Source: Cloacibacillus sp. An23
GTDB taxonomy: Bacteria > Synergistota > Synergistia > Synergistales > Synergistaceae
Length of the DNA stretch: 64,000 bases
Assembly (NCBI RefSeq): GCF_002159945.1
Contig: NZ_NFJQ01000005.1
Location: 124,001-188,000, forward strand
Direction: 5' to 3'
Position 1 is the stretch's first letter. The number at the start of each line of letters is the position of its first letter. The notes beneath the pieces are model-generated. The model did not search any database and was not told the origin of the DNA. It was given only the letters and a program-made list of their open reading frames with translations. This document shows, piece by piece, positions 1 through 64,000 of the stretch. The translations under genes and the position numbers were made by a program.

Positions 1-598
1 CGCCGGTCATGCCGGCGTCGCAGAGAAAAGCCGTGCCTCCCGGCAGTATCTCCTCGTCTGCGGTCTGCACGTGGGTGTGCGTCCCGACGACGGCCGAGAC
101 GCGCCCGTCGAGATAGACTGCGAGCGCCCTCTTTTCGGAAGTCGCCTCGGCGTGTATGTCTACGAATATTGACGAAACCCCGCACTCGGCGAGCGCCGCG
201 TCCGCGGTCTGAAAAGGACAGTCGAGCGGCGGCATGAAGGTGCGCCCCTGAAGGCAGAGGACGGCGAGCTTTTCGCCGTTCTTCTCGTAGACCGCGAAGC
301 CGCGTCCCGGCGTCCCTTTCGGATGGTTCGCGGGGCGCAGGACGTTCGGCTCGGAGTCCAGCATCGGGACGAAGTCTTTTTTATCCCATACGTGGTTGCC
401 GTTCGTCAGGACGTCTATGCCGCATGCGAAGAGCTCTTTCATCACCTTTTCGGTGAGGCCGAAGCCGGCGGCGCTGTTTTCGCCGTTCGCTATCACGAAG
501 TCGAAGCCGCCGAACTCGGAGCGCAGGCGCGGTATCATCCGCGCCGCGGCCTCGCGCCCGGGGCGGCCCATTATATCGCCTATGAAAAGCACGCGCAT
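1..598 (-). CDS. ymdB: YmdB-family metallophosphoesterase (3' end cut by window edge)
   Basis: Translating the minus strand from the ATG at 598 gives MRVLFIGDIMGRPGREAAR, then a GEN(S)AAGFG stretch, NGNHVWDKKD and GTHTHVQTADE. This is the motif order of the TIGR00282/YmdB calcineurin-like phosphoesterases (Asp in GDI, Asn-His in NGNH, His in THTHVQT). Members hydrolyse 2',3'-cyclic nucleotides in the cytoplasm. About 199 codons are present and the reading frame runs off the left edge, so perhaps a quarter of the protein is missing. It starts 7 bases after the rny stop, the same rny-ymdB pair known from Firmicutes, where YmdB affects biofilm and motility decisions. The substrate here is inferred from the family. 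Confidence 0.9.
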   Translation of the reverse strand, partial: MRVLFIGDIMGRPGREAAARMIPRLRSEFGGFDFVIANGENSAAGFGLTEKVMKELFACGIDVLTNGNHVWDKKDFVPMLDSEPNVLRPANHPKGTPGRGFAVYEKNGEKLAVLCLQGRTFMPPLDCPFQTADAALAECGVSSIFVDIHAEATSEKRALAVYLDGRVSAVVGTHTHVQTADEEILPGGTAFLCDAGMTG

Positions 599-605
599 GG
601 ACGGC

Positions 606-2153
606 CTATTTCGCGTACTCGACGGCGCGCGTCTCCCGTATCAGCGTAACCTTTATCTGTCCGGGATAACGAAGTTCTTCCTCTATCTTGCGGGCGATGT
701 CGTAGGCGAGTTTCTGCATCTCGCCGTCGTCGGTGACGGTCGGCGCGACCGTCACGCGCACCTCTCGTCCGGCCTGGATCGCGAAGGCTTTGCTGACGCC
801 AGGGAACGCCTTGGCGACCTCTTCGAGCTTCTCGAGGCGCTTCACGTATGCGTCGAGGCTCTCGCGGCGCGCTCCGGGGCGCGACGCGCTGACGGCGTCG
901 GCGGCGGCTACGAGCACCGCGTAGATCGTCTGAGGCTCCTCGTCCTCGTGGTGCGAGGCTATAGCGTTCACGATGTCCGGGCTTTCGCCGTAGCGCTTGG
1001 CGAGATCGGCGCCGATCTTGGCGTGCGGCCCCTCGACCTGGTGGTCGACGGCTTTGCCTATATCGTGCAGAAGGCCGGCCCTGCGCGCCTTCTGCTCGTC
1101 CAGCCCGAGCTCCGCCGCCATGACGCCCGCGAGATGCGCGACCTCAAGGCTGTGGGCGAGGGCGTTCTGTCCGTAGCTGGTGCGGTAGCGGAGCTGCCCG
1201 ATTATCTTGGCCAGCTCGCTGTGCATATTCTTTATCCCCGTTTCGAGAAGCGCCTCCTCGGCGGTCTCGAGTATCTGCGCCTGGACGTCCTTTTCCGCGC
1301 GCTCGATTATTTCCTCTATGCGCGCCGGATGGATTCTCCCGTCTACGACGAGACGTTCGAGCGACAGACGCGCGACCTCGCGCCTCACGGGGTCGAAGCT
1401 GCTTAGAGTCACGGCTTCTGGAGTATCATCAACGATAAGGTCGACTCCGGTAAGAGTTTCAAAGGTTCTTATATTGCGCCCCTCGCGCCCGATTATGCGC
1501 CCCTTCATCTCGTCGGATGGAAGGTTTACGACGCTTACGACGACGTCCGAGGTGAACTCGACGCTGCAGCGCTGTATCGCCGTCGCTACGATCTCCTGCG
1601 CCCTGCGGTCGGCGTCGCGCTTGGCCCGCTCCTCAAGCTCCTTCAGGCGGAGGCCGATGTAGTGGTTCGCGTCTGCCTCGACTTCTGCGAGAAGCTGCTC
1701 GCGAGCCTCCTCCTGCGTGAGCCTCGCTATCTGTTCGAGCTTGGCGATAAGCTCCTGCTCCTGGTCGGAGAGCCTGTTCAGCTTCGACTGGACCTGCTCG
1801 TTCTTGCCTTTCAGCTCTTCTTCCTTGCGGCTGATGTTCTCAAGCTTTTTATCAAGGTTTTCCTCTTTCTGCTCGAGCCTGCGCTCCGCGCGCTGCAGTT
1901 CGCCGCGTCTTTCCTTCGTGTCGCGGTCGAGCTCCTGACGCAGCCTGTGTATCTCCTCTTTGCCCTCGGCTACGATGTCGCGCTTCGCAGTCTCGGCCTT
2001 CTTCGTCGCCTCCTGCACTATGCGGTCGGCCTCCGAAAGAGCCCCCCTGAATTTTCTCTCCTCAGTTTTCTTGTGGTATGTAAAACCTCCGAGGGCGCCT
2101 ACGGCGAGCCCCGTGATTATACACAGCACGATTGTCGTGAATTCCCATTCCAT
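606..2153 (-). CDS. rny: Ribonuclease Y
   Basis: Endoribonuclease that starts mRNA decay, anchored to the inner membrane. The 515-residue product has an N-terminal membrane helix ([20 protein letters not shown]), a long charged coiled coil to about residue 190, a KH domain with [15 protein letters not shown], and an HD domain with [10 protein letters not shown] and [10 protein letters not shown]. Length matches the family. The frame stays open to an ATG at 2183, but the ATG at 2153 has GAGGTG about 9 bases upstream while the outer one has no Shine-Dalgarno, so 2153 is chosen. It is followed 7 bases later by ymdB. No convincing promoter was found upstream, although an AT-rich segment lies at about 2190-2270. 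Confidence 0.95.
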
Positions 2154-2378
2154 TTTTCCTTTCACCTCATATTCGATTGTCATGGTACATTTGCAGTTTT
2201 TGTCAGACGTAAAATTGTATGAATACGCTACATAATGAATTTTATGCCAACGTATGGTATTTTACATAAAAAAAAGACATTTCTCAAGTGTCGGTACGCG
2301 CGCTCCAGCCTGAACCGGCGCGGCATAAGCGGCGGCTTCCGCGCGAAACAAAGAAAAGAAGATTGAAAACGCGCGCGC

Positions 2379-2410
2379 AAAAATAAGCGCCGCGTCATAA
2401 GACGCGGCGC
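2379..2410 (-). terminator. Intrinsic terminator of the AGCS symporter gene
   Basis: A perfect 10-bp stem GCGCCGCGTC (2387-2396) / GACGCGGCGC (2401-2410) closes a 4-base loop. On the minus strand it is followed by TTATTTTT. It lies just past the symporter stop at 2437, so it fits termination of that gene and isolates it from rny. Confidence 0.85.
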
Positions 2411-2436
2411 TTTCTCGCAGATTTTCGCTTAAAGCG

Positions 2437-3795
2437 CTAGGCTTTCAGCTGTCCTTTCTCGTCGAAATCGTTGAGGGCGTTGCTGACTACCTTCGCGAGC
2501 CCGATGACGGCGATGAGGTTCGGGATGACCATGATTCCGTTGAAGAAGTCGGCGAGCTGCCATACGAGGTCGAGCTTCAGCGCGGAACCGAGGACGATGA
2601 AGAACATCGCTATGCATCTGAATATCGGGAGCGGCTTGTTGCCGAAGAGGAATTTCACGTTCTGCTCTGCGAAGAAGTACCAGCCGATGATCGTCGAATA
2701 GGCGAAGAAGAATATGCATATCGCGACGAAGGGCGAGCCGAAGCTGCCGAGGCCGGTCGTGAACGCCTTCTGCGTGAGCGCGCTGCCGCTCGTCACGCCG
2801 TCGAGGGAGCCGGTGGTGAGGATTATGAGGGCGGTCATAGTGATGATCATGAACGTGGTGATGAAGACGCCCATGATGGCGACGAAGCCCTGCTCCGCCG
2901 GATGGTTGACCTTAGCCTGCGCGTGAGCGTGCGGCGTAGAGCCCATACCGGCTTCGTTCGCGAAGAGTCCGCGCGCGACGCCGTAACGGATGGCTTCCTT
3001 CATCGTAACGCCGATGATACCGCCGGTGGCGGCAGCCGGGTCGAAGGCGCCCTGGATGATCATCTTGAAAGCCGGGATTATCATGCCGGCGTGAGTGGCG
3101 AGGATGTAAAGTCCGCCGACGATGTAGCACATTGCCATGATCGGGACGAGCTTCTCGGTGACGGATGCAAGGCGCGCCGTGCCGCCGAAGAATACGAGGC
3201 CGCTGATCACGGCGATGAACACGCCGACCGCGAGCTGATTGACGCCGAAGGCCAGGTGGAAGGACTCAGCTATCGAGTTCGACTGGACGGAGTTTCCGAC
3301 CATGCCGAGGGCTATGATGATACAAACGGAGAAGAATACCGCGAGAGGCTTGCACTTGAGTCCCTGCGAGATGTAGTATGCCGGGCCTCCGGTTATTTCG
3401 CCGGTGGGCCTCCTGACCTTGTAGGTCTGAGCGAGGACCGCTTCGGCGAATATCGTGGCCATTCCGAAGAAGGCCGCGAGCCAGATCCAGAAGAGGGCTC
3501 CAGGACCTCCCATCGTGAGCGCCGTGGCGACTCCGACGACGTTTCCGGTTCCGACCTGCGCCGCGACCGCCGTGGCGAGGGCCTGGAAGGAGCTCATACC
3601 GTCCTTGCCGGCCTTCGCTCCCGAGAACGAAAGCTGTCCGAAGGTGTATTTTACCGCCAGGCCGAATTTGCGGACCTGGACGAAACGAAGGCGCAGCGTG
3701 AAGTAGAGCCCTGCGCCGCAGAGAAGCGGAACTAGACAGAAATTGCCCCACAGATAACTGTTAAGGGTGGTGATGAGTGCTGTTAACTGATCCAA
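2437..3795 (-). CDS. Sodium:alanine (AGCS family) symporter
   Basis: Inner-membrane Na+-coupled importer for alanine or glycine. About 452 residues with many hydrophobic segments. Recognisable AGCS stretches are GMSSFQALATAVAAQVGTGNVVGVA, GGPAYYISQGL, the loop YGVARGLFANEAGMGSTPHAHA, and FAYSTIIGWYFFAEQN. The frame opens at a TTG at 3804, but GGAGG abuts that codon. The next TTG (3795) is 9 bases from GGAGG and is preferred, giving MDQLTALITTLNSYLWGNF. It is a single-gene unit with a consensus promoter (3883-3911) and its own terminator. Substrate choice between alanine and glycine cannot be made from sequence. Confidence 0.93.
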   Translation of the reverse strand: MDQLTALITTLNSYLWGNFCLVPLLCGAGLYFTLRLRFVQVRKFGLAVKYTFGQLSFSGAKAGKDGMSSFQALATAVAAQVGTGNVVGVATALTMGGPGALFWIWLAAFFGMATIFAEAVLAQTYKVRRPTGEITGGPAYYISQGLKCKPLAVFFSVCIIIALGMVGNSVQSNSIAESFHLAFGVNQLAVGVFIAVISGLVFFGGTARLASVTEKLVPIMAMCYIVGGLYILATHAGMIIPAFKMIIQGAFDPAAATGGIIGVTMKEAIRYGVARGLFANEAGMGSTPHAHAQAKVNHPAEQGFVAIMGVFITTFMIITMTALIILTTGSLDGVTSGSALTQKAFTTGLGSFGSPFVAICIFFFAYSTIIGWYFFAEQNVKFLFGNKPLPIFRCIAMFFIVLGSALKLDLVWQLADFFNGIMVIPNLIAVIGLAKVVSNALNDFDEKGQLKA

Positions 3796-3882
3796 GGTTA
3801 CCAACCTCCATTACGTGTCTAAACGTTACTCTTTTCACTACCTATGTTGCATAATATACGCGCGCTGTCCCATCTGCCGCCT

Positions 3883-3911
3883 ACTATACAAAATTAACTA
3901 TCAGTTGTCAA
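3883..3911 (-). promoter_or_regulatory. Sigma-70 type promoter of the AGCS symporter
   Basis: Reading the minus strand, TTGACA (3911-3906), a 17-base spacer and TATAGT (3888-3883) form a near-consensus housekeeping promoter. Transcription would start near 3876 and give a leader of about 80 bases. The leader was checked for a glycine riboswitch, which often precedes such symporters, and none is visible. Confidence 0.75.
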
Positions 3912-4308
3912 ACTATACAATTTATTCAATTTAATATATTTTTGACCTAACGCGCGTGTCAGTTTAAAACCAGAGTTTTTACAGCCTGCCGGCCTGTTTC
4001 GCGCTTTTCGCCAAGCGAGGCGGCGTTTCTTGTTTTTTGTGCAGAAACATAAAAAACTGCTGTAATATGGGGGAAAAATACATTTATATGAGAGATACGG
4101 CGCGTCCGAATACGCGGATACTTCGCTTTTACAGCCTCGCGGCATCGGGAAAGACGCGATGAATTTATCTCCACGCGCCTTACGCGGCGCGCTTTTGCGT
4201 GAAACGGCCGGCGCGGAGGACGGCGCAGCACTCCTATGAAAGCGGAACCGAGCTTAAGCCTCCGCCGCATTACGCGCCGTGCCGCAATATGCCGCACGTT
4301 TCGTTCGT
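3912..4308. other. Gene-free spacer between recG end and the symporter promoter
   Basis: About 400 bases with no credible gene; short open frames here lack ribosome sites and family resemblance. A small imperfect hairpin (CGCGCC 4174-4179 / GGCGCG 4186-4191) might help end the recG transcript, but it has no good T-tract on the minus strand. Nothing else is recognised. Confidence 0.5.
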
Positions 4309-6345
4309 CTATGAGGACTGCGGCCCATTACGGCGCAGGGACGAGGCGCGGCAGGCCGAAAGAGTTTCCGCGGTGAGGCCGCGTGCTGCGAGCGAGAGGA
4401 CGTCCTCGCGCGCAAGCGCGGCGAGGGCGGCGTCGCGCGCGAGGTCCGCGACTTTCAGTCCGGCGGAGCCGTGCTGCGCTATTCCAGTGAGTTCTCCTGC
4501 GCCGCGCGTTTCGAGGTCGGCGCGCGCGATCGCAAAGCCGTCGTTCGTCGCGGCGAATTTTTTAAGCCGCTCCGCGTCCTCCGCCGCGTCGGAGAGCAGT
4601 ATGCAGACGCCGCGCCGCGTTCCGCGCCCGACGCGCCCGCGGAGCTGGTGGAGCTGAGACAGGCCGTAGCGCTCCGGCGACTCTATCACTATCACGGTTG
4701 CTTCCGGCACGTCGATGCCGACTTCGAGCACGGTCGTGCCGACGAGAAGCTGCGACGCGTCGGAGCGGAAGGCCGACAGCGCGCGCTCTTTTTCCGTGCT
4801 TTCCATTTGTCCGTGGACGAGAGATATTTTCACCGGAGGAAGTTTTTTTACCAGCCATTCGTAACGCTTTACCGCCGAGACCGGCGAGCCTTCGCTTTCT
4901 TCGACGCGCGGGCATATCCAGTAGACGCGCCCGCCGGCCATGATTTCGCGCGCGATGAAGCGCAGCAGCTCAGTCAGCCCTGCGTAGCCGGTCGTCCGCG
5001 TTTCGACGGGAGCGCGCCCCGCGGGGACCGATTCTATTATGGATACGTCGAGGTCGCCGTAGAGCGTGAGCGCCATGGTCCTCGGTATCGGCGTGGCGCT
5101 GAGCATGAGCAGGTGCGGCTTCGACGAGCCGGATAAGAGCTTTTCGCGCTGGCGCACTCCGAAGCGCTGCTGCTCGTCTATTATCACGGCGCCGAGCTCG
5201 CGGAATTTTATTTTTTCGGAGAGCAGCGCCTGCGTTCCGGCGGCTATCCTGACTTCGCCGGAGGCTATCGCGGCCTCGGCCTTTCTGCGCGCGGCCGCAG
5301 GCATGGAGCCTTTCAGCAGTACACATTCGTCTTCGCCGAGCGGGATATATTTTTTCATCCGTTCATAAAGCTGCTCTGCAAGCGATTCAGTCGGCGCGAG
5401 CACGGCGCACTGGGCTCCGCCGTCGCATACCGCCGCCGCGAAGGCCGCGGCGACCGCCGTTTTGCCGGAGCCGACGTCGCCCTGCACGAGCCGAGCGCTC
5501 TGCGCGCCGGCCGAAGCGCCGTCTATTATTTCGTCTATGACTTTTTTCTGCGAACCGGTGAACTCGAATGGGAGGTTCTTCGTCATGGCGCGGTAGAGAG
5601 GGCCGCGTTCGGCCGCGGCGGCTCCGCTTTTCGCGTTTTTTTCGCGAGAGGCCGCCATTTCGAGCTGGAGTTCGAACAGCTCGCCGTAGGCAATGCGCCG
5701 GCGCGCATCCTTCCACGCCGGCGGGGAGTCCGGCTCGTGCATCTGGCGCACGGCCTCGGGGAGCGGCATTAGATTATTTTTTTCTCTGATTTTCAGCGGG
5801 ATCGGGTCGGAGAGGAGCGGCGAGTATTTTTTCACCGTCTCCGTCACGGTGCGGCGGAGCCAGTTTTTCGGCAGCCCGGCGGTGAGCGGGTAGACCGGCG
5901 CTATGCCTTTGAAGCCGTCGGGGATTTCCCCGCCTTTCAGTATCTCGAACTCGGGAGAGAGCATCTCGAAGACGCCGCCGCGCAGCGACGGGACGCCGAA
6001 GAGCGCGGCGCGCGTCCCTTCTTTCAGCGAGTTTTCAAGCCCTTTGATGTTGAACCATACCGCGTCGAGGAATCCGCCGCCGTCGGAGAAGCGGCATTTT
6101 ATCAGCCTGCGTCCGCGCCCTGGCAGAGTGCGCGTCTCGCAGCCGCGCGACTCTGCCGCTACGACCGCCGGAGCTCCGGGCACGAGTTCGGATATTTTTC
6201 TGACGTTCCTGCGGTCCTCGTATTTTCTCGGGAAGAACCAGAGCAGGTCGTAAATCGTGAGGAGGCCGAGCTTTTCGAGCAGCGCGGCCCTGCGCGGCCC
6301 CGCCCCCTTCAGCGCGGAGAGCGGGGATGCGAGTCTTTCGTCCAC
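4309..6345 (-). CDS. recG: ATP-dependent DNA helicase RecG
   Basis: Branch-migration helicase that remodels stalled replication forks and Holliday junctions. The 678-residue protein has an N-terminal wedge/OB region with FPRKYEDRRN, Walker A GDVGSGKTAVA, the RecG-type motif II IIDEQQRFGVRQRE, motif III MLSATPIPRTMALTLYGDLD, and the C-terminal helicase motifs VGTTVLEVGIDVPEA and QLRGRVGRG. Length is normal. It begins 12 bases after the DivIVA gene, so it is probably the last gene of that operon. Confidence 0.96.
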   Translation of the reverse strand: MDERLASPLSALKGAGPRRAALLEKLGLLTIYDLLWFFPRKYEDRRNVRKISELVPGAPAVVAAESRGCETRTLPGRGRRLIKCRFSDGGGFLDAVWFNIKGLENSLKEGTRAALFGVPSLRGGVFEMLSPEFEILKGGEIPDGFKGIAPVYPLTAGLPKNWLRRTVTETVKKYSPLLSDPIPLKIREKNNLMPLPEAVRQMHEPDSPPAWKDARRRIAYGELFELQLEMAASREKNAKSGAAAAERGPLYRAMTKNLPFEFTGSQKKVIDEIIDGASAGAQSARLVQGDVGSGKTAVAAAFAAAVCDGGAQCAVLAPTESLAEQLYERMKKYIPLGEDECVLLKGSMPAAARRKAEAAIASGEVRIAAGTQALLSEKIKFRELGAVIIDEQQRFGVRQREKLLSGSSKPHLLMLSATPIPRTMALTLYGDLDVSIIESVPAGRAPVETRTTGYAGLTELLRFIAREIMAGGRVYWICPRVEESEGSPVSAVKRYEWLVKKLPPVKISLVHGQMESTEKERALSAFRSDASQLLVGTTVLEVGIDVPEATVIVIESPERYGLSQLHQLRGRVGRGTRRGVCILLSDAAEDAERLKKFAATNDGFAIARADLETRGAGELTGIAQHGSAGLKVADLARDAALAALAREDVLSLAARGLTAETLSACRASSLRRNGPQSS

Positions 6346-6357
6346 GGCGCGCCGCCG

Positions 6358-6975
6358 CTACTTTTTCATGATCTCCTGCGGGTCTACGCCGAGCATCCCG
6401 CACGCGGCCTCGAAGTCGCCGGGGTCGGATTTCAGCGCCGGTTCCTCGGCCGCTTCGGGCTGCGGCGCTTCCGCCTGGTTTTCGCGCACCTCAAGAACGC
6501 TGTCCACGGCTCCGCCGAGCTGCGAGTTCATCGCCTGGTTGAGCTGGTTGTCGAATTTCGCGAGCACTCCGCGGAACTCCTGCGCGTACATGTCGCGGAT
6601 GTTGCGTATCTGCTCGACCCCGGCGCGCAGCCGTTCGGCCTCCGCCGCCGCGTCGCGGCACATGGCGTCGGCCTGCTCCCTCGCGTCGGCGATTATCTTG
6701 TTCGCCTGCTCGCGCGCGCTTTTCACGCGGTCGTCGGCGCTTTTCTGAGCCATGAGCAGCGCCTCGTGGAGCACGTCCTTCATCCTGTCGTACTCGGCGA
6801 GGCTCTCCTGCTTGGAGGCGAGGTCGCGTTCGAGCTCTTTCGTCCGCTGGTTGTAGAACTGGAGCGTCTCTGCGACGTGGTCGAGGAATTCGTCCACTTC
6901 GGCCGCGTCGTAGCCGCGCAGGCTCTTTTTGAAGGACTGGTTCACAACGTCAAGGGAGGTTAAAAGTTCCGACAT
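6358..6975 (-). CDS. DivIVA-domain protein
   Basis: Coiled-coil protein of the DivIVA/GpsB class, which binds curved membrane or septa and recruits division or wall-growth proteins. The N-terminus MSELLTSLDVVNQSFKKSL followed by RGYDAAEVDEFLD is the hallmark DivIVA motif. The middle is a long charged coiled coil and the tail is short and Pro/Glu-rich. The ATG at 6975 has AGGAG 8 bases upstream and is preferred over a TTG at 6996, giving 205 residues. It follows yggS by 26 bases, the same division-associated neighbourhood (yggS, sepF, divIVA) seen in Gram-positives, but no sepF is present here. The specific role is inferred. Confidence 0.88.
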   Translation of the reverse strand: MSELLTSLDVVNQSFKKSLRGYDAAEVDEFLDHVAETLQFYNQRTKELERDLASKQESLAEYDRMKDVLHEALLMAQKSADDRVKSAREQANKIIADAREQADAMCRDAAAEAERLRAGVEQIRNIRDMYAQEFRGVLAKFDNQLNQAMNSQLGGAVDSVLEVRENQAEAPQPEAAEEPALKSDPGDFEAACGMLGVDPQEIMKK

Positions 6976-7001
6976 GTCATCTGCTCCTTTTCGCAAGGTT
7001 T

Positions 7002-7700
7002 TCAGTAATTTCTGGGACCGAATATAGCGCTGCCGACGCGGACTATCGTGCTGCCCTCTTCGACGGCTACGGCGAAGTCGCCGCTCATGCCCATCGAGAG
7101 CTCGGGCAGAGGAAGCCCGGAGGCCGCGCGCAGCCTTTCGCGCAGTTCGCGCAGTCCTCCGAATGTCGCGCGCAGCACGGCCTCGTCGTCCGTGTCAGCC
7201 GCTACGGTCATCAGCCCCTCGACCGAGAGGGCCGGCGCCGAGGCCATCACGCCCTCGAGCAGCCGCTCCGCATCTTCGGGGGCGACGCCGCTTTTCGCCG
7301 GCTCGCGCGACATGTTCACTTCTATGTATACCGGGAAAGCATCTCTGCCGCCCTCGCTCAGCACGCGGTCCATCGCGCGCGCGGTGTCGAGGGCGTCTAC
7401 GCTTTCGACTAAATCAAAATTCTCGAGGGCGCGGCGTATCTTGTTTTTCTGTAAATGTCCTATGAGGTGCCACGGGCACGACGGCGTGCCGGCGGGCCAC
7501 GCCGCGCGCTTCTCCGAGGCCTCCTGCACCCGGTTCTCGCCTATCAGGTCGAGCATGGGCGCGGCCTCGAGCATCATTTCGAGCGGATGGAATTTCGTGA
7601 CGCCCATGAGGCGCACTTCGTCCGCCCCGCGTCCGGCGCGGCGCGCCGCCTCGGCTATCTTGCCCTTTATTTTTTCTATGTTGCTTTTTATGTCGCTCAC
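7002..7700 (-). CDS. YggS/PLPBP-family pyridoxal phosphate homeostasis protein
   Basis: Small cytoplasmic PLP-binding TIM-barrel protein that buffers pyridoxal phosphate; it is not a known enzyme. The Lys of VTKFHP is the expected Schiff-base residue. IGENRVQE, WHLIGHLQKNK, GLMTV and the phosphate-binding end MSMGMSGDF / STIVRVGSAIFG all match the family. The GTG at 7700 overlaps the stop of the HlyD-like gene as GTGA; a TTG three bases upstream (7703) is an alternative with a better-spaced AGGA. Size (about 232 residues) is normal. It is probably translationally coupled to the gene upstream. Confidence 0.93.
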   Translation of the reverse strand: MSDIKSNIEKIKGKIAEAARRAGRGADEVRLMGVTKFHPLEMMLEAAPMLDLIGENRVQEASEKRAAWPAGTPSCPWHLIGHLQKNKIRRALENFDLVESVDALDTARAMDRVLSEGGRDAFPVYIEVNMSREPAKSGVAPEDAERLLEGVMASAPALSVEGLMTVAADTDDEAVLRATFGGLRELRERLRAASGLPLPELSMGMSGDFAVAVEEGSTIVRVGSAIFGPRNY

Positions 7701-8632
7701 CAAAGCTGTATCCTTCCTTCTCTGGCGGACGCCGCGTCTTCGACGACCGCGTCGCCTACGGATATTCCCTTAGTCACGAGGAACATGCCGCCGCCGGTCG
7801 TCTTGCCGCGCACCGGCACGAAAACGACGCGCGCCCCGCGTATCATATATACTCCTTTTTCGCCGCCTTTTTCAAGCAGCGCTGTCGCCGGTATCAGCGC
7901 CCCGCGCGTCTGCCCGGCGTCCACTATCAGCTCATATCCGCGCGATAAAAGCATCTCTGGAGGGAACCACGGCATCGCGAGCGCGAGCTTCGTGAACCGG
8001 CCTTCCCTGCGCGTCACGCGCACCGCCGCTTCGGAGACTGTGTCGTCAGCGTCCATGCGGACGCGGAGCTTGCCCGACTTCAGCTGCTTCGCTATGTCTC
8101 CGCCGTCCGGCAGATAACCGATGAAGCGAAGCTCCTGAGGCTGTTCGGCTATCTTTCCTATCACCTGCCCGCGCGCGACCTGAGCGCCGTCGCCGAAATA
8201 TTTAAGCTTGGCTTCCTGCGTAAACTCCGAGCGCTTCGCGTGCCAGAGAGCGGAATAGCGCCAGCCGTCCTCGCGCCCGTCGCGCCCCGCGACGAAATAA
8301 CCCTGTTTGTAGGCCCTCACGTCGCGCCCCCCGACGCGCGCCACTACAGCGCCGCGCGGGACGCGCACAGGCCCTTTGCCGAGCGGGTAGACGCATACGC
8401 CTGAGGCGGGCGCGCGTATCATGTTCTCCTTCCACAGCAGGAAGCCGCGCACCTTAACAAGCTGCGCCTCTATGCCCGGAGTCGCCCACGTTATATCTGG
8501 GTGCAGGTATTCGTACCTGTCGAAGTAGAGCTTGAAGGCCCATATCCACAGCACGACTATGACGAGCACGCCTATCCAGTAGGTTATGCTGAACGCCCTG
8601 TTTTTTTTCTCCGGGACGTACTTCCTTACCAT
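7697..8632 (-). CDS. HlyD-like membrane-anchored periplasmic protein
   Basis: A 311-residue protein with one N-terminal membrane helix (YWIGVLVIVVLWIWAFKLYF) and a large exported part. It contains a barrel-sandwich-like segment (IRAPASGVCVYPLGKGPVRV, then VARGQVIGKIAEQPQELRFIGYLPD) and a later beta-rich region (ALIPATALLEKGGEKGVYMIRG), typical of HlyD/RND adaptor subunits. The long coiled coil of true efflux adaptors is missing, and no ABC or RND pump is encoded nearby. It overlaps yggS by 4 bases. Similar short HlyD-like genes occur beside yggS/divIVA in Firmicutes, so a cell-envelope or division role is more likely than export. Function is unproven. Confidence 0.7.
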   Translation of the reverse strand: MVRKYVPEKKNRAFSITYWIGVLVIVVLWIWAFKLYFDRYEYLHPDITWATPGIEAQLVKVRGFLLWKENMIRAPASGVCVYPLGKGPVRVPRGAVVARVGGRDVRAYKQGYFVAGRDGREDGWRYSALWHAKRSEFTQEAKLKYFGDGAQVARGQVIGKIAEQPQELRFIGYLPDGGDIAKQLKSGKLRVRMDADDTVSEAAVRVTRREGRFTKLALAMPWFPPEMLLSRGYELIVDAGQTRGALIPATALLEKGGEKGVYMIRGARVVFVPVRGKTTGGGMFLVTKGISVGDAVVEDAASAREGRIQLW

Positions 8633-8635
8633 ATT

Positions 8636-9304
8636 TTATTTTTGTTTGCCGTCCGTTACGCCGCAGAGCGGCGGCACCTCGGCCAGGCAGGCGCAGGCGC
8701 GCCACGCCCCGGCGGCGAGATGCTGTTCTCGGCTGAAATTACCAGTCGCGACGCCTATTCCGCGCACTCCCGCCGCGGCGGCGGCCTTCATGTCTATATC
8801 CGTGTCGCCTACGTAGACGGCCTCGGACGGTTCGGCGCCGAGGCGCGCGAGCGCCGTCAGCAGCGGCTCCGGGTGCGGCTTCGCGTGAGTCACGTCCTCG
8901 AGGCCGATTATCACGTCGAGCCTGTCGGTGATGCCGAGATATTCCGCCGGATTGCGCGCGTAGCGCCTGTTTGAGACGAGCCCGGTCTTTATCCCCGCGC
9001 CGCGCAGCGCGTCGAGCGTCGAAAGCGTGTCGGGGAACAGGCGCAGCAGCCGGCGCTCCTCTGCGCGGAATTTCGCGCGGTATTCCTCTAGCCACTCCTG
9101 GCGGAACTCGCCCCAGTACATGCGCCAGCTGTCTTCTATCGTGAGGCCTATCGCCGCCATGACCGTCTCGCGCGGCACGGGGCGCAGCCCTTTGAGCTTC
9201 GCGAACTCGTTCGTGCAGTGCTCTATGCCCCAGCTGCTGTCAACGAGCGTCATGTCGAAATCGAAAAGCGCCGCCTTTACCGGCGCTGTATCGCGCGGCG
9301 TCAT
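8636..9304 (-). CDS. HAD-superfamily phosphatase (pyrophosphatase PpaX/Gph-like)
   Basis: About 222 residues. Motif I is LFDFDMTLVDSSWG (DxDxT nucleophile), motif II is VSNRRYAR, and motifs III/IV are KPHPEPLLTALARLG and VGDTDIDMKAAAAAGV. The cap region sits between the first two motifs, as in phosphoglycolate phosphatase and PpaX. The ATG at 9304 overlaps the stop of the methyltransferase gene as ATGA with GGAGG just upstream, so translation is coupled. A longer frame to 9478 lies wholly within that gene and was not used. The substrate cannot be told. Confidence 0.85.
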   Translation of the reverse strand: MTPRDTAPVKAALFDFDMTLVDSSWGIEHCTNEFAKLKGLRPVPRETVMAAIGLTIEDSWRMYWGEFRQEWLEEYRAKFRAEERRLLRLFPDTLSTLDALRGAGIKTGLVSNRRYARNPAEYLGITDRLDVIIGLEDVTHAKPHPEPLLTALARLGAEPSEAVYVGDTDIDMKAAAAAGVRGIGVATGNFSREQHLAAGAWRACACLAEVPPLCGVTDGKQK

Positions 9305-10500
9305 TCCTCCGCCCCCAGCACGAAGCCCTTGAGATAGTCCGTCTCTGGAACTCCGAGCAGCGCCGGATGGTCCTCGGGCTGATGTATCTCGCGCACGACG
9401 CGGCATGACATCCCGGCGTCGCGCGCCGCCTCGGCGAGCACGTCGAAAAGCATGTCGCGCGTGAAGGCGTGGCTGCACGAGAGGAATACGAGATGGCCGC
9501 CGGGGCCTAGCCGCCGGAAGCCCCGCACGGCGAGCTCCTTGTAGCCGCGCCGCGCCGAGTCGAGCTGCCCCTTAGAGGGCGAGAAAGGCGGCGGGTCCAT
9601 GATGACGAGGTCGTACCTCTTGCGCTCCGCGTCTATCTCGCGCATTATGTCGAAGGCGTTGCCGCAGACGAACTCCGCGCGCGAAACGTCGAGGCCGTTG
9701 AGCGCGAGGTTGTCCTTCGCGCGCGAGAGCGCCGCCTCGGACTGGTCTATCGCGGTGACGCGGGTAGCCCCTCCCCTGAGCGCGCTCGCCGTGAAATGCC
9801 CCTGATAGCAGAAGCAGTCGAGCACATCCGCGCCATTATAAAGCGGCTCGAGCAGAGCCGGGACGTGCCGCACGTCGAGGTACGCGCCGGTCTTCTGCCC
9901 GCCCGCGACGTCAACGAGCTCCGTCAGCCCGCCTATGCGCACGCGCAGCGGGCCCTCCGGAATCTCGCCGAGCAGCGGCTTCACCTCGCGCGGTATGCCC
10001 TCCTTGTCGAGGTGCTTCGTGTCGTTGCGCAGTATTATCGCAGATAATTTTCTGACCTTGCGGAAAATCTTCGCCACCTCGCCGGCGTGGCGGTACCAGC
10101 CGTAGGCCGACAGCTGGAGCGACAGCACGTCGCCGTAGAGATCCGCCGTGACGCCAGGCAGGCGGTCGCCCTCGCCGTGTACCCAGCGGAAGCTCTCCTC
10201 GCCCGCGCACCAGCGTTTGCGCGCTTCGAGGGCCGATTCGACGCGCGAGCGCAGCAGCGCCATCTGGTCAGGCTCGCGCGTGCCTAGCGACAGCACGCGG
10301 ATACAGAGCGCGCTCTCGCTCCACAGCCCCCAGCCCAGCACCGCGCCGCGCCTGTCTGCGAAGGCGACGATGTCCCCGGGCGCGCAGGCCGGGACCTGAA
10401 GCAGGCTTCCCCGGAATATCCACGGGTGGCCGCGCTTCGCCCGCTCCGCCCCGGCGTCGTTCAGCACCGCGCGCCGCAGAAGTTTTTTCTGCGAAGTCAC
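9301..10500 (-). CDS. RlmI-type class I SAM-dependent rRNA methyltransferase
   Basis: Length 399 residues. An N-terminal PUA-like domain (RGHPWIFRGSLL, then DRRGAVLGWGLWS) is followed by an RNase H-like linker and a Rossmann methyltransferase domain with VLDCFCYQGHFTASAL (SAM site), TAIDQSE and the catalytic MDPPPFSPSKGQ. This is the RlmI/RlmCD-like layout of 5-methylcytosine 23S rRNA methyltransferases. The GTG start at 10500 overlaps the folE2 stop by 4 bases, and the stop overlaps the HAD gene. Target position in rRNA is inferred from the family only. Confidence 0.88.
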   Translation of the reverse strand: MTSQKKLLRRAVLNDAGAERAKRGHPWIFRGSLLQVPACAPGDIVAFADRRGAVLGWGLWSESALCIRVLSLGTREPDQMALLRSRVESALEARKRWCAGEESFRWVHGEGDRLPGVTADLYGDVLSLQLSAYGWYRHAGEVAKIFRKVRKLSAIILRNDTKHLDKEGIPREVKPLLGEIPEGPLRVRIGGLTELVDVAGGQKTGAYLDVRHVPALLEPLYNGADVLDCFCYQGHFTASALRGGATRVTAIDQSEAALSRAKDNLALNGLDVSRAEFVCGNAFDIMREIDAERKRYDLVIMDPPPFSPSKGQLDSARRGYKELAVRGFRRLGPGGHLVFLSCSHAFTRDMLFDVLAEAARDAGMSCRVVREIHQPEDHPALLGVPETDYLKGFVLGAEE

Positions 10501-11273
10501 CGGCGTTTGTCCCTTTCTATCACGGCGAAGGCGTCGTGATTATGTATGCTTTCGTGGCTCGTCACCGAGACGCGGAACCAACGCACGCGCTCGTCGGCCT
10601 GCATCGCGAGCGCGAGGTCGCGCACGGCGTCCTCGACGAACCGCGGGTTTTCATAGGCGCGCTCCGTGACGAACTTCTCGTCCTCGCGCTTCAGCAGGCT
10701 GTATATAGGCGCGGAGGCGCACCTGTCGGCTATCTCTATAAACTCTTCGAGCCACACGAACGACGCGAGCCGCACCGCTATCGAGGCGTGCGCGCGCTGG
10801 TTGTGCGCGCCGTACTCCGAAATCTCCTTGGAGCACGGGCAGAGAGTCTGCACCGGTATCTCGACCGTCGTCACGAGGTCGAAGTCTTCTCCGAGCAGCG
10901 CCGCGTCGAAACGCACATCGCACCTCACGCGCCCGCGCGCTCCGCTGACGGGGGCCGTCTTCGTTATAAAATAGGGGAAATCGAATATCGCGTGCGCGTC
11001 GCTCGCGTGCAGCCGCTCCTTGAGATTGGCCAGAAGCCCTTCCATATTATGGAAAGTCACCTTCTTCTCCTGCGCGCTCAGCACCTCGACGAAACGGCTC
11101 ATGTGAGTGCCGCGGTAATCCCGCGGCAGCGAGACCGAGAGGCTCACCTCCGCCACAGTCTCCTGCACGCCGTTCTCGCGGTCCGGCACCGATATCGGCC
11201 ATGAGATGCCGCTGATCCCCACGCGGTCTATCGCTAGATTTCTGTCGTCGGCTTCGTTCTGAACGTCACGCAT
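10497..11273 (-). CDS. folE2: GTP cyclohydrolase FolE2
   Basis: Converts GTP to 7,8-dihydroneopterin triphosphate, the first step of folate and of preQ0/queuosine synthesis. The 258-residue protein has the FolE2 (COG1469) signature with the catalytic Cys in VQTLCPCSKEISEYGAHNQR and the tail VTSHESIHNHDAFAVIE. The start codon lies inside the end of queD (8-base overlap), so the two are co-translated. Pairing with QueD suggests that the product feeds 6-carboxytetrahydropterin synthesis. No other folate or queuosine genes are in the window. Confidence 0.93.
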   Translation of the reverse strand: MRDVQNEADDRNLAIDRVGISGISWPISVPDRENGVQETVAEVSLSVSLPRDYRGTHMSRFVEVLSAQEKKVTFHNMEGLLANLKERLHASDAHAIFDFPYFITKTAPVSGARGRVRCDVRFDAALLGEDFDLVTTVEIPVQTLCPCSKEISEYGAHNQRAHASIAVRLASFVWLEEFIEIADRCASAPIYSLLKREDEKFVTERAYENPRFVEDAVRDLALAMQADERVRWFRVSVTSHESIHNHDAFAVIERDKRR

Positions 11274-11637
11274 CTTTTACGTCCTCCCTGCGGCAGATCA
11301 CGGAAGAGCCCTCCGTCTCCCAAAGCTGAACTTCAAACAGCCGGCAGTTGTCGCGGCGCAGCGGCGCGTCGAGCTCGCGGAAGATCCAGCGCGAGATATA
11401 CTCCGCCGTCGGCTGCGGGATGACGTCGTTTATATAGGCGTGGTCGAGCCTGTCGAGCACGAGCTCCGTCACGGCCTTTTTCAGATCCACGAAGTCGTAG
11501 ATCATCCCCTCCGCGTCCGGCTCGCCCTCGAGCGTCACGCGCAGATGATAGGTGTGCCCGTGGAGCCTTTCGCACTTGCCGTGATAATGTATCAGATTAT
11601 GCGCCGCATCAAACTTGAAGTCCCGGCACAGCAGCAT
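11266..11637 (-). CDS. queD: 6-carboxytetrahydropterin synthase QueD
   Basis: Pterin-fold enzyme making 6-carboxy-5,6,7,8-tetrahydropterin from dihydroneopterin triphosphate on the way to preQ0 and queuosine. In 123 residues it shows the zinc ligands His13 (FDAAH) and His26/His28 (RLHGH), the catalytic Cys22 (KCERLHGH), plus LDHAYIND and PTAEYISRWIF. Length is normal for the family. It has a G-rich ribosome site upstream of the ATG at 11637. Some family members are PTPS-III type folate enzymes, but the CxxxHGH spacing here is QueD-like. It is the first gene of the queD-folE2 block; its promoter was not resolved. Confidence 0.9.
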   Translation of the reverse strand: MLLCRDFKFDAAHNLIHYHGKCERLHGHTYHLRVTLEGEPDAEGMIYDFVDLKKAVTELVLDRLDHAYINDVIPQPTAEYISRWIFRELDAPLRRDNCRLFEVQLWETEGSSVICRREDVKDA

Positions 11638-11694
11638 TACAAAATTCCCCCTGAATTTATATAGTATCTTTATTCTACCACGCGCCGCCGCTTT

Positions 11695-12804
11695 TCAGCG
11701 GCACAGGGTTTTTTCAACAATGCCGCACAGCGCGTGGCCGAACAGGATGTGCATCTCCTGTATCCTCGGCGTGGCGCTCGACGGGACGCATACGCAGAGC
11801 CCGGCTTCGCGCGCGAGCGCGCCGCCGTCTCCGCCTGTCAGGGCTATGGTGCGGATTCCCATCTTCTTCGCGGCGCGGACCGCCTCAAGCACGTTCGCGC
11901 TGTTCCCGCTCGTCGATATCGCGAGCAGCGCGTCGCCCGCGCGTCCGTGCGCCTCGAGCTGACGCGAGAATATCTTGTCGAAGCCGTAGTCGTTGCCTAT
12001 CGCGGTAAGAGCCGAGCTGTTGCACGAAAGCGCGGCCGCGTCGAGCGGCTCGCGCTCCGCGAGGTAGCGGCCCGAGAGCTCAGCCGCAATATGCTGCGCG
12101 TCCGCCGCGGAGCCGCCGTTGCCGCAGACGAAAAGCCTGCCGCCTCCGCGGAGCGACGATATTATCACGGACGCCGCGGCCCCGGCCTGCGCCTCGAGCG
12201 AACGCATCGCGCTCACAACCTCGGCGTGCTCGCGGAGGTCGCGCGAGAACGAAGCGCGCGCCGCGCCGTCCTCGAACTCGGCTATAGCCTTCGCGGCATC
12301 GCGCAGGTTCCCGCAGTTCAGCGTGCCGCGCGCACCCTTCGCGTACTCCTCCGCGCCGTAGCCCGTCATTAACAGCACCGACGGAGCGCCCAGCGCCTCA
12401 GCCATCTCGAGGTCGCTTTTCTTGTCTCCCATTACGAAGGCTACGTCCGCGTCGGAAAAGCCGAGCTCCTCCTGAGCGCGCCGGACGAGCCCGAGCTCCG
12501 GCTTGCGGCAGCTGCATCCTTCGTCCGGCCTGTGCGGGCAGTGGAACCAGCCGCTCACGCGCACGCCCGAGCAGGCGAGCATCTCGTCCACGCGGAGGTG
12601 GACGGCGTTCATCTCGTCCTCGGTGAAATAGCCGCGCCCGATGCCGGACTGGTTCGTCAGCACGACGAAGCTGTAGCCCATCCCGGCAAGCATGCGCAGC
12701 CCATCCGCCGCGCCCTCGGTGAGTTCCGCGCCGTTCGGGTCGTGCAGGTAATTTTTATCTTTTATGATAGTTCCGTCTCTGTCGAGTATTATCCATCTTT
12801 TCAT
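11695..12804 (-). CDS. Fused heptose-bisphosphate phosphatase / phosphoheptose isomerase (GmhB-GmhA)
   Basis: One 369-residue chain joins two ADP-heptose enzymes. Residues 1 to about 160 form a HAD-IIIA phosphatase: IILDRDGTIIK nucleophile, LTNQSGIGRGYF, the zinc loop FHCPHRPDEGCSCRKPE, and MGDKKSDLEMA. Residues from about 175 form a SIS-domain isomerase: RLFVCGNGGSAADAQHIAAEL, LLAISTSGNSANVLEA and MHILFGHALCGIVE. GmhA turns sedoheptulose-7-phosphate into heptose-7-phosphate, and GmhB removes the C7 phosphate after HldE acts. The start overlaps the hldE stop as ATGA, so the three activities are made from one message. In most bacteria gmhA and gmhB are separate genes. Confidence 0.93.
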   Translation of the reverse strand: MKRWIILDRDGTIIKDKNYLHDPNGAELTEGAADGLRMLAGMGYSFVVLTNQSGIGRGYFTEDEMNAVHLRVDEMLACSGVRVSGWFHCPHRPDEGCSCRKPELGLVRRAQEELGFSDADVAFVMGDKKSDLEMAEALGAPSVLLMTGYGAEEYAKGARGTLNCGNLRDAAKAIAEFEDGAARASFSRDLREHAEVVSAMRSLEAQAGAAASVIISSLRGGGRLFVCGNGGSAADAQHIAAELSGRYLAEREPLDAAALSCNSSALTAIGNDYGFDKIFSRQLEAHGRAGDALLAISTSGNSANVLEAVRAAKKMGIRTIALTGGDGGALAREAGLCVCVPSSATPRIQEMHILFGHALCGIVEKTLCR

Positions 12805-14282
12805 TTTGAATGGGATATCCTTTCTATAACGGATGTGGTCGAATATCCGTCCGTAAGCGGCAGTATAACGACCTCGCCCGCGTATTCGCGTCCCGCGACA
12901 TCCTCCGGGCGGTAGTCCCCGCCCTTCGCAAGCACGTCGGGACGAAGCACGGAAAGCAGCTCAGCCGGCGTGTCCTCGCCGAATACGACAACGGCGTCCA
13001 CCGCCTCAAGCGCGGAAAGCACCTTCGCGCGCGAAAGCTCGCCGTTAACGGGACGGCTCTCGCCCTTCAGCCTCTTCACCGAAGCGTCGGAGTTGAGGCC
13101 GACGATCAGCCGGTCCCCGAGAGCCCGCGCCGCGGTCAGCGAATCTATATGCCCGGCGTGGAGTATGTCGAAACAGCCGTTCGTAAAAACAATTCTCTCG
13201 CCGTTCGCGCGCCATCTGCGGCAGAGCTCCGCCGCGTCGCCGCGCGAATATATCTTGCCGCCGGACTGCGCGCCCTCCTCCGCGACCGCGGAGAGAAGCT
13301 CATCCGCCATTATCGGATATGTGCCGACCTTGCCTATTACTATCTGCGACGCGGCGTTGGCGAGCTTCGCGGCGTCGCACAGCGGGAGCCCCGCTGACGA
13401 GAAGGCCGCAGCCGCAGCTATCATGGTGTCGCCCGCACCGGAAACGTCGTAGACCTCGACGGGCCAGACAGGGATATGCAGCGCCCCGCCGCGTGAGACG
13501 AGCGTCGCCCCCTTCTCAGAGCGCGTCGCGAGAATATTTTCTATACCGTAACGCGAGGCCAACTCCGACGCGGCCTCCGCTACCTCGCCGTCTTCGTTCG
13601 CGACGGCGCGCCCAGCCGCGGCGGAAAGCTCCTTCAGATTCGGCGTAATCGCGAAAGCGCCGCGGTACGGCTCCCAGTCTGATTTCTTCGGGTCAACCCA
13701 GACCTGCATACAGGCGGAGCGCGCGAACGATATGACGCGGCGGCATAGCTCCGGCGAGCAGAAGCCTTTGCCGTAATCGGAAAGCAGGACGAGCCGCGAA
13801 CCGGCGGAAGCGGCCTCCCTTATCTTTGAAACGACGCGCTCTATATCCTCGCCGCGCGGCTCCGTAAGCTGCTCGCGGTCGAGCCGCAGCATCTGTTGGC
13901 GTCCGCCGCCGAGAACGCGCGTCTTGACAGTCGTCGGGCCGAGCGGCGTTATACACTCAGTATCCGCCTCCGCAAAAACGGGCAGAGCCATGAGAGCCGC
14001 GCCCTCCGTATCGTCCCCGACGCTTCCGGCGGCGTACACGCGGACGCCCAGCCCCGCGAGGTTCGCCGCGACGTTGCCGGCGCCGCCCGCGACCAGCCGC
14101 TCCGACCGCACGCGCACGACGGGTACCGGAGCCTCAGGCGAAATGCGCGACACCTCGCCCGTCACATAACGGTCGAGCATAAAATCGCCCGCGACGACGG
14201 CGGGAAAACGCCGGAACCCGCCGAGCAGAAGCTCGCGGGCAAGGATCATCGTTTCGTGTGAAAAATTCGCAGAAAGCCTCAT
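12801..14282 (-). CDS. hldE: Bifunctional heptose-7-phosphate kinase / heptose-1-phosphate adenylyltransferase
   Basis: Length 493 residues, two domains. The N-terminal PfkB/ribokinase domain has AGDFMLDRYVTGEVSRISPE, VAGGAGNVAANLAGLG and the anion-hole motif DVSGAGDTMIAAAA. The C-terminal nucleotidyltransferase domain (from about 345) has FTNGCFDILHAGHIDSL (HxGH) and LNSDASVKRLKG. It phosphorylates D-glycero-D-manno-heptose-7-phosphate at C1 and later adenylylates the 1-phosphate to ADP-heptose for the LPS inner core. With the fused GmhB-GmhA downstream, only the HldD epimerase is missing from the window. Divergent from the flavin reductase gene. Confidence 0.95.
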   Translation of the reverse strand: MRLSANFSHETMILARELLLGGFRRFPAVVAGDFMLDRYVTGEVSRISPEAPVPVVRVRSERLVAGGAGNVAANLAGLGVRVYAAGSVGDDTEGAALMALPVFAEADTECITPLGPTTVKTRVLGGGRQQMLRLDREQLTEPRGEDIERVVSKIREAASAGSRLVLLSDYGKGFCSPELCRRVISFARSACMQVWVDPKKSDWEPYRGAFAITPNLKELSAAAGRAVANEDGEVAEAASELASRYGIENILATRSEKGATLVSRGGALHIPVWPVEVYDVSGAGDTMIAAAAAFSSAGLPLCDAAKLANAASQIVIGKVGTYPIMADELLSAVAEEGAQSGGKIYSRGDAAELCRRWRANGERIVFTNGCFDILHAGHIDSLTAARALGDRLIVGLNSDASVKRLKGESRPVNGELSRAKVLSALEAVDAVVVFGEDTPAELLSVLRPDVLAKGGDYRPEDVAGREYAGEVVILPLTDGYSTTSVIERISHSK

Positions 14283-14398
14283 CGTCCGTCCCCGAGATCA
14301 AATTTTGCGCGGCCGCCGTTTTTTCCGTAAACCGCGCCATTTTAGCTAATTGTATCATTACGCACGAAATATTAGCGGAAATCGCGCGGCAAAACTAA

Positions 14399-14404
14399 TA
14401 TAAT
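14399..14404 (+). promoter_or_regulatory. Possible -10 box for the flavin reductase-galE operon
   Basis: TATAAT at 14399-14404 sits about 37 bases before the ATG at 14441. No good -35 is visible at the right distance, so this is a weak call. The 158-base divergent spacer 14283-14440 must also hold the hldE promoter, which could not be located with confidence. Confidence 0.3.
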
Positions 14405-14440
14405 AATAACCGTATCAAATCAACACAACGGGGTGGTAAC

Positions 14441-15001
14441 ATGGAGAAGAAAACCGTAACTATACTGCTCGGCAGCCCGCGCAAAGACGGAAACACCGAA
14501 ACCATAGCCAAGGCGCTCGCCAAGGGCGCTGAGGAAAACGGCTGCGAAGTGCGCACGCTGCGGCTGCAGGGGAAGAAGCTCAACGGGTGCATGGACTGCC
14601 GCCACTGCTGGGCGACGGGCGCGCCCTGCGTCCAGAAGGACGACATGGGCGAAGTCCACGAAGCGATAGCCGCCGCGGACGTCATCGTCTTCGCGTCGCC
14701 GCTTTACTTCTATTCGTGGAGCGCGCAGATAAAGCCCGTCTGGGACAGGCTGCTGCCCTTCTACGCCGAAAATTCTAAGATAGACGTGCGCGGCAAGAAA
14801 GCCGTGCTCATATCCGCGGCCGGCGACACGGAACCGGAATGCTTCGGCGGGCTCAAAGAGTCGTTCCGACTCGCCTGCGGCTACACGCAATGGGAAATCG
14901 CGGGCGAAATATACGCGCTCGGCCTATACCCGAAGGACGCGGCTGCGAACGAAGGCCAGAAATATATAGAAGAAGCGTACGAACTCGGAAAGAGGCTGTA
15001 A
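14441..15001 (+). CDS. NADPH-dependent FMN reductase / flavodoxin-fold iron-sulfur flavoprotein-like
   Basis: A 186-residue flavodoxin-like protein. GSPRKDGNTETIAKAL is the FMN phosphate-binding loop, FASPLYFYSWSAQIKPVWDR is the second flavin loop, and LNGCMDCRHCW plus APCVQKDDM supply clustered cysteines as in iron-sulfur flavoproteins and related oxidoreductases. It probably moves electrons from NAD(P)H or ferredoxin in an anaerobe. GGGTGG precedes the ATG. It is followed 3 bases later by galE, with which it is likely co-transcribed. The electron partner is unknown. Confidence 0.85.
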   Translation: MEKKTVTILLGSPRKDGNTETIAKALAKGAEENGCEVRTLRLQGKKLNGCMDCRHCWATGAPCVQKDDMGEVHEAIAAADVIVFASPLYFYSWSAQIKPVWDRLLPFYAENSKIDVRGKKAVLISAAGDTEPECFGGLKESFRLACGYTQWEIAGEIYALGLYPKDAAANEGQKYIEEAYELGKRL

Positions 15002-15004
15002 AAA

Positions 15005-15976
15005 ATGAAAAACTGCGTAGTGACGGGCGGAGCCGGATACGTCGGCAGCCATTGCTGCAAAGCTCTGGCGCAGGCCGGATACACCCCTGTAACGGTGGAC
15101 AATCTTTTCCGCGGGCACAAAAAACTGGTAAAATGGGGCCCCTTCCGCGAATGCGACGTGCTCGACACAGACGGGCTCGTAAAGATATTTGAAGAATTCA
15201 AGCCCGAAGCCGTCTTTCACTTCGCGGGGCTCACATACGTCGGCGAATCCGTGGCGAAGCCGGAGGACTACTACCGCGTCAACACTGCCGGCACTCTCTC
15301 GCTGCTATCCGCGATGCTGCGCTGCGGCTGCGACAAGATAATCTTCTCGAGCACCGCCGCGACCTACGGCGACCCGCGCTACACCCCGATAGACGAAAAA
15401 CATCCGCAGAACCCGATAAACCCGTACGGCTGGAGCAAGCTCTTCATCGAGCGCATGATGGAAGACTTCTCAGCCGCCCACGGCATAAAATTCGCGGCGC
15501 TGCGCTACTTCAACGCCTCCGGCGCGGACCCGGAGTGCGAGACGGGCGAACTGCACGAGCCAGAGACGCACCTTATCCCGCTGATACTCTTCGCCGCCCT
15601 CGGACGGCGCGAGAACATCAAAATTTTCGGACGCGACTACGACACGCCCGACGGTACGGCCGTGCGCGACTACGTCCACGTCACAGACCTCGCCTCGGCC
15701 CACCTTAAAGCCCTCGAAAAGCTTGAATCGGACGGCGTGAACCTAAAGCTCAACCTCGGCACCGGCTCCGGTTACTCCGTGCTCGAAGTGATAAAATCCG
15801 TCGAACGCGTCTCCGGCAGAAAAGTCCCCGCGCTGGACGCGCCGCGCCGCGCCGGAGACCCGCCTGTGCTGGTGGCGGACTCCGCCGCAGCGCGGCAGAC
15901 GCTCGGCTGGGAGCTGAAACACTCCTCGATAGACGAAATCGTCGAAACGGCGATGCGCTGGCACGAGAGGAACTGA
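15005..15976 (+). CDS. galE: UDP-glucose 4-epimerase
   Basis: Interconverts UDP-glucose and UDP-galactose, supplying galactosyl donors to the LPS glycosyltransferases encoded nearby. The 323-residue extended SDR has the NAD motif TGGAGYVGSHCCKAL, FSSTAATYGDP, the catalytic Tyr-Lys in NPYGWSKLFIERMM, LRYFNASGADP, and DYVHVTDLASAH. Length is normal. It follows the flavin reductase by 3 bases and is closed by the terminator at 15988-16025. Family members can also act on UDP-GlcNAc, and the sequence does not exclude this. Confidence 0.93.
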   Translation: MKNCVVTGGAGYVGSHCCKALAQAGYTPVTVDNLFRGHKKLVKWGPFRECDVLDTDGLVKIFEEFKPEAVFHFAGLTYVGESVAKPEDYYRVNTAGTLSLLSAMLRCGCDKIIFSSTAATYGDPRYTPIDEKHPQNPINPYGWSKLFIERMMEDFSAAHGIKFAALRYFNASGADPECETGELHEPETHLIPLILFAALGRRENIKIFGRDYDTPDGTAVRDYVHVTDLASAHLKALEKLESDGVNLKLNLGTGSGYSVLEVIKSVERVSGRKVPALDAPRRAGDPPVLVADSAAARQTLGWELKHSSIDEIVETAMRWHERN

Positions 15977-15987
15977 ATGATACGCCG

Positions 15988-16025
15988 CGGAGGGGCTTCG
16001 TTTACAGAGCCCCTCCGTTTTGTTT
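15988..16025 (+). terminator. Intrinsic terminator after galE
   Basis: A 10-bp perfect stem CGGAGGGGCT (15988-15997) / AGCCCCTCCG (16008-16017) with a 10-base loop is followed by TTTTGTTT. It begins 12 bases after the galE stop, so the upstream operon is insulated from the acyltransferase genes. Confidence 0.9.
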
Positions 16026-16073
16026 CTAGCATATTGACTGAAGTCATATGCGTATGTAATCATATTGGCGCTT

Positions 16074-16099
16074 GGCGAAAAAGGTGTACTTTTTTCGCC
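16074..16099 (+). repeat. 26-bp inverted repeat, left copy
   Basis: The 26-base unit has 9-base arms GGCGAAAAA and TTTTTCGCC around an asymmetric 8-base centre GGTGTACT. It is the exact reverse complement of the copy at 16210-16235. The unit is itself a hairpin, but its T-run lies inside the stem, so it is not a normal terminator. See the paired finding for its possible role. Confidence 0.85.
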
Positions 16100-16209
16100 G
16101 ATTCCCTAACCTTTTCAAGATAACGCAAAAAACATCGAAAAACGGCAAAAACATCTCTTCGGCATCAAGATACTAATGATATGCCTGTAAAGAGAAATAA
16201 ATCATACGT

Positions 16210-16235
16210 GGCGAAAAAAGTACACCTTTTTCGCC
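16210..16235 (-). repeat. 26-bp inverted repeat, right copy
   Basis: Exact reverse complement of 16074-16099: arms GGCGAAAAA / TTTTTCGCC with the centre AGTACACC in the opposite orientation. The two copies bracket 110 bases that hold no gene. They sit 59 bases before the start codon of the O-acyltransferase gene. No target-site duplication was seen outside the pair. Confidence 0.85.
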
Positions 16236-16294
16236 GCCTGCTATTGCGCCCATAATTGAAGCTGAATGATATCCTGCTTTGGAGGTTATGCCGT

Positions 16295-17767
16295 TTGCTC
16301 TTCAACTCGTACGTTTTCATATTCATCTTCCTTCCGGCGACGTTTATCATATGGCGCTCGCTATGCGCAAAGAAAAAGACAACGGCGGCGATATACTGGC
16401 TGCTCTCGGCGTCGCTCTTCTTCTACGGCTACTGGAACCCGCCATACCTGCTCCTGCTGTTGGCCTCGATAGCCGTCAACTTCACGATACAGCGCATGAT
16501 AGCGAAGACCGCCCCTTCAAGGACGGCGAAGCTGTGGCTGACCGCCGGAGTGGTCATGAACCTAGCGCTGATAGGATACTACAAATACGCCGACTTCTTC
16601 GCCTCTAACATAGCGCTGATGACAGGGACCCCGTGGCGGCACATCGAAATATTTCTCCCGCTCGGAATATCCTTCTTCACATTCCAACAGATAGCCTGCT
16701 TAGCTGATACGTACCACGGCAAACTCGGCATTATTCCGTTCCGTCATTACGCGCTCTTCGTCTCATTCTTCCCTCAGCTCATAGCGGGGCCGATAGTGCT
16801 CGCCGACAAAATAATCCCGCAATTTTCCGATAAAAGGATATTCTGCCTCTCGTGGAAGAATATCTGCATCGGGCTGACGCTCTTCTCGATAGGGCTTTTC
16901 AAAAAAGTAATCATCGCCGACACCTTCTCGCCGTGGACGGCGCTCGCCTTCGAAGCGGAGCATCCGCTGACTCTGCTCGAAGCGTGGGGAGGCGCTCTCG
17001 CTTACACCATCCAGCTTTATTTCGACTTTTCCGGCTACTCCGACATGGCGCTCGGGCTCGCCTCGTTCTTCAACATAAAGCTGCCGCTCAATTTCAACTC
17101 GCCATACAAAGCCCGCTCCATCATTGACTTCTGGCGCAGATGGCACATGACGCTCTCGGCCTTCCTGCGCGACTATCTCTACATTCCGCTCGGCGGCAAC
17201 AGAAAGGGCAAAACGCGCCGCTACGTCAATCTTATGATCACGATGCTGCTCGGCGGACTCTGGCACGGCGCTGGCTGGACCTTCGTGATATGGGGCGGCC
17301 TCCACGGCCTTTATCTGACGGCCAATCATTTCTGGCGCGAGCACAGCCCGGTGCGGCTTCCGTCGTTCTTCTGGTGGCTGCTGACGTTCCTGTCCGTAGT
17401 CATCGCGTGGGTGTTCTTCCGCGCAGAATCCGCGTCGCAGGCAATAGAGATATTAAAAGGCATGGCCGGCATGAACGGCTTCGTCGTCCCGTCGGACTAC
17501 GTGCCCGGCTGGCTGGCCTCGATTCTCTCGTCGCTTGGAGTATCCGTGCTCGACTACACGCCGATGTGGGCGTTCGAGCGCCGCGAGATAATCAATATAA
17601 CGCTCGCCGTGCTCGCGTGCGTCTTCGCGCCGAACGCATACGAAATAACGTCAAGAGCCGACTTTACGCGAAGGCAGTGGCTCACGGCGGCGGCCGCCTG
17701 CACACTGGCGCTCACGTCGGTGCTCTCAATGTACCACGTTTCCGAATTCCTCTATTTCCAGTTTTAA
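16295..17767 (+). CDS. MBOAT-family membrane-bound O-acyltransferase (AlgI/DltB-like)
   Basis: About 490 residues with roughly ten hydrophobic segments. The family signatures are YFDFSGYSDMALGLASFFNI, the pre-helix NFNSPYKARSIIDFWRRWHMTLS, and the catalytic His of GGLWHGAGWTFVIWGGLHGLY. Such proteins move acyl (usually acetyl) groups across the inner membrane onto extracytoplasmic glycans. The frame is open from 16256, but GGAGG lies 8 bases before the TTG at 16295. That start gives MLFNSYVFIFIFLPATFIIW, the usual N-terminus of the family. It is followed 15 bases later by an SGNH-like partner. The acceptor is probably a surface glycan of the adjacent LPS locus (inference). Confidence 0.9.
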   Translation: MLFNSYVFIFIFLPATFIIWRSLCAKKKTTAAIYWLLSASLFFYGYWNPPYLLLLLASIAVNFTIQRMIAKTAPSRTAKLWLTAGVVMNLALIGYYKYADFFASNIALMTGTPWRHIEIFLPLGISFFTFQQIACLADTYHGKLGIIPFRHYALFVSFFPQLIAGPIVLADKIIPQFSDKRIFCLSWKNICIGLTLFSIGLFKKVIIADTFSPWTALAFEAEHPLTLLEAWGGALAYTIQLYFDFSGYSDMALGLASFFNIKLPLNFNSPYKARSIIDFWRRWHMTLSAFLRDYLYIPLGGNRKGKTRRYVNLMITMLLGGLWHGAGWTFVIWGGLHGLYLTANHFWREHSPVRLPSFFWWLLTFLSVVIAWVFFRAESASQAIEILKGMAGMNGFVVPSDYVPGWLASILSSLGVSVLDYTPMWAFERREIINITLAVLACVFAPNAYEITSRADFTRRQWLTAAAACTLALTSVLSMYHVSEFLYFQF

Positions 17768-17782
17768 GGCGGTGCCGCGAAG

Positions 17783-18901
17783 ATGCTGAAAAATAAAATT
17801 TACAGGAAATGGGCCGTACATTTTTTATCTATTTTTGCAATCGTCACGGCCGTTACAATGGCGATAAACTACGCGGTAGACCCGATGTGGTGCTTCGATC
17901 ACGAAACGCCGTTCGCCGTATGGCGTGAGGTCATAGACGAACGCGAACAAAAAACCAATCTGCTGCGGTTCAGGGATTTCGACATAGACGCTTTAGTTAT
18001 CGGCAGCAGCCGCGTCATGCAGATTGATCCGGAACAAGTCGGAGAAAACGCCTTCAACATGGGCTTCTCAGCCTGCATGCCTCTGGAATATCCGACGCTT
18101 ATGGAGGTTTTTTACCGTACGAAACGACATTATCCAAAGAAAATACTTGTCGGCCTCGACTTCTTCGGGGCCGGCGTCAACTACGCGAGCGGAGACAGCG
18201 AGAACAGGGCGCTCCAATCCCTGGCTCAACTCAATGAAAACGCGTTCGTTTACAAACTTGAAAAATTGGCCAGCATCGAGCTTGCGCGCAAGAGCGTCAA
18301 CTTGATCCGCAAAAATATGAAGATAGATGAAGACGGCATAGCATACGCGGACATAAAATACAGTTCCGGATACATGGGGACGAAAGCATATTATCCCCCG
18401 GCCGCCGATATAGAGCAGAAAAAGAGCATGTGCAGGAGCATTTATTACGATTTCATGAAAATATACGAATTTTTCGAGTACAGCGAACATTACAAAGAAT
18501 ATCTGTCATCTCTCATCAAACCGCCGGTGAACGCCGAGGTCATGCCGTTCGTCACGCCTGAGGGAACTTTAACGATGCGCCTTATAGCGAAAACGCCCGG
18601 GCGCCTCGACGATTACGAAAGGATGCTGCGCGAGTCGGTCGAAGTTTTCGGCGGCGTATGGAATTTTATGTACGTCAACTCGGTCACGTCGAACCACGAA
18701 TACTGGCGCGAACCAAGCCACTGTCTCGACCAGGTCAACGAATGGGTGCTGGAAAGGATGTTGGGCACAGGAAATCCTCCGTCTGACTTCGGCGTGTACG
18801 TCACGCGCGAGAATATAGACGAGCACGTCAAAGAAGTGCGGGCGCAGCTTATCGCTCTGCGCGAGACAAAGGATTCTTGGGACACATTCATGGACGAATG
18901 A
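17783..18901 (+). CDS. SGNH/AlgJ-like partner of the MBOAT acyltransferase
   Basis: A 372-residue exported protein with one N-terminal membrane anchor (WAVHFLSIFAIVTAVTMAINYAV). DIDALVIGSSRVMQIDP holds the block I Ser of SGNH-fold esterases, NMGFSACMPLEYPT resembles block II, and YWREPSHCLDQVNEW supplies a C-terminal His. In AlgI/AlgJ and PatA/PatB pairs the MBOAT protein exports the acetyl group and the SGNH protein transfers it to the polymer; the same division is inferred here. It ends 3 bases before the stop of the converging gene 18905-19954. Confidence 0.7.
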   Translation: MLKNKIYRKWAVHFLSIFAIVTAVTMAINYAVDPMWCFDHETPFAVWREVIDEREQKTNLLRFRDFDIDALVIGSSRVMQIDPEQVGENAFNMGFSACMPLEYPTLMEVFYRTKRHYPKKILVGLDFFGAGVNYASGDSENRALQSLAQLNENAFVYKLEKLASIELARKSVNLIRKNMKIDEDGIAYADIKYSSGYMGTKAYYPPAADIEQKKSMCRSIYYDFMKIYEFFEYSEHYKEYLSSLIKPPVNAEVMPFVTPEGTLTMRLIAKTPGRLDDYERMLRESVEVFGGVWNFMYVNSVTSNHEYWREPSHCLDQVNEWVLERMLGTGNPPSDFGVYVTRENIDEHVKEVRAQLIALRETKDSWDTFMDE

Positions 18902-18904
18902 TTT

Positions 18905-19954
18905 TTAGAGTTTTATCTCCTCCATGGCCGTGTACCAGTGTCCGCCGCTGTCCTTAAAGGAATAATACAGTTTCCATTCACAGACACCGCCATCTTTCAC
19001 GAGCGCGGCTTTATACAGGCTTTCTTCTCCCGCCTCCGAAATTGGGTCGAGGCGTCTGCCGTGAATCACGCGCCAGTTTAACCCCAGGTCGGAGCTTTTC
19101 GCAAAAAATATTGAGTGCCGTCCTGCATCGTTCTTCGCGCAGAACGCCATAAGCAGACGCCCGCCGTCCTCCGCCATGTCGATATGCCACAGGCTGAAAC
19201 CATCCGGCATTCCGTCAAGCGCGGCGTCCGCCACATCCGTCAGAGACGACAGGCCGGGACATTCTGCGCGTTTCATCTTATATTCTCCGTTTTCCTCATC
19301 CACGTACCAGACAAAATAACGTCCGCCCACCTTCAGCACGGCGGGCGACATGAGTATTCCAGCGCGGTTTGTAGGAGTCTTCACGGCCTTCAGAGTTTTC
19401 GGCGCGCTCCATTCCGCTCCGTCGCGAGACGACGTGACGAAGAGCGTCACCAAAAGAAAATTTTTCTCTTCGCGCACTTCTCTGTAAAAAAGAAAAACTT
19501 CGCCGTCTTCGTAAAACAGAGCCGGATCTGAATTATACCCCGTCCAGTCGGACGGCGGCGCGGCAACCGGCGATTTTCCGCCTTGCGGCAGACGCCATGA
19601 AACGCCGTCATAGCTCACAAGAAATTCAGGGTTTTCAAAATAGACTATGGCTTTCGGAAAAGGCGTCACCGCCATCAAATAGCGCCATTTCTCCGCGCCG
19701 AAGCCGTCTGGGATATATAACACGTCTGGATGCACGGTTTCGCCGAAGCCGGAAGTCATGGACAAATCCAGCATGACGGCGTTTTCGCGCCAGGAGCGCG
19801 GCGGTGCGGCGACGCTGCGTCCCTCTTCATACTGCATCATGTTCCAGCGTTTTTTAACGCCGCCGCGGAAAGAAGAGGAAAACAGGAACGGCGCGTTTAC
19901 GCTGAGCTGCATCAAAAGGCGAAGCGATTCTCTCTTTATTTTTGAGAAATCCAT
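18905..19954 (-). CDS. Predicted beta-propeller glycoside hydrolase-like protein
   Basis: A 349-residue protein without a clear signal peptide. Repeated short strand motifs are typical of a five-bladed propeller as in GH43/GH130-like enzymes: NSDPALFYEDGEVFLFYRE, SPAVLKVGGRYFVWYVDE, GFSLWHIDMAEDGGRLLMAF, ESLYKAALVKDGGVCEWKLYYSF. Asp residues in HPDVLYIPDG and NSDPAL could be catalytic. It is the last gene of the LPS cluster and has GGAGG 8 bases before its ATG. A role in trimming or phosphorolysis of a surface glycan is possible. Its substrate is unknown and the family assignment is tentative. Confidence 0.55.
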   Translation of the reverse strand: MDFSKIKRESLRLLMQLSVNAPFLFSSSFRGGVKKRWNMMQYEEGRSVAAPPRSWRENAVMLDLSMTSGFGETVHPDVLYIPDGFGAEKWRYLMAVTPFPKAIVYFENPEFLVSYDGVSWRLPQGGKSPVAAPPSDWTGYNSDPALFYEDGEVFLFYREVREEKNFLLVTLFVTSSRDGAEWSAPKTLKAVKTPTNRAGILMSPAVLKVGGRYFVWYVDEENGEYKMKRAECPGLSSLTDVADAALDGMPDGFSLWHIDMAEDGGRLLMAFCAKNDAGRHSIFFAKSSDLGLNWRVIHGRRLDPISEAGEESLYKAALVKDGGVCEWKLYYSFKDSGGHWYTAMEEIKL

Positions 19955-19988
19955 CGGTCTGTCCTCCGTTTATATTCGTGCGCTCGCA

Positions 19989-20957
19989 TTATAATCCACG
20001 CACAATGCGCATAAAATTTCCAAAAGCGATCGTGTTTGTCTGATTTTCCAGCACCCATTGTCTCGGCTCACACTCCGGCAGGATCGCAAGCCCGTGCCGC
20101 AGTTCGTCAAAGTCATGCCACTTGGCTCCAGTGGAGGGCGTTATGTATGGCGCCGCGTCGCGTCCTCGCGCGAGCACGTCTTCCGATTCGTACACGAACG
20201 TCGGCCTGTTCATCGACCATGCCTGAGTGAGCGCAAGCCCCTGCGTCTCGCTTCCGCCGAGCACGACCATGAAATCACACCACTCCAGCAGTTCTTTATA
20301 ATCGCCGGGGACATACGTGCCGTATTCAAGCGTCCTTACTTCGAAGCCGGCGCGCTCTAGAAAGCCCGATACGTCAGGCGCGTTTTTATCCGAACGTTTT
20401 ATATAAACCAGCGCACGGCGCATTGCGCTGTTGTCTTTCATATCCAACGGCAACCATAAATTTTCGTCCACGCCGGCGGCGTAGACACGAAGATTTTTGA
20501 TCACACGTCCGGCATCGCGGCACTCATTCATATATGCGGCGCGCACCCATTCTGAGGCAAGGAAATAGCAGTCCAGCGCGTCGGAAGTTACTATCCATCC
20601 ATGTTCCGACGGTCCCTCGTGACATATCATCGGCCCTGCGATGAGCTTATCGACGACTCCGGAGCGCTTCCACTTTATCACATCGCGGAGCACGCGCCAC
20701 GAACAGGGAACGTAGGCGACGCTGCCCACGGTCTCTTTTCGCGTCGGATTTACGAGCAGTTCGACATCCGGAAAATATTTTGCGCCTTTGATGAACGAAT
20801 CGACGAGATCCTGATGCCCGCCGAGCGTGTACGAGCACGTCCACGCTTTATAGGCGTCGCCGCGAAGCCTGTATTTCAGATAATTGAAACGCCGCTCGCA
20901 GTCTTTCGCAAAGCGCTCCAACGGAGCCAGAGGTTTTGTAAAAAATGATATGCGCAT
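19989..20957 (-). CDS. GT-B fold glycosyltransferase-like protein
   Basis: Length 322 residues, cytoplasmic, no membrane segment. The C-terminal half resembles family 1/4 glycosyltransferases: CDFMVVLGGSETQGLALTQAWSMNRPTFVYES corresponds to the donor-binding loop, with Gln in place of the second Glu of the EX7E motif. The N-terminal half (SYTLGGHQDLVDSFIKGAKYF) does not match a family I can name. Its setting between other LPS glycosyltransferases supports a role in building the same glycan. Confidence 0.6.
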   Translation of the reverse strand: MRISFFTKPLAPLERFAKDCERRFNYLKYRLRGDAYKAWTCSYTLGGHQDLVDSFIKGAKYFPDVELLVNPTRKETVGSVAYVPCSWRVLRDVIKWKRSGVVDKLIAGPMICHEGPSEHGWIVTSDALDCYFLASEWVRAAYMNECRDAGRVIKNLRVYAAGVDENLWLPLDMKDNSAMRRALVYIKRSDKNAPDVSGFLERAGFEVRTLEYGTYVPGDYKELLEWCDFMVVLGGSETQGLALTQAWSMNRPTFVYESEDVLARGRDAAPYITPSTGAKWHDFDELRHGLAILPECEPRQWVLENQTNTIAFGNFMRIVRGL

Positions 20958-21005
20958 CGTCAGCCCGCTTTCCGCCGGAGAGGAACGCCCCCGCGTCCGT
21001 TCCGT

Positions 21006-22007
21006 TTATTTGTCTCCGCGCGAATATTTTAAGGCATAATAGGCCTTGAGGCCAAATATCCTGATAAACGGCCTGTAGATGTATCTCCTGTGGAACTTGG
21101 TGCTGTAATCCATGAGGCGGAAACGTTTTTCAATCTCGCTGATTAGTTCTTCATCCCATTCTCCGCTCAGCTTGATCCCGCGAAAGCTCCGCCAGTATAT
21201 GTACGATATCACGCCGAGCAGCGTTTTTCTGAACTCTGGCGACAGGTGCTGAGATTTTGAAAATTCCATGAGCGAGTCGGATACCTTGATGAGATCTGTA
21301 AAACTTTTACGTGTTTCAGGTATTCTGGTAAGCGAGCCTTCTCTTATTCTATAAACATAAATAGAGGCAGGGAAATACTCTACTTTGCGCGCATAAGAAA
21401 ATATTTTCGGCAGCCATTCCTCATCTTCTGATTCAGCCCCGTTATAAAAATATATTCCATTATTAACTATAATATCCCTTAATATGCACCTAAGCCATAC
21501 TACATTCTCAAAACAAGAATTCCTTTCACACCGAGTCCAGACATCTTGTCCACTGCCAGACATGTCTTTAGATTTTTCGTTTCTAATTACATGCCTGACC
21601 ATTCGACCATTTTGCTTGCAACGGTCAAATTCAACTATATCCGCGTCGCAGGTGGAAAGGTAGTCGATTAGGTGGGAAACTGCATCTGGAGTCAGATAAT
21701 CATCGCCGTCAACAAAGAAGAAATATTTGCCGCTTGCAGCGTTTATTCCTGCATTTCTCGCTGACGATACTCCACCGTTTACCTTTTCAACGACAATGAG
21801 AGGAAGATCTGTCTGTCTGTCTGTCTGTCTGTAATTTTTCAGTATTTCGCCGGTGCCGTCGGTCGAGCCGTCGTTCACGACGATAACCTCGGTTCGCGCC
21901 GCAGCCTCTTCCGGCATCCCGTCAAATATTGAGTCGAGGCACTGTCTTATGTACTGCTCGACGTTATATGCAGGAATGATTATGCTTAGCAATTTGCCGT
22001 TATCCAT
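21006..22007 (-). CDS. GT2 glycosyltransferase with in-frame tetranucleotide repeat (probably phase-variable)
   Basis: A 333-residue GT-A enzyme. LSIIIPAYNVEQYIRQCLDS starts the nucleotide-binding fold, VVNDGSTDGTGEIL follows, and FFVDGDDYLTPDAV is the metal-binding DxD region. The C-terminal half is variable and probably binds the acceptor sugar. Residues 59-67 (RQTDRQTD) are encoded by six tandem copies of a 4-base unit (21808-21832). The centre and 3' part of the gene, around 21330-21600, are visibly richer in A+T than the neighbours, which suggests acquisition from elsewhere. The frame is intact here, so the gene is in the ON state. Confidence 0.88.
   Translation of the reverse strand: MDNGKLLSIIIPAYNVEQYIRQCLDSIFDGMPEEAAARTEVIVVNDGSTDGTGEILKNYRQTDRQTDLPLIVVEKVNGGVSSARNAGINAASGKYFFFVDGDDYLTPDAVSHLIDYLSTCDADIVEFDRCKQNGRMVRHVIRNEKSKDMSGSGQDVWTRCERNSCFENVVWLRCILRDIIVNNGIYFYNGAESEDEEWLPKIFSYARKVEYFPASIYVYRIREGSLTRIPETRKSFTDLIKVSDSLMEFSKSQHLSPEFRKTLLGVISYIYWRSFRGIKLSGEWDEELISEIEKRFRLMDYSTKFHRRYIYRPFIRIFGLKAYYALKYSRGDK
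21808..21832 (-). repeat. (GACA/CAGA)6 simple sequence repeat inside a glycosyltransferase gene
   Basis: On the plus strand six TCTG units run from 21808 to 21831 with one more T. On the coding strand this is (CAGA)6. Removing one unit shifts the frame to a TAA at 21781-21779; adding one brings a TGA at 21789-21787. Either change would truncate the protein near residue 75. Haemophilus lgtC is switched by the same GACA repeat. Confidence 0.9.
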
Positions 22008-22035
22008 CGCAGTGCCGCCCTTTCTCTTTTTATCT

Positions 22036-22992
22036 TTATCTCTGCGTCAGGCGTTTCGCCGCCGCAAACACTTCCGACGCGCCTATATCTTCAAGGCAAA
22101 GGCGCGAGCATTCCAGCTTCTCACATCCCTTCTCAGGGCAACCGCAGAAAAAGCAGGCGCCGAGGCTTTCCATGTACATCGTCCCCGCGCCGGGGAAATT
22201 CGGTCCGAACAGCCCCGCCACTGGCTTTCCGAGCGCGCGCGCTATGTGCATCAGGCCGGTGTCGCCGGATATTACCGCGTCCATTTCGGAGACGAGCGCT
22301 ATCGAGCCTTCTATAGATGTGCGCCCCACCATATCCGTCACGAGCGGCGACTTCGCTCCTTCGCATATTTCGCGCGCCGCGCGCGCCTCGTCTGCGCCGC
22401 TTCCCATTAGGTACGTGCCGTATCCCGCTTCCGACGCGAGGCGGCAGAACTCTATCCATCTGCGGACGGGCCATCTTTTAACGGCGGCGCTCGCGCCTAT
22501 GGCGAGGCCGAGTTTTTTGCGTCCGTCCTTCGGCACGCGCCAACCGTCGCTCACTCCGCGCGGAGCGCAAAGGTATGAACCGCATTCGCTCATTTCGCGC
22601 GACGTGTCCATGAGGTCTGAAAAATCAAAGTCCGTATGAGTGAACGGAAATCTGTGTATCGGGCAGTAACGCTTTTTTATCCCGGATAACAGCGAAAACA
22701 GGCTGCTGCGGTCGGAGCCGTGCATATCGACGAGTATGTCGAATCCCATGCGCCGCACCTTTCTAAGCAGCTCGAGATAGCCTCGGTTGCCGGTGTTCTT
22801 CCTGTCCCATTCCATAACGGCGTCCACCCACGGCTGCGCGCGGACGATTCCGGCGTAAAGCGAATCAACGAGCCACGTGAGGCGGAAATCCGGGTGCTTT
22901 TCCTTTACGCGCATGGCTGTGTAGTTGGCGAAGATTATGTCGCCGAGAGATGAAAATCTGAGGAAAAGAACTTCTTTGCGCTTGTCTGCCAA
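22036..22992 (-). CDS. GT9 (heptosyltransferase-type) LPS glycosyltransferase
   Basis: Length 318 residues. EVLFLRFSSLGDIIFANYTAMRVKEKHP is the N-terminal acceptor-binding motif of the GT9 family, DILVDMHGSDRSSLFS follows, and GDTGLMHIARALGKPVAGLFGP is the ADP-heptose binding loop. It would add heptose to the LPS core, using ADP-heptose made by hldE and the fused gmh gene at 11695-14282. The TTG start at 22992 has GGAGG 8 bases upstream. WaaC, WaaF and WaaQ cannot be told apart by eye. A Cys-rich insertion (CFFCGCPEKGCEKLECSRLC) near the C-terminus is unusual and could bind a metal. Confidence 0.9.
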   Translation of the reverse strand: MADKRKEVLFLRFSSLGDIIFANYTAMRVKEKHPDFRLTWLVDSLYAGIVRAQPWVDAVMEWDRKNTGNRGYLELLRKVRRMGFDILVDMHGSDRSSLFSLLSGIKKRYCPIHRFPFTHTDFDFSDLMDTSREMSECGSYLCAPRGVSDGWRVPKDGRKKLGLAIGASAAVKRWPVRRWIEFCRLASEAGYGTYLMGSGADEARAAREICEGAKSPLVTDMVGRTSIEGSIALVSEMDAVISGDTGLMHIARALGKPVAGLFGPNFPGAGTMYMESLGACFFCGCPEKGCEKLECSRLCLEDIGASEVFAAAKRLTQR

Positions 22993-23062
22993 CGCGCGCG
23001 CCTCCAGTCCGCCGTACAGGTTTATGATATATATAATAGAAATCCGCCGGGGCCGCGGCTCT

Positions 23063-23091
23063 TTGACGGTAGAGCCGCGGCGTGTTACAAT
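23063..23091 (+). promoter_or_regulatory. Sigma-70 type promoter of a candidate small RNA
   Basis: TTGACG (23063-23068), a 17-base spacer and TACAAT (23086-23091) make a good promoter on the plus strand in a 391-base gene-free gap. It points away from the glycosyltransferase genes on both sides, which are on the minus strand. The -35 lies in the loop of a perfect 11-bp inverted repeat (23052-23062 / 23071-23081). Confidence 0.5.
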
Positions 23092-23097
23092 CCTCTC

Positions 23098-23211
23098 AGG
23101 TGGTTCGTCTACCGGAGGTACTTGAGCGCCAACTCAAGCAGCCTCACGAGCAGTTCAAACAAAGGGGCGTATCGGAGCAGGAGAGCACCGAAGGTACGCC
23201 CCTTTCGCTTT
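23098..23211 (+). ncRNA. Candidate structured small RNA
   Basis: A transcript from the promoter at 23063-23091 would begin near 23098 and end at the hairpin GGGGCGTA (23164-23171) / TACGCCCC (23195-23202) followed by TTTCGCTTT, about 114 bases. An internal hairpin CTTGAG / CTCAAG lies at about 23121-23138. No reading frame in it looks like a protein. It does not match SRP RNA, 6S, tmRNA, RNase P or a tRNA that I can recognise. It could equally be an untranslated remnant. Confidence 0.35.
23164..23211 (+). terminator. Hairpin terminator, possibly bidirectional
   Basis: Stem GGGGCGTA (23164-23171) / TACGCCCC (23195-23202) can extend inward through TCGG / CCGA. T-rich runs flank both sides (TTTCGCTTT on plus, TTTGTTTG on minus). 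It could end the plus-strand candidate RNA and also the minus-strand glycosyltransferase transcript that stops at 23384. The remainder of the gap (23212-23383) holds another imperfect inverted repeat around TCCCCGA / TTCGGGGA but no gene. Confidence 0.5.
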
Positions 23212-23383
23212 GCCCCGGTACGAGAGCGTCTGCGCGCTTTGCCGCCGCGGCTCAGCTTTCCCCGAGAGGTTTTCCGACCGTTCAGCCGTTTTCACCTCCC
23301 TTCGGGGAGAACCTTCTTACTCAGAGCGCCCAGCCCTGAAAGACCGTCAGAGAGTATTATACGATATAGTTTTCAAAAACGCC

Positions 23384-24472
23384 TCAGAGCGCGGCGCGAT
23401 AGTCTTCTATTACCCGGCGGTAAAGCTCCGTGGTCTCTCCCGCTATTCGCGCAACGCCGAACTGCGCGGCCCGTTCGCGCGCGCGAGCCGCCGTCTCCGG
23501 CAGGGAAGCTGAGCTAAGGGCGCGGCGAAGGCCGTCGGCTGTCGAACCCGCGTCACCGGGCTCGGCGAACCAGCCGTTCACGCCCTCTTCTATGATGTCG
23601 AGCGGCCCGCCCGCCCGAGTCGCTATCGCCGGAAGGCCGCAGGCCATCGCTTCGAGCAGCACTATGCCGAACGGTTCCGGCTCCTTCGACGGAAGTACGA
23701 AGAGGTCGGCGGCCCACATGTACTGGCGTATGTCCTTCGCGAACGGGAATATTTTTATATTCTCGCGAAACGGCGATTTTTCGGCGAGCGCGGCGAGTTT
23801 GTCCCTTTCCTCGCCGTCTCCGACTATCCAAAGAACGGATCTGTCCGCCTCGGACGGATTTTCCGTGAGAAATTTGCCGTAACCGTTTATGAGCACGTCG
23901 AAGCCCTTCCAATCGACGAACCGCCCGGCGCCGAGGACGGCCTTCACGCCGCCGGACACGCCGAGCGCGGCGCGCCTCTCCGCGCGCACTTTCTCGTCGC
24001 GCGCATATTTTGAAACGTCTATCGGGTTATGCACGACGGCGATTTTACCTTCCGGCACGCCGAGCGAGGCGAAATATTCCTTGACCGAGGAAGAGCATGC
24101 CGCGTAGAAATCGCCGTCTTTGTGGTACTTGAGCTTAGGATATTTGTCTATCGTCTGAAGTACCGGGACGTTTTTATGCTTTCCCCACCAGCCGCCTATT
24201 TTCGCGGCGGAGGAAAGGCGCGTGTGTATAAGGTCTGGGCGGAAGCCGTCTATAAATTTGCCGAGCCTTGTGTTGGTGAACGGCAAAGCCTGAGACAACG
24301 GGCGGCAGAGGCCAAACTCTATACCGGCTTTGTCGAGCCGCTCCGTAAGCGTGCCATAATCGCGGCAGGCGACGAAATTTTCAACGCCGAGCCGCGCAAG
24401 CTCGGAGAGAAGCTGAACCCACGTCTCCCCCCACGCGAGGTTGCTTTCATCGACGTAATGAAGCACGCGCAT
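23384..24472 (-). CDS. GT4 glycosyltransferase
   Basis: A 362-residue GT-B enzyme of the LPS cluster. The N-terminal domain contains RVLHYVDESNLAWGETWVQLLSEL, and the C-terminal donor domain has VLGAGRFVDWKGFDVLI and FVLPSKEPEPFGIVLLEAMACGLPAIAT, a complete EX7E motif. The ATG at 24472 follows the previous stop by one base and has GAGG within the end of that gene. A longer frame to 24520 lies inside the upstream gene and was not used. Donor and acceptor sugars are unknown. Confidence 0.9.
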   Translation of the reverse strand: MRVLHYVDESNLAWGETWVQLLSELARLGVENFVACRDYGTLTERLDKAGIEFGLCRPLSQALPFTNTRLGKFIDGFRPDLIHTRLSSAAKIGGWWGKHKNVPVLQTIDKYPKLKYHKDGDFYAACSSSVKEYFASLGVPEGKIAVVHNPIDVSKYARDEKVRAERRAALGVSGGVKAVLGAGRFVDWKGFDVLINGYGKFLTENPSEADRSVLWIVGDGEERDKLAALAEKSPFRENIKIFPFAKDIRQYMWAADLFVLPSKEPEPFGIVLLEAMACGLPAIATRAGGPLDIIEEGVNGWFAEPGDAGSTADGLRRALSSASLPETAARARERAAQFGVARIAGETTELYRRVIEDYRAAL

Positions 24473-24473
24473 A

Positions 24474-25502
24474 TCAGCGCGCCTCCGAGCCCGCAAGCAC
24501 TTCTTTATATATCCGCTCATCCTCGTCGGCCATCCTGGCGAGCGTCGGCACTGACGAAAGCGGGATATTCACCTTCGCGCGGCGAGTTTTTATGAAATCC
24601 GCTATCGCCTCGCGCCACGCCGCGACGTCGCCTGGCGGCAGGAGATTTTCCGAACTTCCCGCCATCTCGCTGACCGGCGGAATGTCCGAAGCGATCACCG
24701 GAATGCCTATCTGGACGGCGCGCGCAAGCGTCAGCGGCATACCCTCGGTGTACGACGGGAAAAGCAGACACGACGAACGCGCCATAAAATCGTCGGCCTT
24801 ATCGGAATAGCCGTGGAACGTAACGCGCCCCGTAAAGCCGCGCTCTTTCGTTATATTTTCAAGCTCATCGCGCATCGGGCCGTCGCCCAGGACGTCGAGC
24901 GTCCACTCCGCATCCTCCGGCATCGCGCGCAGCGCGTCGTGCAGCCCCTTGACAGGCGACAGCCGCCCGACGAAGAGGAACTTCACCGGCCCGCGCAGGT
25001 TTTCCTCGCTCCAGCGGACCTTCGGCTCGTCAAGGCCGTTCAGGACGACCTGCGTATTGTCGTAAAAACACGCCTTCATGCCTTCGCGCACGGCGTTGCT
25101 GACGCATATCACGCGCGCAGCGTCGCGGTACGGCGCGTATATCCACGGCGATTTGTTGCCGAAGACGACGTGAGCCGTCACGATATACGGAACATGCGCG
25201 GAACCTGCCGCCCAGCGCGCGATCCACGCCGGGACGCGCGAGTGCGCGTGAATGAGCTGAAAGCCCTCGCGCCGCGCAAGCGCCGCGATCTCCCGCGAGC
25301 AAGCCCATATCGTAAAAGGATTTTTTTTATGCACAGGCATATCGACGTGGCGCACCGCGCCTGAGAGCTGGCTTTGCATTTTGCCGCCCGCCGATATTAC
25401 GGTAATCTCGTGCCCGCGGGCCGTAAGCTCGTTCGACAGGTCTATGACATGCCGTTCTACGCCGCCTATATCAAGTTCGGGAAGGATTTCGATGATTTTC
25501 AA
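24474..25502 (-). CDS. GT4 glycosyltransferase with altered EX7E motif
   Basis: About 342 residues. KIIEILPELDIGGVERHVIDLS is the typical N-terminus of LPS mannosyl/glucosyl-type GT4 enzymes, and KFLFVGRLSPVKGLHDAL begins the donor domain. In the donor loop SYTEGMPLTLARAVQIGIPVIAS the second Glu of EX7E is replaced by Arg, which is unusual. The TTG at 25502 is 8 bases from AAGAAGG and gives a family-like start; a GTG at 25511 sits directly on that ribosome site. A run of 8 A residues on the coding strand (25321-25328) could be prone to slippage. Confidence 0.88.
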   Translation of the reverse strand: MKIIEILPELDIGGVERHVIDLSNELTARGHEITVISAGGKMQSQLSGAVRHVDMPVHKKNPFTIWACSREIAALARREGFQLIHAHSRVPAWIARWAAGSAHVPYIVTAHVVFGNKSPWIYAPYRDAARVICVSNAVREGMKACFYDNTQVVLNGLDEPKVRWSEENLRGPVKFLFVGRLSPVKGLHDALRAMPEDAEWTLDVLGDGPMRDELENITKERGFTGRVTFHGYSDKADDFMARSSCLLFPSYTEGMPLTLARAVQIGIPVIASDIPPVSEMAGSSENLLPPGDVAAWREAIADFIKTRRAKVNIPLSSVPTLARMADEDERIYKEVLAGSEAR

Positions 25503-25515
25503 AAGGCGCACCTTC

Positions 25516-26523
25516 TTATCTTTTGTTGAAACGCACGTAGTACGTCTTGTAGTAGAGCCTCGGAAACAGCAGCGCGTACAGAGACTTTATAAAAACTCCA
25601 GGCTTGTCGAAGAACGAGCGAAAACTTCTGAAAAGTATGCCGCGCACATTTTTATCCGCAAGCATTTTTCTGTAATCATCATCAGCTCCGCTTGCCGCAT
25701 AGACGGCGAGCATACGCTGAAGGCCTATCGGTATGACGTATGTATCTACAATATGCTTTGCGGTGTGGGTACGCATGTGGCTCCTAATGAACGCGGCTTC
25801 GTCGAAATGAGCGTCAGTATGATGCTTGTAGCGCGTTATCATTTTTTCGCGCGACGATTCGGATTTTCTCGTACCCATGTTTTCATGCTGAAGATATATG
25901 TAGAGGCAGTCTTTTACAAACGACACCTTCGCGCCGGCCGCTATGACTTTCGTCACAAATTCCACGTCTTCACCGGCCGTCCTCCCTTCGGTAAGACGTA
26001 TGCCGTTTTCCAAAAGGAATTCGCGTCTGTAGATCGCGGCCCACAACATAGCCGTTATCCTGTTTAAAAGGCGGCGGCGCAGAAGTTCGTCCTGCGTCAT
26101 CGCAAATGCACCGTCTATCGACGGATACAGCTTTTCTTTCCCGTTCGCCGCGTCGCGCGTTTTGTAACCGCAGAAAGCAGCGTCTCCGCCGTTTTCCGAG
26201 ACGCTGCCGTAAAGCCGGGAAATGAAATCATGCTCTGCAAGGTCGTCCCCGTCGAAGAATATCACGTATTCGCCCCGCGCCGCCATGAGTCCCGTATTGC
26301 GCGCGGCGGACACGCCTTTGTTGCGGTCGTGGCGCATCAGCCTGTGCTCGACGCCCGACTCATCCAGAGCGTCGCGCGCGCGCTCAAAGGTGGAGTCGTT
26401 CGAGCAGTCGTCCACGACAATTATTTCAAAATCTCTGAATGACTGCGCGGCGAGCGATCCAACCGCAGCACCTATCATAGATTCCAGATTATAGGCCGGG
26501 ATGACGACGCTGACTAACGGCAT
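25516..26523 (-). CDS. GT2 glycosyltransferase
   Basis: A 335-residue GT-A enzyme. The order is PLVSVVIPAYNLESMIGAAV, IIVVDDCSNDSTFERARDAL, GVSAARNTGLMAARGEYVIF and FFDGDDLAEHDFISRLY (DxD metal site). The C-terminal half carries a hydrophobic/basic tail (FIKSLYALLFPRLYYKTYYVRF) that may associate with the membrane. GAGG lies 8 bases before the ATG. It is tightly packed between the GT8 gene and a GT4 gene in the LPS cluster. Confidence 0.9.
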   Translation of the reverse strand: MPLVSVVIPAYNLESMIGAAVGSLAAQSFRDFEIIVVDDCSNDSTFERARDALDESGVEHRLMRHDRNKGVSAARNTGLMAARGEYVIFFDGDDLAEHDFISRLYGSVSENGGDAAFCGYKTRDAANGKEKLYPSIDGAFAMTQDELLRRRLLNRITAMLWAAIYRREFLLENGIRLTEGRTAGEDVEFVTKVIAAGAKVSFVKDCLYIYLQHENMGTRKSESSREKMITRYKHHTDAHFDEAAFIRSHMRTHTAKHIVDTYVIPIGLQRMLAVYAASGADDDYRKMLADKNVRGILFRSFRSFFDKPGVFIKSLYALLFPRLYYKTYYVRFNKR

Positions 26524-26550
26524 ATGTGACGCCTCGAGTTCATAGGAAGT

Positions 26551-27582
26551 CTACCGTTTTTCCGCATTTCTCTTCACTCCGAACAGCCCTTTTGTGAATA
26601 TATACGGCAGCGTCCATATATGACCTCTGAAGATGTTGTCGAGTATCTGTTTTTTTACGCGCCGCACGCAGTCGGACGAGTGGAGATGCGCGTACGGCGA
26701 CGACGACAAATCATGAAGCATCGTCCGTATCAGCTCGTTCTCGCTGCGGCAGTACGGCGTAAGCCTGAGATAACGCCAGTACAAATCGTCTACATACGGG
26801 CGCGTGCAAAGCACCCACGGCTTAGCCGCTCCTCCCGCCATATGCCAGATCGAGCCATAGAGCGTTTCTTCCGTCGCACCAGACGCGTCTATATGGTTGA
26901 ACCTCTCGTCTATCAGTAGTTTATCGCCGGCGAAGATATGGTTGAGGCAGTCCTGGTCGGCAAGCGTGATACACTTACGGTATTTCGCGTAGAAATCGGC
27001 GACGGCTTCGAGGAAATCATATTCCTCACGAAGCTTCTTCAAATTCAGAAGAAGGACCCCGGCGTTAAAATATTCGCCGCGCTTTACGCCGAGCATGCGC
27101 CACGCCTTATCCAGCCGCCACGGCAATGGCTTCCCTTTCAGATAGTCGAGCGACCACACGTCGCGTACGGCGGCGACTGCGCGCCCGTCGAGAGGGACGT
27201 TCCACAGCTCTGCTATATCCATATTCACGACTATGTCGCAGTCTAGATAAATGATTTTGTCTTCAGCGCATATCTCAGGCAGCAAGAGCCGGAAGAGAGT
27301 CCCGCGCGCGCCGTCGAGCGTCAGACGGCTCACGTCTACGCTGCCGGCGTCAAGCATATTCTCGACGTTGATGAACTTTATTTCCTGTCCGTAGGACGAC
27401 GACAGCCGCGTCAGCTTGTCACGGTTGTCGCCCGTGAGCGTGTCGTCATGTACTATGTGCAGGCATACGGGATGCTTGGTGTTCGCAAAGACCGACGCCA
27501 TCGTAACGGCCGCGTGACGGCAGTAAGTACCTTTAGGGTCGCAGAAAGCCAGCGCTATGTGGATTTTGTCGTTCGCAGACAT
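26551..27582 (-). CDS. GT8 glycosyltransferase (LPS galactosyl/glucosyltransferase-like)
   Basis: Length 343 residues. The GT8 signature is complete: IHIALAFCDPKGTYCRHAAVTMASVFANT, IIYLDCDIVVNMDIAELW (DxD), YFNAGVLLLNLKKLRE, LADQDCLNHIF, and IWHMAGGAAKPW (HxxGxxKPW, metal and UDP binding). Such enzymes add galactose or glucose to the LPS core with retention of configuration, and the nearby galE would supply UDP-galactose. AAGGTGG lies 7 bases before the ATG. Confidence 0.93.
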   Translation of the reverse strand: MSANDKIHIALAFCDPKGTYCRHAAVTMASVFANTKHPVCLHIVHDDTLTGDNRDKLTRLSSSYGQEIKFINVENMLDAGSVDVSRLTLDGARGTLFRLLLPEICAEDKIIYLDCDIVVNMDIAELWNVPLDGRAVAAVRDVWSLDYLKGKPLPWRLDKAWRMLGVKRGEYFNAGVLLLNLKKLREEYDFLEAVADFYAKYRKCITLADQDCLNHIFAGDKLLIDERFNHIDASGATEETLYGSIWHMAGGAAKPWVLCTRPYVDDLYWRYLRLTPYCRSENELIRTMLHDLSSSPYAHLHSSDCVRRVKKQILDNIFRGHIWTLPYIFTKGLFGVKRNAEKR

Positions 27583-27596
27583 CGCGCTGCCACCTT

Positions 27597-28874
27597 TTAT
27601 TCAGTAGTAGCAGACTGAGGCGCAAAGCCGCAATCTTTTTTTTCACGCGTCTCAGGCAGCGCTGCAATAATGCCCATGGACGCCCAGAAAATGACGGCAA
27701 GATCCCTGCGCGCCTCAAACACGTCGCCTGTCATGCCGTAAACCAACTGCCCGCCGAGCATCACGAGGAAGATAAGATGCCACGGCACACCGTTTTCAAT
27801 ACGAAAGCGTCCTCGCCAGCATTTTTTTATCATCATAAAAAGCGCAGCTACGAAGAGAAGAACCGATGGAACGCCGGATGAGACTGCAAGCTCGAGGTAC
27901 ATGTTGTGCGCGTGGCTGCGCGCGACGAAATCAAGCTTGGCATACTCAGTATTTTCTTTCAGAGCGCGTCCGTAGACCTCTTCCAGATTCTTTCTTCCGT
28001 ATCCGGCTATCGGACGATCTGCCACGAGGCCGGAGACTATGCGCCAAATCGACGACCTGTGGTTGGTCAGCGATTGCGCGTCCCGAACGGAAGATATTTG
28101 GCGAAGCTCTACTTCAAAACGTTTCTGTATGGCGCCGCCGGAAATATGGTTGAAAGCCGCCAGCACGAGCACGCCAGCGCATATCCCGGCTCCGATGCTG
28201 ACAAGTTTAATTTTCCCGGCGCACGCAGCATAATATAGTATGAACGGGAGCATGAGGAACACCGTGAGCCACGCTCCGCTTGCGAACGAGATGAAGAGAG
28301 TCACCATGCTGACGATGCACGAGAAATATTTCAGAAAGTATCGTTTTTCCCATATCCACAGGGCGTAAAAGAAAATATACGGAACAGCAAGCACAGGATA
28401 CAGCCCAAGAGTGTTGCCGTTCATCGTAAGACGTTTAGGCAAAGTGAACGGGAGCGGAACGTAAGCCTTGATGATTATCAGGCAAAAGATGAAAGTCGTA
28501 AGAGGAACGAAGAATTTGATGAACGTCTTCCGCGCATCCTCCGAATCAAACAGCCGCACTGCGAAAATGTAGCCAACCAGAAGTTCAAGGTACACCGACG
28601 CGCCTTGGCCCCACACTTCAAAATCCGTCATGAAGAACACATTGGCGAAAGCGCTCCAAATGAAAAAGACCGTCATTACGATAGAAATATCCTTGCATGA
28701 CTTGCTTTTGAAGGATACCAACTTATCTTTATATCTCACGCGCCCGTAGATCAGCAGCCCGAGGACGAGGACATAGCCGACGTAGTGTACGGCGGGGGCG
28801 AATATGGTGAAAATTATCGATGTCAGATAGATATATCTCGCGGCGATTTCATACGAAACATCGTACAGTCTCAT
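27597..28874 (-). CDS. O-antigen ligase (WaaL/Wzy_C family)
   Basis: A 425-residue polytopic inner-membrane protein with about eleven hydrophobic segments. The periplasmic loop contains SLTNHRSSIWRIVSGLVADRPIAGYG and the catalytic-type His in VARSHAHNMYLELAVSSGVPSVLLF, as in WaaL and other Wzy_C proteins. It would join O-antigen or other polymer to lipid A-core on the periplasmic face. It is the first gene of the minus-strand LPS cluster. The spacer 28875-28978 upstream is AT-rich and must hold the promoter, but no hexamer pair stands out. Confidence 0.85.
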   Translation of the reverse strand: MRLYDVSYEIAARYIYLTSIIFTIFAPAVHYVGYVLVLGLLIYGRVRYKDKLVSFKSKSCKDISIVMTVFFIWSAFANVFFMTDFEVWGQGASVYLELLVGYIFAVRLFDSEDARKTFIKFFVPLTTFIFCLIIIKAYVPLPFTLPKRLTMNGNTLGLYPVLAVPYIFFYALWIWEKRYFLKYFSCIVSMVTLFISFASGAWLTVFLMLPFILYYAACAGKIKLVSIGAGICAGVLVLAAFNHISGGAIQKRFEVELRQISSVRDAQSLTNHRSSIWRIVSGLVADRPIAGYGRKNLEEVYGRALKENTEYAKLDFVARSHAHNMYLELAVSSGVPSVLLFVAALFMMIKKCWRGRFRIENGVPWHLIFLVMLGGQLVYGMTGDVFEARRDLAVIFWASMGIIAALPETREKKDCGFAPQSATTE

Positions 28875-28978
28875 CTGCTTCGATTCCTCTCCTATACTGA
28901 TGCAATTAAATACATTTTAGCACAGCGCTTTACAAAATATAAATAATTCATGCTCTGTCAAAAGGGCTCAGATTTTTT

Positions 28979-29008
28979 TCGACAATGCGCCGGGGCCGCT
29001 GTTATACT
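28979..29008 (+). promoter_or_regulatory. Probable promoter of the AlbA_2-domain gene
   Basis: TCGACA (28979-28984), an 18-base spacer and TATACT (29003-29008) lie 32 bases before the ATG at 29040. The gene stands alone, so it needs its own promoter. Confidence 0.4.
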
Positions 29009-29039
29009 ATGCGTTAATAATTGTCGAGGAGATACCGCT

Positions 29040-30569
29040 ATGCTGAGGACAATAAGAAAGCTGATAAAAGAAGGAGAAGGCTTCACCGTTGAATTCAAAA
29101 AATGCAAAGATTCTTTGCCGTCGAGCGTGTTTGAAACAATATGCGCGTTCCTCAACAGACATGGCGGAGACATCCTGCTCGGCGTCGACGACGGCGGTAA
29201 CGTTACCGGAGTAAAGGATGAGGCGATCGAACAGATTAAGAAAGATTTCGCCAGTTCAGTCAACAATAAACAAAAACTGAGCCCTACGTTTTACATCAAT
29301 CTCGACGCTTATAAACTGAACGGGAAGTATATACTGCACACACATATCCCGGAAAGTTCGCAGGTACATAGATGCTGTGGACGCATTTACGACAGGAACG
29401 AGGACGGGGACTTCGATATCACGGATAATACCGCTCTCGTCTCCGAAATGTACATCAGAAAAAACAATACTTACACCGAAAATAGGATTTTCCCTTTTGC
29501 GGAGATGTCCGACCTTCGCAAAGACCTTATAGCCAGAGCAAGAATCACGGCGGTCAACGCGCGTGGCGGCGGGCATCCGTGGGCTCTGATGTCTGACGAG
29601 GAGCTGTTGAAAAGCGCGAGCCTGATAAGCAAAGACATGACGACGGGCAAATCAGGAATAACTCTCGCGTGTATCCTGCTTTTCGGCAAAGACGAGACCA
29701 TTATGAACGCTCTTCCGCACCACAGAACGGACGCTATTATGCGCAGAAAGGACTTGGACCGGTACGACGACAGAGACGATATCCGCACAAATCTACTGGA
29801 AAGCTACGACAGGCTGTGCGCGTTTGCGGCAAAACATCTCAACGACGCATTCAGTCTGGAAGGGACGATAAGGATCAGCGTCAGGGATAAGATTATGCGA
29901 GAGCTTGTCGCCAACTGTCTGATACATAGGGAATATTCAAACGCGTTTCCGGCGAAACTCATTATCGAAAAAGACAGGGTATATACCGAAAACGCCAACA
30001 AACCCATCAGGACAGGACGCATAGATATCCGGGATTATACCCCGTATCCAAAGAATCCTGTGATCGCACGTGTTTTTAAGGAAATGGGTTATGCCGACGA
30101 ACTAGGGTCGGGCATTAGAAATATTGTCAAATATACAAAAATATATGCGGATACCGAACCCGTTTTTGAAGAAGGAGATATTTTCAGAACGTATATTTTC
30201 ATCAATGAGCGCCTTTCCGCGGCCGACGATAATACGGGACGGCCGCTTGAGACGGAAAGCGAGCCCAAGATGAGGCCCAAGACCGAGCCCAAGATAAGGC
30301 CCAAGACAGAGCCCAAGATGAGGCCCAAGACAGAGGCGGTAACAACGGAAGAAATTATTCTTGCCCTGCGCGAGCGTACAGACGCAAGCAAGCGCGAAAT
30401 CGCGGAAATGCTGGGACAAAAGAGTATTTCCGGTTCATTGAAAAAAAGTATGGCGTCGCTGCTGAAGGAAGGGCTGATAGAGCCGACTATACCGGATAAA
30501 CCGAGAAGCCGTTATCAGCGTTACAGAATGACGAAAAAGGGATTGGAGCGCTCGAAGTCTGCCGGCTAA
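29040..30569 (+). CDS. AlbA_2/Schlafen-domain ATP-binding regulator-like protein
   Basis: A 509-residue cytoplasmic protein. The N-terminal AlbA_2 domain has FTVEFKKCKDSLPSSVFETI, then AFLNRHGGDILLGVDDGGNV. A GHKL ATPase-like domain follows (MRELVANCLIHREYSN and MGYADELGSGIRNIVKY). Next is a repetitive linker of PKMRPKTE units, and last a winged-helix segment (TDASKREIAEMLGQKSISGSLKKSMASLLKEGLI). GAGGAG lies 8 bases before the ATG at 29040; an open frame from 28950 is not used. It is a lone plus-strand gene between two minus-strand clusters, with a less GC-rich sequence, so it may be mobile cargo. Members are often called transcriptional regulators, but the true function is not settled. Confidence 0.8.
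   Translation: MLRTIRKLIKEGEGFTVEFKKCKDSLPSSVFETICAFLNRHGGDILLGVDDGGNVTGVKDEAIEQIKKDFASSVNNKQKLSPTFYINLDAYKLNGKYILHTHIPESSQVHRCCGRIYDRNEDGDFDITDNTALVSEMYIRKNNTYTENRIFPFAEMSDLRKDLIARARITAVNARGGGHPWALMSDEELLKSASLISKDMTTGKSGITLACILLFGKDETIMNALPHHRTDAIMRRKDLDRYDDRDDIRTNLLESYDRLCAFAAKHLNDAFSLEGTIRISVRDKIMRELVANCLIHREYSNAFPAKLIIEKDRVYTENANKPIRTGRIDIRDYTPYPKNPVIARVFKEMGYADELGSGIRNIVKYTKIYADTEPVFEEGDIFRTYIFINERLSAADDNTGRPLETESEPKMRPKTEPKIRPKTEPKMRPKTEAVTTEEIILALRERTDASKREIAEMLGQKSISGSLKKSMASLLKEGLIEPTIPDKPRSRYQRYRMTKKGLERSKSAG
30261..30335 (+). repeat. 24-bp in-frame tandem repeat (3 units)
   Basis: Units start at 30261, 30285 and 30309 (GAGCCCAAGATGAGGCCCAA and close variants, 24 bases each) followed by a partial GAG. 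Because 24 is a multiple of three, copy-number change would alter linker length without shifting the frame. The encoded linker is rich in Pro, Lys, Arg and Glu. Confidence 0.85.
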
Positions 30570-30629
30570 GCGCACTCGGCGAATAAGGCGGGCAGTCTGT
30601 CAGTCTCAGCCGGCAGAACTGGGCAGACG

Positions 30630-31799
30630 TTACCTTCCCGCCAGGCTTGACAGATCGAATATCGGGAGCAGCACCGCTACTACTACGAAGCCTACGAGAA
30701 GCCCCATGACCAAGATGATCAGGGGCTCGGCGAGGGTGGCCCATTTCTGCATGGAGGTCTGGGCGTATTCCCAGCAGCCGGCGCCTAGGCGTTCGGCGGT
30801 TTCTGGGAGGCTCGCGCCGGCTTCGCCTACCCGGATGACGGTGGTTATCTCTTCGGGGAAGGAGCCTTCTTTTTCGAGCGCCTGCGAGAAGCGGTAACCT
30901 TCTTTTATGTAGCCCGCGACGGTCGAGAGGCGGCCTTTCACGGGGTCGAGCGGCTCGGTCAGCTTGAGCGCCTGCACTAGCGGGATGCCGGCGCGCAGGA
31001 GCGTGCCGGTCTGGCTGAAAATCAGCGCGAAGGTCAGATTTTCGCGCGCCTCGCGGAAGAAGGGCAATGCGATTTTTTTATTGCGGCGGCGCATCCAGAG
31101 CGCGAGCAGCGCGACGGCGGCGGCGAAGGGGACGACTCCCACGCGGACTGCGTGCGAGACGAAGATGAGCGCTTTCGTAATAAACGGCAGCTCCGCGCCC
31201 GATTCTATGACGAGCGCCGTGAGGCGCGGAACTACGAAGCTCAGCAGGAATACGACGACGCCGAGGCCGACGAGGAGCATGAGCATCGGATATGTTAGCG
31301 CCGTCTGTATCTTGCGGCGCAGCGAGATTTCGTTTTGCAGCAGTTCTCCGGCTTTTTCCAGAATTTCTCCTAGCGACGCCGATTTTTCGCCGGACTCGAC
31401 CATTCCGACGAGTCCCGGGCGGAAGACACCGAGAGCTGTCATCGACGCGGCGAGCGAGCGTCCGCCTTCGACAGATTCGCGCAGCTCGGTGTATACCGGC
31501 TTCAGGTTTTTGCCGCGCGTCTGCTTTTGCAGCAGCTTCAAGACTTCCGTCAGAGAGAGGCCGCTGCGCATGAAGGACGAGAGAGTAGCGCAGAACAGGC
31601 GCTGCTCCTCGAGCGAGAGCTTTTTGCGGCGGCTTCCGCCGGCGAAGCTCCACGCGCGCGCTTTTTCCTCTTTTACAGAGACGACGGCGCAGCGTTCGGA
31701 CTCGAGCTCGCGCAGCAGGTCGTTCTCGCTCGCGGCTTCGCGGCGCAGTATCTTGCGCGCGCCCTCCTGCGTGTAGACTTCTGCGCGGTAGAGCGGCAC
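30630..31799 (-). CDS. gspF: Type II secretion inner-membrane platform protein GspF
   Basis: About 389 residues. FCATLSSFMRSGLSLTEVLKLL and RSLAASMTALGVFRPGLVGMVESGE form the first GspF repeat, and FSQTGTLLRAGIPLVQALKL with PEEITTVIRVGEAGASLPE forms the second. Three membrane helices include YPMLMLLVGLGVVVFLLSFVVP and a C-terminal WATLAEPLIILVMGLLVGFVVVAVL. The GTG at 31799 follows the gspE stop by 2 bases with GAGG upstream; a longer frame to 32045 lies inside gspE and was not used. It couples the GspE motor to the pseudopilus. Last gene of the secretion operon. Confidence 0.93.
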   Translation of the reverse strand: MPLYRAEVYTQEGARKILRREAASENDLLRELESERCAVVSVKEEKARAWSFAGGSRRKKLSLEEQRLFCATLSSFMRSGLSLTEVLKLLQKQTRGKNLKPVYTELRESVEGGRSLAASMTALGVFRPGLVGMVESGEKSASLGEILEKAGELLQNEISLRRKIQTALTYPMLMLLVGLGVVVFLLSFVVPRLTALVIESGAELPFITKALIFVSHAVRVGVVPFAAAVALLALWMRRRNKKIALPFFREARENLTFALIFSQTGTLLRAGIPLVQALKLTEPLDPVKGRLSTVAGYIKEGYRFSQALEKEGSFPEEITTVIRVGEAGASLPETAERLGAGCWEYAQTSMQKWATLAEPLIILVMGLLVGFVVVAVLLPIFDLSSLAGR

Positions 31800-31801
31800 G
31801 G

Positions 31802-33298
31802 CTAGACCTCGCCGACGACGCGCAGCATTTCCTCGGGCGTCGTCTCGCCGTTCTTGACGGCCTTGAGGCCGAGTTCGAGCAGCGTGGAGAATCCGCCTTT
31901 GCGCGCGAGTTCGCGAAGCTCGTGCGGCTGAGCGCCGCGCGCTATCGCCTCCTGTATCTCGGGCGTGACGTCGAACTGCTCGTAGAGGCCGAAGCGTCCG
32001 CGGTAGCCGGTGCCGCCGCATTTTTCGCAGCCACGTCCGCGCCACGCGTGCTTGACGCCGTTTTTGCGGACGACGCCGGTCGTGTCGAACTTTTCGCGGC
32101 AGTGCGGGCAGACGCGGCGCACTAGGCGCTGCGCTACGACGCCGAGCAGCGAGCCCGCGACTAGGTAGGGCTCTATGCCCATGTCGGTGAGGCGCGTTAC
32201 GGCGCTGACGGAGTCGTTCGTGTGGAGCGTCGAGAAGACGAGGTGGCCCGTGAGCGAAGCCTGTATGCCTATATGCGCGGTGTCGAAGTCGCGCATTTCG
32301 CCTATCATTATTATGTCGGGGTCCTGGCGCAGAATGGAGCGCAGCGTCCCCGCGAAGGTGAGGCCGGCCTTTTCGTTGACCTGCACCTGACCGACGCCCG
32401 GGAGGTCGTATTCTATCGGGTCTTCGACCGTGATGACGTTTACTTCGGGGCGCGCGAGCGCCTGCAATATCGCGTAGAGGCTGGTGCTTTTGCCGGAGCC
32501 GGTCGGCCCGGTGAAGAGTATCATGCCGTTGGGGCGGCGGATGAGCCGTTCGAGGCGCTCGCGCTCGCTTTCCTTCATTCCTAAATCTTCGAGCGTGAGC
32601 AGGCCGCGCGCCTTGTCGAGAAGTCTCAGCACGAGCCGCTCGCCGTGCTGCGTCGGCAGCGAGCTGACGCGGATGTCCACGAGCCTGTCGCCGAGGCTTA
32701 TTCCTATGCGTCCGTCCTGCGGCACGAAGCGTTCCGCTATGTCCATGTTCGCCATGACTTTTATGCGGCTCGTCACGGGGGCCTGGTGGCCCTTCGAGAG
32801 CGAGTATTTGTCCGTGAGCACGCCGTCTATGCGGTAGCGCACGGCGACGCGGTCCTCGTACGGCTCGATGTGTATGTCGGTGGCGCGCTCGCGCAGCGAT
32901 TCCATCAGTATGCCGTTGACTAGGCGGACGACGGGCGCGTCAACGCTGTCGCTCATTACCTCCTGGCGCGCGAGCTCGGAGAGGTCGTCCACCTCTTCTA
33001 TCGCGTTGAGGGTCTCCTGCCCGACGCCGCTCTTTATGTCGTAGAGCGCGCGTATCAGGCTTTGTATCTCGGCGGGCGGGCAGAGCGTCTCCGCAAGGCG
33101 CGCGCCCGTGGCCGCGGCGAGGAGCTGCGCGTCCGGCGTCGCCGCGTAGTCGGAGACGGCGACGGTCATCACGCCGCCCTCGAGCGCGAGCGGGACGATG
33201 CACCTGTCGCGCAGCGCGTCTAGGCTCACGCCCTCCGGTATGAGGGCGATTATTTTTTCCGGCGTTATGTCGAAGTCCTTTATCGAGCGCGCGGGCAT
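31802..33298 (-). CDS. gspE: Type II secretion ATPase GspE
   Basis: Cytoplasmic hexameric motor driving pseudopilus assembly. The 498-residue protein has an N-terminal GspE/MshEN-like domain, then FTGPTGSGKSTSLYAIL (Walker A), the Asp box EDPIEYDLPGVGQVQVN, IIMIGEMRDFDTAHI (Walker B), STLHTNDS (His box), and a tetracysteine zinc finger CPHC...CEKCGGTGYRGR. All key residues are present. It lies 1 base after gspD and 2 bases before gspF. Confidence 0.95.
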   Translation of the reverse strand: MPARSIKDFDITPEKIIALIPEGVSLDALRDRCIVPLALEGGVMTVAVSDYAATPDAQLLAAATGARLAETLCPPAEIQSLIRALYDIKSGVGQETLNAIEEVDDLSELARQEVMSDSVDAPVVRLVNGILMESLRERATDIHIEPYEDRVAVRYRIDGVLTDKYSLSKGHQAPVTSRIKVMANMDIAERFVPQDGRIGISLGDRLVDIRVSSLPTQHGERLVLRLLDKARGLLTLEDLGMKESERERLERLIRRPNGMILFTGPTGSGKSTSLYAILQALARPEVNVITVEDPIEYDLPGVGQVQVNEKAGLTFAGTLRSILRQDPDIIMIGEMRDFDTAHIGIQASLTGHLVFSTLHTNDSVSAVTRLTDMGIEPYLVAGSLLGVVAQRLVRRVCPHCREKFDTTGVVRKNGVKHAWRGRGCEKCGGTGYRGRFGLYEQFDVTPEIQEAIARGAQPHELRELARKGGFSTLLELGLKAVKNGETTPEEMLRVVGEV

Positions 33299-33299
33299 T

Positions 33300-35351
33300 T
33301 TATTTCTTCGGCGCTTCCGTCTGTTCCGTAACGTCGCCCGACTGCGGCGCGTAGATCAGCCCCTTCGGGTCGAGCATCTCGCGCGTCACGCCTTCTTTGC
33401 GCGTCGCCTTCTGATAGTCGCTGTTGTTGCGCTGTATCAGTATGCGCTCGGCTTCGCTGAGCTCCTGGCCGTTGCGGATGATATTGTCGGTGACTTTCGA
33501 AGCGTGCTCCGGCGTCTCGATTATGTACGGCGTGAGGAATATCATGAGGTCCACCTTCTCGCGCTGTTTTTCCGTCGATTTGAAGAGGTTGCCGACGAGC
33601 GGTATATAGGAGAAGAAGGGCACGCGGTTCTTGAGCTCCTTCTCGGCCTCGCGGATGAGGCCGCCTATTATGACGGTCTGCCCGTTGGCGACGAGGACGG
33701 TGGTCTTGACCTCGCGCTTCGATGTTATCGGCGTGGCATTGTTCGTCGTCGTCTGGAGTTCCTCTATGCGCTGCTCTATCTCGAGCGCGACGAGGTTGCC
33801 GCTCCTGATGTGAGGCGTGACGTTGAGGATGAGGCCGACGTCCTTGTATTCGTAGCTGTTGGTGACGGAGTCGGTGTTGGTCTGGTTCGTGAGGCTGCCG
33901 GTGAGCTGCGGGATGACCTGCCCGACCTGGAGCGAGCTTTCGAGGTTGTCGGTGCAGAGCAGCCGCGGCATGGAAAGTACGTTTATCGCGTCGAAGCGGT
34001 TGAGCAGGCGGATGTAGGCGTACATGAGGCCCGCGCCCTGGGTGTTGGTGAGAGTGTTATTCCCCATATAATTGCCCTGATTGTCATACAAGGGGACGTT
34101 TTCCTCTTGCGTTATTAAGCTTTGATAGAGAGACATAACATCTCCAGGGACGGCTGTATTTCCGAGTTGTACGTTTCCAGCCACCACAGCGTCGCCCATT
34201 ATATCGCCGCCCCACGCCGCCCAGTCGATGCCGGCGCTGTTGAGCTTGTTGAGGCTGACCTCTGCGATGAGGCCGCGCAGCATGACCTGCTTCGGCTGAG
34301 TGTCGAGCTGTTCCAGTATGGACTTGAGCGAGTTGTACTGCTCCTGCGAAGCCGTGAATATGAGGCTGTTTGTCGGAAGGTCGGGGACGACCGTCGAGGG
34401 CATCGCGCCCTCCTTGTCGGGCGAGAGCTTCGCCGCGGTCGCGAGTATCTGCGAGAGCTGCTCCGCGACTGATTTCGCGTCGGCGTTGTGCAGCTTGTAG
34501 ACGTGGAAGTTTTCGGTGCGCGAGGGCAGGTCGAGCTCTTTTATCACGCGCTCGGCCTCGCGGATGTTCTGCGACGTGCCTATTACGACTATGCGGCCCG
34601 TGCGCTCGTCGGCGACCGCCATGAGACCGGCGAGCTTCGACGAGGCGTCCTTGCCCATCGCGTTCATCTGCGCCTCGAGCAGCTTCGCGTTCGCGTAGGA
34701 GAGCGGGACGACCTTTATCACGCGGATGCTGTCGGGCGCGTCGAGCGCGCGGATTATGCCGACGGCGCGGTTCAGCGCAGAGGCTTTGCCGACGAGCATG
34801 ACGGAGCTGCCGTTGCCGACCGGCGATACCTGCACGTCCTTCATCGCGGTCTTGAGCGGCGCGACGACGTAGCCTGCCTTGACGTAGTTGAGCGGCACGA
34901 CCTGCACTATGACGGCGTCGCTCGGCCCTACGCTGCGGTCGCTCTTGACGACGTAGCCGGTGGTGACCGCGCCGCCAGACGAGGGCGTGACCTTAGAGTA
35001 GCCGTCCATCTGCTCGAGCGTGAGGTTGTTCATCTCGAGCACGGAGAGCATGACCTCGCGCGCCTCGTTGAGCGTGACGGCCTTCGGCGAGACGACTGAG
35101 ACGGTGCCCGATATGCCGGGGTCTACGAGTATGTTTTCGCCGAGAAGCTCGGACATGAAGCGGAGGAATTTGACGATTTCCACATCTTTGAAGTTGAGCT
35201 GAACGCGGCCCGAGGCGCGCATCTCGTTCGCCGCCTTCATGAGGTTCAGCTCTTCCTGGTCGGGCTCCGCCGCTCGCGCGGCTGGGCAGGCCGCGAGTGA
35301 AAGCGCGGCGGCCGCGAATAATATATAAAGCAATCTTTTTCTGACCCTCAT
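33300..35351 (-). CDS. gspD: Type II secretion outer-membrane secretin GspD
   Basis: About 683 residues with a signal peptide (RLLYILFAAAALSLAACPAARA). N0/N1-type domains begin with VQLNFKDVEIVKFLRFMSELLG, KVVPLSYANAKLLEAQMNAM and NFHVYKLHNADAKSVAEQLS. The C-terminal secretin domain has VLSMPRLLCTDNLESSLQVGQVIPQ, GLILNVTPHIRSGNLVALEIEQ and QTVIIGGLIREAEKELKNRVPFFSYIPLVGNLFKS. The start at ATG 35351 has GGGAG 8 bases upstream, better than the GTG at 35360. It forms the outer-membrane channel, so the organism must be diderm. No pilotin gene was seen. Confidence 0.95.
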   Translation of the reverse strand: MRVRKRLLYILFAAAALSLAACPAARAAEPDQEELNLMKAANEMRASGRVQLNFKDVEIVKFLRFMSELLGENILVDPGISGTVSVVSPKAVTLNEAREVMLSVLEMNNLTLEQMDGYSKVTPSSGGAVTTGYVVKSDRSVGPSDAVIVQVVPLNYVKAGYVVAPLKTAMKDVQVSPVGNGSSVMLVGKASALNRAVGIIRALDAPDSIRVIKVVPLSYANAKLLEAQMNAMGKDASSKLAGLMAVADERTGRIVVIGTSQNIREAERVIKELDLPSRTENFHVYKLHNADAKSVAEQLSQILATAAKLSPDKEGAMPSTVVPDLPTNSLIFTASQEQYNSLKSILEQLDTQPKQVMLRGLIAEVSLNKLNSAGIDWAAWGGDIMGDAVVAGNVQLGNTAVPGDVMSLYQSLITQEENVPLYDNQGNYMGNNTLTNTQGAGLMYAYIRLLNRFDAINVLSMPRLLCTDNLESSLQVGQVIPQLTGSLTNQTNTDSVTNSYEYKDVGLILNVTPHIRSGNLVALEIEQRIEELQTTTNNATPITSKREVKTTVLVANGQTVIIGGLIREAEKELKNRVPFFSYIPLVGNLFKSTEKQREKVDLMIFLTPYIIETPEHASKVTDNIIRNGQELSEAERILIQRNNSDYQKATRKEGVTREMLDPKGLIYAPQSGDVTEQTEAPKK

Positions 35352-35411
35352 ATCAGTCACTCCCGCTTTTTCGATAAATTTCTATGCCGAAGCCCCGCGC
35401 CGGGGCCGCCG

Positions 35412-35888
35412 TCAGTCGTTTTCTCCGTTTTCGGAACTTTCTCCGGAGGACGCGCTCTGAGCCTCGAGCCTGTCTTTGCGCGCGTCCTCTTCGGATTCGA
35501 GGTAGACGGTCATGCGGTTGTCCTTCGCGTCGCGCACGACCAGCTCGCGCCATTTAACGAGCACCGTCTCAGAAACGTCGCCGGAGCGCCCCGTGCCGTC
35601 GAAATCCAGCCCTTCGAGGTCGAGCCGTCCGAAATCCTCGCCGAACAGCTCCGTCTCCTTTTCCTCAGTCTCCCAGCGTAGGTCGCCGCTCGTGCCGCGC
35701 TCGTCGAGTACTCCGGTCAGCACGCCTATCTCTATCTCGCGAGCGCCGTCGAGCAGCTTCTCCCTCTCGCTCACAGCGGCGAGCGTGTTCTGCGAGAGGA
35801 TGACGAGCTTGAGCGCCGCCGTGCCGACCGTTGCGAGTATCACGACCGCGACGAGCACCTCGAGCAGAGTGAATCCGCCGCGCTTCAC
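35412..35888 (-). CDS. Type II secretion minor pseudopilin GspI-like
   Basis: A 158-residue protein with a class III prepilin leader: MKRGG|FTLLEVLVAVVILATVGTA, cleaved after Gly and then N-methylated on Phe. FTLLEVLVA is most like GspI, and it lacks the calcium-binding ending of GspG. The tail is acidic and Ser-rich. The GTG start at 35888 follows the gspC stop by 4 bases. GspH is a possible alternative. Confidence 0.75.
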   Translation of the reverse strand: MKRGGFTLLEVLVAVVILATVGTAALKLVILSQNTLAAVSEREKLLDGAREIEIGVLTGVLDERGTSGDLRWETEEKETELFGEDFGRLDLEGLDFDGTGRSGDVSETVLVKWRELVVRDAKDNRMTVYLESEEDARKDRLEAQSASSGESSENGEND

Positions 35889-35892
35889 GCCG

Positions 35893-36915
35893 CTACTTCA
35901 CCTGATAGCGCAGCTCGACGGGCTTTCCGCCACGAAGCACGGTCACGTCGAAGCGGCTGCCAGCGATGAGCGAGTTCAGCGCGTTCGAGGCGTCCGCGAC
36001 GTTCGTGATGTTGACGCCGTTTATAGCGCTTATCACGTCGCCCTGCGCCACGCCGACGCGCGCGAGGACGCTGTCGGGGGCGAGGCTCTCGAGCTTCATC
36101 CCCGAGGCGTCGGGCGTAGGTATCATGCGCACCTTCGCAAGCTCGTCGTAGGGGTTCATCAGCAGAGCGTCCACAAGCTCGCGCGGCACGGCCCCCTCCT
36201 GCCCCTCCGAGGCCGGTTCAAGCCCCGAGAAGTCGAGCTCCTGCTTCTCGGGCGCGCGCGTCTCGGTCCTGCGCTGCGGCGGATTGCCGCGCCTCGTGCG
36301 GCGGCGGCTGTTCAGCCGCGAGTCGTCCGGGGAGCCGCAGCCCGAAAGCAGCAGATATATCGGATGCCCGCTCGTCCCGTCGGAGAGCGTCGCTTCGCTG
36401 TATTTGACATCCGAGAGCGTGAAGCCCTCTATTTTCTGTCCGGTAAGCACGAGCCGCGTCTGTCCGCCCGTCTCTATCCACGCGCCGATCCCGGGCAGGG
36501 TGCCGCGCAGAGCGAAGGATTTGAGCGCCTCGGGCGTGGCTTTGACCGCGCCGCCCGCTTCGTCCTCCTTCACGGCGCGCACGTCGGCCTTGAAGGGGTT
36601 CGCCTCGGCGAACGACTCCGCGCCTCCAGTGCGTCCCGCGTTGGCGAAGGACGGGGCGCGGCGGCCGACTGCGCGAGCCGCGGCCGTGTCCGCGCCGAGC
36701 GCGGCGGACATCAATGCACTCTCGATAAAGGCGCACGCTATGTAGCCGGCGAAAAGCCCCGCAGCGAGCGCCGCGAGCGTGAGCACGCGCGGCGAGAGTA
36801 CCGCGCCGCCCTGCGGCGCTGCGGCCTTCGCCGCCTCCGAGACGCCCGCGCGCGACACGAGAGCGCGCACGCGCCGCGGCAGTTCCGCGAATCTTCCGGC
36901 GAAGCGGCGGCTCAT
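35893..36915 (-). CDS. gspC: Type II secretion protein GspC-like (HR plus PDZ)
   Basis: A 340-residue bitopic protein. One membrane helix (LTLAALAAGLFAGYIACAFIESA) is followed by a homology region (LKSFALRGTLPGIGAWIETGGQTRLVLTGQKIEGFTLSDV), a basic/Pro linker and a C-terminal PDZ domain (LESLAPDSVLARVGVAQGDVISAING). GspC links the inner platform to the secretin. ATG 36915 overlaps the gspN stop as ATGA and has GGAGG 8 bases upstream. Sequence similarity to textbook GspC is modest, and the call leans on layout and context. Confidence 0.8.
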   Translation of the reverse strand: MSRRFAGRFAELPRRVRALVSRAGVSEAAKAAAPQGGAVLSPRVLTLAALAAGLFAGYIACAFIESALMSAALGADTAAARAVGRRAPSFANAGRTGGAESFAEANPFKADVRAVKEDEAGGAVKATPEALKSFALRGTLPGIGAWIETGGQTRLVLTGQKIEGFTLSDVKYSEATLSDGTSGHPIYLLLSGCGSPDDSRLNSRRRTRRGNPPQRRTETRAPEKQELDFSGLEPASEGQEGAVPRELVDALLMNPYDELAKVRMIPTPDASGMKLESLAPDSVLARVGVAQGDVISAINGVNITNVADASNALNSLIAGSRFDVTVLRGGKPVELRYQVK

Positions 36916-37505
36916 CTCTCTATCCTCCATTCGCCCTCTTTTATCTTTTTGAGCGGAAGCATGTTCGCCGTCCTAAGCATTTCGAGCATCCTGTCGAGCT
37001 CAGGCGGCACGCTGACGAGCAAGCGGGCGCGCGCTATGCGCATGGAGCCCAGCGATATCTCCGCCGAGCCGGAAATCGAGGAAGGGCCGGTGAACGATAT
37101 GTTCTCCAGCATCACGGCCCGCGGCGTTACGCGCACGTCGGCCTCGCCGCGGTTCCACTCGACCGCCTGGCGCGTCACGGGGACGAGGCTGCCACGCCCG
37201 AAGGTCAGGCGCGCGCTCTTTTCCTCCGAGAACAGCGACGAAAGTATATCAGGCGCGACGTATAGCTCGCGCACGCTAAGCCGCGCGGCCGGAAGGTCTG
37301 CCCCGACGCCGGAGTAGGAAAAAGTTTTCGAAAAAAGACCCGATACGTCCGAGGACGAGGCGGTCAGATAGACGCCGCGCGAGGCCGCCTCACGCGCCGC
37401 AAGCGCGAAGAGCGACGAGCCGAGCGTCCGCCACGGGAAGAAAATAAAAATTCCGACTATCAGCCCCGCGATAGCAACGGCGGCGAGGCGGAGATTTTTT
37501 TTCAT
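36912..37505 (-). CDS. GspN-like type II secretion protein
   Basis: A 197-residue membrane-anchored protein with one N-terminal helix (LAAVAIAGLIVGIFIFFPW). The exported part carries alternating strand motifs of the GspN/AsmA type (GVYLTASSSDVSGLFSKTFS, VRELYVAPDILSSLF, SISGSAEISLGSMRIARARL). It starts in a 4-base overlap with the preceding gene. The position between M-like and C-like genes supports GspN. Its role in secretion is accessory and poorly known. Confidence 0.65.
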   Translation of the reverse strand: MKKNLRLAAVAIAGLIVGIFIFFPWRTLGSSLFALAAREAASRGVYLTASSSDVSGLFSKTFSYSGVGADLPAARLSVRELYVAPDILSSLFSEEKSARLTFGRGSLVPVTRQAVEWNRGEADVRVTPRAVMLENISFTGPSSISGSAEISLGSMRIARARLLVSVPPELDRMLEMLRTANMLPLKKIKEGEWRIER

Positions 37506-37975
37506 TGCGCCTCCCCCTCTATCGTCAGCGTCACGTTGAGCAGCCGTCCGTCGCGCCGCGCTTCGAGCGCACGCACCTCGGCGGTCTTTACCGTCAGGCC
37601 GTTCCCGCGTATTTCCGCCGCAAGGGATTGAAACTCGTCTGGATAAAGCCGGTTGACCTGAAGCGCGAGCCCCGCCGGAGAGGACGAGAGTTGCGCGACC
37701 TTCGGCTGAAGGCCGGTCTTGTCGAGTATCGCGGATACGGCGGTAAGAGGCTCTTCCGCGGACACGACGCTGCGCTCGGGATACGAACGCAGCTCGGAGG
37801 CCGCGCGCAGCACCTGCTCCGCCTCGCGCAGGCGCGAAGCGTTCTCGCCTTTAGCCGAGAGCGCCGAGACGAACGCGACGGCGAAAGCGAGCCACACCGC
37901 GGCGGCTATCAGAGCCGAGCGCCGCAGCCGCGCAAATTCCGGCGCGCCGCGTATCTCGTCGAGATTCAGATTCAT
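37502..37975 (-). CDS. GspM-like type II secretion protein
   Basis: A 157-residue protein with one membrane helix (SALIAAAVWLAFAVAFVSAL), a short coiled coil and a ferredoxin-like periplasmic domain (AVSAILDKTGLQPKVAQLSS and EFQSLAAEIRGNGLTVKTAEV). This is the GspM/PilO layout. It overlaps its neighbours by 4 bases on each side, so it is translated together with the L- and N-like genes. Identification rests on architecture and order rather than strong motifs. Confidence 0.7.
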   Translation of the reverse strand: MNLNLDEIRGAPEFARLRRSALIAAAVWLAFAVAFVSALSAKGENASRLREAEQVLRAASELRSYPERSVVSAEEPLTAVSAILDKTGLQPKVAQLSSSPAGLALQVNRLYPDEFQSLAAEIRGNGLTVKTAEVRALEARRDGRLLNVTLTIEGEAQ

Positions 37976-39180
37976 CTGTCGCGCCCCCCTTCCGAAAGCT
38001 GGAAGGTGAAGCGCATGCCGCCGCCCGGTATCTGCTGCACATCGCCGAGACGGACGGAAAATCCGTTTTTGGAGAGCTCGCCGCGCAGCGTCTGTATGTC
38101 CTCGGTCTTCTGCGCGCGGCCTTCAAGTTCCGTGCGCTCCGCGCCGTAGCGCAGAGCGTCGAGGCGCGTCCCCTCGGGCGCGGATTTCCACGCCGCGGCT
38201 ACGCCCGCAAGCACGCCGTCGAAGGAGAGCTGTACGCCGCCGCCCGAGACTGCGCGAAGTCGCCGCGTGACGGAGGTCAGAGGCGCGCGGCTTTCTTCGC
38301 CGAGCGCCGCGGAGTATATTTTTGAAGGAGACGATGCGAACGAATCCTTAGCGTATAAATTCTGCGCGAGAAGCGCGAGCGACAGGACGAGGCAGAAAAG
38401 CCCGACGGCGGTCGCAGCGCGCAGTCCGGAAAAAGCCGAGGCGAAGAAGCTCTCGCGGCGTTCCGCCGCGGTCGCGCCGCTGTTTGAGAAGTCGAGAGCG
38501 GCTATCGAGGGGGCCGCCGCGAATGTCGCGTTTCCTGCGCGCTGAAGCTCAGCGCTGGAAATCGCATCCGCGTCGAATATCCTGACCTTCTCCGCCTCTA
38601 TCGCGCCGCCCGACGACTGCGCGTAGGAACGCATCCAGCGAGCGGCCTCCTCTGGGGAGCATTCATCGTCCGAGAAGCAGCGGTAGAGCTTCGGCTCGTA
38701 GTCCTCGGCCCACAGCGCGCAGGAACAGCCGTCCTCGCGCCAGACGGCGAGGCCGCTTCCGCCCACCTCGGAGAGCATGACGAGCGGCGCGGGCACGAAG
38801 GCCGCCCCCTCGCCGAGAATTTTTTCGTAATGTTCTATCTCCTCGCGCGACGCGAACCACGCCGCTCCGCGCGTCGAAGACGAGCTCTGCTCCGTCACCT
38901 GCGGCGTCATCGAAAGCGCCGCGCGAGCGCCCGTCAGAGCGCGGAATTTCAGCTCCAGCGCGTTCCGCAGCCCGGCGCGCCGCCCGAACGGGAAAGCGAA
39001 CGGATACGCCGCCGCCGTCTTAAACGGCACGCAGCAGACGCGCCGTTCTCCGGGCGAAAGAGGAGCCTCCTCCATCATACGGGCCGTATAAAAGGCGGCT
39101 TTTCCGTTAAGCCGCGGCCCCTCCGCGGGAATGAGCGAATGCAGCTTTTCGTTAAGCTTCTTAAACAACGGCCTTCCCAC
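37972..39180 (-). CDS. GspL-like type II secretion protein
   Basis: A 402-residue protein. The N-terminal cytoplasmic part has an actin-like flavour but lacks obvious nucleotide motifs. One membrane helix (AATAVGLFCLVLSLALLAQNLYA) lies near residue 265, and the C-terminal periplasmic domain (DIQTLRGELSKNGFSVRLGDVQQIPGGGMRFTF) has the ferredoxin-like GspL fold. It would anchor GspE to the inner membrane and pair with the GspM-like protein. The start is a GTG at 39180, 12 bases after the gspK stop. Confidence 0.75.
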   Translation of the reverse strand: MGRPLFKKLNEKLHSLIPAEGPRLNGKAAFYTARMMEEAPLSPGERRVCCVPFKTAAAYPFAFPFGRRAGLRNALELKFRALTGARAALSMTPQVTEQSSSSTRGAAWFASREEIEHYEKILGEGAAFVPAPLVMLSEVGGSGLAVWREDGCSCALWAEDYEPKLYRCFSDDECSPEEAARWMRSYAQSSGGAIEAEKVRIFDADAISSAELQRAGNATFAAAPSIAALDFSNSGATAAERRESFFASAFSGLRAATAVGLFCLVLSLALLAQNLYAKDSFASSPSKIYSAALGEESRAPLTSVTRRLRAVSGGGVQLSFDGVLAGVAAAWKSAPEGTRLDALRYGAERTELEGRAQKTEDIQTLRGELSKNGFSVRLGDVQQIPGGGMRFTFQLSEGGRDR

Positions 39181-39192
39181 ACCCCCAGCAGG

Positions 39193-40092
39193 CTATTCTT
39201 CCCATCTGTAAACGCCGGCGCCGCCGCGTTCGACGGTCGCCCTGTAATTCCTGACGTTCCCCGCCTCGTCGGAGACTCTGACGCTGAGCAGGAAACGGTC
39301 GCTTTCAAAGCCGATAATATTCGCGAGCTTCGTCGCCAGCGCCGCCGGAAAGCCCGGGACGGCGCGCAGCCCGTCCATGTCGCGGATCGGGTTCACGAGG
39401 CGGTAGGCCGCGATGCTGCGCGCGTGCGAGAGCGTCAGCGTATCGTCAAGCACCGCCAGCACCTCGGGCGCGGCGACGTTGACGTTGAGCTTCTCGCCTC
39501 CGTCCGCCGTAACGTAGGCGGCGAGGCCGGGCGCGTCCTCCGTGCCCCACAGCACGCCGTCCGTTATCTCCGGCATCGCGCGAAGCTCGCTCAAATCCGA
39601 AATCATACGGTTGATGTTGATATCGCGCTCCGCGCCGCCGAGCTTTTGATCCGTGTCCGAATCTATAAAGTCGATGACCTCCCGCGCCAGGCGCGGCTGT
39701 CCGAGCTCCTCCCATATATTCTCCCATGCGGCCTCGTACTCCGAACGGAGCGTGACGCCGTCGGGCAAAAGGAGCGCGTTTATCGCTATTTTATCATTTA
39801 ACGGACGTATTTGTACTTCCACGGTGAATTCTCCGATTTCCAATTTTACGTGTTCGTAAGGGTCGTACAGCTTTTCCGTCGGGCCGTCCCAGCCGTTGGA
39901 ATCCGCGTCAATCCTTCGGCTCATAACCTTCACGGCTATCTCGGCGGCTCCGCGGAAGCGGTATATCCTCTCGCGCGACGCCTCGGCCATCGACTGAGCG
40001 CGCGCGAACCACGCGAAGGCGGTCGCCGCAGTCAGCAGCGTAGCGGCGGCGAGCATCACGGAGACCAGGATGAAGCCGCTACTTCGCCGCAC
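39193..40092 (-). CDS. gspK: Type II secretion minor pseudopilin GspK
   Basis: Length 299 residues. The leader MRRSSG|FILVSVMLAAATLLTAATA lacks the usual Glu at +5, as is normal for GspK. The large soluble part contains AINALLLPDG, FIDSDTDQKLGGAERD, KLNVNVAAPEVLAVLDD and the helix-hairpin-helix-like DMDGLRAVPGFPAALATKLANII. GspK caps the pseudopilus tip with I and J. The GTG start lies 14 bases inside the end of gspJ. Confidence 0.9.
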   Translation of the reverse strand: MRRSSGFILVSVMLAAATLLTAATAFAWFARAQSMAEASRERIYRFRGAAEIAVKVMSRRIDADSNGWDGPTEKLYDPYEHVKLEIGEFTVEVQIRPLNDKIAINALLLPDGVTLRSEYEAAWENIWEELGQPRLAREVIDFIDSDTDQKLGGAERDININRMISDLSELRAMPEITDGVLWGTEDAPGLAAYVTADGGEKLNVNVAAPEVLAVLDDTLTLSHARSIAAYRLVNPIRDMDGLRAVPGFPAALATKLANIIGFESDRFLLSVRVSDEAGNVRNYRATVERGGAGVYRWEE

Positions 40093-40750
40093 CCGCGAAC
40101 CTCTCCGTGCACACGTAGGAGCCGTCGTCTTTCAGCACCAGCTCCGCGCGCAGTATCTCCGGCAGACCGCCCTCGTAGCTCTCGCGCTTCCACTCGCCGC
40201 CCTTCGGGAAGTAGAAGCGCAGGCCGCGCGCGTCGGGCAGCAGTAGCTCGCCGTCTTTCGCCTCGAGGTCGTCCGGGTCTATCTCCATAGGCTCCGGCAC
40301 GTCGTCGGACTCCGCGCCGAATATGTCGCCTGAGCTCGCGTGCAGCGACGGCTGCCCGCATATCACCCAGCGGTAGAGGCCGGGCTCGCCGTCGCTGAAT
40401 GAATCCTCCGGCAGCACGCGGTAGACGACGACGCCCGCGCTGCGTCCCTCGTAGGCCGGCGAGAGGCTCCACACCATCAGCCTGTCGTCCGCGTCGTTGC
40501 CGAGGCTCTCTTCGTGTATTACTTTGACGGATTGAAACGAAGGGTTGTGAAGCGCCATGCGGAGGTCGCGGTACATCGCGTCCGCCGCGTCGCGGGCGTT
40601 GTGGCGCGCGCCCCAGCGCGACTGCGCCTCCTCGAGCGAACGCACCGTCAGTACGAGCGGGGCGAGGGCCGCCGCCGCGATTATCCCGACGAGGCCGACG
40701 ACCAAAAGTATCTCGATCAGCGTGAAGCCGCGCGCGCGCTTACTTTTCAT
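40079..40750 (-). CDS. gspJ: Type II secretion minor pseudopilin GspJ
   Basis: A 223-residue prepilin-like protein: MKSKRARG|FTLIEILLVVGLVGIIAAAAL leader with Glu at +5. The remainder includes ADAMYRDLRMALHN and GVVVYRVLPEDSFSDGEPGLYRWV, typical of GspJ. The ATG at 40750 overlaps the end of the Wzy_C gene by 11 bases. It is the first pseudopilin gene of the cluster. No GspG-like gene follows. Confidence 0.85.
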   Translation of the reverse strand: MKSKRARGFTLIEILLVVGLVGIIAAAALAPLVLTVRSLEEAQSRWGARHNARDAADAMYRDLRMALHNPSFQSVKVIHEESLGNDADDRLMVWSLSPAYEGRSAGVVVYRVLPEDSFSDGEPGLYRWVICGQPSLHASSGDIFGAESDDVPEPMEIDPDDLEAKDGELLLPDARGLRFYFPKGGEWKRESYEGGLPEILRAELVLKDDGSYVCTERFAGAAK

Positions 40751-42578
40751 CGTCCGCCGCGCCGCCGCCCGAACGCGGGGTCGGGCGAAGATATGTCGAA
40801 AGCTCGCCGAGCATGGCGAGGTCCTTCGTCTCGCGCGCATAACGCAGAAGCTCGACGAGCTGCTTCGCCTGCGGCTTCGTCCTGAAGCTTCGGTAAAGCT
40901 GCTCTATGCCGGCGCGCTCGTCCTCGGGGCGCCCGGTCGCCTCCGCGACCGCGAGCAGATGGTAGGCGAGCCGCTCTCCGGCATCGTCTCGCTCCATCAG
41001 GCTCTTTGCGGCCTCGTCTATGAAGGCGCGCTGAAGCTCCGCGTTCTTCGTCAGAGTCGCGGCGCGCAGGCACTTGTCGGCGACGCAGCCCGAATAGAAA
41101 AACGCCAGCCCCGCGGCGGCGACTGCGGCGGCGAACGCGCCGAAGAGCCGGGCGGCGAGGCCGTCGGGCATCGATCCGCGCGGCTCGCCGTCGAAGAGCG
41201 TCCTGTTCGCCCACGCGAAAGCGAGCGGCATCCATATCACGATTTCGATACGGTGGAACGGGCGGCTGAAAAGCGCGTCGAACCATATCAGAAAGAGCAT
41301 CGCGCAGCCCCAGAGAGTGCCCGGCGGCAGCGGCCTCCGAAGCGCCAGCGCGCGCGCAAAGCCCGCGAGCCACCAGGCACCCGCCGCGAAGAGCGCCGCC
41401 GCGCCGAACAGTCCGAGCTCGGTGAGAAGCTGCAAATATTCGCTGTGCGCCCAGTATGTGAACTGCCATTTAAGCTCCGGGTGAGTCTTGAAGGCCTCGC
41501 GCTGTCCCTCGAGATAATGCCACTTATAGTGGCCGAGCCCGGTCCCGGCGAACGGGTGAAGCTTGAAGACGTTCCAGCTAGTTATCCAGATCTCGCGGCG
41601 CGCGCCGAAGTTCGAAGTGTTGAGCAGCATGTCGCTCGTCTTGTTGATGAGAGTGTAGGCGCGGCTCCAGCCGAAGTAAGCGGTGCCGATGTTAGCGGCG
41701 AGCATCAGAACGACTACGGCCGAGGCCGCGCCGACGCGCCGCAGCAGGACCAGGCACTCCCCGCGGCACCGGCAGACCGCGAGCGACAGGACGAGAGTCC
41801 CGGTGATGAGCGCGAGCATCCCCGCGCGCGTCGTCGAATTCCACAGCCCCCACGAGTTGAAGGCAAGCAGCGCAAGGTTGCCCCACGTCAGAAATTTGCG
41901 CCGCGCCCCCTCGTAGAGCGGCGAAGAGTAGACCATGTGGAGATATACCCCGTTCATCGCAGCCATCGCCATCCATAGGCCGAACATCTCCTGCTGTCCC
42001 GTGTTGCCTATGTAGTTGCCCGGCACGTTCATTATGAGCGGGCAGATGCCGTTCATATCCCGTATCAGAAGCTCGGCGAAGACGACGTTCACCGCCGCGT
42101 TGAGGTTCGCGAGCCACATGACGCGGCGCAGAGCCGTCTCGGAATCGAAGAGGTTGTAGCAAAAAACGTAGGCCGCGAACAGGACGGCGAAGAAGAACCA
42201 TTCCTTGAAGTAGGTTGACCAGGCGAAGATGTCCGCCCAAAGCGGCTGTAATGATATAAAGGCGAGGAAGGCGAACCAGACGGCCCCGAAGAGGTCGAGG
42301 CGGAAGCCGGCGCGCTGCGGGCCGGAGAGCGCGAGCGTGACGCCGCCTATCAGCGAGATCGCGGCGACCGGCAGCATCGTGCAGGCCCATTTCATTATGT
42401 GCAGCGTGTCGAACCAGCCCGTGCCGGAGTATACGAGATTCGGAAGCGAGAGCGATACGAATATCAGCGGATAGAATATCCACAGCGGCACAAGCTCGCG
42501 CCGCCCTCCGCCGCCCGGAAGGAGCGACGGTGGGCGCACGGCTTTATCACGTTCGGATCTGTCCGCCGAAAATTTCAT
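40740..42578 (-). CDS. Wzy_C-family O-antigen ligase / O-oligosaccharyltransferase-like protein
   Basis: About 612 residues with roughly eleven membrane helices in the first 440, then a soluble helical C-terminus resembling TPR repeats (AELQRAFIDEAAKSLMERDDAGERLAYHLLAVAE). The periplasmic loop has FKLHPFAGTGLGHYKWHYLEGQ and a catalytic-type His in FTYWAHSEYLQLLTELGLFGAAALF. WaaL ligases lack such a tail, whereas PglL/PilO-type protein glycosyl ligases commonly have one. Its stop overlaps gspJ, so it is translated with the secretion genes. The ATG at 42578 is chosen; an open extension to 42698 lies inside dnaB. Confidence 0.8.
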   Translation of the reverse strand: MKFSADRSERDKAVRPPSLLPGGGGRRELVPLWIFYPLIFVSLSLPNLVYSGTGWFDTLHIMKWACTMLPVAAISLIGGVTLALSGPQRAGFRLDLFGAVWFAFLAFISLQPLWADIFAWSTYFKEWFFFAVLFAAYVFCYNLFDSETALRRVMWLANLNAAVNVVFAELLIRDMNGICPLIMNVPGNYIGNTGQQEMFGLWMAMAAMNGVYLHMVYSSPLYEGARRKFLTWGNLALLAFNSWGLWNSTTRAGMLALITGTLVLSLAVCRCRGECLVLLRRVGAASAVVVLMLAANIGTAYFGWSRAYTLINKTSDMLLNTSNFGARREIWITSWNVFKLHPFAGTGLGHYKWHYLEGQREAFKTHPELKWQFTYWAHSEYLQLLTELGLFGAAALFAAGAWWLAGFARALALRRPLPPGTLWGCAMLFLIWFDALFSRPFHRIEIVIWMPLAFAWANRTLFDGEPRGSMPDGLAARLFGAFAAAVAAAGLAFFYSGCVADKCLRAATLTKNAELQRAFIDEAAKSLMERDDAGERLAYHLLAVAEATGRPEDERAGIEQLYRSFRTKPQAKQLVELLRYARETKDLAMLGELSTYLRPTPRSGGGAADDEK

Positions 42579-42603
42579 CTTTCGCCAGCGCAGCGGAGGA
42601 CGG

Positions 42604-43962
42604 CTACATCGAAGCGCCGTAGACGTTCTCGAAGCGCGCGAATTCGCGGAAGAATACGAGGTCCACCTTGCCGGTCGGGCCGTTTCTGTTCTTCGCAACG
42701 ATGACCTCGGCGGTAGCGTCCTGCGAGTCGTTCTCCTGCGCGTAGTAGGCCTCGCGGTAGAGGAAAAGGACCATGTCCGCGTCCTGCTCTATCGAGCCGC
42801 TTTCGCGAAGGTCGGAGAGCATCGGGCGCTTGTTGTTCTTGTCGCGCTTTTCAACGTCGCGCGAGAGCTGCGACAGAGCGATGACCGGCACGCGGAACTC
42901 GCGCGCAATGCTCTTGAGCGTGCGCGATATTTCCGAGACCTCCTGCGTGCGGTTCTCCATGTGCCGCGCGCCCTGCATAAGCTGGAGATAGTCGATTATG
43001 ATGAGGCCGCGTCCTTCGCCGTGCTTCGCGAAGAAGCGGCGGCAGCGCCCGCGCAGTTCGAGAGTGTTCAGCGGAGAGCTGTCGTCGATGAAGATGGGGC
43101 TTTTCTCTATCTTCGCCGCGGCGCGCTTGAGGCTCTCCCACTGCTCGCTTTGCTGGCGGCGGCTCTCGAACAACTCGATGAGGTTCACCTTCGCCTCGGA
43201 CGACAGCATTCTCTGAGCTATCTGCTCAGCCGACATTTCGAGGCTGAAGACGAGCACCGGGACGTTCTCCTCGCTCGCCGCGTACTGTCCTATGTTCAGG
43301 GCGAAGGCCGTCTTACCCATAGCGGGGCGCGCCGCTATGATGTAAAGCGCGCCCGGCTGAAGCCCCGCCGACATCCTGTCGAAGTCGGGAAAGCCTGTCG
43401 GCACTCCCGTTATCGCGAGGCCGCCCGCAAGGCGCTTCTCTATGTCGGACATCGCGGCTTTCAGCACGTCGTGCGTGGAGCGTATGTTCGTGGTGCGCCC
43501 GGTGCGCGAAATCTCGAAGACCTTCTGCTCCGCCGTCTCGAGGGCCTCGTCCACTTCGATCTCCTCGCTGAAGCCTATCTTCGATATGTCGCTGCCGACC
43601 GTTATCAGCGCGCGGTGGACGGCCTTGTCGCGGACGATGCCGGCGTGGTATTCGATGTTCGCCGTCGTCGTGACGGCCTCGGTGAGCGATGTGATGAACG
43701 AGAGTCCGCCCAGCGTCTTGACGAGGTCCTGCTTGGCGGCCTCGTCGCGGAAGGTCAGCGCGTCCACCGCGACGCTGCGTTCGGAGAGGGACTTGATTAT
43801 CTCGAAGGCCTTCCTGTGGCGCGGGTCGTAGAAATCCTCGGCGGCGAGCATCTCGACCGCCGTATTGAGAGCCTCCGGGTCGAGCAGGCACGAGCCGAGC
43901 ACCGCGCGTTCAGCCTCAAGGTTGAACGGCGGTATTCTCTCGGGCCCGGCTTGATTATCCAA
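42604..43962 (-). CDS. dnaB: Replicative DNA helicase DnaB
   Basis: Hexameric 5'-3' helicase at the replication fork. The 452-residue product has PPFNLEAERAVLGSCLLDPEAL (N-terminal domain), IIAARPAMGKTAFALNIGQYA (Walker A), VFSLEMSAEQIAQRMLSSEA, LIIIDYLQLM (Walker B), LKSIAREFRVPVIALSQLSRDVEKR, and MLSDLRESGSIEQDADMVLFLYR. No intein is present. It starts at a TTG 3 bases after rplI, in the conserved yybS-rplI-dnaB order. Confidence 0.96.
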   Translation of the reverse strand: MDNQAGPERIPPFNLEAERAVLGSCLLDPEALNTAVEMLAAEDFYDPRHRKAFEIIKSLSERSVAVDALTFRDEAAKQDLVKTLGGLSFITSLTEAVTTTANIEYHAGIVRDKAVHRALITVGSDISKIGFSEEIEVDEALETAEQKVFEISRTGRTTNIRSTHDVLKAAMSDIEKRLAGGLAITGVPTGFPDFDRMSAGLQPGALYIIAARPAMGKTAFALNIGQYAASEENVPVLVFSLEMSAEQIAQRMLSSEAKVNLIELFESRRQQSEQWESLKRAAAKIEKSPIFIDDSSPLNTLELRGRCRRFFAKHGEGRGLIIIDYLQLMQGARHMENRTQEVSEISRTLKSIAREFRVPVIALSQLSRDVEKRDKNNKRPMLSDLRESGSIEQDADMVLFLYREAYYAQENDSQDATAEVIVAKNRNGPTGKVDLVFFREFARFENVYGASM

Positions 43963-43965
43963 AGC

Positions 43966-44412
43966 CTATTCAGTCTCCACTTTCAGCGTCATTTCGGCCT
44001 CTACACCAGGATAGAGCTTTATCCTGAAGGCGTAGCTTCCGGTCTGCTTGACAGAGTCGTCGAGCTTTATATCCTTTTTATCGACGGAGCTGCCGAACTG
44101 CGCCGCGAGCGCCTCGGCCACCTGAGCCGATGTGACGCTCCCGAAGAGCTTGCCGCCCTCCCCGGCGCTGGCCTTGACGGTCACGACCTTGCCGCCGAGC
44201 GTCTTCTTAAGCTCGAGGGCCGCCTTCTGGCGCTTGTCGTCTTTGGCTTTCTGCGTCTTCTGATTCTCCTGATACTCGCGTATCTTTCCGGGAGTGGCCT
44301 CGTCGGCGAGGCCGCGCCCCACGAGGAAGTTGCGTCCGTAGCCGTCTGAGACCTCTATAAGCTCTCCCTTTTTGCCGACTTTCGCGACATCCTGCTTAAG
44401 AATTACTTTCAT
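43966..44412 (-). CDS. rplI: 50S ribosomal protein L9
   Basis: A 148-residue two-domain ribosomal protein. The N-terminal rRNA-binding domain is MKVILKQDVAKVGKKGELIEV then SDGYGRNFLVGRGLADEAT, joined by a long helix to the C-terminal domain (GKLFGSVTSAQVAEALAAQFG and DKKDIKLDDSVKQTGSYAFRIKL). Length is typical. GGGGG lies 8 bases before the ATG. It is co-transcribed with yybS and dnaB. Confidence 0.97.
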   Translation of the reverse strand: MKVILKQDVAKVGKKGELIEVSDGYGRNFLVGRGLADEATPGKIREYQENQKTQKAKDDKRQKAALELKKTLGGKVVTVKASAGEGGKLFGSVTSAQVAEALAAQFGSSVDKKDIKLDDSVKQTGSYAFRIKLYPGVEAEMTLKVETE

Positions 44413-44414
44413 AT

Positions 44415-45368
44415 CTATTTCCCCCTTAGCTTGATACGCTTGCGCAAATCATACCATATGTCAAAAACTCCGGCCATCGACAGAACATACGAGACCGGCG
44501 CGAAAAAAATCCCGACGGCGACGGCGGCGCACCTGACCGCGCGGTTGACCCTGTAGGCCGACATGAAATACCACGCGAGCGAAAGGCCCTCTATAAGAAA
44601 CACGCCGCGCAGCACCTCCATCATGTTGAGCGCGAGCATCTTATAAAGCGCGTCTTCGGGCATGGCCTTCGAGGCCATATCAAGGACGAGCGCCGCGAGC
44701 AGAGCCCAGAAGATATTCTTTGGGAAGCGCCAGCTCGCGAACGGCGGCAGCTTCGGCACGTTCAGCGACGCGTCTCGCCGCGCGTACAGCCGAGCGGCGA
44801 GATAGCCCGCTGCCGTGTCGCAGGCCGAGAACAATATCAGCATAGACGGCATGAGCATGCCGACCGTCTTCACCATATCGGCTGCATAGCTTCTTACGCT
44901 CTCCTGCGAGACCGAGACGCCGCCCTGCGACAGCGTGCCGGAGAGTGACGAGATGAACGCTTCGGCCGCCTCAGGCGTTATCATGAACGGATTGACGCCG
45001 GCCGCGTAGCGGAAGACTCCGATTAGAAAGAGCTTGACCGTCACGGACGCCGCGAGCGCGGCGAGAAAATAATCCGCGCCGTTTTTTGCGCGCAGCATCA
45101 CGACGCCGGCGGCCATGCCGAGTATGGCGAACTCACAGACGTACAGCAGAGCCGAGACCTCGCCCATCGCCGCGAAGACGACGGCGGTCCCGGCCAGGGC
45201 GCCGGAAAGCGCGTGCCTTATCCCGGCGCGGCAGGTAAAGAGAAGAAAAGGAACAGGCGCGGCGAGAACGGTGAACGGAGAGAGGAACGCTATCTGCACT
45301 CCCGCCGCAAACATCGCGACGCTCGCCGCTATCCACGAAAAATATTCCAATATCAGTTTGCCTTTCAC
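44415..45368 (-). CDS. DUF2232 (YybS-like) integral membrane protein
   Basis: About 317 residues with eight or so membrane helices (for example FSWIAASVAMFAAGVQIAFLSPF, TVLAAPVPFLLFTCRAGI and AVRCAAVAVGIFFAPVSYVLSMAGVFDIWYDLR). It matches the YybS/DUF2232 family by length, layout and its fixed position before rplI and dnaB. The GTG at 45368 has GGGGG 6 bases upstream. Earlier in-frame starts (to 45395) fall in the terminator of the rpsF operon and are rejected. Function is unknown; a membrane transport or envelope role is only a guess. Confidence 0.8.
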   Translation of the reverse strand: MKGKLILEYFSWIAASVAMFAAGVQIAFLSPFTVLAAPVPFLLFTCRAGIRHALSGALAGTAVVFAAMGEVSALLYVCEFAILGMAAGVVMLRAKNGADYFLAALAASVTVKLFLIGVFRYAAGVNPFMITPEAAEAFISSLSGTLSQGGVSVSQESVRSYAADMVKTVGMLMPSMLILFSACDTAAGYLAARLYARRDASLNVPKLPPFASWRFPKNIFWALLAALVLDMASKAMPEDALYKMLALNMMEVLRGVFLIEGLSLAWYFMSAYRVNRAVRCAAVAVGIFFAPVSYVLSMAGVFDIWYDLRKRIKLRGK

Positions 45369-45396
45369 GTCAGACCCCCGCATGTCGCATATCAAT

Positions 45397-45421
45397 AAAA
45401 AAGGAGAGCCGCAGGCTCTCC
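45397..45421 (-). terminator. Intrinsic terminator of the rpsF-ssb-rpsR operon
   Basis: GGAGAGCC (45403-45410) and GGCTCTCC (45414-45421) form an 8-bp stem around a 3-base loop. On the minus strand it is followed by six T residues (45402-45397). It lies 29 bases after rpsR and before yybS, so it may be partial read-through or full termination. Confidence 0.85.
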
Positions 45422-45449
45422 CGATATTATAACAGTTGAATTCGGTTTT

Positions 45450-45689
45450 TTAGTCCGAGGTAAAGGGCAGAAGCGCGATCAGCCTCGCGCGCTTGATGGC
45501 GCGGGTAAGCTGGCGCTGGTGCTTCGCGCAGGTGCCGGTCACGCGGCGCGGGATTATCTTGCTGCGCTCCGTTATATATCTCTTGAGCTTGTCGATCTCT
45601 TTGTAATCTATATGCTCCACCTTATCGACGCAGAAATGACATACCTTCGGCCTGCGTTTGCGGCGTTTGCGGTTGTAAGTGCCTTCCAT
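45450..45689 (-). CDS. rpsR: 30S ribosomal protein S18
   Basis: A 79-residue basic protein. [64 protein letters not shown] covers the whole S18 family. The CxxC pair plus the Cys-His of GTCAKH mark the zinc-binding (C+) form. It binds S6 in the platform of the small subunit and ends the rpsF-ssb-rpsR operon. Confidence 0.97.
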
Positions 45690-45706
45690 CTGAAATCCAC
45701 CTCTTT

Positions 45707-46252
45707 CTAGAACGGTATCTCCACATCTCCGGATGAATCCGGCCCGTTAAGCTCCGAGAAGTCAAGCGGGAATTCGTCTTCAAAGCCGGCCTCGTTCCTC
45801 AGGCTGCCCATGTCGGGAGCCGGCATCGCGTCGGACTGGGGAGCGCGCTGGTACTGCTGCTGCCCGCCTCCGTAGCTCTGCTGCTGGTAGCCGCCCTGGT
45901 CGTCGTCCCTGCGGCCCGAGCTGAGCAGGACGATGTTGTCGGCTACTACTTCCGTGACCCAACGGCGCTGGCCGGTCTTTATGTCGTCGAAATCGCGAAC
46001 CGAAATGCGTCCCTCGACGAGAACCGGACGGCCTTTTCTGAGGTAGCGCTCGCAGACGTCCGCCTGCGCCCCCCAGACGGCCACGGGAACGAAATCCGTA
46101 TGGCTCTGAAGCTCGCCCGTGACTTTATTCTTCCACTGGCGTCCTATCGCTACAGTGATGCGCGCAACCTTTTGCTTGGTCGGCGTAAATCTCACGTCGG
46201 GGTCGCGCGCCAGGTTGCCCATCAGCACGACTCTGTTGTATCCCCTAGACAT
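45707..46252 (-). CDS. ssb: Single-stranded DNA-binding protein
   Basis: A 181-residue protein. The N-terminal OB fold contains [41 protein letters not shown] and [16 protein letters not shown] Gln/Gly-rich disordered linker follows, and the acidic tip [10 protein letters not shown] recruits replication and repair partners. Located between rpsF and rpsR as in most bacteria, so it is expressed with the ribosomal proteins. Confidence 0.97.
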
Positions 46253-46257
46253 AAGAC

Positions 46258-46542
46258 TTACTTCTCCTCCAGGTTGACGACCATGTGGCGCACAACGGAC
46301 TGCCTGAGGCTAAGGAGACGTTCCATTTCCTTAACCTGAGCGGGGTCGAGCTTGAACGTGTAGAGAGTGTAGAACCCCTCCAGTTCTTTTTCGATGGGGT
46401 AGGCAAAACGCTTCTTGCCCCAGAGGTCGACCTTTTCAACCTCAGCTCCCAGTCCGCGCACGATCTCAGCTATCTCGTCGGACACTGTCTTGTGATCCTC
46501 GATATCAGCCTTGAATATTACTACCATTTCGTAAGACCGCAC
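46258..46542 (-). CDS. rpsF: 30S ribosomal protein S6
   Basis: A 94-residue ferredoxin-fold protein: RSYEMVVIFKADIEDHKTVSDEIAEIVR, WGKKRFAYPIEKELEGFYTLYTF and ERLLSLRQSVVRHMVV. A GTG at 46542 with GGAGGAGG 8 bases upstream is the start; the open frame to 46602 is leader sequence. It forms a heterodimer with S18 encoded in the same operon. That dimer may repress the operon through the leader hairpin at 46556-46597. Confidence 0.96.
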   Translation of the reverse strand: MRSYEMVVIFKADIEDHKTVSDEIAEIVRGLGAEVEKVDLWGKKRFAYPIEKELEGFYTLYTFKLDPAQVKEMERLLSLRQSVVRHMVVNLEEK

Positions 46543-46555
46543 GTACTTCACCTCC

Positions 46556-46597
46556 TCCCTATGGACTCTGGCCTCTTCTCTGCGGAAGAGGCAGGGA
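46556..46597 (-). promoter_or_regulatory. Structured leader of rpsF, possible S6:S18 autoregulatory site
   Basis: In the minus-strand transcript, TCCCT (46597-46593) and AGGGA (46560-46556) close an outer stem. A perfect 8-bp stem GCCTCTTC (46592-46585) / GAAGAGGC (46578-46571) lies inside, with a 10-base bulge on the 3' side and a CCG in the apical loop. The outer stem directly abuts GGAGG of rpsF, so folding would mask the ribosome site. Known S6:S18 leaders also use a stem with an exposed CCG, so autoregulation is plausible. Confidence 0.4.
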
Positions 46598-46610
46598 AAC
46601 ACAGTTTTGT

Positions 46611-46639
46611 ATTATACACCGAGGGCGGCGCTATTGCAA
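46611..46639 (-). promoter_or_regulatory. Promoter of the rpsF-ssb-rpsR operon
   Basis: On the minus strand TTGCAA (46639-46634), a 17-base spacer and TATAAT (46616-46611) form a strong sigma-70 promoter. The -35 lies in the last codons of the FtsB-like gene. Transcription would start near 46604, giving a leader of about 62 bases. Confidence 0.75.
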
Positions 46640-46930
46640 TTTATCCTGCGACGTGACATCGATCTTATATATCCTGTCGCCGGAGCGGACCAGATTGAAC
46701 TGCTCGACCGCGAGCCGCTCTATGCCTTCCGGCGTGCTGTAGTAGCGTATGTCCTGCTTGAGCTTCTGCGTGCGCCGTTCCTCGGCGACGAGCTCCTCCA
46801 TGCGCTTGTCCAGGGTCGAGGCGAGCACGTCTATCTTCTCAAGCTCTTTGAAGAAGGACGTGAGCAGCACGGCGACGAGGAACGTCACCGCCGCGCCGAA
46901 TGCGACCCAGCGCAGCTTCGGAGGGTTCAT
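46631..46930 (-). CDS. FtsB/DivIC-type septum formation initiator protein
   Basis: A 99-residue bitopic protein. The N-terminal membrane helix is VAFGAAVTFLVAVLLTSF; a coiled coil follows (ELEKIDVLASTLDKRMEELVAEERRTQKLKQDI), then STPEGIERLAVEQFNLVRSGDRIYKI, the typical DivIC/FtsB ending. It would act with FtsL and FtsQ/DivIB in divisome activation. The ATG comes 17 bases after argS. Confidence 0.85.
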   Translation of the reverse strand: MNPPKLRWVAFGAAVTFLVAVLLTSFFKELEKIDVLASTLDKRMEELVAEERRTQKLKQDIRYYSTPEGIERLAVEQFNLVRSGDRIYKIDVTSQDKLQ

Positions 46931-46947
46931 CGCCGGCGGCGCGTTCC

Positions 46948-48624
46948 CTACATCTTCTCAGGCGCGGATACGCCGAGTATGCGGAGCGCGTTGCGAAGCG
47001 TAACGCGCGCGGCCTCCGCGAGAAGTATGCGGGACTTCATGACGTTTTCCTCCGCGCCGAGTATTCTCTGCGAGTTGTAGAAGGCGTGGAAGGCTTCCGC
47101 AAGCTCGTTCGCGTAGTAGGCCATGCGGTGCGGGGCGTATTCCTCGGCGGCCTTAGCGACTTCCTCCGGGAAGCGTGAGATAGCCTTCGCGAGGTTGAGC
47201 TCCGACGGATCCGATATCAGCGACACGTCGAGCTCTTCAAGCTTCGGCGCGGGAATGCCGCGGCTTTCAAGCTCGCGCATGATACTGCATATCCTCGCGT
47301 GGGCGTACTGTATGTAGAAGACGGGGTTTTCCGAAGAAGCCTTCTTAGCAAGCTCGAGGTCGAAGTCCACGGTGCTGTCGCAGCGGCGGATCACGAAGAA
47401 GAGTCTGGCGGCGTCGCGCCCGACTTCGTCCATTATCTCGCGCAGCGTCACTATCGTGCCGGCGCGCTTCGACATCTGCACGGGCTTGCCGTCGCGCAGG
47501 AGGTTGACCATCTGGATGAGCAGCACTTCGATGCCGTCGTCGGGGTAGCCGAAGGCTTTGTTGACTGACTTGATGCGCGGCACGTAGCCGTGATGGTCCG
47601 CCCCCCATACGTAGACGAGCCGCTCGAAGCCGCGGTCGTATTTGTTTTTAAGGTATGCGACGTCGGAGGTGAAGTAGGTCGGCATACCGTTGGAGCGGAT
47701 GAGCACGCGGTCCTTGTCGTCGCCGAACAGCGTCGAGCGGAACCATAGCGCCCCGTCCTCCTCGTATGCGTAGCCGCGCTCTTTGAGAGCCTCCATAGCC
47801 GGTTCGACTGCGTTGTTGTCGTAGAGCGATTTCTCGGAGAACCAGACGTCAAACTTCACTCCGAAGTCTTCGAGGTCCTTTTTTATCATGGCGAGGACCA
47901 TTTTGCCCGTCTCCTGCGAGAAGAATTCAAGCGTTTCCTCGAGCGGCTTCTGCGCGAGGCTGTCGCCGTATTTTTCGACGTAAATCTTCGCAATGTCGTT
48001 CATGTAGCCGCCCTGGTAGCCGTCCTCGGGCATCGGGGCTTCCTCCGCGCGCCCGAGAGCCTCGAAGTAGCGCGCCTGCGCGGACTTGCCGAGCAGTTCC
48101 ATCTGGAGCCCGGCGTCGTTCGTGTAGTATTCGCGCTCGACGTTCCAGCCGGCAAAGTCGAGCAGGGAGGCCGTGATGTCGCCGACGGCGGCTCCGCGCC
48201 CGTGCCCCATGTGGAGCGGGCCGGTCGGGTTCGCGCTGACGAATTCGACCTGTACGCGGCGGCCCTGTCCGATGTTCGAGCGTCCGTAGCCGGCATCCTT
48301 TTCTATCGCGGTCCTGATTGTCTCGGCGACCCAGTCGGACTTGAGCGTAAAGTTCATGAAGCCGGGGCCGGCGACCTCGGCCTTTGCTATCACGTCGTTT
48401 TCCGGTATCTTAGCGATAATGTCGGCGGCGAGGTCTCTCGGCTTGAGACCGAAGGGCTTCGCGAGCTGCATGGCGATGTTCGTGGCCCAGTCGCCGTGTC
48501 CCTCCTGGCGCGGGCGCTCGGTGCGCACGACGAATCCGTCCGGCACTTCGCAGCCCTTTTCTGCGGCGGCGGCGCGCACGGCGCAGTCGAGCAGTCTTTT
48601 CAGTTCGTCAGTCATGTTCCGCAT
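46948..48624 (-). CDS. argS: Arginyl-tRNA synthetase
   Basis: Class I aminoacyl-tRNA synthetase of 558 residues. It shows VEFVSANPTGPLHMGHGRGAAVGD (HIGH-type motif HMGH), YVWGADHHGYVPRIKS, and VQMSKRAGTIVTLREI (KMSK variant). The N-terminal Arg-tRNA synthetase domain has GHGDWATNIAMQLAK, and the C-terminal DALR anticodon-binding domain ends ARVTLRNALRILGVSAPEKM. The ATG at 48624 has AAGGAG 9 bases upstream; a GTG at 48627 is an alternative. It follows the DUF3857-like gene. Confidence 0.96.
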   Translation of the reverse strand: MRNMTDELKRLLDCAVRAAAAEKGCEVPDGFVVRTERPRQEGHGDWATNIAMQLAKPFGLKPRDLAADIIAKIPENDVIAKAEVAGPGFMNFTLKSDWVAETIRTAIEKDAGYGRSNIGQGRRVQVEFVSANPTGPLHMGHGRGAAVGDITASLLDFAGWNVEREYYTNDAGLQMELLGKSAQARYFEALGRAEEAPMPEDGYQGGYMNDIAKIYVEKYGDSLAQKPLEETLEFFSQETGKMVLAMIKKDLEDFGVKFDVWFSEKSLYDNNAVEPAMEALKERGYAYEEDGALWFRSTLFGDDKDRVLIRSNGMPTYFTSDVAYLKNKYDRGFERLVYVWGADHHGYVPRIKSVNKAFGYPDDGIEVLLIQMVNLLRDGKPVQMSKRAGTIVTLREIMDEVGRDAARLFFVIRRCDSTVDFDLELAKKASSENPVFYIQYAHARICSIMRELESRGIPAPKLEELDVSLISDPSELNLAKAISRFPEEVAKAAEEYAPHRMAYYANELAEAFHAFYNSQRILGAEENVMKSRILLAEAARVTLRNALRILGVSAPEKM

Positions 48625-48658
48625 CACACAACACTCCTTATATCTCTGAGGAAGCTTT

Positions 48659-50491
48659 TTATTTTCTGAACGGCAGGTCGATCACCGGCCAGCGCAGGGT
48701 GGCCGCTAGCTCTTCTCTGAGAAGCTGGGCCGTCATGCCCTCGACGTCGCGGGTCTTGACCACCCACAGGCTGTCGGCGAGCAGCTCTCCGCGTTTGGGC
48801 CAGTGGGTTATCGATTCGCGCAGCACGGCGCGCGTGCCCTCGCCGAGCTGTTTCAGCGCCGGCTCCTGGAGCAGGCGGAAGCCGCCCGGCATGGATATGC
48901 GCACCTTCTGGTCTATCGTGAACGGGAAGCGCAGCGTGTAGTTCTCCTCGCGTCCTATCATTTCGCTGACGCGCATCGGGACTCCGCCTGGCAGGCGCAG
49001 CAGCATGCTTTCGCCGTGGATTATGCCGGGCGTGCAGTTGACGGAGAATTTCATGCTGTAGCCTTTTTTCTCTTCCTTTACATCCGTCGCGGTCAGGCTC
49101 ATGCCGAGCATCGCGAAGTTCAGCTTTTCAAGTACGAGGCGCGAGGCGTCTTCTATCGCCGGTATTCCGCTGCCGGAGAGCAGCTCGCTCCATCCGCCCG
49201 TCACTGTGACGTCGAGCGTGCCCTGCGCCCGCCCGTTGGCGTCGAGCTTGAGCTTCCAAAGCAGCGCGAGGCGGCTGTCGGAGGCGGAGCCGTTGGATAA
49301 TTTTTTGGTTTTAGGTTCGTTTTCTCCCTCTCCGTATAGCTCGGTGCCGGCTAGCGACAGCGGCACACGCCCCGGAGTGAACGGGAGGCCCGGAACGAAG
49401 TAGGACGACCTAGAAGCGCCGGGAAGCTTGAGCTCGAGGACCGGACCTTCAAAGAGCGACACGGCGGCCGGGCTCGATTCGCCGACGGGCATCTTCGGGC
49501 TCCACCATATCTTCGAGCCCCAGCCGAGCTCGGTCAGCCATTTATGGAGCAGGAAAGACTGCTCCCACGGCGTCCACGGTCCCTCGGCGGGGATCTCGCC
49601 TTTGCCGCGCACCCAGTCGATCGGATATCCCGTCAGGGTGCGTTCCGGCGTGTTGACCCACTCTATGAGGCTCATGCCGGAGCGGCGCGCTTCTTTGCCG
49701 GCCGCCTCCGGTATCGGAAGCTGCGGCACGGAGGCGGCGAGCGCGCCGGCTTCGCGCAGCGCCGTCAGAGCGCCCTCGCCCGTCGCGAAGGCGAGCATCG
49801 GGCGCTCGTTGACTACGAAGCCTTCGCCCCGCCACGGGAGCTGGTTCATAACCTTCCAGCTGTATTTGACGCTGCCGCCGCTTTTTGATTCGTCCGGCTC
49901 GCGCATGTCGCGCCCGTCCCAGAATATCTCGGTCCCCTCCGGGACTTCGACGCTGACGGTCTGCTCCCATATCGGGAGGCCGCCGGCCATGTTTACGGCG
50001 CCGCTGATGCCCTCGCCGGCGCCGCGCTTTTCACGCACGGCGACGACTACGGCCCTGCCTATCGTATCCTCCGGCACGGTCACTACGCTGACCGAGGCTC
50101 CGCCGGGGAGAGTCCTGTTCTCGACCGGGAGGTCGCCCTCCTTCATCCCCGTCATGGTGTTATACCACGCGGCCTCCTCAACTGAGACGGAGCCGCCGGC
50201 CGGAGCTGGATAGAAGAGGGTCTTCCAGTCTTCGGGCACCTTTTCGCCCATCATTATCACCATAGCGCGGAAATGCTCCGCCGAGCCGTCGGGCGAGAGC
50301 TTCGACTCGTCGCTGCGGAGCCATATTACCGCGTCGTTGCCGTCGTATATCTCCATCGACGGCACCTCGTCCTTGAGGCGCATTATCTCGCGTTCGCTGT
50401 CCCAGTCGGCGAAGGCGCACCCGGCGAAGGCGATGCACAAAACCGCCGCGAGCGCAGCCCTCACGAATTTTATTCCGCGTACGGCGCTCAT
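48659..50491 (-). CDS. Secreted DUF3857/transglutaminase-like protein lacking the catalytic Cys
   Basis: A 610-residue exported protein with a signal peptide (FVRAALAAVLCIAFAGCAFAD). FAGC could be a lipobox, so a lipoprotein is possible. Residues about 45-250 resemble the DUF3857 beta-sandwich (DAVIWLRSDESKLSPDGSAE and VSVEEAAWYNTMTGMKEGDL). The next region (GPWTPWEQSFLLHKWLTELGWGSKIWW) lines up with the transglutaminase core, but Trp sits where the catalytic Cys should be, and the mature chain has almost no Cys elsewhere. It probably binds rather than cleaves. It starts 2 bases after the secA stop. Function unknown. Confidence 0.6.
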   Translation of the reverse strand: MSAVRGIKFVRAALAAVLCIAFAGCAFADWDSEREIMRLKDEVPSMEIYDGNDAVIWLRSDESKLSPDGSAEHFRAMVIMMGEKVPEDWKTLFYPAPAGGSVSVEEAAWYNTMTGMKEGDLPVENRTLPGGASVSVVTVPEDTIGRAVVVAVREKRGAGEGISGAVNMAGGLPIWEQTVSVEVPEGTEIFWDGRDMREPDESKSGGSVKYSWKVMNQLPWRGEGFVVNERPMLAFATGEGALTALREAGALAASVPQLPIPEAAGKEARRSGMSLIEWVNTPERTLTGYPIDWVRGKGEIPAEGPWTPWEQSFLLHKWLTELGWGSKIWWSPKMPVGESSPAAVSLFEGPVLELKLPGASRSSYFVPGLPFTPGRVPLSLAGTELYGEGENEPKTKKLSNGSASDSRLALLWKLKLDANGRAQGTLDVTVTGGWSELLSGSGIPAIEDASRLVLEKLNFAMLGMSLTATDVKEEKKGYSMKFSVNCTPGIIHGESMLLRLPGGVPMRVSEMIGREENYTLRFPFTIDQKVRISMPGGFRLLQEPALKQLGEGTRAVLRESITHWPKRGELLADSLWVVKTRDVEGMTAQLLREELAATLRWPVIDLPFRK

Positions 50492-50493
50492 GG

Positions 50494-53217
50494 CTATTTG
50501 TTCCTGCCGCAGCACTGTTTGTATTTCTTGCCGCTGCCGCACGGGCACGGGTCGTTGCGCCCGATCTTCACGTCGTTGACTATCGGCTGCGTCTTCTGCG
50601 CCGTCGCGGTCACGCCGGGGTTTTCCATCTCGTCGTTGTAATTGCCGGGCAGAGCCTGCGGCATCTCGAACGGATCCCGGCTTTCCTTCCAGTTCTTGCT
50701 TCTGCGCGCGTTTTCCATCTCGCGTTCCTCGTCGCGCGACACGACGGAGACGCGCAGCGCGAACTCGGTGATGCTCTCGCGCACGCGGACGAGCATCTCC
50801 TGGAACAGGTTGAATGACTCGAACTGATATTCGACGAGCGGATCTTTCTGCCCTATCGCGCGCAGCCCTATACCGCGGCGCAGCTCGTCCATAGCGAGCA
50901 GATGCTCTTTCCAGTTCGCGTCGAGAACCTCGAGGAATATGTAACGATATATCTGGGCGGAGAGCTCCGGCCCCAGCTCTTCGGTCTTCTGGCGGAAGCG
51001 CGCGCGTATCTCCTCGATTATGCGCGGGCGGGCCTCTTCGAAGGCCTGCTCGGAATCCACGCCCTCAAGGCACGCGGCTACGCCGGGCCAGAAGAGCGCG
51101 TTGAGGCGCACCGTCACGGACTTGATGTCAGGCTCATCGGCGTTCTTGTCGGCGAAGGCCTTGTCGAGCTGCGCGTTCGCCGTGTCCTCGAGTACCTCAA
51201 GCGTCCTTTCGACAATGTTCGGGTCTTCGAGTATCTCGCCGCGCTCCGCGTAAACGGCCTCGCGTTGGCGGTTCATCACGTTGTCGTAGGCCAGGAGCTG
51301 CTTTCTTATGTCGAAATGCATCTCCTCGACCTTTTTCTGCGCGTTTTCGATGGCCTTGGAAAGAAGCGGATGGTCGAGCGACTCGCCCTTCTCCATGCCC
51401 AGTTTGTCCATTATCGCGGATATCTTGTCGCCGCCGAAGAGACGGATTAGGTCGTCCTCGAGCGCGATGTAGAAGCGGCTCTCGCCCGGGTCGCCCTGGC
51501 GTCCCGAGCGTCCGCGGAGCTGGTTGTCTATGCGGCGCGACTCGTGTCGCTCTGTACCGATTATGCGCAGGCCGCCGGTGGCTATGACCTTGTCGTGCTC
51601 CTCCGCGCATATCTTCTTATATTTTTCGAGGACCTCGGCGTAGAGCTGCGGATCGTCAGCCGGGCTCTTGCCCTCCTTTTCGAGTTCCTCGCGCGCGAGG
51701 AACTCCGCGTTGCCTCCGAGCACGATGTCAGTACCGCGTCCGGCCATGTTCGTCGCGACGGTGACCGCTCCGAAGCGTCCCGCCTGCGCCACTATCGCGG
51801 CTTCCTTGTCGTGGACCTTCGCGTTCAGCACGTTGTGCGGAATCTTGCGCGCGCGCAGCAGCTTGCTTACGCGCTCCGAATGCTCTATCGAGGCGGTGCC
51901 TACCAGTATAGGCTGCCCCTTCGCGTGATATTCCGCGACCTCGTCGGCTGCCGCCGTGTATTTCTCATCGGCCGTCTTATAAACCGCGTCGGGATTGTCC
52001 TTGCGGATCATCGGCTTGTGCGTCGGTATGACTATGACGTTGAGGCCGTATATCTCCTTGAATTCCTCGGCCTCCGTCTTCGCCGTGCCGGTCATGCCGG
52101 CGAGCTTCTTATACATGCGGAAGTAGTTCTGAAGCGTGATCGTCGCGAGAGTCTGGTTCTCGCGCCCGACGCGCACGCGCTCCTTAGCCTCTATCGCCTG
52201 GTGCAGACCGTCCGAATAGCGGCGTCCGAACATCAAACGTCCCGTAAATTCGTCCACTATCACTATCTCGCCGTCCTTGACCACGTAATGCACGTCGCGC
52301 TGGAACAGGTGGTGAGCCTTGAGCGCCTGCACTATCTTGTGCGCGAGCGACGAGTTTGCGAAATCCGTGAAAAGATTAGGCAGCTTCATGATGCGCTCCG
52401 TCTTCGCGATGCCCGCCTCGGTCAGCGCGAGGTTGCGCTCCTTCTCGTCCACCTCGAAGTCCGTCCCCTTTATGAGCTCGCGAGCCACGGCGTCGGCGAC
52501 GCGGTAAGGCTCGGTGTCGTCCTCCGAGGGGCCGGAGATGATGAGCGGGGTACGGGCCTCGTCAATCAGTATCGAGTCCACCTCGTCTACGATGCAGTAA
52601 TTGTGTCCGCGCTGCACCTGCTGCGACTTCTGTATCGCCATGTTGTCGCGCAGATAGTCGAAACCGAACTCGCTGTTCGTGCCGTAGGTGATGTCGCACT
52701 GGTAGGCCGCCTTGCGCGCGTCGTCGGGCATGAAAGGCGATATGACGCCGACCGTCAGCCCCATGCCGCGGTAGACCGGCCCCATCCATTCCGCGTCGCG
52801 CGCCGCGAGGTAGTCGTTGACCGTTACGACGTGGACGCCCTTCTTCGTCATCGCGTTGAGCGCAACGGCGAGCGTGGCGACGAGCGTCTTTCCTTCGCCC
52901 GTCTTCATCTCCGCGATGTTGCCGTCGTGAAGCGCCATGCCTCCGATGAGCTGTTCCTTGAAGTGGCGCAGCCCGAGCGCGCGCTTCGAAACCTCCCGGA
53001 CGCGCGCGAAAACATCCGGCAGAATATCGTCGAGGCTCTCGCCATTTTCGAGACGCCCGCCGAAAATCTCGGCGGAGCGGGCGAGCTCCTCGTCAGAAAG
53101 CTTCTCGACCTCCGGCTCCAGAGAATCTATCACCTGCGTCTTCTTCTCGTATTTCGCTACGGCCCTGTCGTTGGGGTCGAGGCCGAGCGCCTTTATCACT
53201 CCGTTAAGAAATCCCAC
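50494..53217 (-). CDS. secA: Preprotein translocase ATPase SecA
   Basis: Motor of the general secretory pathway, 907 residues. It shows [20 protein letters not shown] (Walker A), [39 protein letters not shown] (DEVD), [18 protein letters not shown], and [20 protein letters not shown]. The C-terminal zinc SEC-C motif is [17 protein letters not shown] for SecB/lipid contact. Complete and of normal length. A strong promoter lies about 285 bases upstream, leaving an unusually long leader. Confidence 0.97.
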
Positions 53218-53280
53218 TGACTCCTTCCACCTTTCGCAAAAATACGGGACGGACCCGTAAATGTCTTCTTCAATGTATCT

Positions 53281-53493
53281 TCAGTCCGCGACGCGCAAAG
53301 CCGAACGCGCGGACAATATTTTTCTGATAATACGCAAAGCCGGGCGGCGCGCCTGAAAAACTTCCGCCGAGGCGCAAAACCGCCGAAAATCCGCTCGCCC
53401 GCAGCCGGGCTTCCGTCTCATCAATGGGGCCGCGCACTCCCGTCCGCGCGACGCGCTACAAGGCGGCGGCCGCCAGTGCGCAAGCGTCCCCAT
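53281..53493 (-). other. Possible leaderless upstream frame in the secA leader
   Basis: An ATG at 53493 lies 8 bases after the -10 box of the secA promoter, so a transcript could begin almost exactly on it. The 70-codon frame is Arg- and Ala-rich (MGTLAHWRPPPCSASRGREC at its start), has no ribosome site and matches no family. It may be chance in GC-rich DNA, or a leader peptide acting in secA control as SecM does elsewhere. The leader also contains the inverted repeat GTCCGCG / CGCGGAC (about 53284-53314). Confidence 0.2.
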
Positions 53494-53501
53494 AGTTTTT
53501 G

Positions 53502-53531
53502 ATTATATACTTATACAAGGAAGTAAGTCAA
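53502..53531 (-). promoter_or_regulatory. Promoter of the secA operon
   Basis: On the minus strand TTGACT (53531-53526), an 18-base spacer and TATAAT (53507-53502) form a strong sigma-70 promoter. The start site would be near 53495, leaving about 280 bases before the secA ATG. Confidence 0.7.
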
Positions 53532-53811
53532 AAAAATTATAACGCGCCGGACGAGAAAAACGGCGCGGCGTGAATGAAAAATCATCAAGCGTACAAAGCG
53601 GGCGGCACGCCGTGGAAAAGCCGCAAACGCGGCGAAAAACGAAAAATCCGTTTCTCAGCGGCGCGCCGCCGCCAGCGAAAACTCACGGACTTTTCGGCGA
53701 ACCGCGGAATTTTCCGCAAATTCGCCGAAAATCCGTAAAACCAGCGGAATCCGTCCAAGCCGGCGCCGCGCGCCTGTAATCTCCGCCGGCCGCGGCCGGA
53801 GAGTTAAAGCT
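53532..53811. other. Gene-free spacer with long imperfect palindrome
   Basis: No credible gene. A 52-base palindrome occupies 53685-53736. Its outer arms are ACGGA / TCCGT and TTTTCGGCGAA (53691-53701) / TTCGCCGAAAA (53721-53731), with one bulged C. Its inner stem is GCGGA (53704-53708) / TCCGC (53713-53717). It lacks a terminal T-run. The surrounding sequence is rich in short GC and poly-A patches. It could be an intergenic repeat unit of this genome. Confidence 0.5.
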
Positions 53812-53842
53812 AAAAAAAGCGGCGGCCTGATAAAGCCGCCGC
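53812..53842 (-). terminator. Intrinsic terminator of the liv-dehydrogenase operon
   Basis: GCGGCGGC (53819-53826) and GCCGCCGC (53835-53842) form a perfect 8-bp stem with an 8-base loop. On the minus strand it is followed by seven T residues (53818-53812). It begins 27 bases after the GarR-like gene stop. Confidence 0.9.
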
Positions 53843-53868
53843 AACTCGCCGGAAATCCCCCCGCCGCC

Positions 53869-54762
53869 TTAATTTTCCTTTAACGAGACGTTATTGAGCT
53901 TTTCGTAATAACGTCCCAGCGCGCCGTGGTCCATCGACTCACAGCCGTCGTTGGCGAGGGCGATCATCATTTCAATAACCTGGCTTGAAAGCGGCACAGA
54001 GCAATTTAATGCGCGGCTCGTCTCCAGCACGTTCCAGAGATCCTTTATGTGGAGGTTTATACGGAACCCGGGATTATAACGCGCCTCGAACATCCTCGGC
54101 GCTTTATCCTCAAGGCACTGACTGCCGGCAAGTCCCCTGCGTATAGCTTCAAACACCTTACGCGGATCGACGCCGGCCTTTTTGGCGAGCGCCATGCCCT
54201 CCGCGACTGCGGAGATGTTGATGCCGACGATTATCTGATTGACGAGCTTCGTCGTCTGACCGGCTCCGCTCCCGCCGACAAGCGTGACAGTCGCGCCCAT
54301 TTTTTCAAGCACGGGGCGCGCCTTCTCAAACGCAGCCGCGTCGCCGCCGGCCATAATGGCGAGCGTCCCCTGCTCCGCCTTTTCCTGACCTCCGCTCACC
54401 GGAGCGTCTATCATCTCGACGCCCTTTTCGTTGAGCACGGCATTAAGCTCACGGCTCACTATCGGCGATATAGAGCTCATATCTACAACTATCTGTCCTT
54501 TTTTCACGCCGTAGATGAGACCATTCGCGCCTATGGTCACTTCTCGCACATGGGGCGAGTTCGGCAGCATCGTAATAATTATTTCTCCGGCTTTCGCTGC
54601 GACGTCGGCAGGGCTGCCGCCGCGCTCCGCTCCGCATCCGCAGAGCTCGTCCGCCGCTGCGGCCGCAACGTCGTAGACGACCAGCTCATATCCGGCTTTA
54701 ATAAGATTTTTAGCCATTGGGCGGCCCATGATGCCAAGTCCTATAAATCCGATTTTACCCAT
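53869..54762 (-). CDS. 2-hydroxy-3-oxopropionate reductase / 3-hydroxyisobutyrate dehydrogenase family (GarR-like)
   Basis: A 297-residue beta-hydroxyacid dehydrogenase. KIGFIGLGIMGRPMAKNLIKAG is the NAD(P) site, DAPVSGGQEKAEQGTLAIMAGG the substrate-binding loop, and GAGQTTKLVNQIIVG carries the catalytic Lys. YNPGFRINLHIKDLWNVLE is close to GarR-type tartronate semialdehyde reductases. It is the last gene of the long operon. It may reduce a semialdehyde or oxidise a 3-hydroxyacid made from the imported substrate. The exact substrate is not determined. GGGGG lies 8 bases before the ATG. Confidence 0.88.
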   Translation of the reverse strand: MGKIGFIGLGIMGRPMAKNLIKAGYELVVYDVAAAAADELCGCGAERGGSPADVAAKAGEIIITMLPNSPHVREVTIGANGLIYGVKKGQIVVDMSSISPIVSRELNAVLNEKGVEMIDAPVSGGQEKAEQGTLAIMAGGDAAAFEKARPVLEKMGATVTLVGGSGAGQTTKLVNQIIVGINISAVAEGMALAKKAGVDPRKVFEAIRRGLAGSQCLEDKAPRMFEARYNPGFRINLHIKDLWNVLETSRALNCSVPLSSQVIEMMIALANDGCESMDHGALGRYYEKLNNVSLKEN

Positions 54763-54788
54763 AACGAATACCCCCAGTTTTATGTCAG

Positions 54789-55826
54789 TTAATAGCCTTT
54801 GATCCTGTCGACGACGTTTTCAAGCTTTTCTCCGTTTATAAAGCGGCGCAAGTTGCTGAAGAAAATATCAAAAGTTCTGTCGATATAATTCTCTTCATCG
54901 TCGCACCCCATGTGCGGAGACATAACGAGATTCGGTGCGTCCCAAAGCGGCGAATCCGCTGGAAGCGGCTCCTGTTCAAACACGTCGAGCACCGCGCCGG
55001 AGAGACGGCCGTTCCTGAGATTCTCCATCAGCGCATCGCCGTCCACTATACGCCCGCGGCTGATGTTGACGAAGCCGCAGCCCTCTTTCATTGCGGAGAA
55101 TGCGCCGCGGTCTATCATGCGATACGTCTCGTCGGTGGACGGCAGCGTTACTACAACGTAGTCGGCACGCCCAAGGGTCTCGCGTAGGCTTGAAACGTGA
55201 ACAAGCTCGTCGAAATTCTCGCGCGGCGACGTGTCGATATCGACTCCTATAGTGCGGAGGCCGAGCGCCTTCGCGGCCTTCGCAGCGGCGGAACCTTGGT
55301 GTCCCGCCCCCAAAACGGCGACGGTCGAGCCTCTTATGATCGAAACAAAATGTGCGTCCCAGAAATGAGCCTGCTGGGCGCGCATGAGGCGTGGCATGTG
55401 GTTCGCAAGCATCAGAAGCGCCATCATGACATACTCGTAACTCTTCGGAGCGTGCGCGCCCCTGTTGTTCGTCAATACCGCGTCTTCCGGCAGCCAGTCG
55501 AGCGGCAGCAAATGCTCGACGCCCGCGCCGATAATATGTATCCATTTGAGATGCGGAGCGGCCGTTTTGACCTCTTCAAGCGGAAACATGTACCCTATCA
55601 TGACGTCCGCGTCCGCGACTCCTTTGCGGAACTTCACGTAATCTTCGGCGTTCCAGCTCGGCGTGTTTTCAAAGCTCGTCGAAGTGCGCGTAATAGAGAT
55701 ATCCACCTTGTCCTTGAACTCAGGGAATCTATCGAGCGCGGCGTCTATGCGCTCCTGCGTCATGCGGAAGACTTTAAGGCTGTCCTCCGCGGTAAGAACC
55801 GTGATGTTAAGTTTCCTGTCGGTCAC
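54789..55826 (-). CDS. D-2-hydroxyacid dehydrogenase (first paralog)
   Basis: A 345-residue NAD-dependent enzyme of the D-isomer family. The Rossmann motif is VAVLGAGHQGSAAAKAAKALG. The catalytic triad is visible: Arg in GFVNISRGRIVDGDAL, Glu in LDVFEQEPLPADSPLW, His in LVMSPHMGCDDEENYI. It interconverts D-2-hydroxyacids and 2-oxoacids. The GTG start is 1 base after the stop of the second paralog, with GGAG inside that gene. The two paralogs share layout and the odd motif EPLPADSPLW, so they probably arose by duplication. Confidence 0.9.
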   Translation of the reverse strand: MTDRKLNITVLTAEDSLKVFRMTQERIDAALDRFPEFKDKVDISITRTSTSFENTPSWNAEDYVKFRKGVADADVMIGYMFPLEEVKTAAPHLKWIHIIGAGVEHLLPLDWLPEDAVLTNNRGAHAPKSYEYVMMALLMLANHMPRLMRAQQAHFWDAHFVSIIRGSTVAVLGAGHQGSAAAKAAKALGLRTIGVDIDTSPRENFDELVHVSSLRETLGRADYVVVTLPSTDETYRMIDRGAFSAMKEGCGFVNISRGRIVDGDALMENLRNGRLSGAVLDVFEQEPLPADSPLWDAPNLVMSPHMGCDDEENYIDRTFDIFFSNLRRFINGEKLENVVDRIKGY

Positions 55827-55827
55827 G

Positions 55828-56859
55828 TTAAAACTCCTTCTTTATATCGACGATATTCTTGAGCGGCCGCCCCGCAAGTTCGTTGCGTACGTTCTCTATC
55901 GTGAGGTCGAGCGTCAGCGGCATATAATTCACGAGGTCGTCTGAAGAAACATGCGGCGTTATCGTAAGATTCGGCGTAGTCCACAGCGGAGAATCCGCAG
56001 GCAGCGGCTCTACATCGAAGACGTCGAGTATAGCGCACGCTATATCCCCGTTTCTGAGCTTTTTGTCTAAAGCGTTCTGATCCAACAGCGCGCCGCGCGA
56101 TACGTTCATAAGCCCGGCTTCTTTCGGAAGCCATCCGAGCACCTCTTCGCTGAACATACCGCGAGTCTCATCCGTTACGGGCGCGGCGATCGCAAGAAAA
56201 TCCGTATCGGCAAGTTCTTCCTTCAGTCTATCAACGGTATAAACGCCCTCGCAGCACGGATGCGACTTGACGTACGGGTCTATCCCGATAACGCGCAGTC
56301 CCATGCGGTGCGCCTGGCGCGCAATCTCGCCGCCCTGACTGCCGACTCCGAAAATCACTAGTTTCTTACCTTTAATAACCGAAGTGAAAATCTGCTTCCA
56401 TTCGCCGTTCCGCTGCGCAGTCGCAAGGCACGGCATACGCGAGTTGAGCATTGCGAGGAACATGGCGAACGATTCTCCGGATTTCGGAAGATGAACGCCC
56501 CTGTTGTTTATCAATGATACGCCCTCGGGAACCCAGTCGAAGGGAGCCATATGGTTCACGCCGGAGCTGATGAAGTGTATCCACTTCAACTCGGGGGCGT
56601 ACTGAGCCATATTTTCAGTCGGGAATACAAAGCCGACCAGAACGTCGGCGGTCTTCATGTATCCATAATATTCTTCGAAGTCGCCATCCGTCCAGCGGTC
56701 GATAGGATCTTCCGCGCTGCTGCCTATCGTTATATGCAGCTTGTCCGCTATATCGGCGTTTCTTTCAAGAAGGGCCTTCACATGCTCTTCCGTGCCGATG
56801 AACACCTGCGACGAGCTACGGCTGTTCTCAATATGAATGTGCACTTTTCCGTTGTACAT
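55828..56859 (-). CDS. D-2-hydroxyacid dehydrogenase (second paralog)
   Basis: A 343-residue relative of the preceding enzyme. The nucleotide site is LVIFGVGSQGGEIARQAHRMG. The catalytic residues are Arg in LMNVSRGALLDQNAL, Glu in LDVFDVEPLPADSPLW, and His in LTITPHVSSDDLVNYM. The ATG at 56859 has GGAGG 8 bases upstream; an extension to 56874 is not needed. Two paralogs in one operon suggest that two related hydroxyacids, or opposite directions of one reaction, are handled. The pairing with an ABC importer and a dipeptidase is unusual. Confidence 0.9.
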   Translation of the reverse strand: MYNGKVHIHIENSRSSSQVFIGTEEHVKALLERNADIADKLHITIGSSAEDPIDRWTDGDFEEYYGYMKTADVLVGFVFPTENMAQYAPELKWIHFISSGVNHMAPFDWVPEGVSLINNRGVHLPKSGESFAMFLAMLNSRMPCLATAQRNGEWKQIFTSVIKGKKLVIFGVGSQGGEIARQAHRMGLRVIGIDPYVKSHPCCEGVYTVDRLKEELADTDFLAIAAPVTDETRGMFSEEVLGWLPKEAGLMNVSRGALLDQNALDKKLRNGDIACAILDVFDVEPLPADSPLWTTPNLTITPHVSSDDLVNYMPLTLDLTIENVRNELAGRPLKNIVDIKKEF

Positions 56860-56918
56860 ACACAAAACCTCCAAATTTACACGGTTTTAAAGCCTGTGCT
56901 AGTACGCCGGCGGCCGGA

Positions 56919-58337
56919 TCAATCGGCGCGGACGTAGGCGGATGGCGGAAGTTCTTCGAGGCGTATCAGGGCCACGATGAAAATTTTAAGCGCCTCTTTC
57001 ATCACGGGGAAATATGAAGCTTCGTTCGGAGCATGATCGGAAGCGACAAACGAAGGACGCGGCGTAAAGTCGTCGCCGGGACCGAAACCGACGGCGTTCT
57101 TAAAGCGTCTGGCGTACGTACCGCCGAACAGCGTATAGGTCTTCCCTTCGTGGCCGGAGACGTCCGAGTAGGACTCCACTAGCGTCTGTATAGGCGCGTA
57201 ATCGGGCGAAATGTAGAACGGTTCGAGAACCTCGACGGCTTCAAAGCGAGCGTTGTGCTCCGCTGCGATTTTCTCAAGCGCCGCGGTAATCTCCGCTCCG
57301 CTTATGCACTCCGGATAGCGGATATTCATGTCCTGACGCAGGACTGCTCCCTCCTGCGAGATGATGCCGCCGATGCTAGTCAGCCGTCCGAGGAGCTTGC
57401 CTTCGCAGTTGATGCCGAGGCCTTCGCCGTAGCCGCTGACGTGTATCTTGTGCATAAGTTCGAGGAAGGTTCTTTCCTCCGCGTCGCAGACGTCGTTTTC
57501 GAGCAGGAAGTCCGTCAATATTCCGATTGCGTTGTGCTTCCCGTCTGGATGCGCCGCGTGTCCGCCAACGCCCTGAGCCTCTATCAGGTATCTTCCGTCT
57601 TGACGCTCTGAGACGGTGATGCCCTTCATAGGCTTGAAGCTTCTGCCACGGACGTTCACTATGCAAGAGGCGTTGCCAGGAATCGAGTTCGACGCGTTGC
57701 CGCCGGAGAACTCCGAAATGTTCTTAAAGACTGGCGCAGAGTAGAAGCCGCCGTTTGAATGAATGCCCTTTTCGCCGACGCTCACGGGGAAGTCCACGTC
57801 CGGCGTGAAGCAGAAGAGCGGCTCCGGGTTGTTTTCAAGGTAATGCGGGACGTCGTGCATGCAGCACTCCTCGTCGCACCCAAAGAGCAGGCGGAGGCCG
57901 TAGCGCAGAGGCGTGCCCCTCTGCATGAGGAAGAGCGCCGCGTAAAGCGAAAGTATCGCCGCGCCCTTGTCGTCGCAGACGCCGCGCGCGATGAGCCAGC
58001 CGTCCTTTTCCGTCAGCACATACGGGTCGGAGTTCCAGCCGTCGCCTTCCGGCACGACGTCCACGTGCGTGATGACGGCCAAATGGTCTTTCTCCTCGCC
58101 GGGAAGCTCCGCCCAGCCGACATGTCCGCCGCCGTCGTTGACGGAAAATCCGAGCCGCTGCGCTATCGCGAGAACCGAGTCGAGCGCGTTGCGCGGCCCG
58201 CGGCCGTATGGAGCGCCCTCCTCCGCCGGGCCTTTCACGCTTTTCTTAGAAATCAGCTCCGCAAGGTCGCTCAAAATATCTTTCTCATGTTTTTCAATAA
58301 ACTCGTCGATTTGCTTGAACAGCTCCGTCTCTTTCAT
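56919..58337 (-). CDS. M20 family metallopeptidase (PepV/Sapep-type dipeptidase)
   Basis: A 472-residue cytoplasmic dinuclear-metal peptidase. The metal ligands are visible: HVDVVPEGDGW (His, with Asp), GVCDDKGAAILSLYAAL (bridging Asp), FGCDEECCMHD (Glu pair), and a C-terminal His in ASDHAPNEASYFP. The family cleaves dipeptides, some with beta-Ala or D-residues. The ATG at 58337 has GGAGG 6 bases upstream; an open extension to 58427 overlaps livF and is rejected. It sits between livF and the hydroxyacid dehydrogenases, so it probably acts on the imported compound. Confidence 0.9.
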   Translation of the reverse strand: MKETELFKQIDEFIEKHEKDILSDLAELISKKSVKGPAEEGAPYGRGPRNALDSVLAIAQRLGFSVNDGGGHVGWAELPGEEKDHLAVITHVDVVPEGDGWNSDPYVLTEKDGWLIARGVCDDKGAAILSLYAALFLMQRGTPLRYGLRLLFGCDEECCMHDVPHYLENNPEPLFCFTPDVDFPVSVGEKGIHSNGGFYSAPVFKNISEFSGGNASNSIPGNASCIVNVRGRSFKPMKGITVSERQDGRYLIEAQGVGGHAAHPDGKHNAIGILTDFLLENDVCDAEERTFLELMHKIHVSGYGEGLGINCEGKLLGRLTSIGGIISQEGAVLRQDMNIRYPECISGAEITAALEKIAAEHNARFEAVEVLEPFYISPDYAPIQTLVESYSDVSGHEGKTYTLFGGTYARRFKNAVGFGPGDDFTPRPSFVASDHAPNEASYFPVMKEALKIFIVALIRLEELPPSAYVRAD

Positions 58338-58386
58338 GATAGACCTCCATGCAGTCAAAGTAAAAATTTTTGTTTTAGAAAGCGCG

Positions 58387-59133
58387 CTAATCTTCTTCCG
58401 TCTCGCCGTCGGACTGCTGCATTCCAAGATATTCCTGCTGTATCGTCGGGTCGTTCAGAAGTTCCTCGCCGACGCCCTCGCGGGTAACCTGTCCCGTCTT
58501 GATGACGTAAGCGCGGTGTGCGACTTCCAACGCGAGGAATGCGTTCTGCTCGACTATCAATATAGTCTGTCCTCTTTCTTTATTAAGCTGCACTATTTTG
58601 TCGAAGAGTTCGTCGATTATGATAGGCGCCAGCCCCAGCGAAGGCTCGTCCATGCAGAGCAGCTTCGGCCGCGCCATCAGCGCGCGTCCTATGGCGAGCA
58701 TCTGCTGCTCGCCGCCGGACAACGTTCCGCCCTTTTGTTTGAGCCGTTCGCGCAGGCGCGGGAAGAGCGAAAGCACCTCTTCAAAATCTTTCTCGATAGC
58801 TTCTTTACCGTCTTTGCGGTTGAACATGCTCACCATAAGATTTTCTTTCACCGTAAGGTTGGGGAAGATCCTCCGTCCCTCGGGCACCAGCGAAATCCCC
58901 CTCGTGACGGTCTCATAAGAGGTCGAAGGAAGCTTTTCTCCGCAGAACGTTATGACGCCGGATTTGATTTCTTTATCCCCCGCTATGCTGCGCAGAAGCG
59001 TAGACTTCCCGGCTCCGTTGGCGCCGACCACGGAAACTATTTCCCCCTCGTCTATATGGATTGACACATCCTGCAAAGCGTGTATGCCGCCGTAATAGAC
59101 GTTGATGGAATCGACGTTGAGGAAATTGCTCAC
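58387..59133 (-). CDS. livF: Branched-chain amino acid-type ABC transporter ATPase LivF
   Basis: A 248-residue ATPase. VVGANGAGKSTLLRSIAG is Walker A, TLSGGEQQMLAIGRALMARP the ABC signature, and LLCMDEPSLGLAPIIIDE Walker B. QLNKERGQTILIVEQNAFLALE ends the core as in LivF. The GTG start overlaps the livG stop as GTGA with GGAGG 8 bases upstream. It powers import together with LivG, LivH and LivM. Confidence 0.93.
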   Translation of the reverse strand: MSNFLNVDSINVYYGGIHALQDVSIHIDEGEIVSVVGANGAGKSTLLRSIAGDKEIKSGVITFCGEKLPSTSYETVTRGISLVPEGRRIFPNLTVKENLMVSMFNRKDGKEAIEKDFEEVLSLFPRLRERLKQKGGTLSGGEQQMLAIGRALMARPKLLCMDEPSLGLAPIIIDELFDKIVQLNKERGQTILIVEQNAFLALEVAHRAYVIKTGQVTREGVGEELLNDPTIQQEYLGMQQSDGETEED

Positions 59134-59918
59134 ACTCTGCGCCTCCTTTCGCCGAGATAAGCTTTGATGACCTTAGGGTCTGTCTGGATTTCTTTAGGAG
59201 TGCCCTCGGAAAGAAGCTGGCCGAGATTCAAGACGTAAATCCTCGAACAAAGCCGCAGGACTATATCGATATGATGCTCTATCATAACGACCGTCAGGTT
59301 GAACATCTTGTAGATGCCTCTTAGAAGCTCCACAAGCTCCTGACATTCGTCGTTGTTCATTCCAGCCGCCGGCTCGTCGAGCAGCAGCAGCTTCGGCGAC
59401 GCGGCGAGCGCGCGCGCTATCTCGAGCCGCCTCTGTGAGCCGTACGGGAGCGTGCCCGCCTCTCTGTCCTTTTGGTCTGCAAGCCCGAGTATGGAGAGAT
59501 ATTCCAGCGCGCGCTCCTCCGTCTCGTGCTGCGTCTGTTTTACGACCGGCAGCCCCAGCATCGCCGACCAAATCGAATATTTCGGCGTGCTGTGCATCGG
59601 AATCGAGACGTTCTCAAGCACGGTCATTTTCGGGAAAAGCCTGATGTTCTGAAACGTTCTGCTAATTCCGTAATTTGCAATGACCGCCGGTTGTTTGCGT
59701 ACGAGGCTTTTACCGTCGAACTCTATCTCCCCGGCCGTCGGCTTGATGTAGCCGGTGATGGAGTTGAAGAACGTCGTCTTCCCCGCGCCGTTCGGGCCGA
59801 TAAGGCCGACGAACTCGCCTTGGTTTACGTGTACGCTGACATCCTCGATCGCATGAAGTCCGCCGAAAAATATGCTCATATGCCTGACGTCGAGCAGCGG
59901 AGTATTGTTGTTATCCAT
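59130..59918 (-). CDS. livG: Branched-chain amino acid-type ABC transporter ATPase LivG
   Basis: About 262 residues. FVGLIGPNGAGKTTFFNSITGYI is Walker A, GTLPYGSQRRLEIARALAASP the LivG-type signature, and LLLLDEPAAGMNNDECQELVELL Walker B. FQNIRLFPKMTVLENV is the Q-loop. The ATG at 59918 overlaps the end of livM; a GTG at 59930 is an alternative start. Normal length for the family. Confidence 0.93.
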   Translation of the reverse strand: MDNNNTPLLDVRHMSIFFGGLHAIEDVSVHVNQGEFVGLIGPNGAGKTTFFNSITGYIKPTAGEIEFDGKSLVRKQPAVIANYGISRTFQNIRLFPKMTVLENVSIPMHSTPKYSIWSAMLGLPVVKQTQHETEERALEYLSILGLADQKDREAGTLPYGSQRRLEIARALAASPKLLLLDEPAAGMNNDECQELVELLRGIYKMFNLTVVMIEHHIDIVLRLCSRIYVLNLGQLLSEGTPKEIQTDPKVIKAYLGERRRRV

Positions 59919-60783
59919 TCGTCTTCGCACCGCCCTTCCTCTTAAACAGACCGACGAACCATTTCCATGAAATCTCTTGATAGCCCATAAGCCCTTCGGG
60001 CTTGAACTGCATTATGAGCACGAAAGCCGCGCCGTAGAAGACGAGACGCCACAGCTGCAGGAAACGCAGCACTTCCGGCAGGACAACGAGAACGACGGCC
60101 GCGAGCATAGGGCCGGACAAACTTCCCATGCCGCCCAAGACGACGGAGGCGAGCAGGTCGTCGGACTTCGCTTCGGCGAACGTGGTCGGCGCGATATAGG
60201 TTGCGAAGAACGAGAAAAGTCCGCCCGAGATGCCGCCGTAGAAGGCGCTTATCATCAGCGATACGAGTTTCGTTTTCACGACGTTGACGCCGACCATCTC
60301 AGCGGCTAGCTCCTGCTGCTGGACGGCGACGCAGTTCTTGCCGTACTGCGATTTTAGGAAGTTCCTCATGAGGAAGACCATCAGGACGGTGATAGGCACT
60401 ACCACCCAAACGGTCGAGAGGCGGGGAATTTCAGAAATTCCGTGCGCCCCTTGGAAGACTGGGTAAATGTTCGAAATGCTGATGCGTATGACGGCGACGA
60501 AGCCGAGCATTACGATTGCGAATGCGTCGCCCGCCATTTTGTTGCGCAGGGCGGGGTATCCTATGATTACGCTGACCAACACGGCGCAGAGGCCTCCGCA
60601 TACGATTGCGAGAAGGAACGGAACGCCCAAGTGTTTAAAGAATATTACCGCCGCATATCCGCCGACTGCGAGGAAACCGGCGTGTCCGATTGAAAATATG
60701 CCGGTATAGCCTGTGAGCAGCACCAGCCCGGAAACGGCTATTATGTTGACGCAGGCGAATATTACAAGAGACATTATATACAT
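59911..60783 (-). CDS. livM: Branched-chain amino acid-type ABC permease LivM
   Basis: A 290-residue inner-membrane permease with about eight helices. SGLVLLTGYTGIFSIGHAGFLAVGGYAA is the LivM signature, and GISGGLFSFFATYIAPTTF with DLLASVVLGGMGSLSGPMLAAVV is the cytoplasmic coupling region. The GGGGG upstream of the ATG at 60783 is well placed. It pairs with LivH, whose gene ends upstream at 60802. Confidence 0.92.
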   Translation of the reverse strand: MYIMSLVIFACVNIIAVSGLVLLTGYTGIFSIGHAGFLAVGGYAAVIFFKHLGVPFLLAIVCGGLCAVLVSVIIGYPALRNKMAGDAFAIVMLGFVAVIRISISNIYPVFQGAHGISEIPRLSTVWVVVPITVLMVFLMRNFLKSQYGKNCVAVQQQELAAEMVGVNVVKTKLVSLMISAFYGGISGGLFSFFATYIAPTTFAEAKSDDLLASVVLGGMGSLSGPMLAAVVLVVLPEVLRFLQLWRLVFYGAAFVLIMQFKPEGLMGYQEISWKWFVGLFKRKGGAKTNG

Positions 60784-60801
60784 TTTGCCGTTCCCCCTTC
60801 C

Positions 60802-61689
60802 TTATAATTTGTCGCCGGTGTCGTTGCCTAGGATTCCATTAGGCAGGAAGATCAGCACGACGATAAGGACGCCGAACGAGAACAGGTCTCTGTATGACGA
60901 TGAGATGTAGCCTGAAATTATCGTCTCCAATATGCCCAAGATGAAGCCGCCGAGAACCGCTCCCGGAAGGCTTCCCAAGCCTCCTATGACGCTTGCGATG
61001 AAAGCCTTGCTGGATATTGCGCCGAGCGTCGGATAGACGGCATACTTCATGCCGGTAAAGGTGCCCGCTATCGCCGCGGTGATGCCCGATATGGCGAAAA
61101 CTATGAGAGAAATTCTATCGACGTTGATTCCCATCAGGCCGGCTGTATCTGTATCGTGCGCGCTCGCCCTAATTGCGATGCCATATTTAGTTTTATCGAT
61201 AAACACCCACAGGACGAGCAACGATATGAGAGAGACAAGAAGCGAGAAAATATCGAGCGCGCCCATACGTATTTTCCCCATAGCGAAGATACGGAACGGA
61301 AGGTCGCAGTTGAGGCTTCTCAGGTTGGCGCTCATCATGATGGTCATAAAGTTCTGAATCAAAATATTAACGCCCATCGCAGAAATCATTAGGAAGAGGC
61401 GCGAAGCTTTCATTTTTCGAAGAGATCTGTACGCGACGATTTCAGTAGCGACGGAGACGAGCACTCCGACGACGATGGCTCCGCACAGACCGGAGAGCAG
61501 CGAGGTCATGCCGAGTTCATGCACCATGAAATAAGCGCCGTAAGCCGCGCACATCATAATGGCGCCGAAGGCGAAATTCGTAAACTTAAAAATACTGTAT
61601 ATCAGCGCATATCCAACTGCAAGAAGGGCGTAGATTCCGCCTATTGAAAGGCCCGTTACAAGCTGTTGTATAAAAAGCGTTGTAGACAT
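60802..61689 (-). CDS. livH: Branched-chain amino acid-type ABC permease LivH
   Basis: A 295-residue permease with about eight helices. QLVTGLSIGGIYALLAVGYALIYSIFKFTNFAFG is the typical N-terminus, and SKAFIASVIGGLGSLPGAVLGGFILGILETI the C-terminal coupling loop. The hairpin at 61718-61745 separates it from the binding-protein gene upstream. The ribosome site is weak (GGAG 13 bases before the ATG), in keeping with lower expression than the binding protein. Confidence 0.92.
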   Translation of the reverse strand: MSTTLFIQQLVTGLSIGGIYALLAVGYALIYSIFKFTNFAFGAIMMCAAYGAYFMVHELGMTSLLSGLCGAIVVGVLVSVATEIVAYRSLRKMKASRLFLMISAMGVNILIQNFMTIMMSANLRSLNCDLPFRIFAMGKIRMGALDIFSLLVSLISLLVLWVFIDKTKYGIAIRASAHDTDTAGLMGINVDRISLIVFAISGITAAIAGTFTGMKYAVYPTLGAISSKAFIASVIGGLGSLPGAVLGGFILGILETIISGYISSSYRDLFSFGVLIVVLIFLPNGILGNDTGDKL

Positions 61690-61717
61690 AATTTGTACTC
61701 AACTCCGTTTGCGACGC

Positions 61718-61745
61718 GTGCGCGGCGGCGCGGGCCGCCGCGCAC
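61718..61745 (-). promoter_or_regulatory. Strong intergenic hairpin between binding protein and permease genes
   Basis: A perfect 12-bp stem GTGCGCGGCGGC (61718-61729) / GCCGCCGCGCAC (61734-61745) has a 4-base loop and no T-run on the minus strand. It follows the binding-protein stop by 45 bases. Such hairpins usually protect the 3' end of the upstream message from exonucleases, allowing more binding protein than permease. Confidence 0.7.
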
Positions 61746-61790
61746 GACATTGAAAATTTTATGCTTGGTGCGGCATAAACGGTTTTTTAG

Positions 61791-63008
61791 TTAGTTCTGA
61801 GGCTTAACCTTATCGAACAGAGTATATTTGCCGTCCTCTACCTTGAGTATCGTTACGCTTTTGTTGAGCGGATTGTGCGTAGCCGGGTCGATCGTAAAGG
61901 GTTCGGTGAAGAGCGGGACGTCTTTCGCCGTATCAAGAGCTTTTTTAAGGACTTCGCCGTCGAAGCTGTTCGTCTTATGTACAGCCCACTCAAGCAACTT
62001 TATGCCGTCAAGGCCGTAATAAGCGTAAATATTCGCTTTGTATCCTGTGCTCTTGTGCCTTTCGTCAAAAGCCTTCTTGTATTCGGCGTAGGCTGGTTCC
62101 TCGTCTATCATCGGCGTGGAGATATAGGCGCCTTCAACCTGCGGGCCGGCCGTTTCGAGAAGCTCAGGCGCATATACGCCGTCTGTGAACAAATAGGTGA
62201 ACTGGAGGCCGAGCTGCTCCGCCTGTTTCGCTATCAGCGTCGCGAACCTATATTCCGCCGCGGGGGCGAAGAGCACCGTCGCCCCGGTGCCGCCGATCGT
62301 CGAGAGCTGGGCACGGAATTCAACATCGCTCATCTGATAGGACTGGGCGCTTATCACTTCTCCGCCGAGGCGCTTATACTCGTCGGTAAAGAACTTGAGT
62401 ATGCCCTGTGCGTAAAGGTCTTCTACACCGGCTATCGTCGCCAGCTGCTTGATGCCGAGCTTGTTGTAGGCGAAGTCGGCCATAGCGGCTCCCTGATACG
62501 GGTCGGCAAACGAAACTCTGTACATGTACGGCTGGACTTTGCCGGTCTCTTCGCTGACGGTTATCTTCGCGTTCGTCGCGCCTATCGTTATGCACGGGGT
62601 CTTGCTCTCGTTGCAGAGCGTGATTATCGGAAGGGCGTATCGGCTGCCGGTCGGTCCCACGATCGCGATAACTTTGTCCTGCTGTATCATCTTGTTGACT
62701 GCGGTGACGGATTCCGTAAGCGCGTCGCGTCCAGCATCGTACGACACGAGTTCGACCTTTTTGCCGAGCCATCCGCCTTTCGCGTTGATCTCTTCAACGT
62801 AGTCCTCGATGGCCATTTTTGGCGGAATGTCCGTATATGCGCCCGGGCCGGTCAAGTTCGCCAAGAAGCCGATTTTGACGGTATCTCCGCTCCATCTGGC
62901 CGCCATGTCCGGGTCTTCGGCTGCGAAGGCTGGAGCGCAGAAAGCTGCGAAGCCCATCGCGGCCGCTGCAAATGCCGACGCGAAAGTTTTACTGCTCAAT
63001 TTCACCAT
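61791..63008 (-). CDS. LivK/LivJ-type periplasmic substrate-binding protein (copy 1)
   Basis: A 405-residue type I periplasmic binding protein with signal peptide TFASAFAAAAMGFAAFCAPAFAAED. The mature part opens with TVKIGFLANLTGPGAYTDIPPKMAIEDYV, followed by IAIVGPTGSRYALPIITLC and the inter-lobe region ITIGATNAKITVSEETGK. GGAGG lies 7 bases before the ATG. It is nearly identical over its C-terminal 300 residues to the copy beginning at 63082. The ligand could be an amino acid, peptide or carboxylate. Confidence 0.93.
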   Translation of the reverse strand: MVKLSSKTFASAFAAAAMGFAAFCAPAFAAEDPDMAARWSGDTVKIGFLANLTGPGAYTDIPPKMAIEDYVEEINAKGGWLGKKVELVSYDAGRDALTESVTAVNKMIQQDKVIAIVGPTGSRYALPIITLCNESKTPCITIGATNAKITVSEETGKVQPYMYRVSFADPYQGAAMADFAYNKLGIKQLATIAGVEDLYAQGILKFFTDEYKRLGGEVISAQSYQMSDVEFRAQLSTIGGTGATVLFAPAAEYRFATLIAKQAEQLGLQFTYLFTDGVYAPELLETAGPQVEGAYISTPMIDEEPAYAEYKKAFDERHKSTGYKANIYAYYGLDGIKLLEWAVHKTNSFDGEVLKKALDTAKDVPLFTEPFTIDPATHNPLNKSVTILKVEDGKYTLFDKVKPQN

Positions 63009-63081
63009 GACGTTACCTCCTTATATAATTTTCGTTTTTTTGCGAATTCATCTTAATGCTGCGTGAAAAACTGCCGTATTT

Positions 63082-64000
63082 TTAATTAGCGGGCTTTACT
63101 CTTTCAAACAGCGTGTATTTGCCGTCTTTTACCTGCAGTATCGTGACGCTCTTGTTGAGCGGGTCGTGCGTCTTGGGGTCGATCGTGAACGGTTCCGTAA
63201 AGAGTGGGACGTCCTTCGCGGACTCAAGAGCCTCTTTTATCTTCGTGCCGTCAAAGCTCTGGGCTTTGTTGACGGCCCATTCGAGCAGCATTATGCCGTC
63301 CATGCCGTAGTAGGCGTAGAGGTTCGCCTTGTATCCGGTGCTCTTGTGCTTTTCGTCGAAGGCTTTCTTGTATTCGGCGTAGGCGGGTTCTTCATCGATC
63401 ATCGGCGTAGAGATGTAGGCGCCTTCGATTTGCGGACCGGCAGTCTCAAGAAGCTCAGGAGCATATACGCCGTCTGTGAAGAGGTAGGTGAACTGGAGGC
63501 CGAGCTGCTCCGCCTGCTTCGCTATCAGCGTCGCAAATCTGTATTCCGCCGCGGGGGCGAAAAGCGCGTCCGCACCGCTGTCGCCTATCGCGGAAAGCTG
63601 GGCGCGGAACTCGACGTCGTTCATCTGATATGCCTGCGAGTTGACCACTTCGCCGCCGAGACGTTTAAATTCGTCGGTGAAGAATTTGAGAATGCCCTGC
63701 GCGTAGAGATCGTCAACGCCGGCTATTGTAGCGACTTTCCTAATTCCCAGCTTGTTGTATGCGAAGGTCGCCATCGCCGCTCCCTGATATGGGTCTACGA
63801 ACGATACGCGGAACATGTACGGCTGGACTTTGCCGGTCTCTTCGCTGACGGTTATTTTCGCGTTCGTCGCGCCTATCGTTATGCAGGGGGTCTTCGTTTC
63901 GTTGCACAGCGTTACGATGGGAAGCGCGAAGCGGCTGCCGGTCGGTCCTACGACGGCGATAACCTTATCCTGCTGGATCATTTTGTTGACGGCCGTTACG
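63082..64000 (-). CDS. LivK/LivJ-type periplasmic substrate-binding protein (copy 2, 5' end beyond window)
   Basis: The frame runs off the right edge; 305 C-terminal residues plus one base are present. They align along their full length with copy 1, at roughly 85 percent identity by eye. Differences include DFAYNKLGIKQLATIAGVED here as TFAYNKLGIRKVATIAGVDD. Changes scattered through both lobes could tune ligand choice. The 73-base spacer to copy 1 has no terminator, so both are likely co-transcribed. Signal peptide and start lie outside the window. Confidence 0.93.
   Translation of the reverse strand, partial: VTAVNKMIQQDKVIAVVGPTGSRFALPIVTLCNETKTPCITIGATNAKITVSEETGKVQPYMFRVSFVDPYQGAAMATFAYNKLGIRKVATIAGVDDLYAQGILKFFTDEFKRLGGEVVNSQAYQMNDVEFRAQLSAIGDSGADALFAPAAEYRFATLIAKQAEQLGLQFTYLFTDGVYAPELLETAGPQIEGAYISTPMIDEEPAYAEYKKAFDEKHKSTGYKANLYAYYGMDGIMLLEWAVNKAQSFDGTKIKEALESAKDVPLFTEPFTIDPKTHDPLNKSVTILQVKDGKYTLFERVKPAN

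Follow-up and report, generated by a model that had tools for sequence, protein, structure and literature searches.

A GT2 glycosyltransferase gene of Cloacibacillus sp. An23 carries a run of GACA units that very probably makes it a simple-sequence contingency locus, switching by slipped-strand mispairing. The gene lies within the 64,000-nucleotide stretch of DNA analyzed here (the window), where the locus comprises the following features.

21006 to 22007, minus strand: GT2 glycosyltransferase gene, 333 amino acids, intact, frame currently ON (Pfam PF00535, E=1.3e-32)
21808 to 21832, minus strand: (GACA)n tract, 6.25 units, encoding RQTDRQTD (residues 60 to 67)
21779 to 21781, minus strand: TAA encountered when one unit is lost, giving a 74-aa product (frame rebuild)
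21787 to 21789, minus strand: TGA encountered when one unit is added, giving a 74-aa product (frame rebuild)
22018 to 22025, minus strand: ribosome-binding-site-like AGAAAGGG ahead of the GT2 ATG (read from the sequence)

On the forward strand the tract reads (TCTG)6T, a perfect 25-nt run whose coding sense on the minus strand is (GACA)n, and the source genome has no other (GACA)n tract of 4 or more units. It starts at about codon 59 of 333 (58 codons, or roughly 18%, into the gene), whereas the repeat of Haemophilus LOS genes usually lies near the start codon. A sequence-only reading of this locus had claimed six in-frame 4-base units at 21808-21831, which proved correct, the whole run being 25 nt. 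It had also placed a TAA at 21781-21779 upon unit loss and a TGA at 21789-21787 upon unit gain, and both stops were recovered when we rebuilt the frame in silico for 1 to 12 units. The open reading frame is open at 3, 6, 9, and 12 units; at 1, 2, 4, 5, 7, 8, 10, and 11 units, the product is truncated to 66 to 82 aa. With a unit length that is not divisible by three, a single-unit step is enough to shift the frame and truncate the protein. At 25 nt, the tract exceeds the maximum of 15 nt observed for period-4 runs in ten simulations of the sampled 2.45 Mb under an order-5 Markov model, and its six units pass the tetranucleotide cut-off of 5 or more units used by PhasomeIt (PMC5953494).

The encoded protein has a Glycos_transf_2 domain with a DxD motif (PF00535), in which D100/D102/D103 and E194/D195 are invariant or nearly so in an alignment of 18 sequences. 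All truncated products end upstream of the DxD motif and the catalytic residues and thus hold none of these positions. In the mechanism that we propose, the tract would gain or lose units during replication by slipped-strand mispairing; the enzyme would be made at 3, 6, 9, or 12 units, and at other unit numbers translation would stop within about 20 codons of the tract, leaving an inactive stub of 66 to 82 aa. Production of one sugar linkage of an LPS-type surface glycan would then be turned on and off at random within a cell line. Tract length presumably changes in living cells, and such changes may affect phage, immune, or niche interactions. The length is known from one assembly, as a single length of six units, which is short compared with the approximately 10 to 12 units published for Haemophilus lgtC (PMC6479036), so that the switching rate could be low.

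The sequence-only reading had suggested aligning the protein with homologues lacking the repeat, and this alignment identifies RQTDRQTD as an insertion: it occurs in none of the 22 other GT2s aligned. At this site, four proteins with 34 to 43% identity over most of the gene (L008 to L011) are 5 residues shorter and nearly all others are 3 to 4 residues shorter (L017, 2 residues); three units in place of six would give a protein of the usual homologue length. The homologues recovered by the contig search were distant GT2s only, with no orthologue in a second genome and no match in the same-genus genome. In the AlphaFold model (pLDDT 87), whose closest solved folds are GalT1 (5hea), TarS, and RmlT, RQTDRQTD is placed at the end of the helix spanning residues 52 to 62 and in the following loop, and the repeat-loop block has a pLDDT of 69 versus 94 to 96 in the adjoining blocks. 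This position and the lowered pLDDT suggest that steps of 4 residues would be tolerable in the protein. Alternatively, RQTDRQTD could be a selected protein feature, such as a loop or binding motif, that arose from similar codons with no switch at the DNA level. While the in-frame tract and a protein predicted to fold around these residues are compatible with this idea, the residues are absent from all aligned homologues, their codons are perfectly periodic at the DNA level, and relatives carry the GACA unit out of frame and outside genes, which together make it very improbable.

The sequence-only reading had further assigned the gene to an LPS cluster, and the Pfam matches of its neighbors agree with this.

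11695 to 14282, minus strand: heptose biosynthesis, with a fusion of HAD phosphatase and SIS isomerase and an HldE-like kinase/nucleotidyltransferase (Pfam)
22036 to 22992, minus strand: heptosyltransferase-type GT9, upstream neighbor of the GT2 gene (PF01075, E=1.6e-30)
23384 to 25511, minus strand: two GT4-type glycosyltransferases
25516 to 26523, minus strand: second GT2, without repeats
26551 to 27582, minus strand: GT8 of the cluster, without repeats
27597 to 28874, minus strand: O-antigen ligase/Wzy_C family protein (PF04932, E=8.9e-16)

The combination of heptose synthesis, GT9, GT4, GT2, GT8, and O-antigen-ligase-family genes points to LPS or an LPS-like molecule as the product of the cluster, and the tract-bearing GT2 presumably acts on this glycan. 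Another tandem repeat of the window, with 3.1 copies of a 24-bp unit at 30261-30335, lies in an open reading frame on the plus strand (28950-30569); it is an in-frame protein repeat and not a frame switch, because 24 is divisible by three.

A scan for runs of all periods, covering 2.45 of the 2.90 Mb of the source genome (85%), showed that the number of period-4 runs drops about four-fold per base, down to one run of 14 nt, beyond which four outliers of 25, 26, 27, and 51 nt stand apart. Three of the four fall within surface genes or at their start, namely, the GT2, a GT8, and a Synerg-CTERM protein. For periods 1 to 3 and 5 to 9, the sole comparable outlier in the scanned part was a 21-nt ATG run in a DNA methylase gene, and long poly-G, poly-A, or 5-mer outliers were absent from this 85% of the genome. 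The genome encodes MutS, and its lack of long mono- and dinucleotide tracts fits with this. Loops formed by tetranucleotide units evade mismatch repair. Besides the GT2 tract, the period-4 outliers are as follows.

G000:C1:28933-28958 (L106:8933-8958): (CCAT)6.5 at the 5' end of an orphan GT8 gene (GT8 domain, PF01501, E=6.7e-23)
G000:C5:42276-42326 (L143:2276-2326): (CTCA)12.75, downstream of an ATG and ahead of the signal peptide of a Synerg-CTERM surface protein
G000:C11:122885-122911 (L225:2885-2911): (GTTG)6.75, intergenic, between a recN-like open reading frame and a DUF1266 gene

Judging from the start codons read in the sequence, both of the additional coding tracts appear to be OFF. 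The CCAT tract starts 31 nt past a GTG with a strong ribosome-binding site, just ahead of the GT8 domain, and a change of +1 or -2 units would open the frame; for the surface protein, which features GLUG, Ig-like, and Synerg-CTERM domains, the change would be -1 or +2 units. The orphan GT8 gene adjoins phosphate-transport genes. CCAT tracts were found nowhere else in the family, and CTCA tracts are present in 3 other family genomes, where three loci that were inspected showed no clear surface gene.

These additional tracts bear on the possibility that the GT2 tract is a real microsatellite that expanded in the past and is now effectively stable, either as a mildly polymorphic coding repeat or as a decaying contingency locus fixed in the ON state. 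Six units are close to the published cut-off of 5, and the gene is intact and ON, with a single length in one assembly, as might be expected of such a locus. However, both other coding tracts of the source genome are out of frame, and longer tracts, of 12.75 units in this genome and of up to 28.75 units in relatives, indicate that the lineage sustains such repeats. We therefore consider a stable microsatellite unlikely. Contingent switching of the GT2 gene, as proposed by the sequence-only reading, appears best supported, considering the insertion relative to homologues, the two further surface-gene tracts, and the presence of GACA tracts in phase-variable gene classes across the phylum.

The arrangement resembles that of the LOS genes of Haemophilus influenzae, in which an intragenic tetranucleotide repeat switches the frame of LPS/LOS sugar or acetyl transferases, with several tetranucleotide loci per genome (PMC6479036). 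As the sequence-only reading had stated, the GACA unit is identical to that of lgtC and a related repeat is found in lic2A, where the unit is CAAT; lex2A and oafA carry GCAA (PMC6479036). In contrast to lgtC of H. influenzae, the gene described here belongs to GT2 and not GT8, its tract lies well inside the gene and counts only six units, and its host is a member of the Synergistota. Orthology to LgtC found no support, given that Pfam reports GT2 only and the structure matches GT2 enzymes; since LgtC is a GT8 enzyme, the parallel is one of mechanism only. The source genome's GT8 with the CCAT tract does belong to the LgtC fold family, a likeness at the family level. The phasome of Neisseria features the same classes of repeat-bearing genes (glycosyltransferases, adhesins, and mod/hsdS; PMC5953494), and the 5-unit cut-off applied there is also passed here; unlike Neisseria, the source genome has period-4 outliers and no long poly-G, poly-A, or 5-mer tracts in the 85% scanned. 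In the open-access literature searched, we found no published case of repeat-driven phase variation in Synergistota, in line with the novelty suspected by the sequence-only reading. The phylum is absent from a 2025 review of phase variation (PMC11868660), and one paper reports invertible DNA in Synergistota (PMC5903667).

Tracts of at least five GACA units are present in 21 of 188 Synergistota genomes, mostly from the same family as the source genome. For comparison with units of the same composition (the reversed GACA pattern being the same repeat), we used AACG and GCAA, which were found in 2/188 and 17/188 genomes, respectively; because GCAA is almost as frequent, the idea that GACA is a singularly favored unit was abandoned. 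The occurrence of similar tracts in 21 independent genomes also speaks against an assembly or sequencing artefact at the GT2 locus. Although the assembly is a draft of 31 contigs, the 25-nt tract is shorter than one short read, its flanks are clean, and the gene is intact, so that an artefact is scarcely credible. End-anchored searches of 41 genomes returned 44 distinct (GACA)n tracts of 4 or more units, 12 of which lie within an open gene or at its 5' end.

Source GT2, a GT17, a SAM methyltransferase, and a PglD_N-like protein
A GNAT protein and an acyltransferase-3: both tracts near the N terminus and out of frame
A hexapeptide-type transferase: out of frame
Three HsdS proteins, L063 (G039), L069 (G027), and L097 (G172): tract between the specificity domains, two out of frame and one in frame
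A BspA-type LRR surface protein
An adhesin-like protein without a Pfam match

These genic tracts divide about evenly between in-frame and out-of-frame, a pattern that drifting lengths would produce. The three HsdS genes of relatives are candidate phasevarions, resembling the Type I HsdS of NgoAV in being interrupted by a repeat; the NgoAV tract is a poly-G tract (PMC7394358), while that of the relatives is a tetranucleotide, and the window's own gene is not an HsdS. In another Synergistota family, a Core-2/I-branching (GT14-type) glycosyltransferase gene contains an in-frame (GCAA)6.75 tract (L235 in G109).

It is probable that part of the Synergistota, above all the source family, possesses a tetranucleotide-repeat phasome. 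This phasome would span glycosyl- and acyltransferases for LPS, Type I specificity subunits (the candidate phasevarions), and surface proteins, and would have arisen independently of the Haemophilus system with overlapping units (GACA and GCAA); some of the intergenic tracts may switch promoters of paralogous genes. The best-known cases of repeat-driven surface variation come from mucosal pathogens among the Proteobacteria. If the tracts vary, clonal populations of Synergistota anaerobes would become diverse in surface sugars, in surface proteins, and possibly in methylation patterns, with effects on phage resistance, immune recognition, and metagenomic strain typing. The GT2 locus itself is of a known kind, and it gains interest from the family-wide set of tracts.

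The majority of the remaining (GACA)n tracts are intergenic, reaching 28.75 units, and several are part of genome-specific dispersed repeats. It is tempting to speculate that the latter serve as promoter-type switches for paralogous genes or, alternatively, are mobile elements. Dispersed-repeat tracts with conserved flanks were observed in G007, G022, G016/G031/G177, and G081 to G083 (loci L062 to L105).
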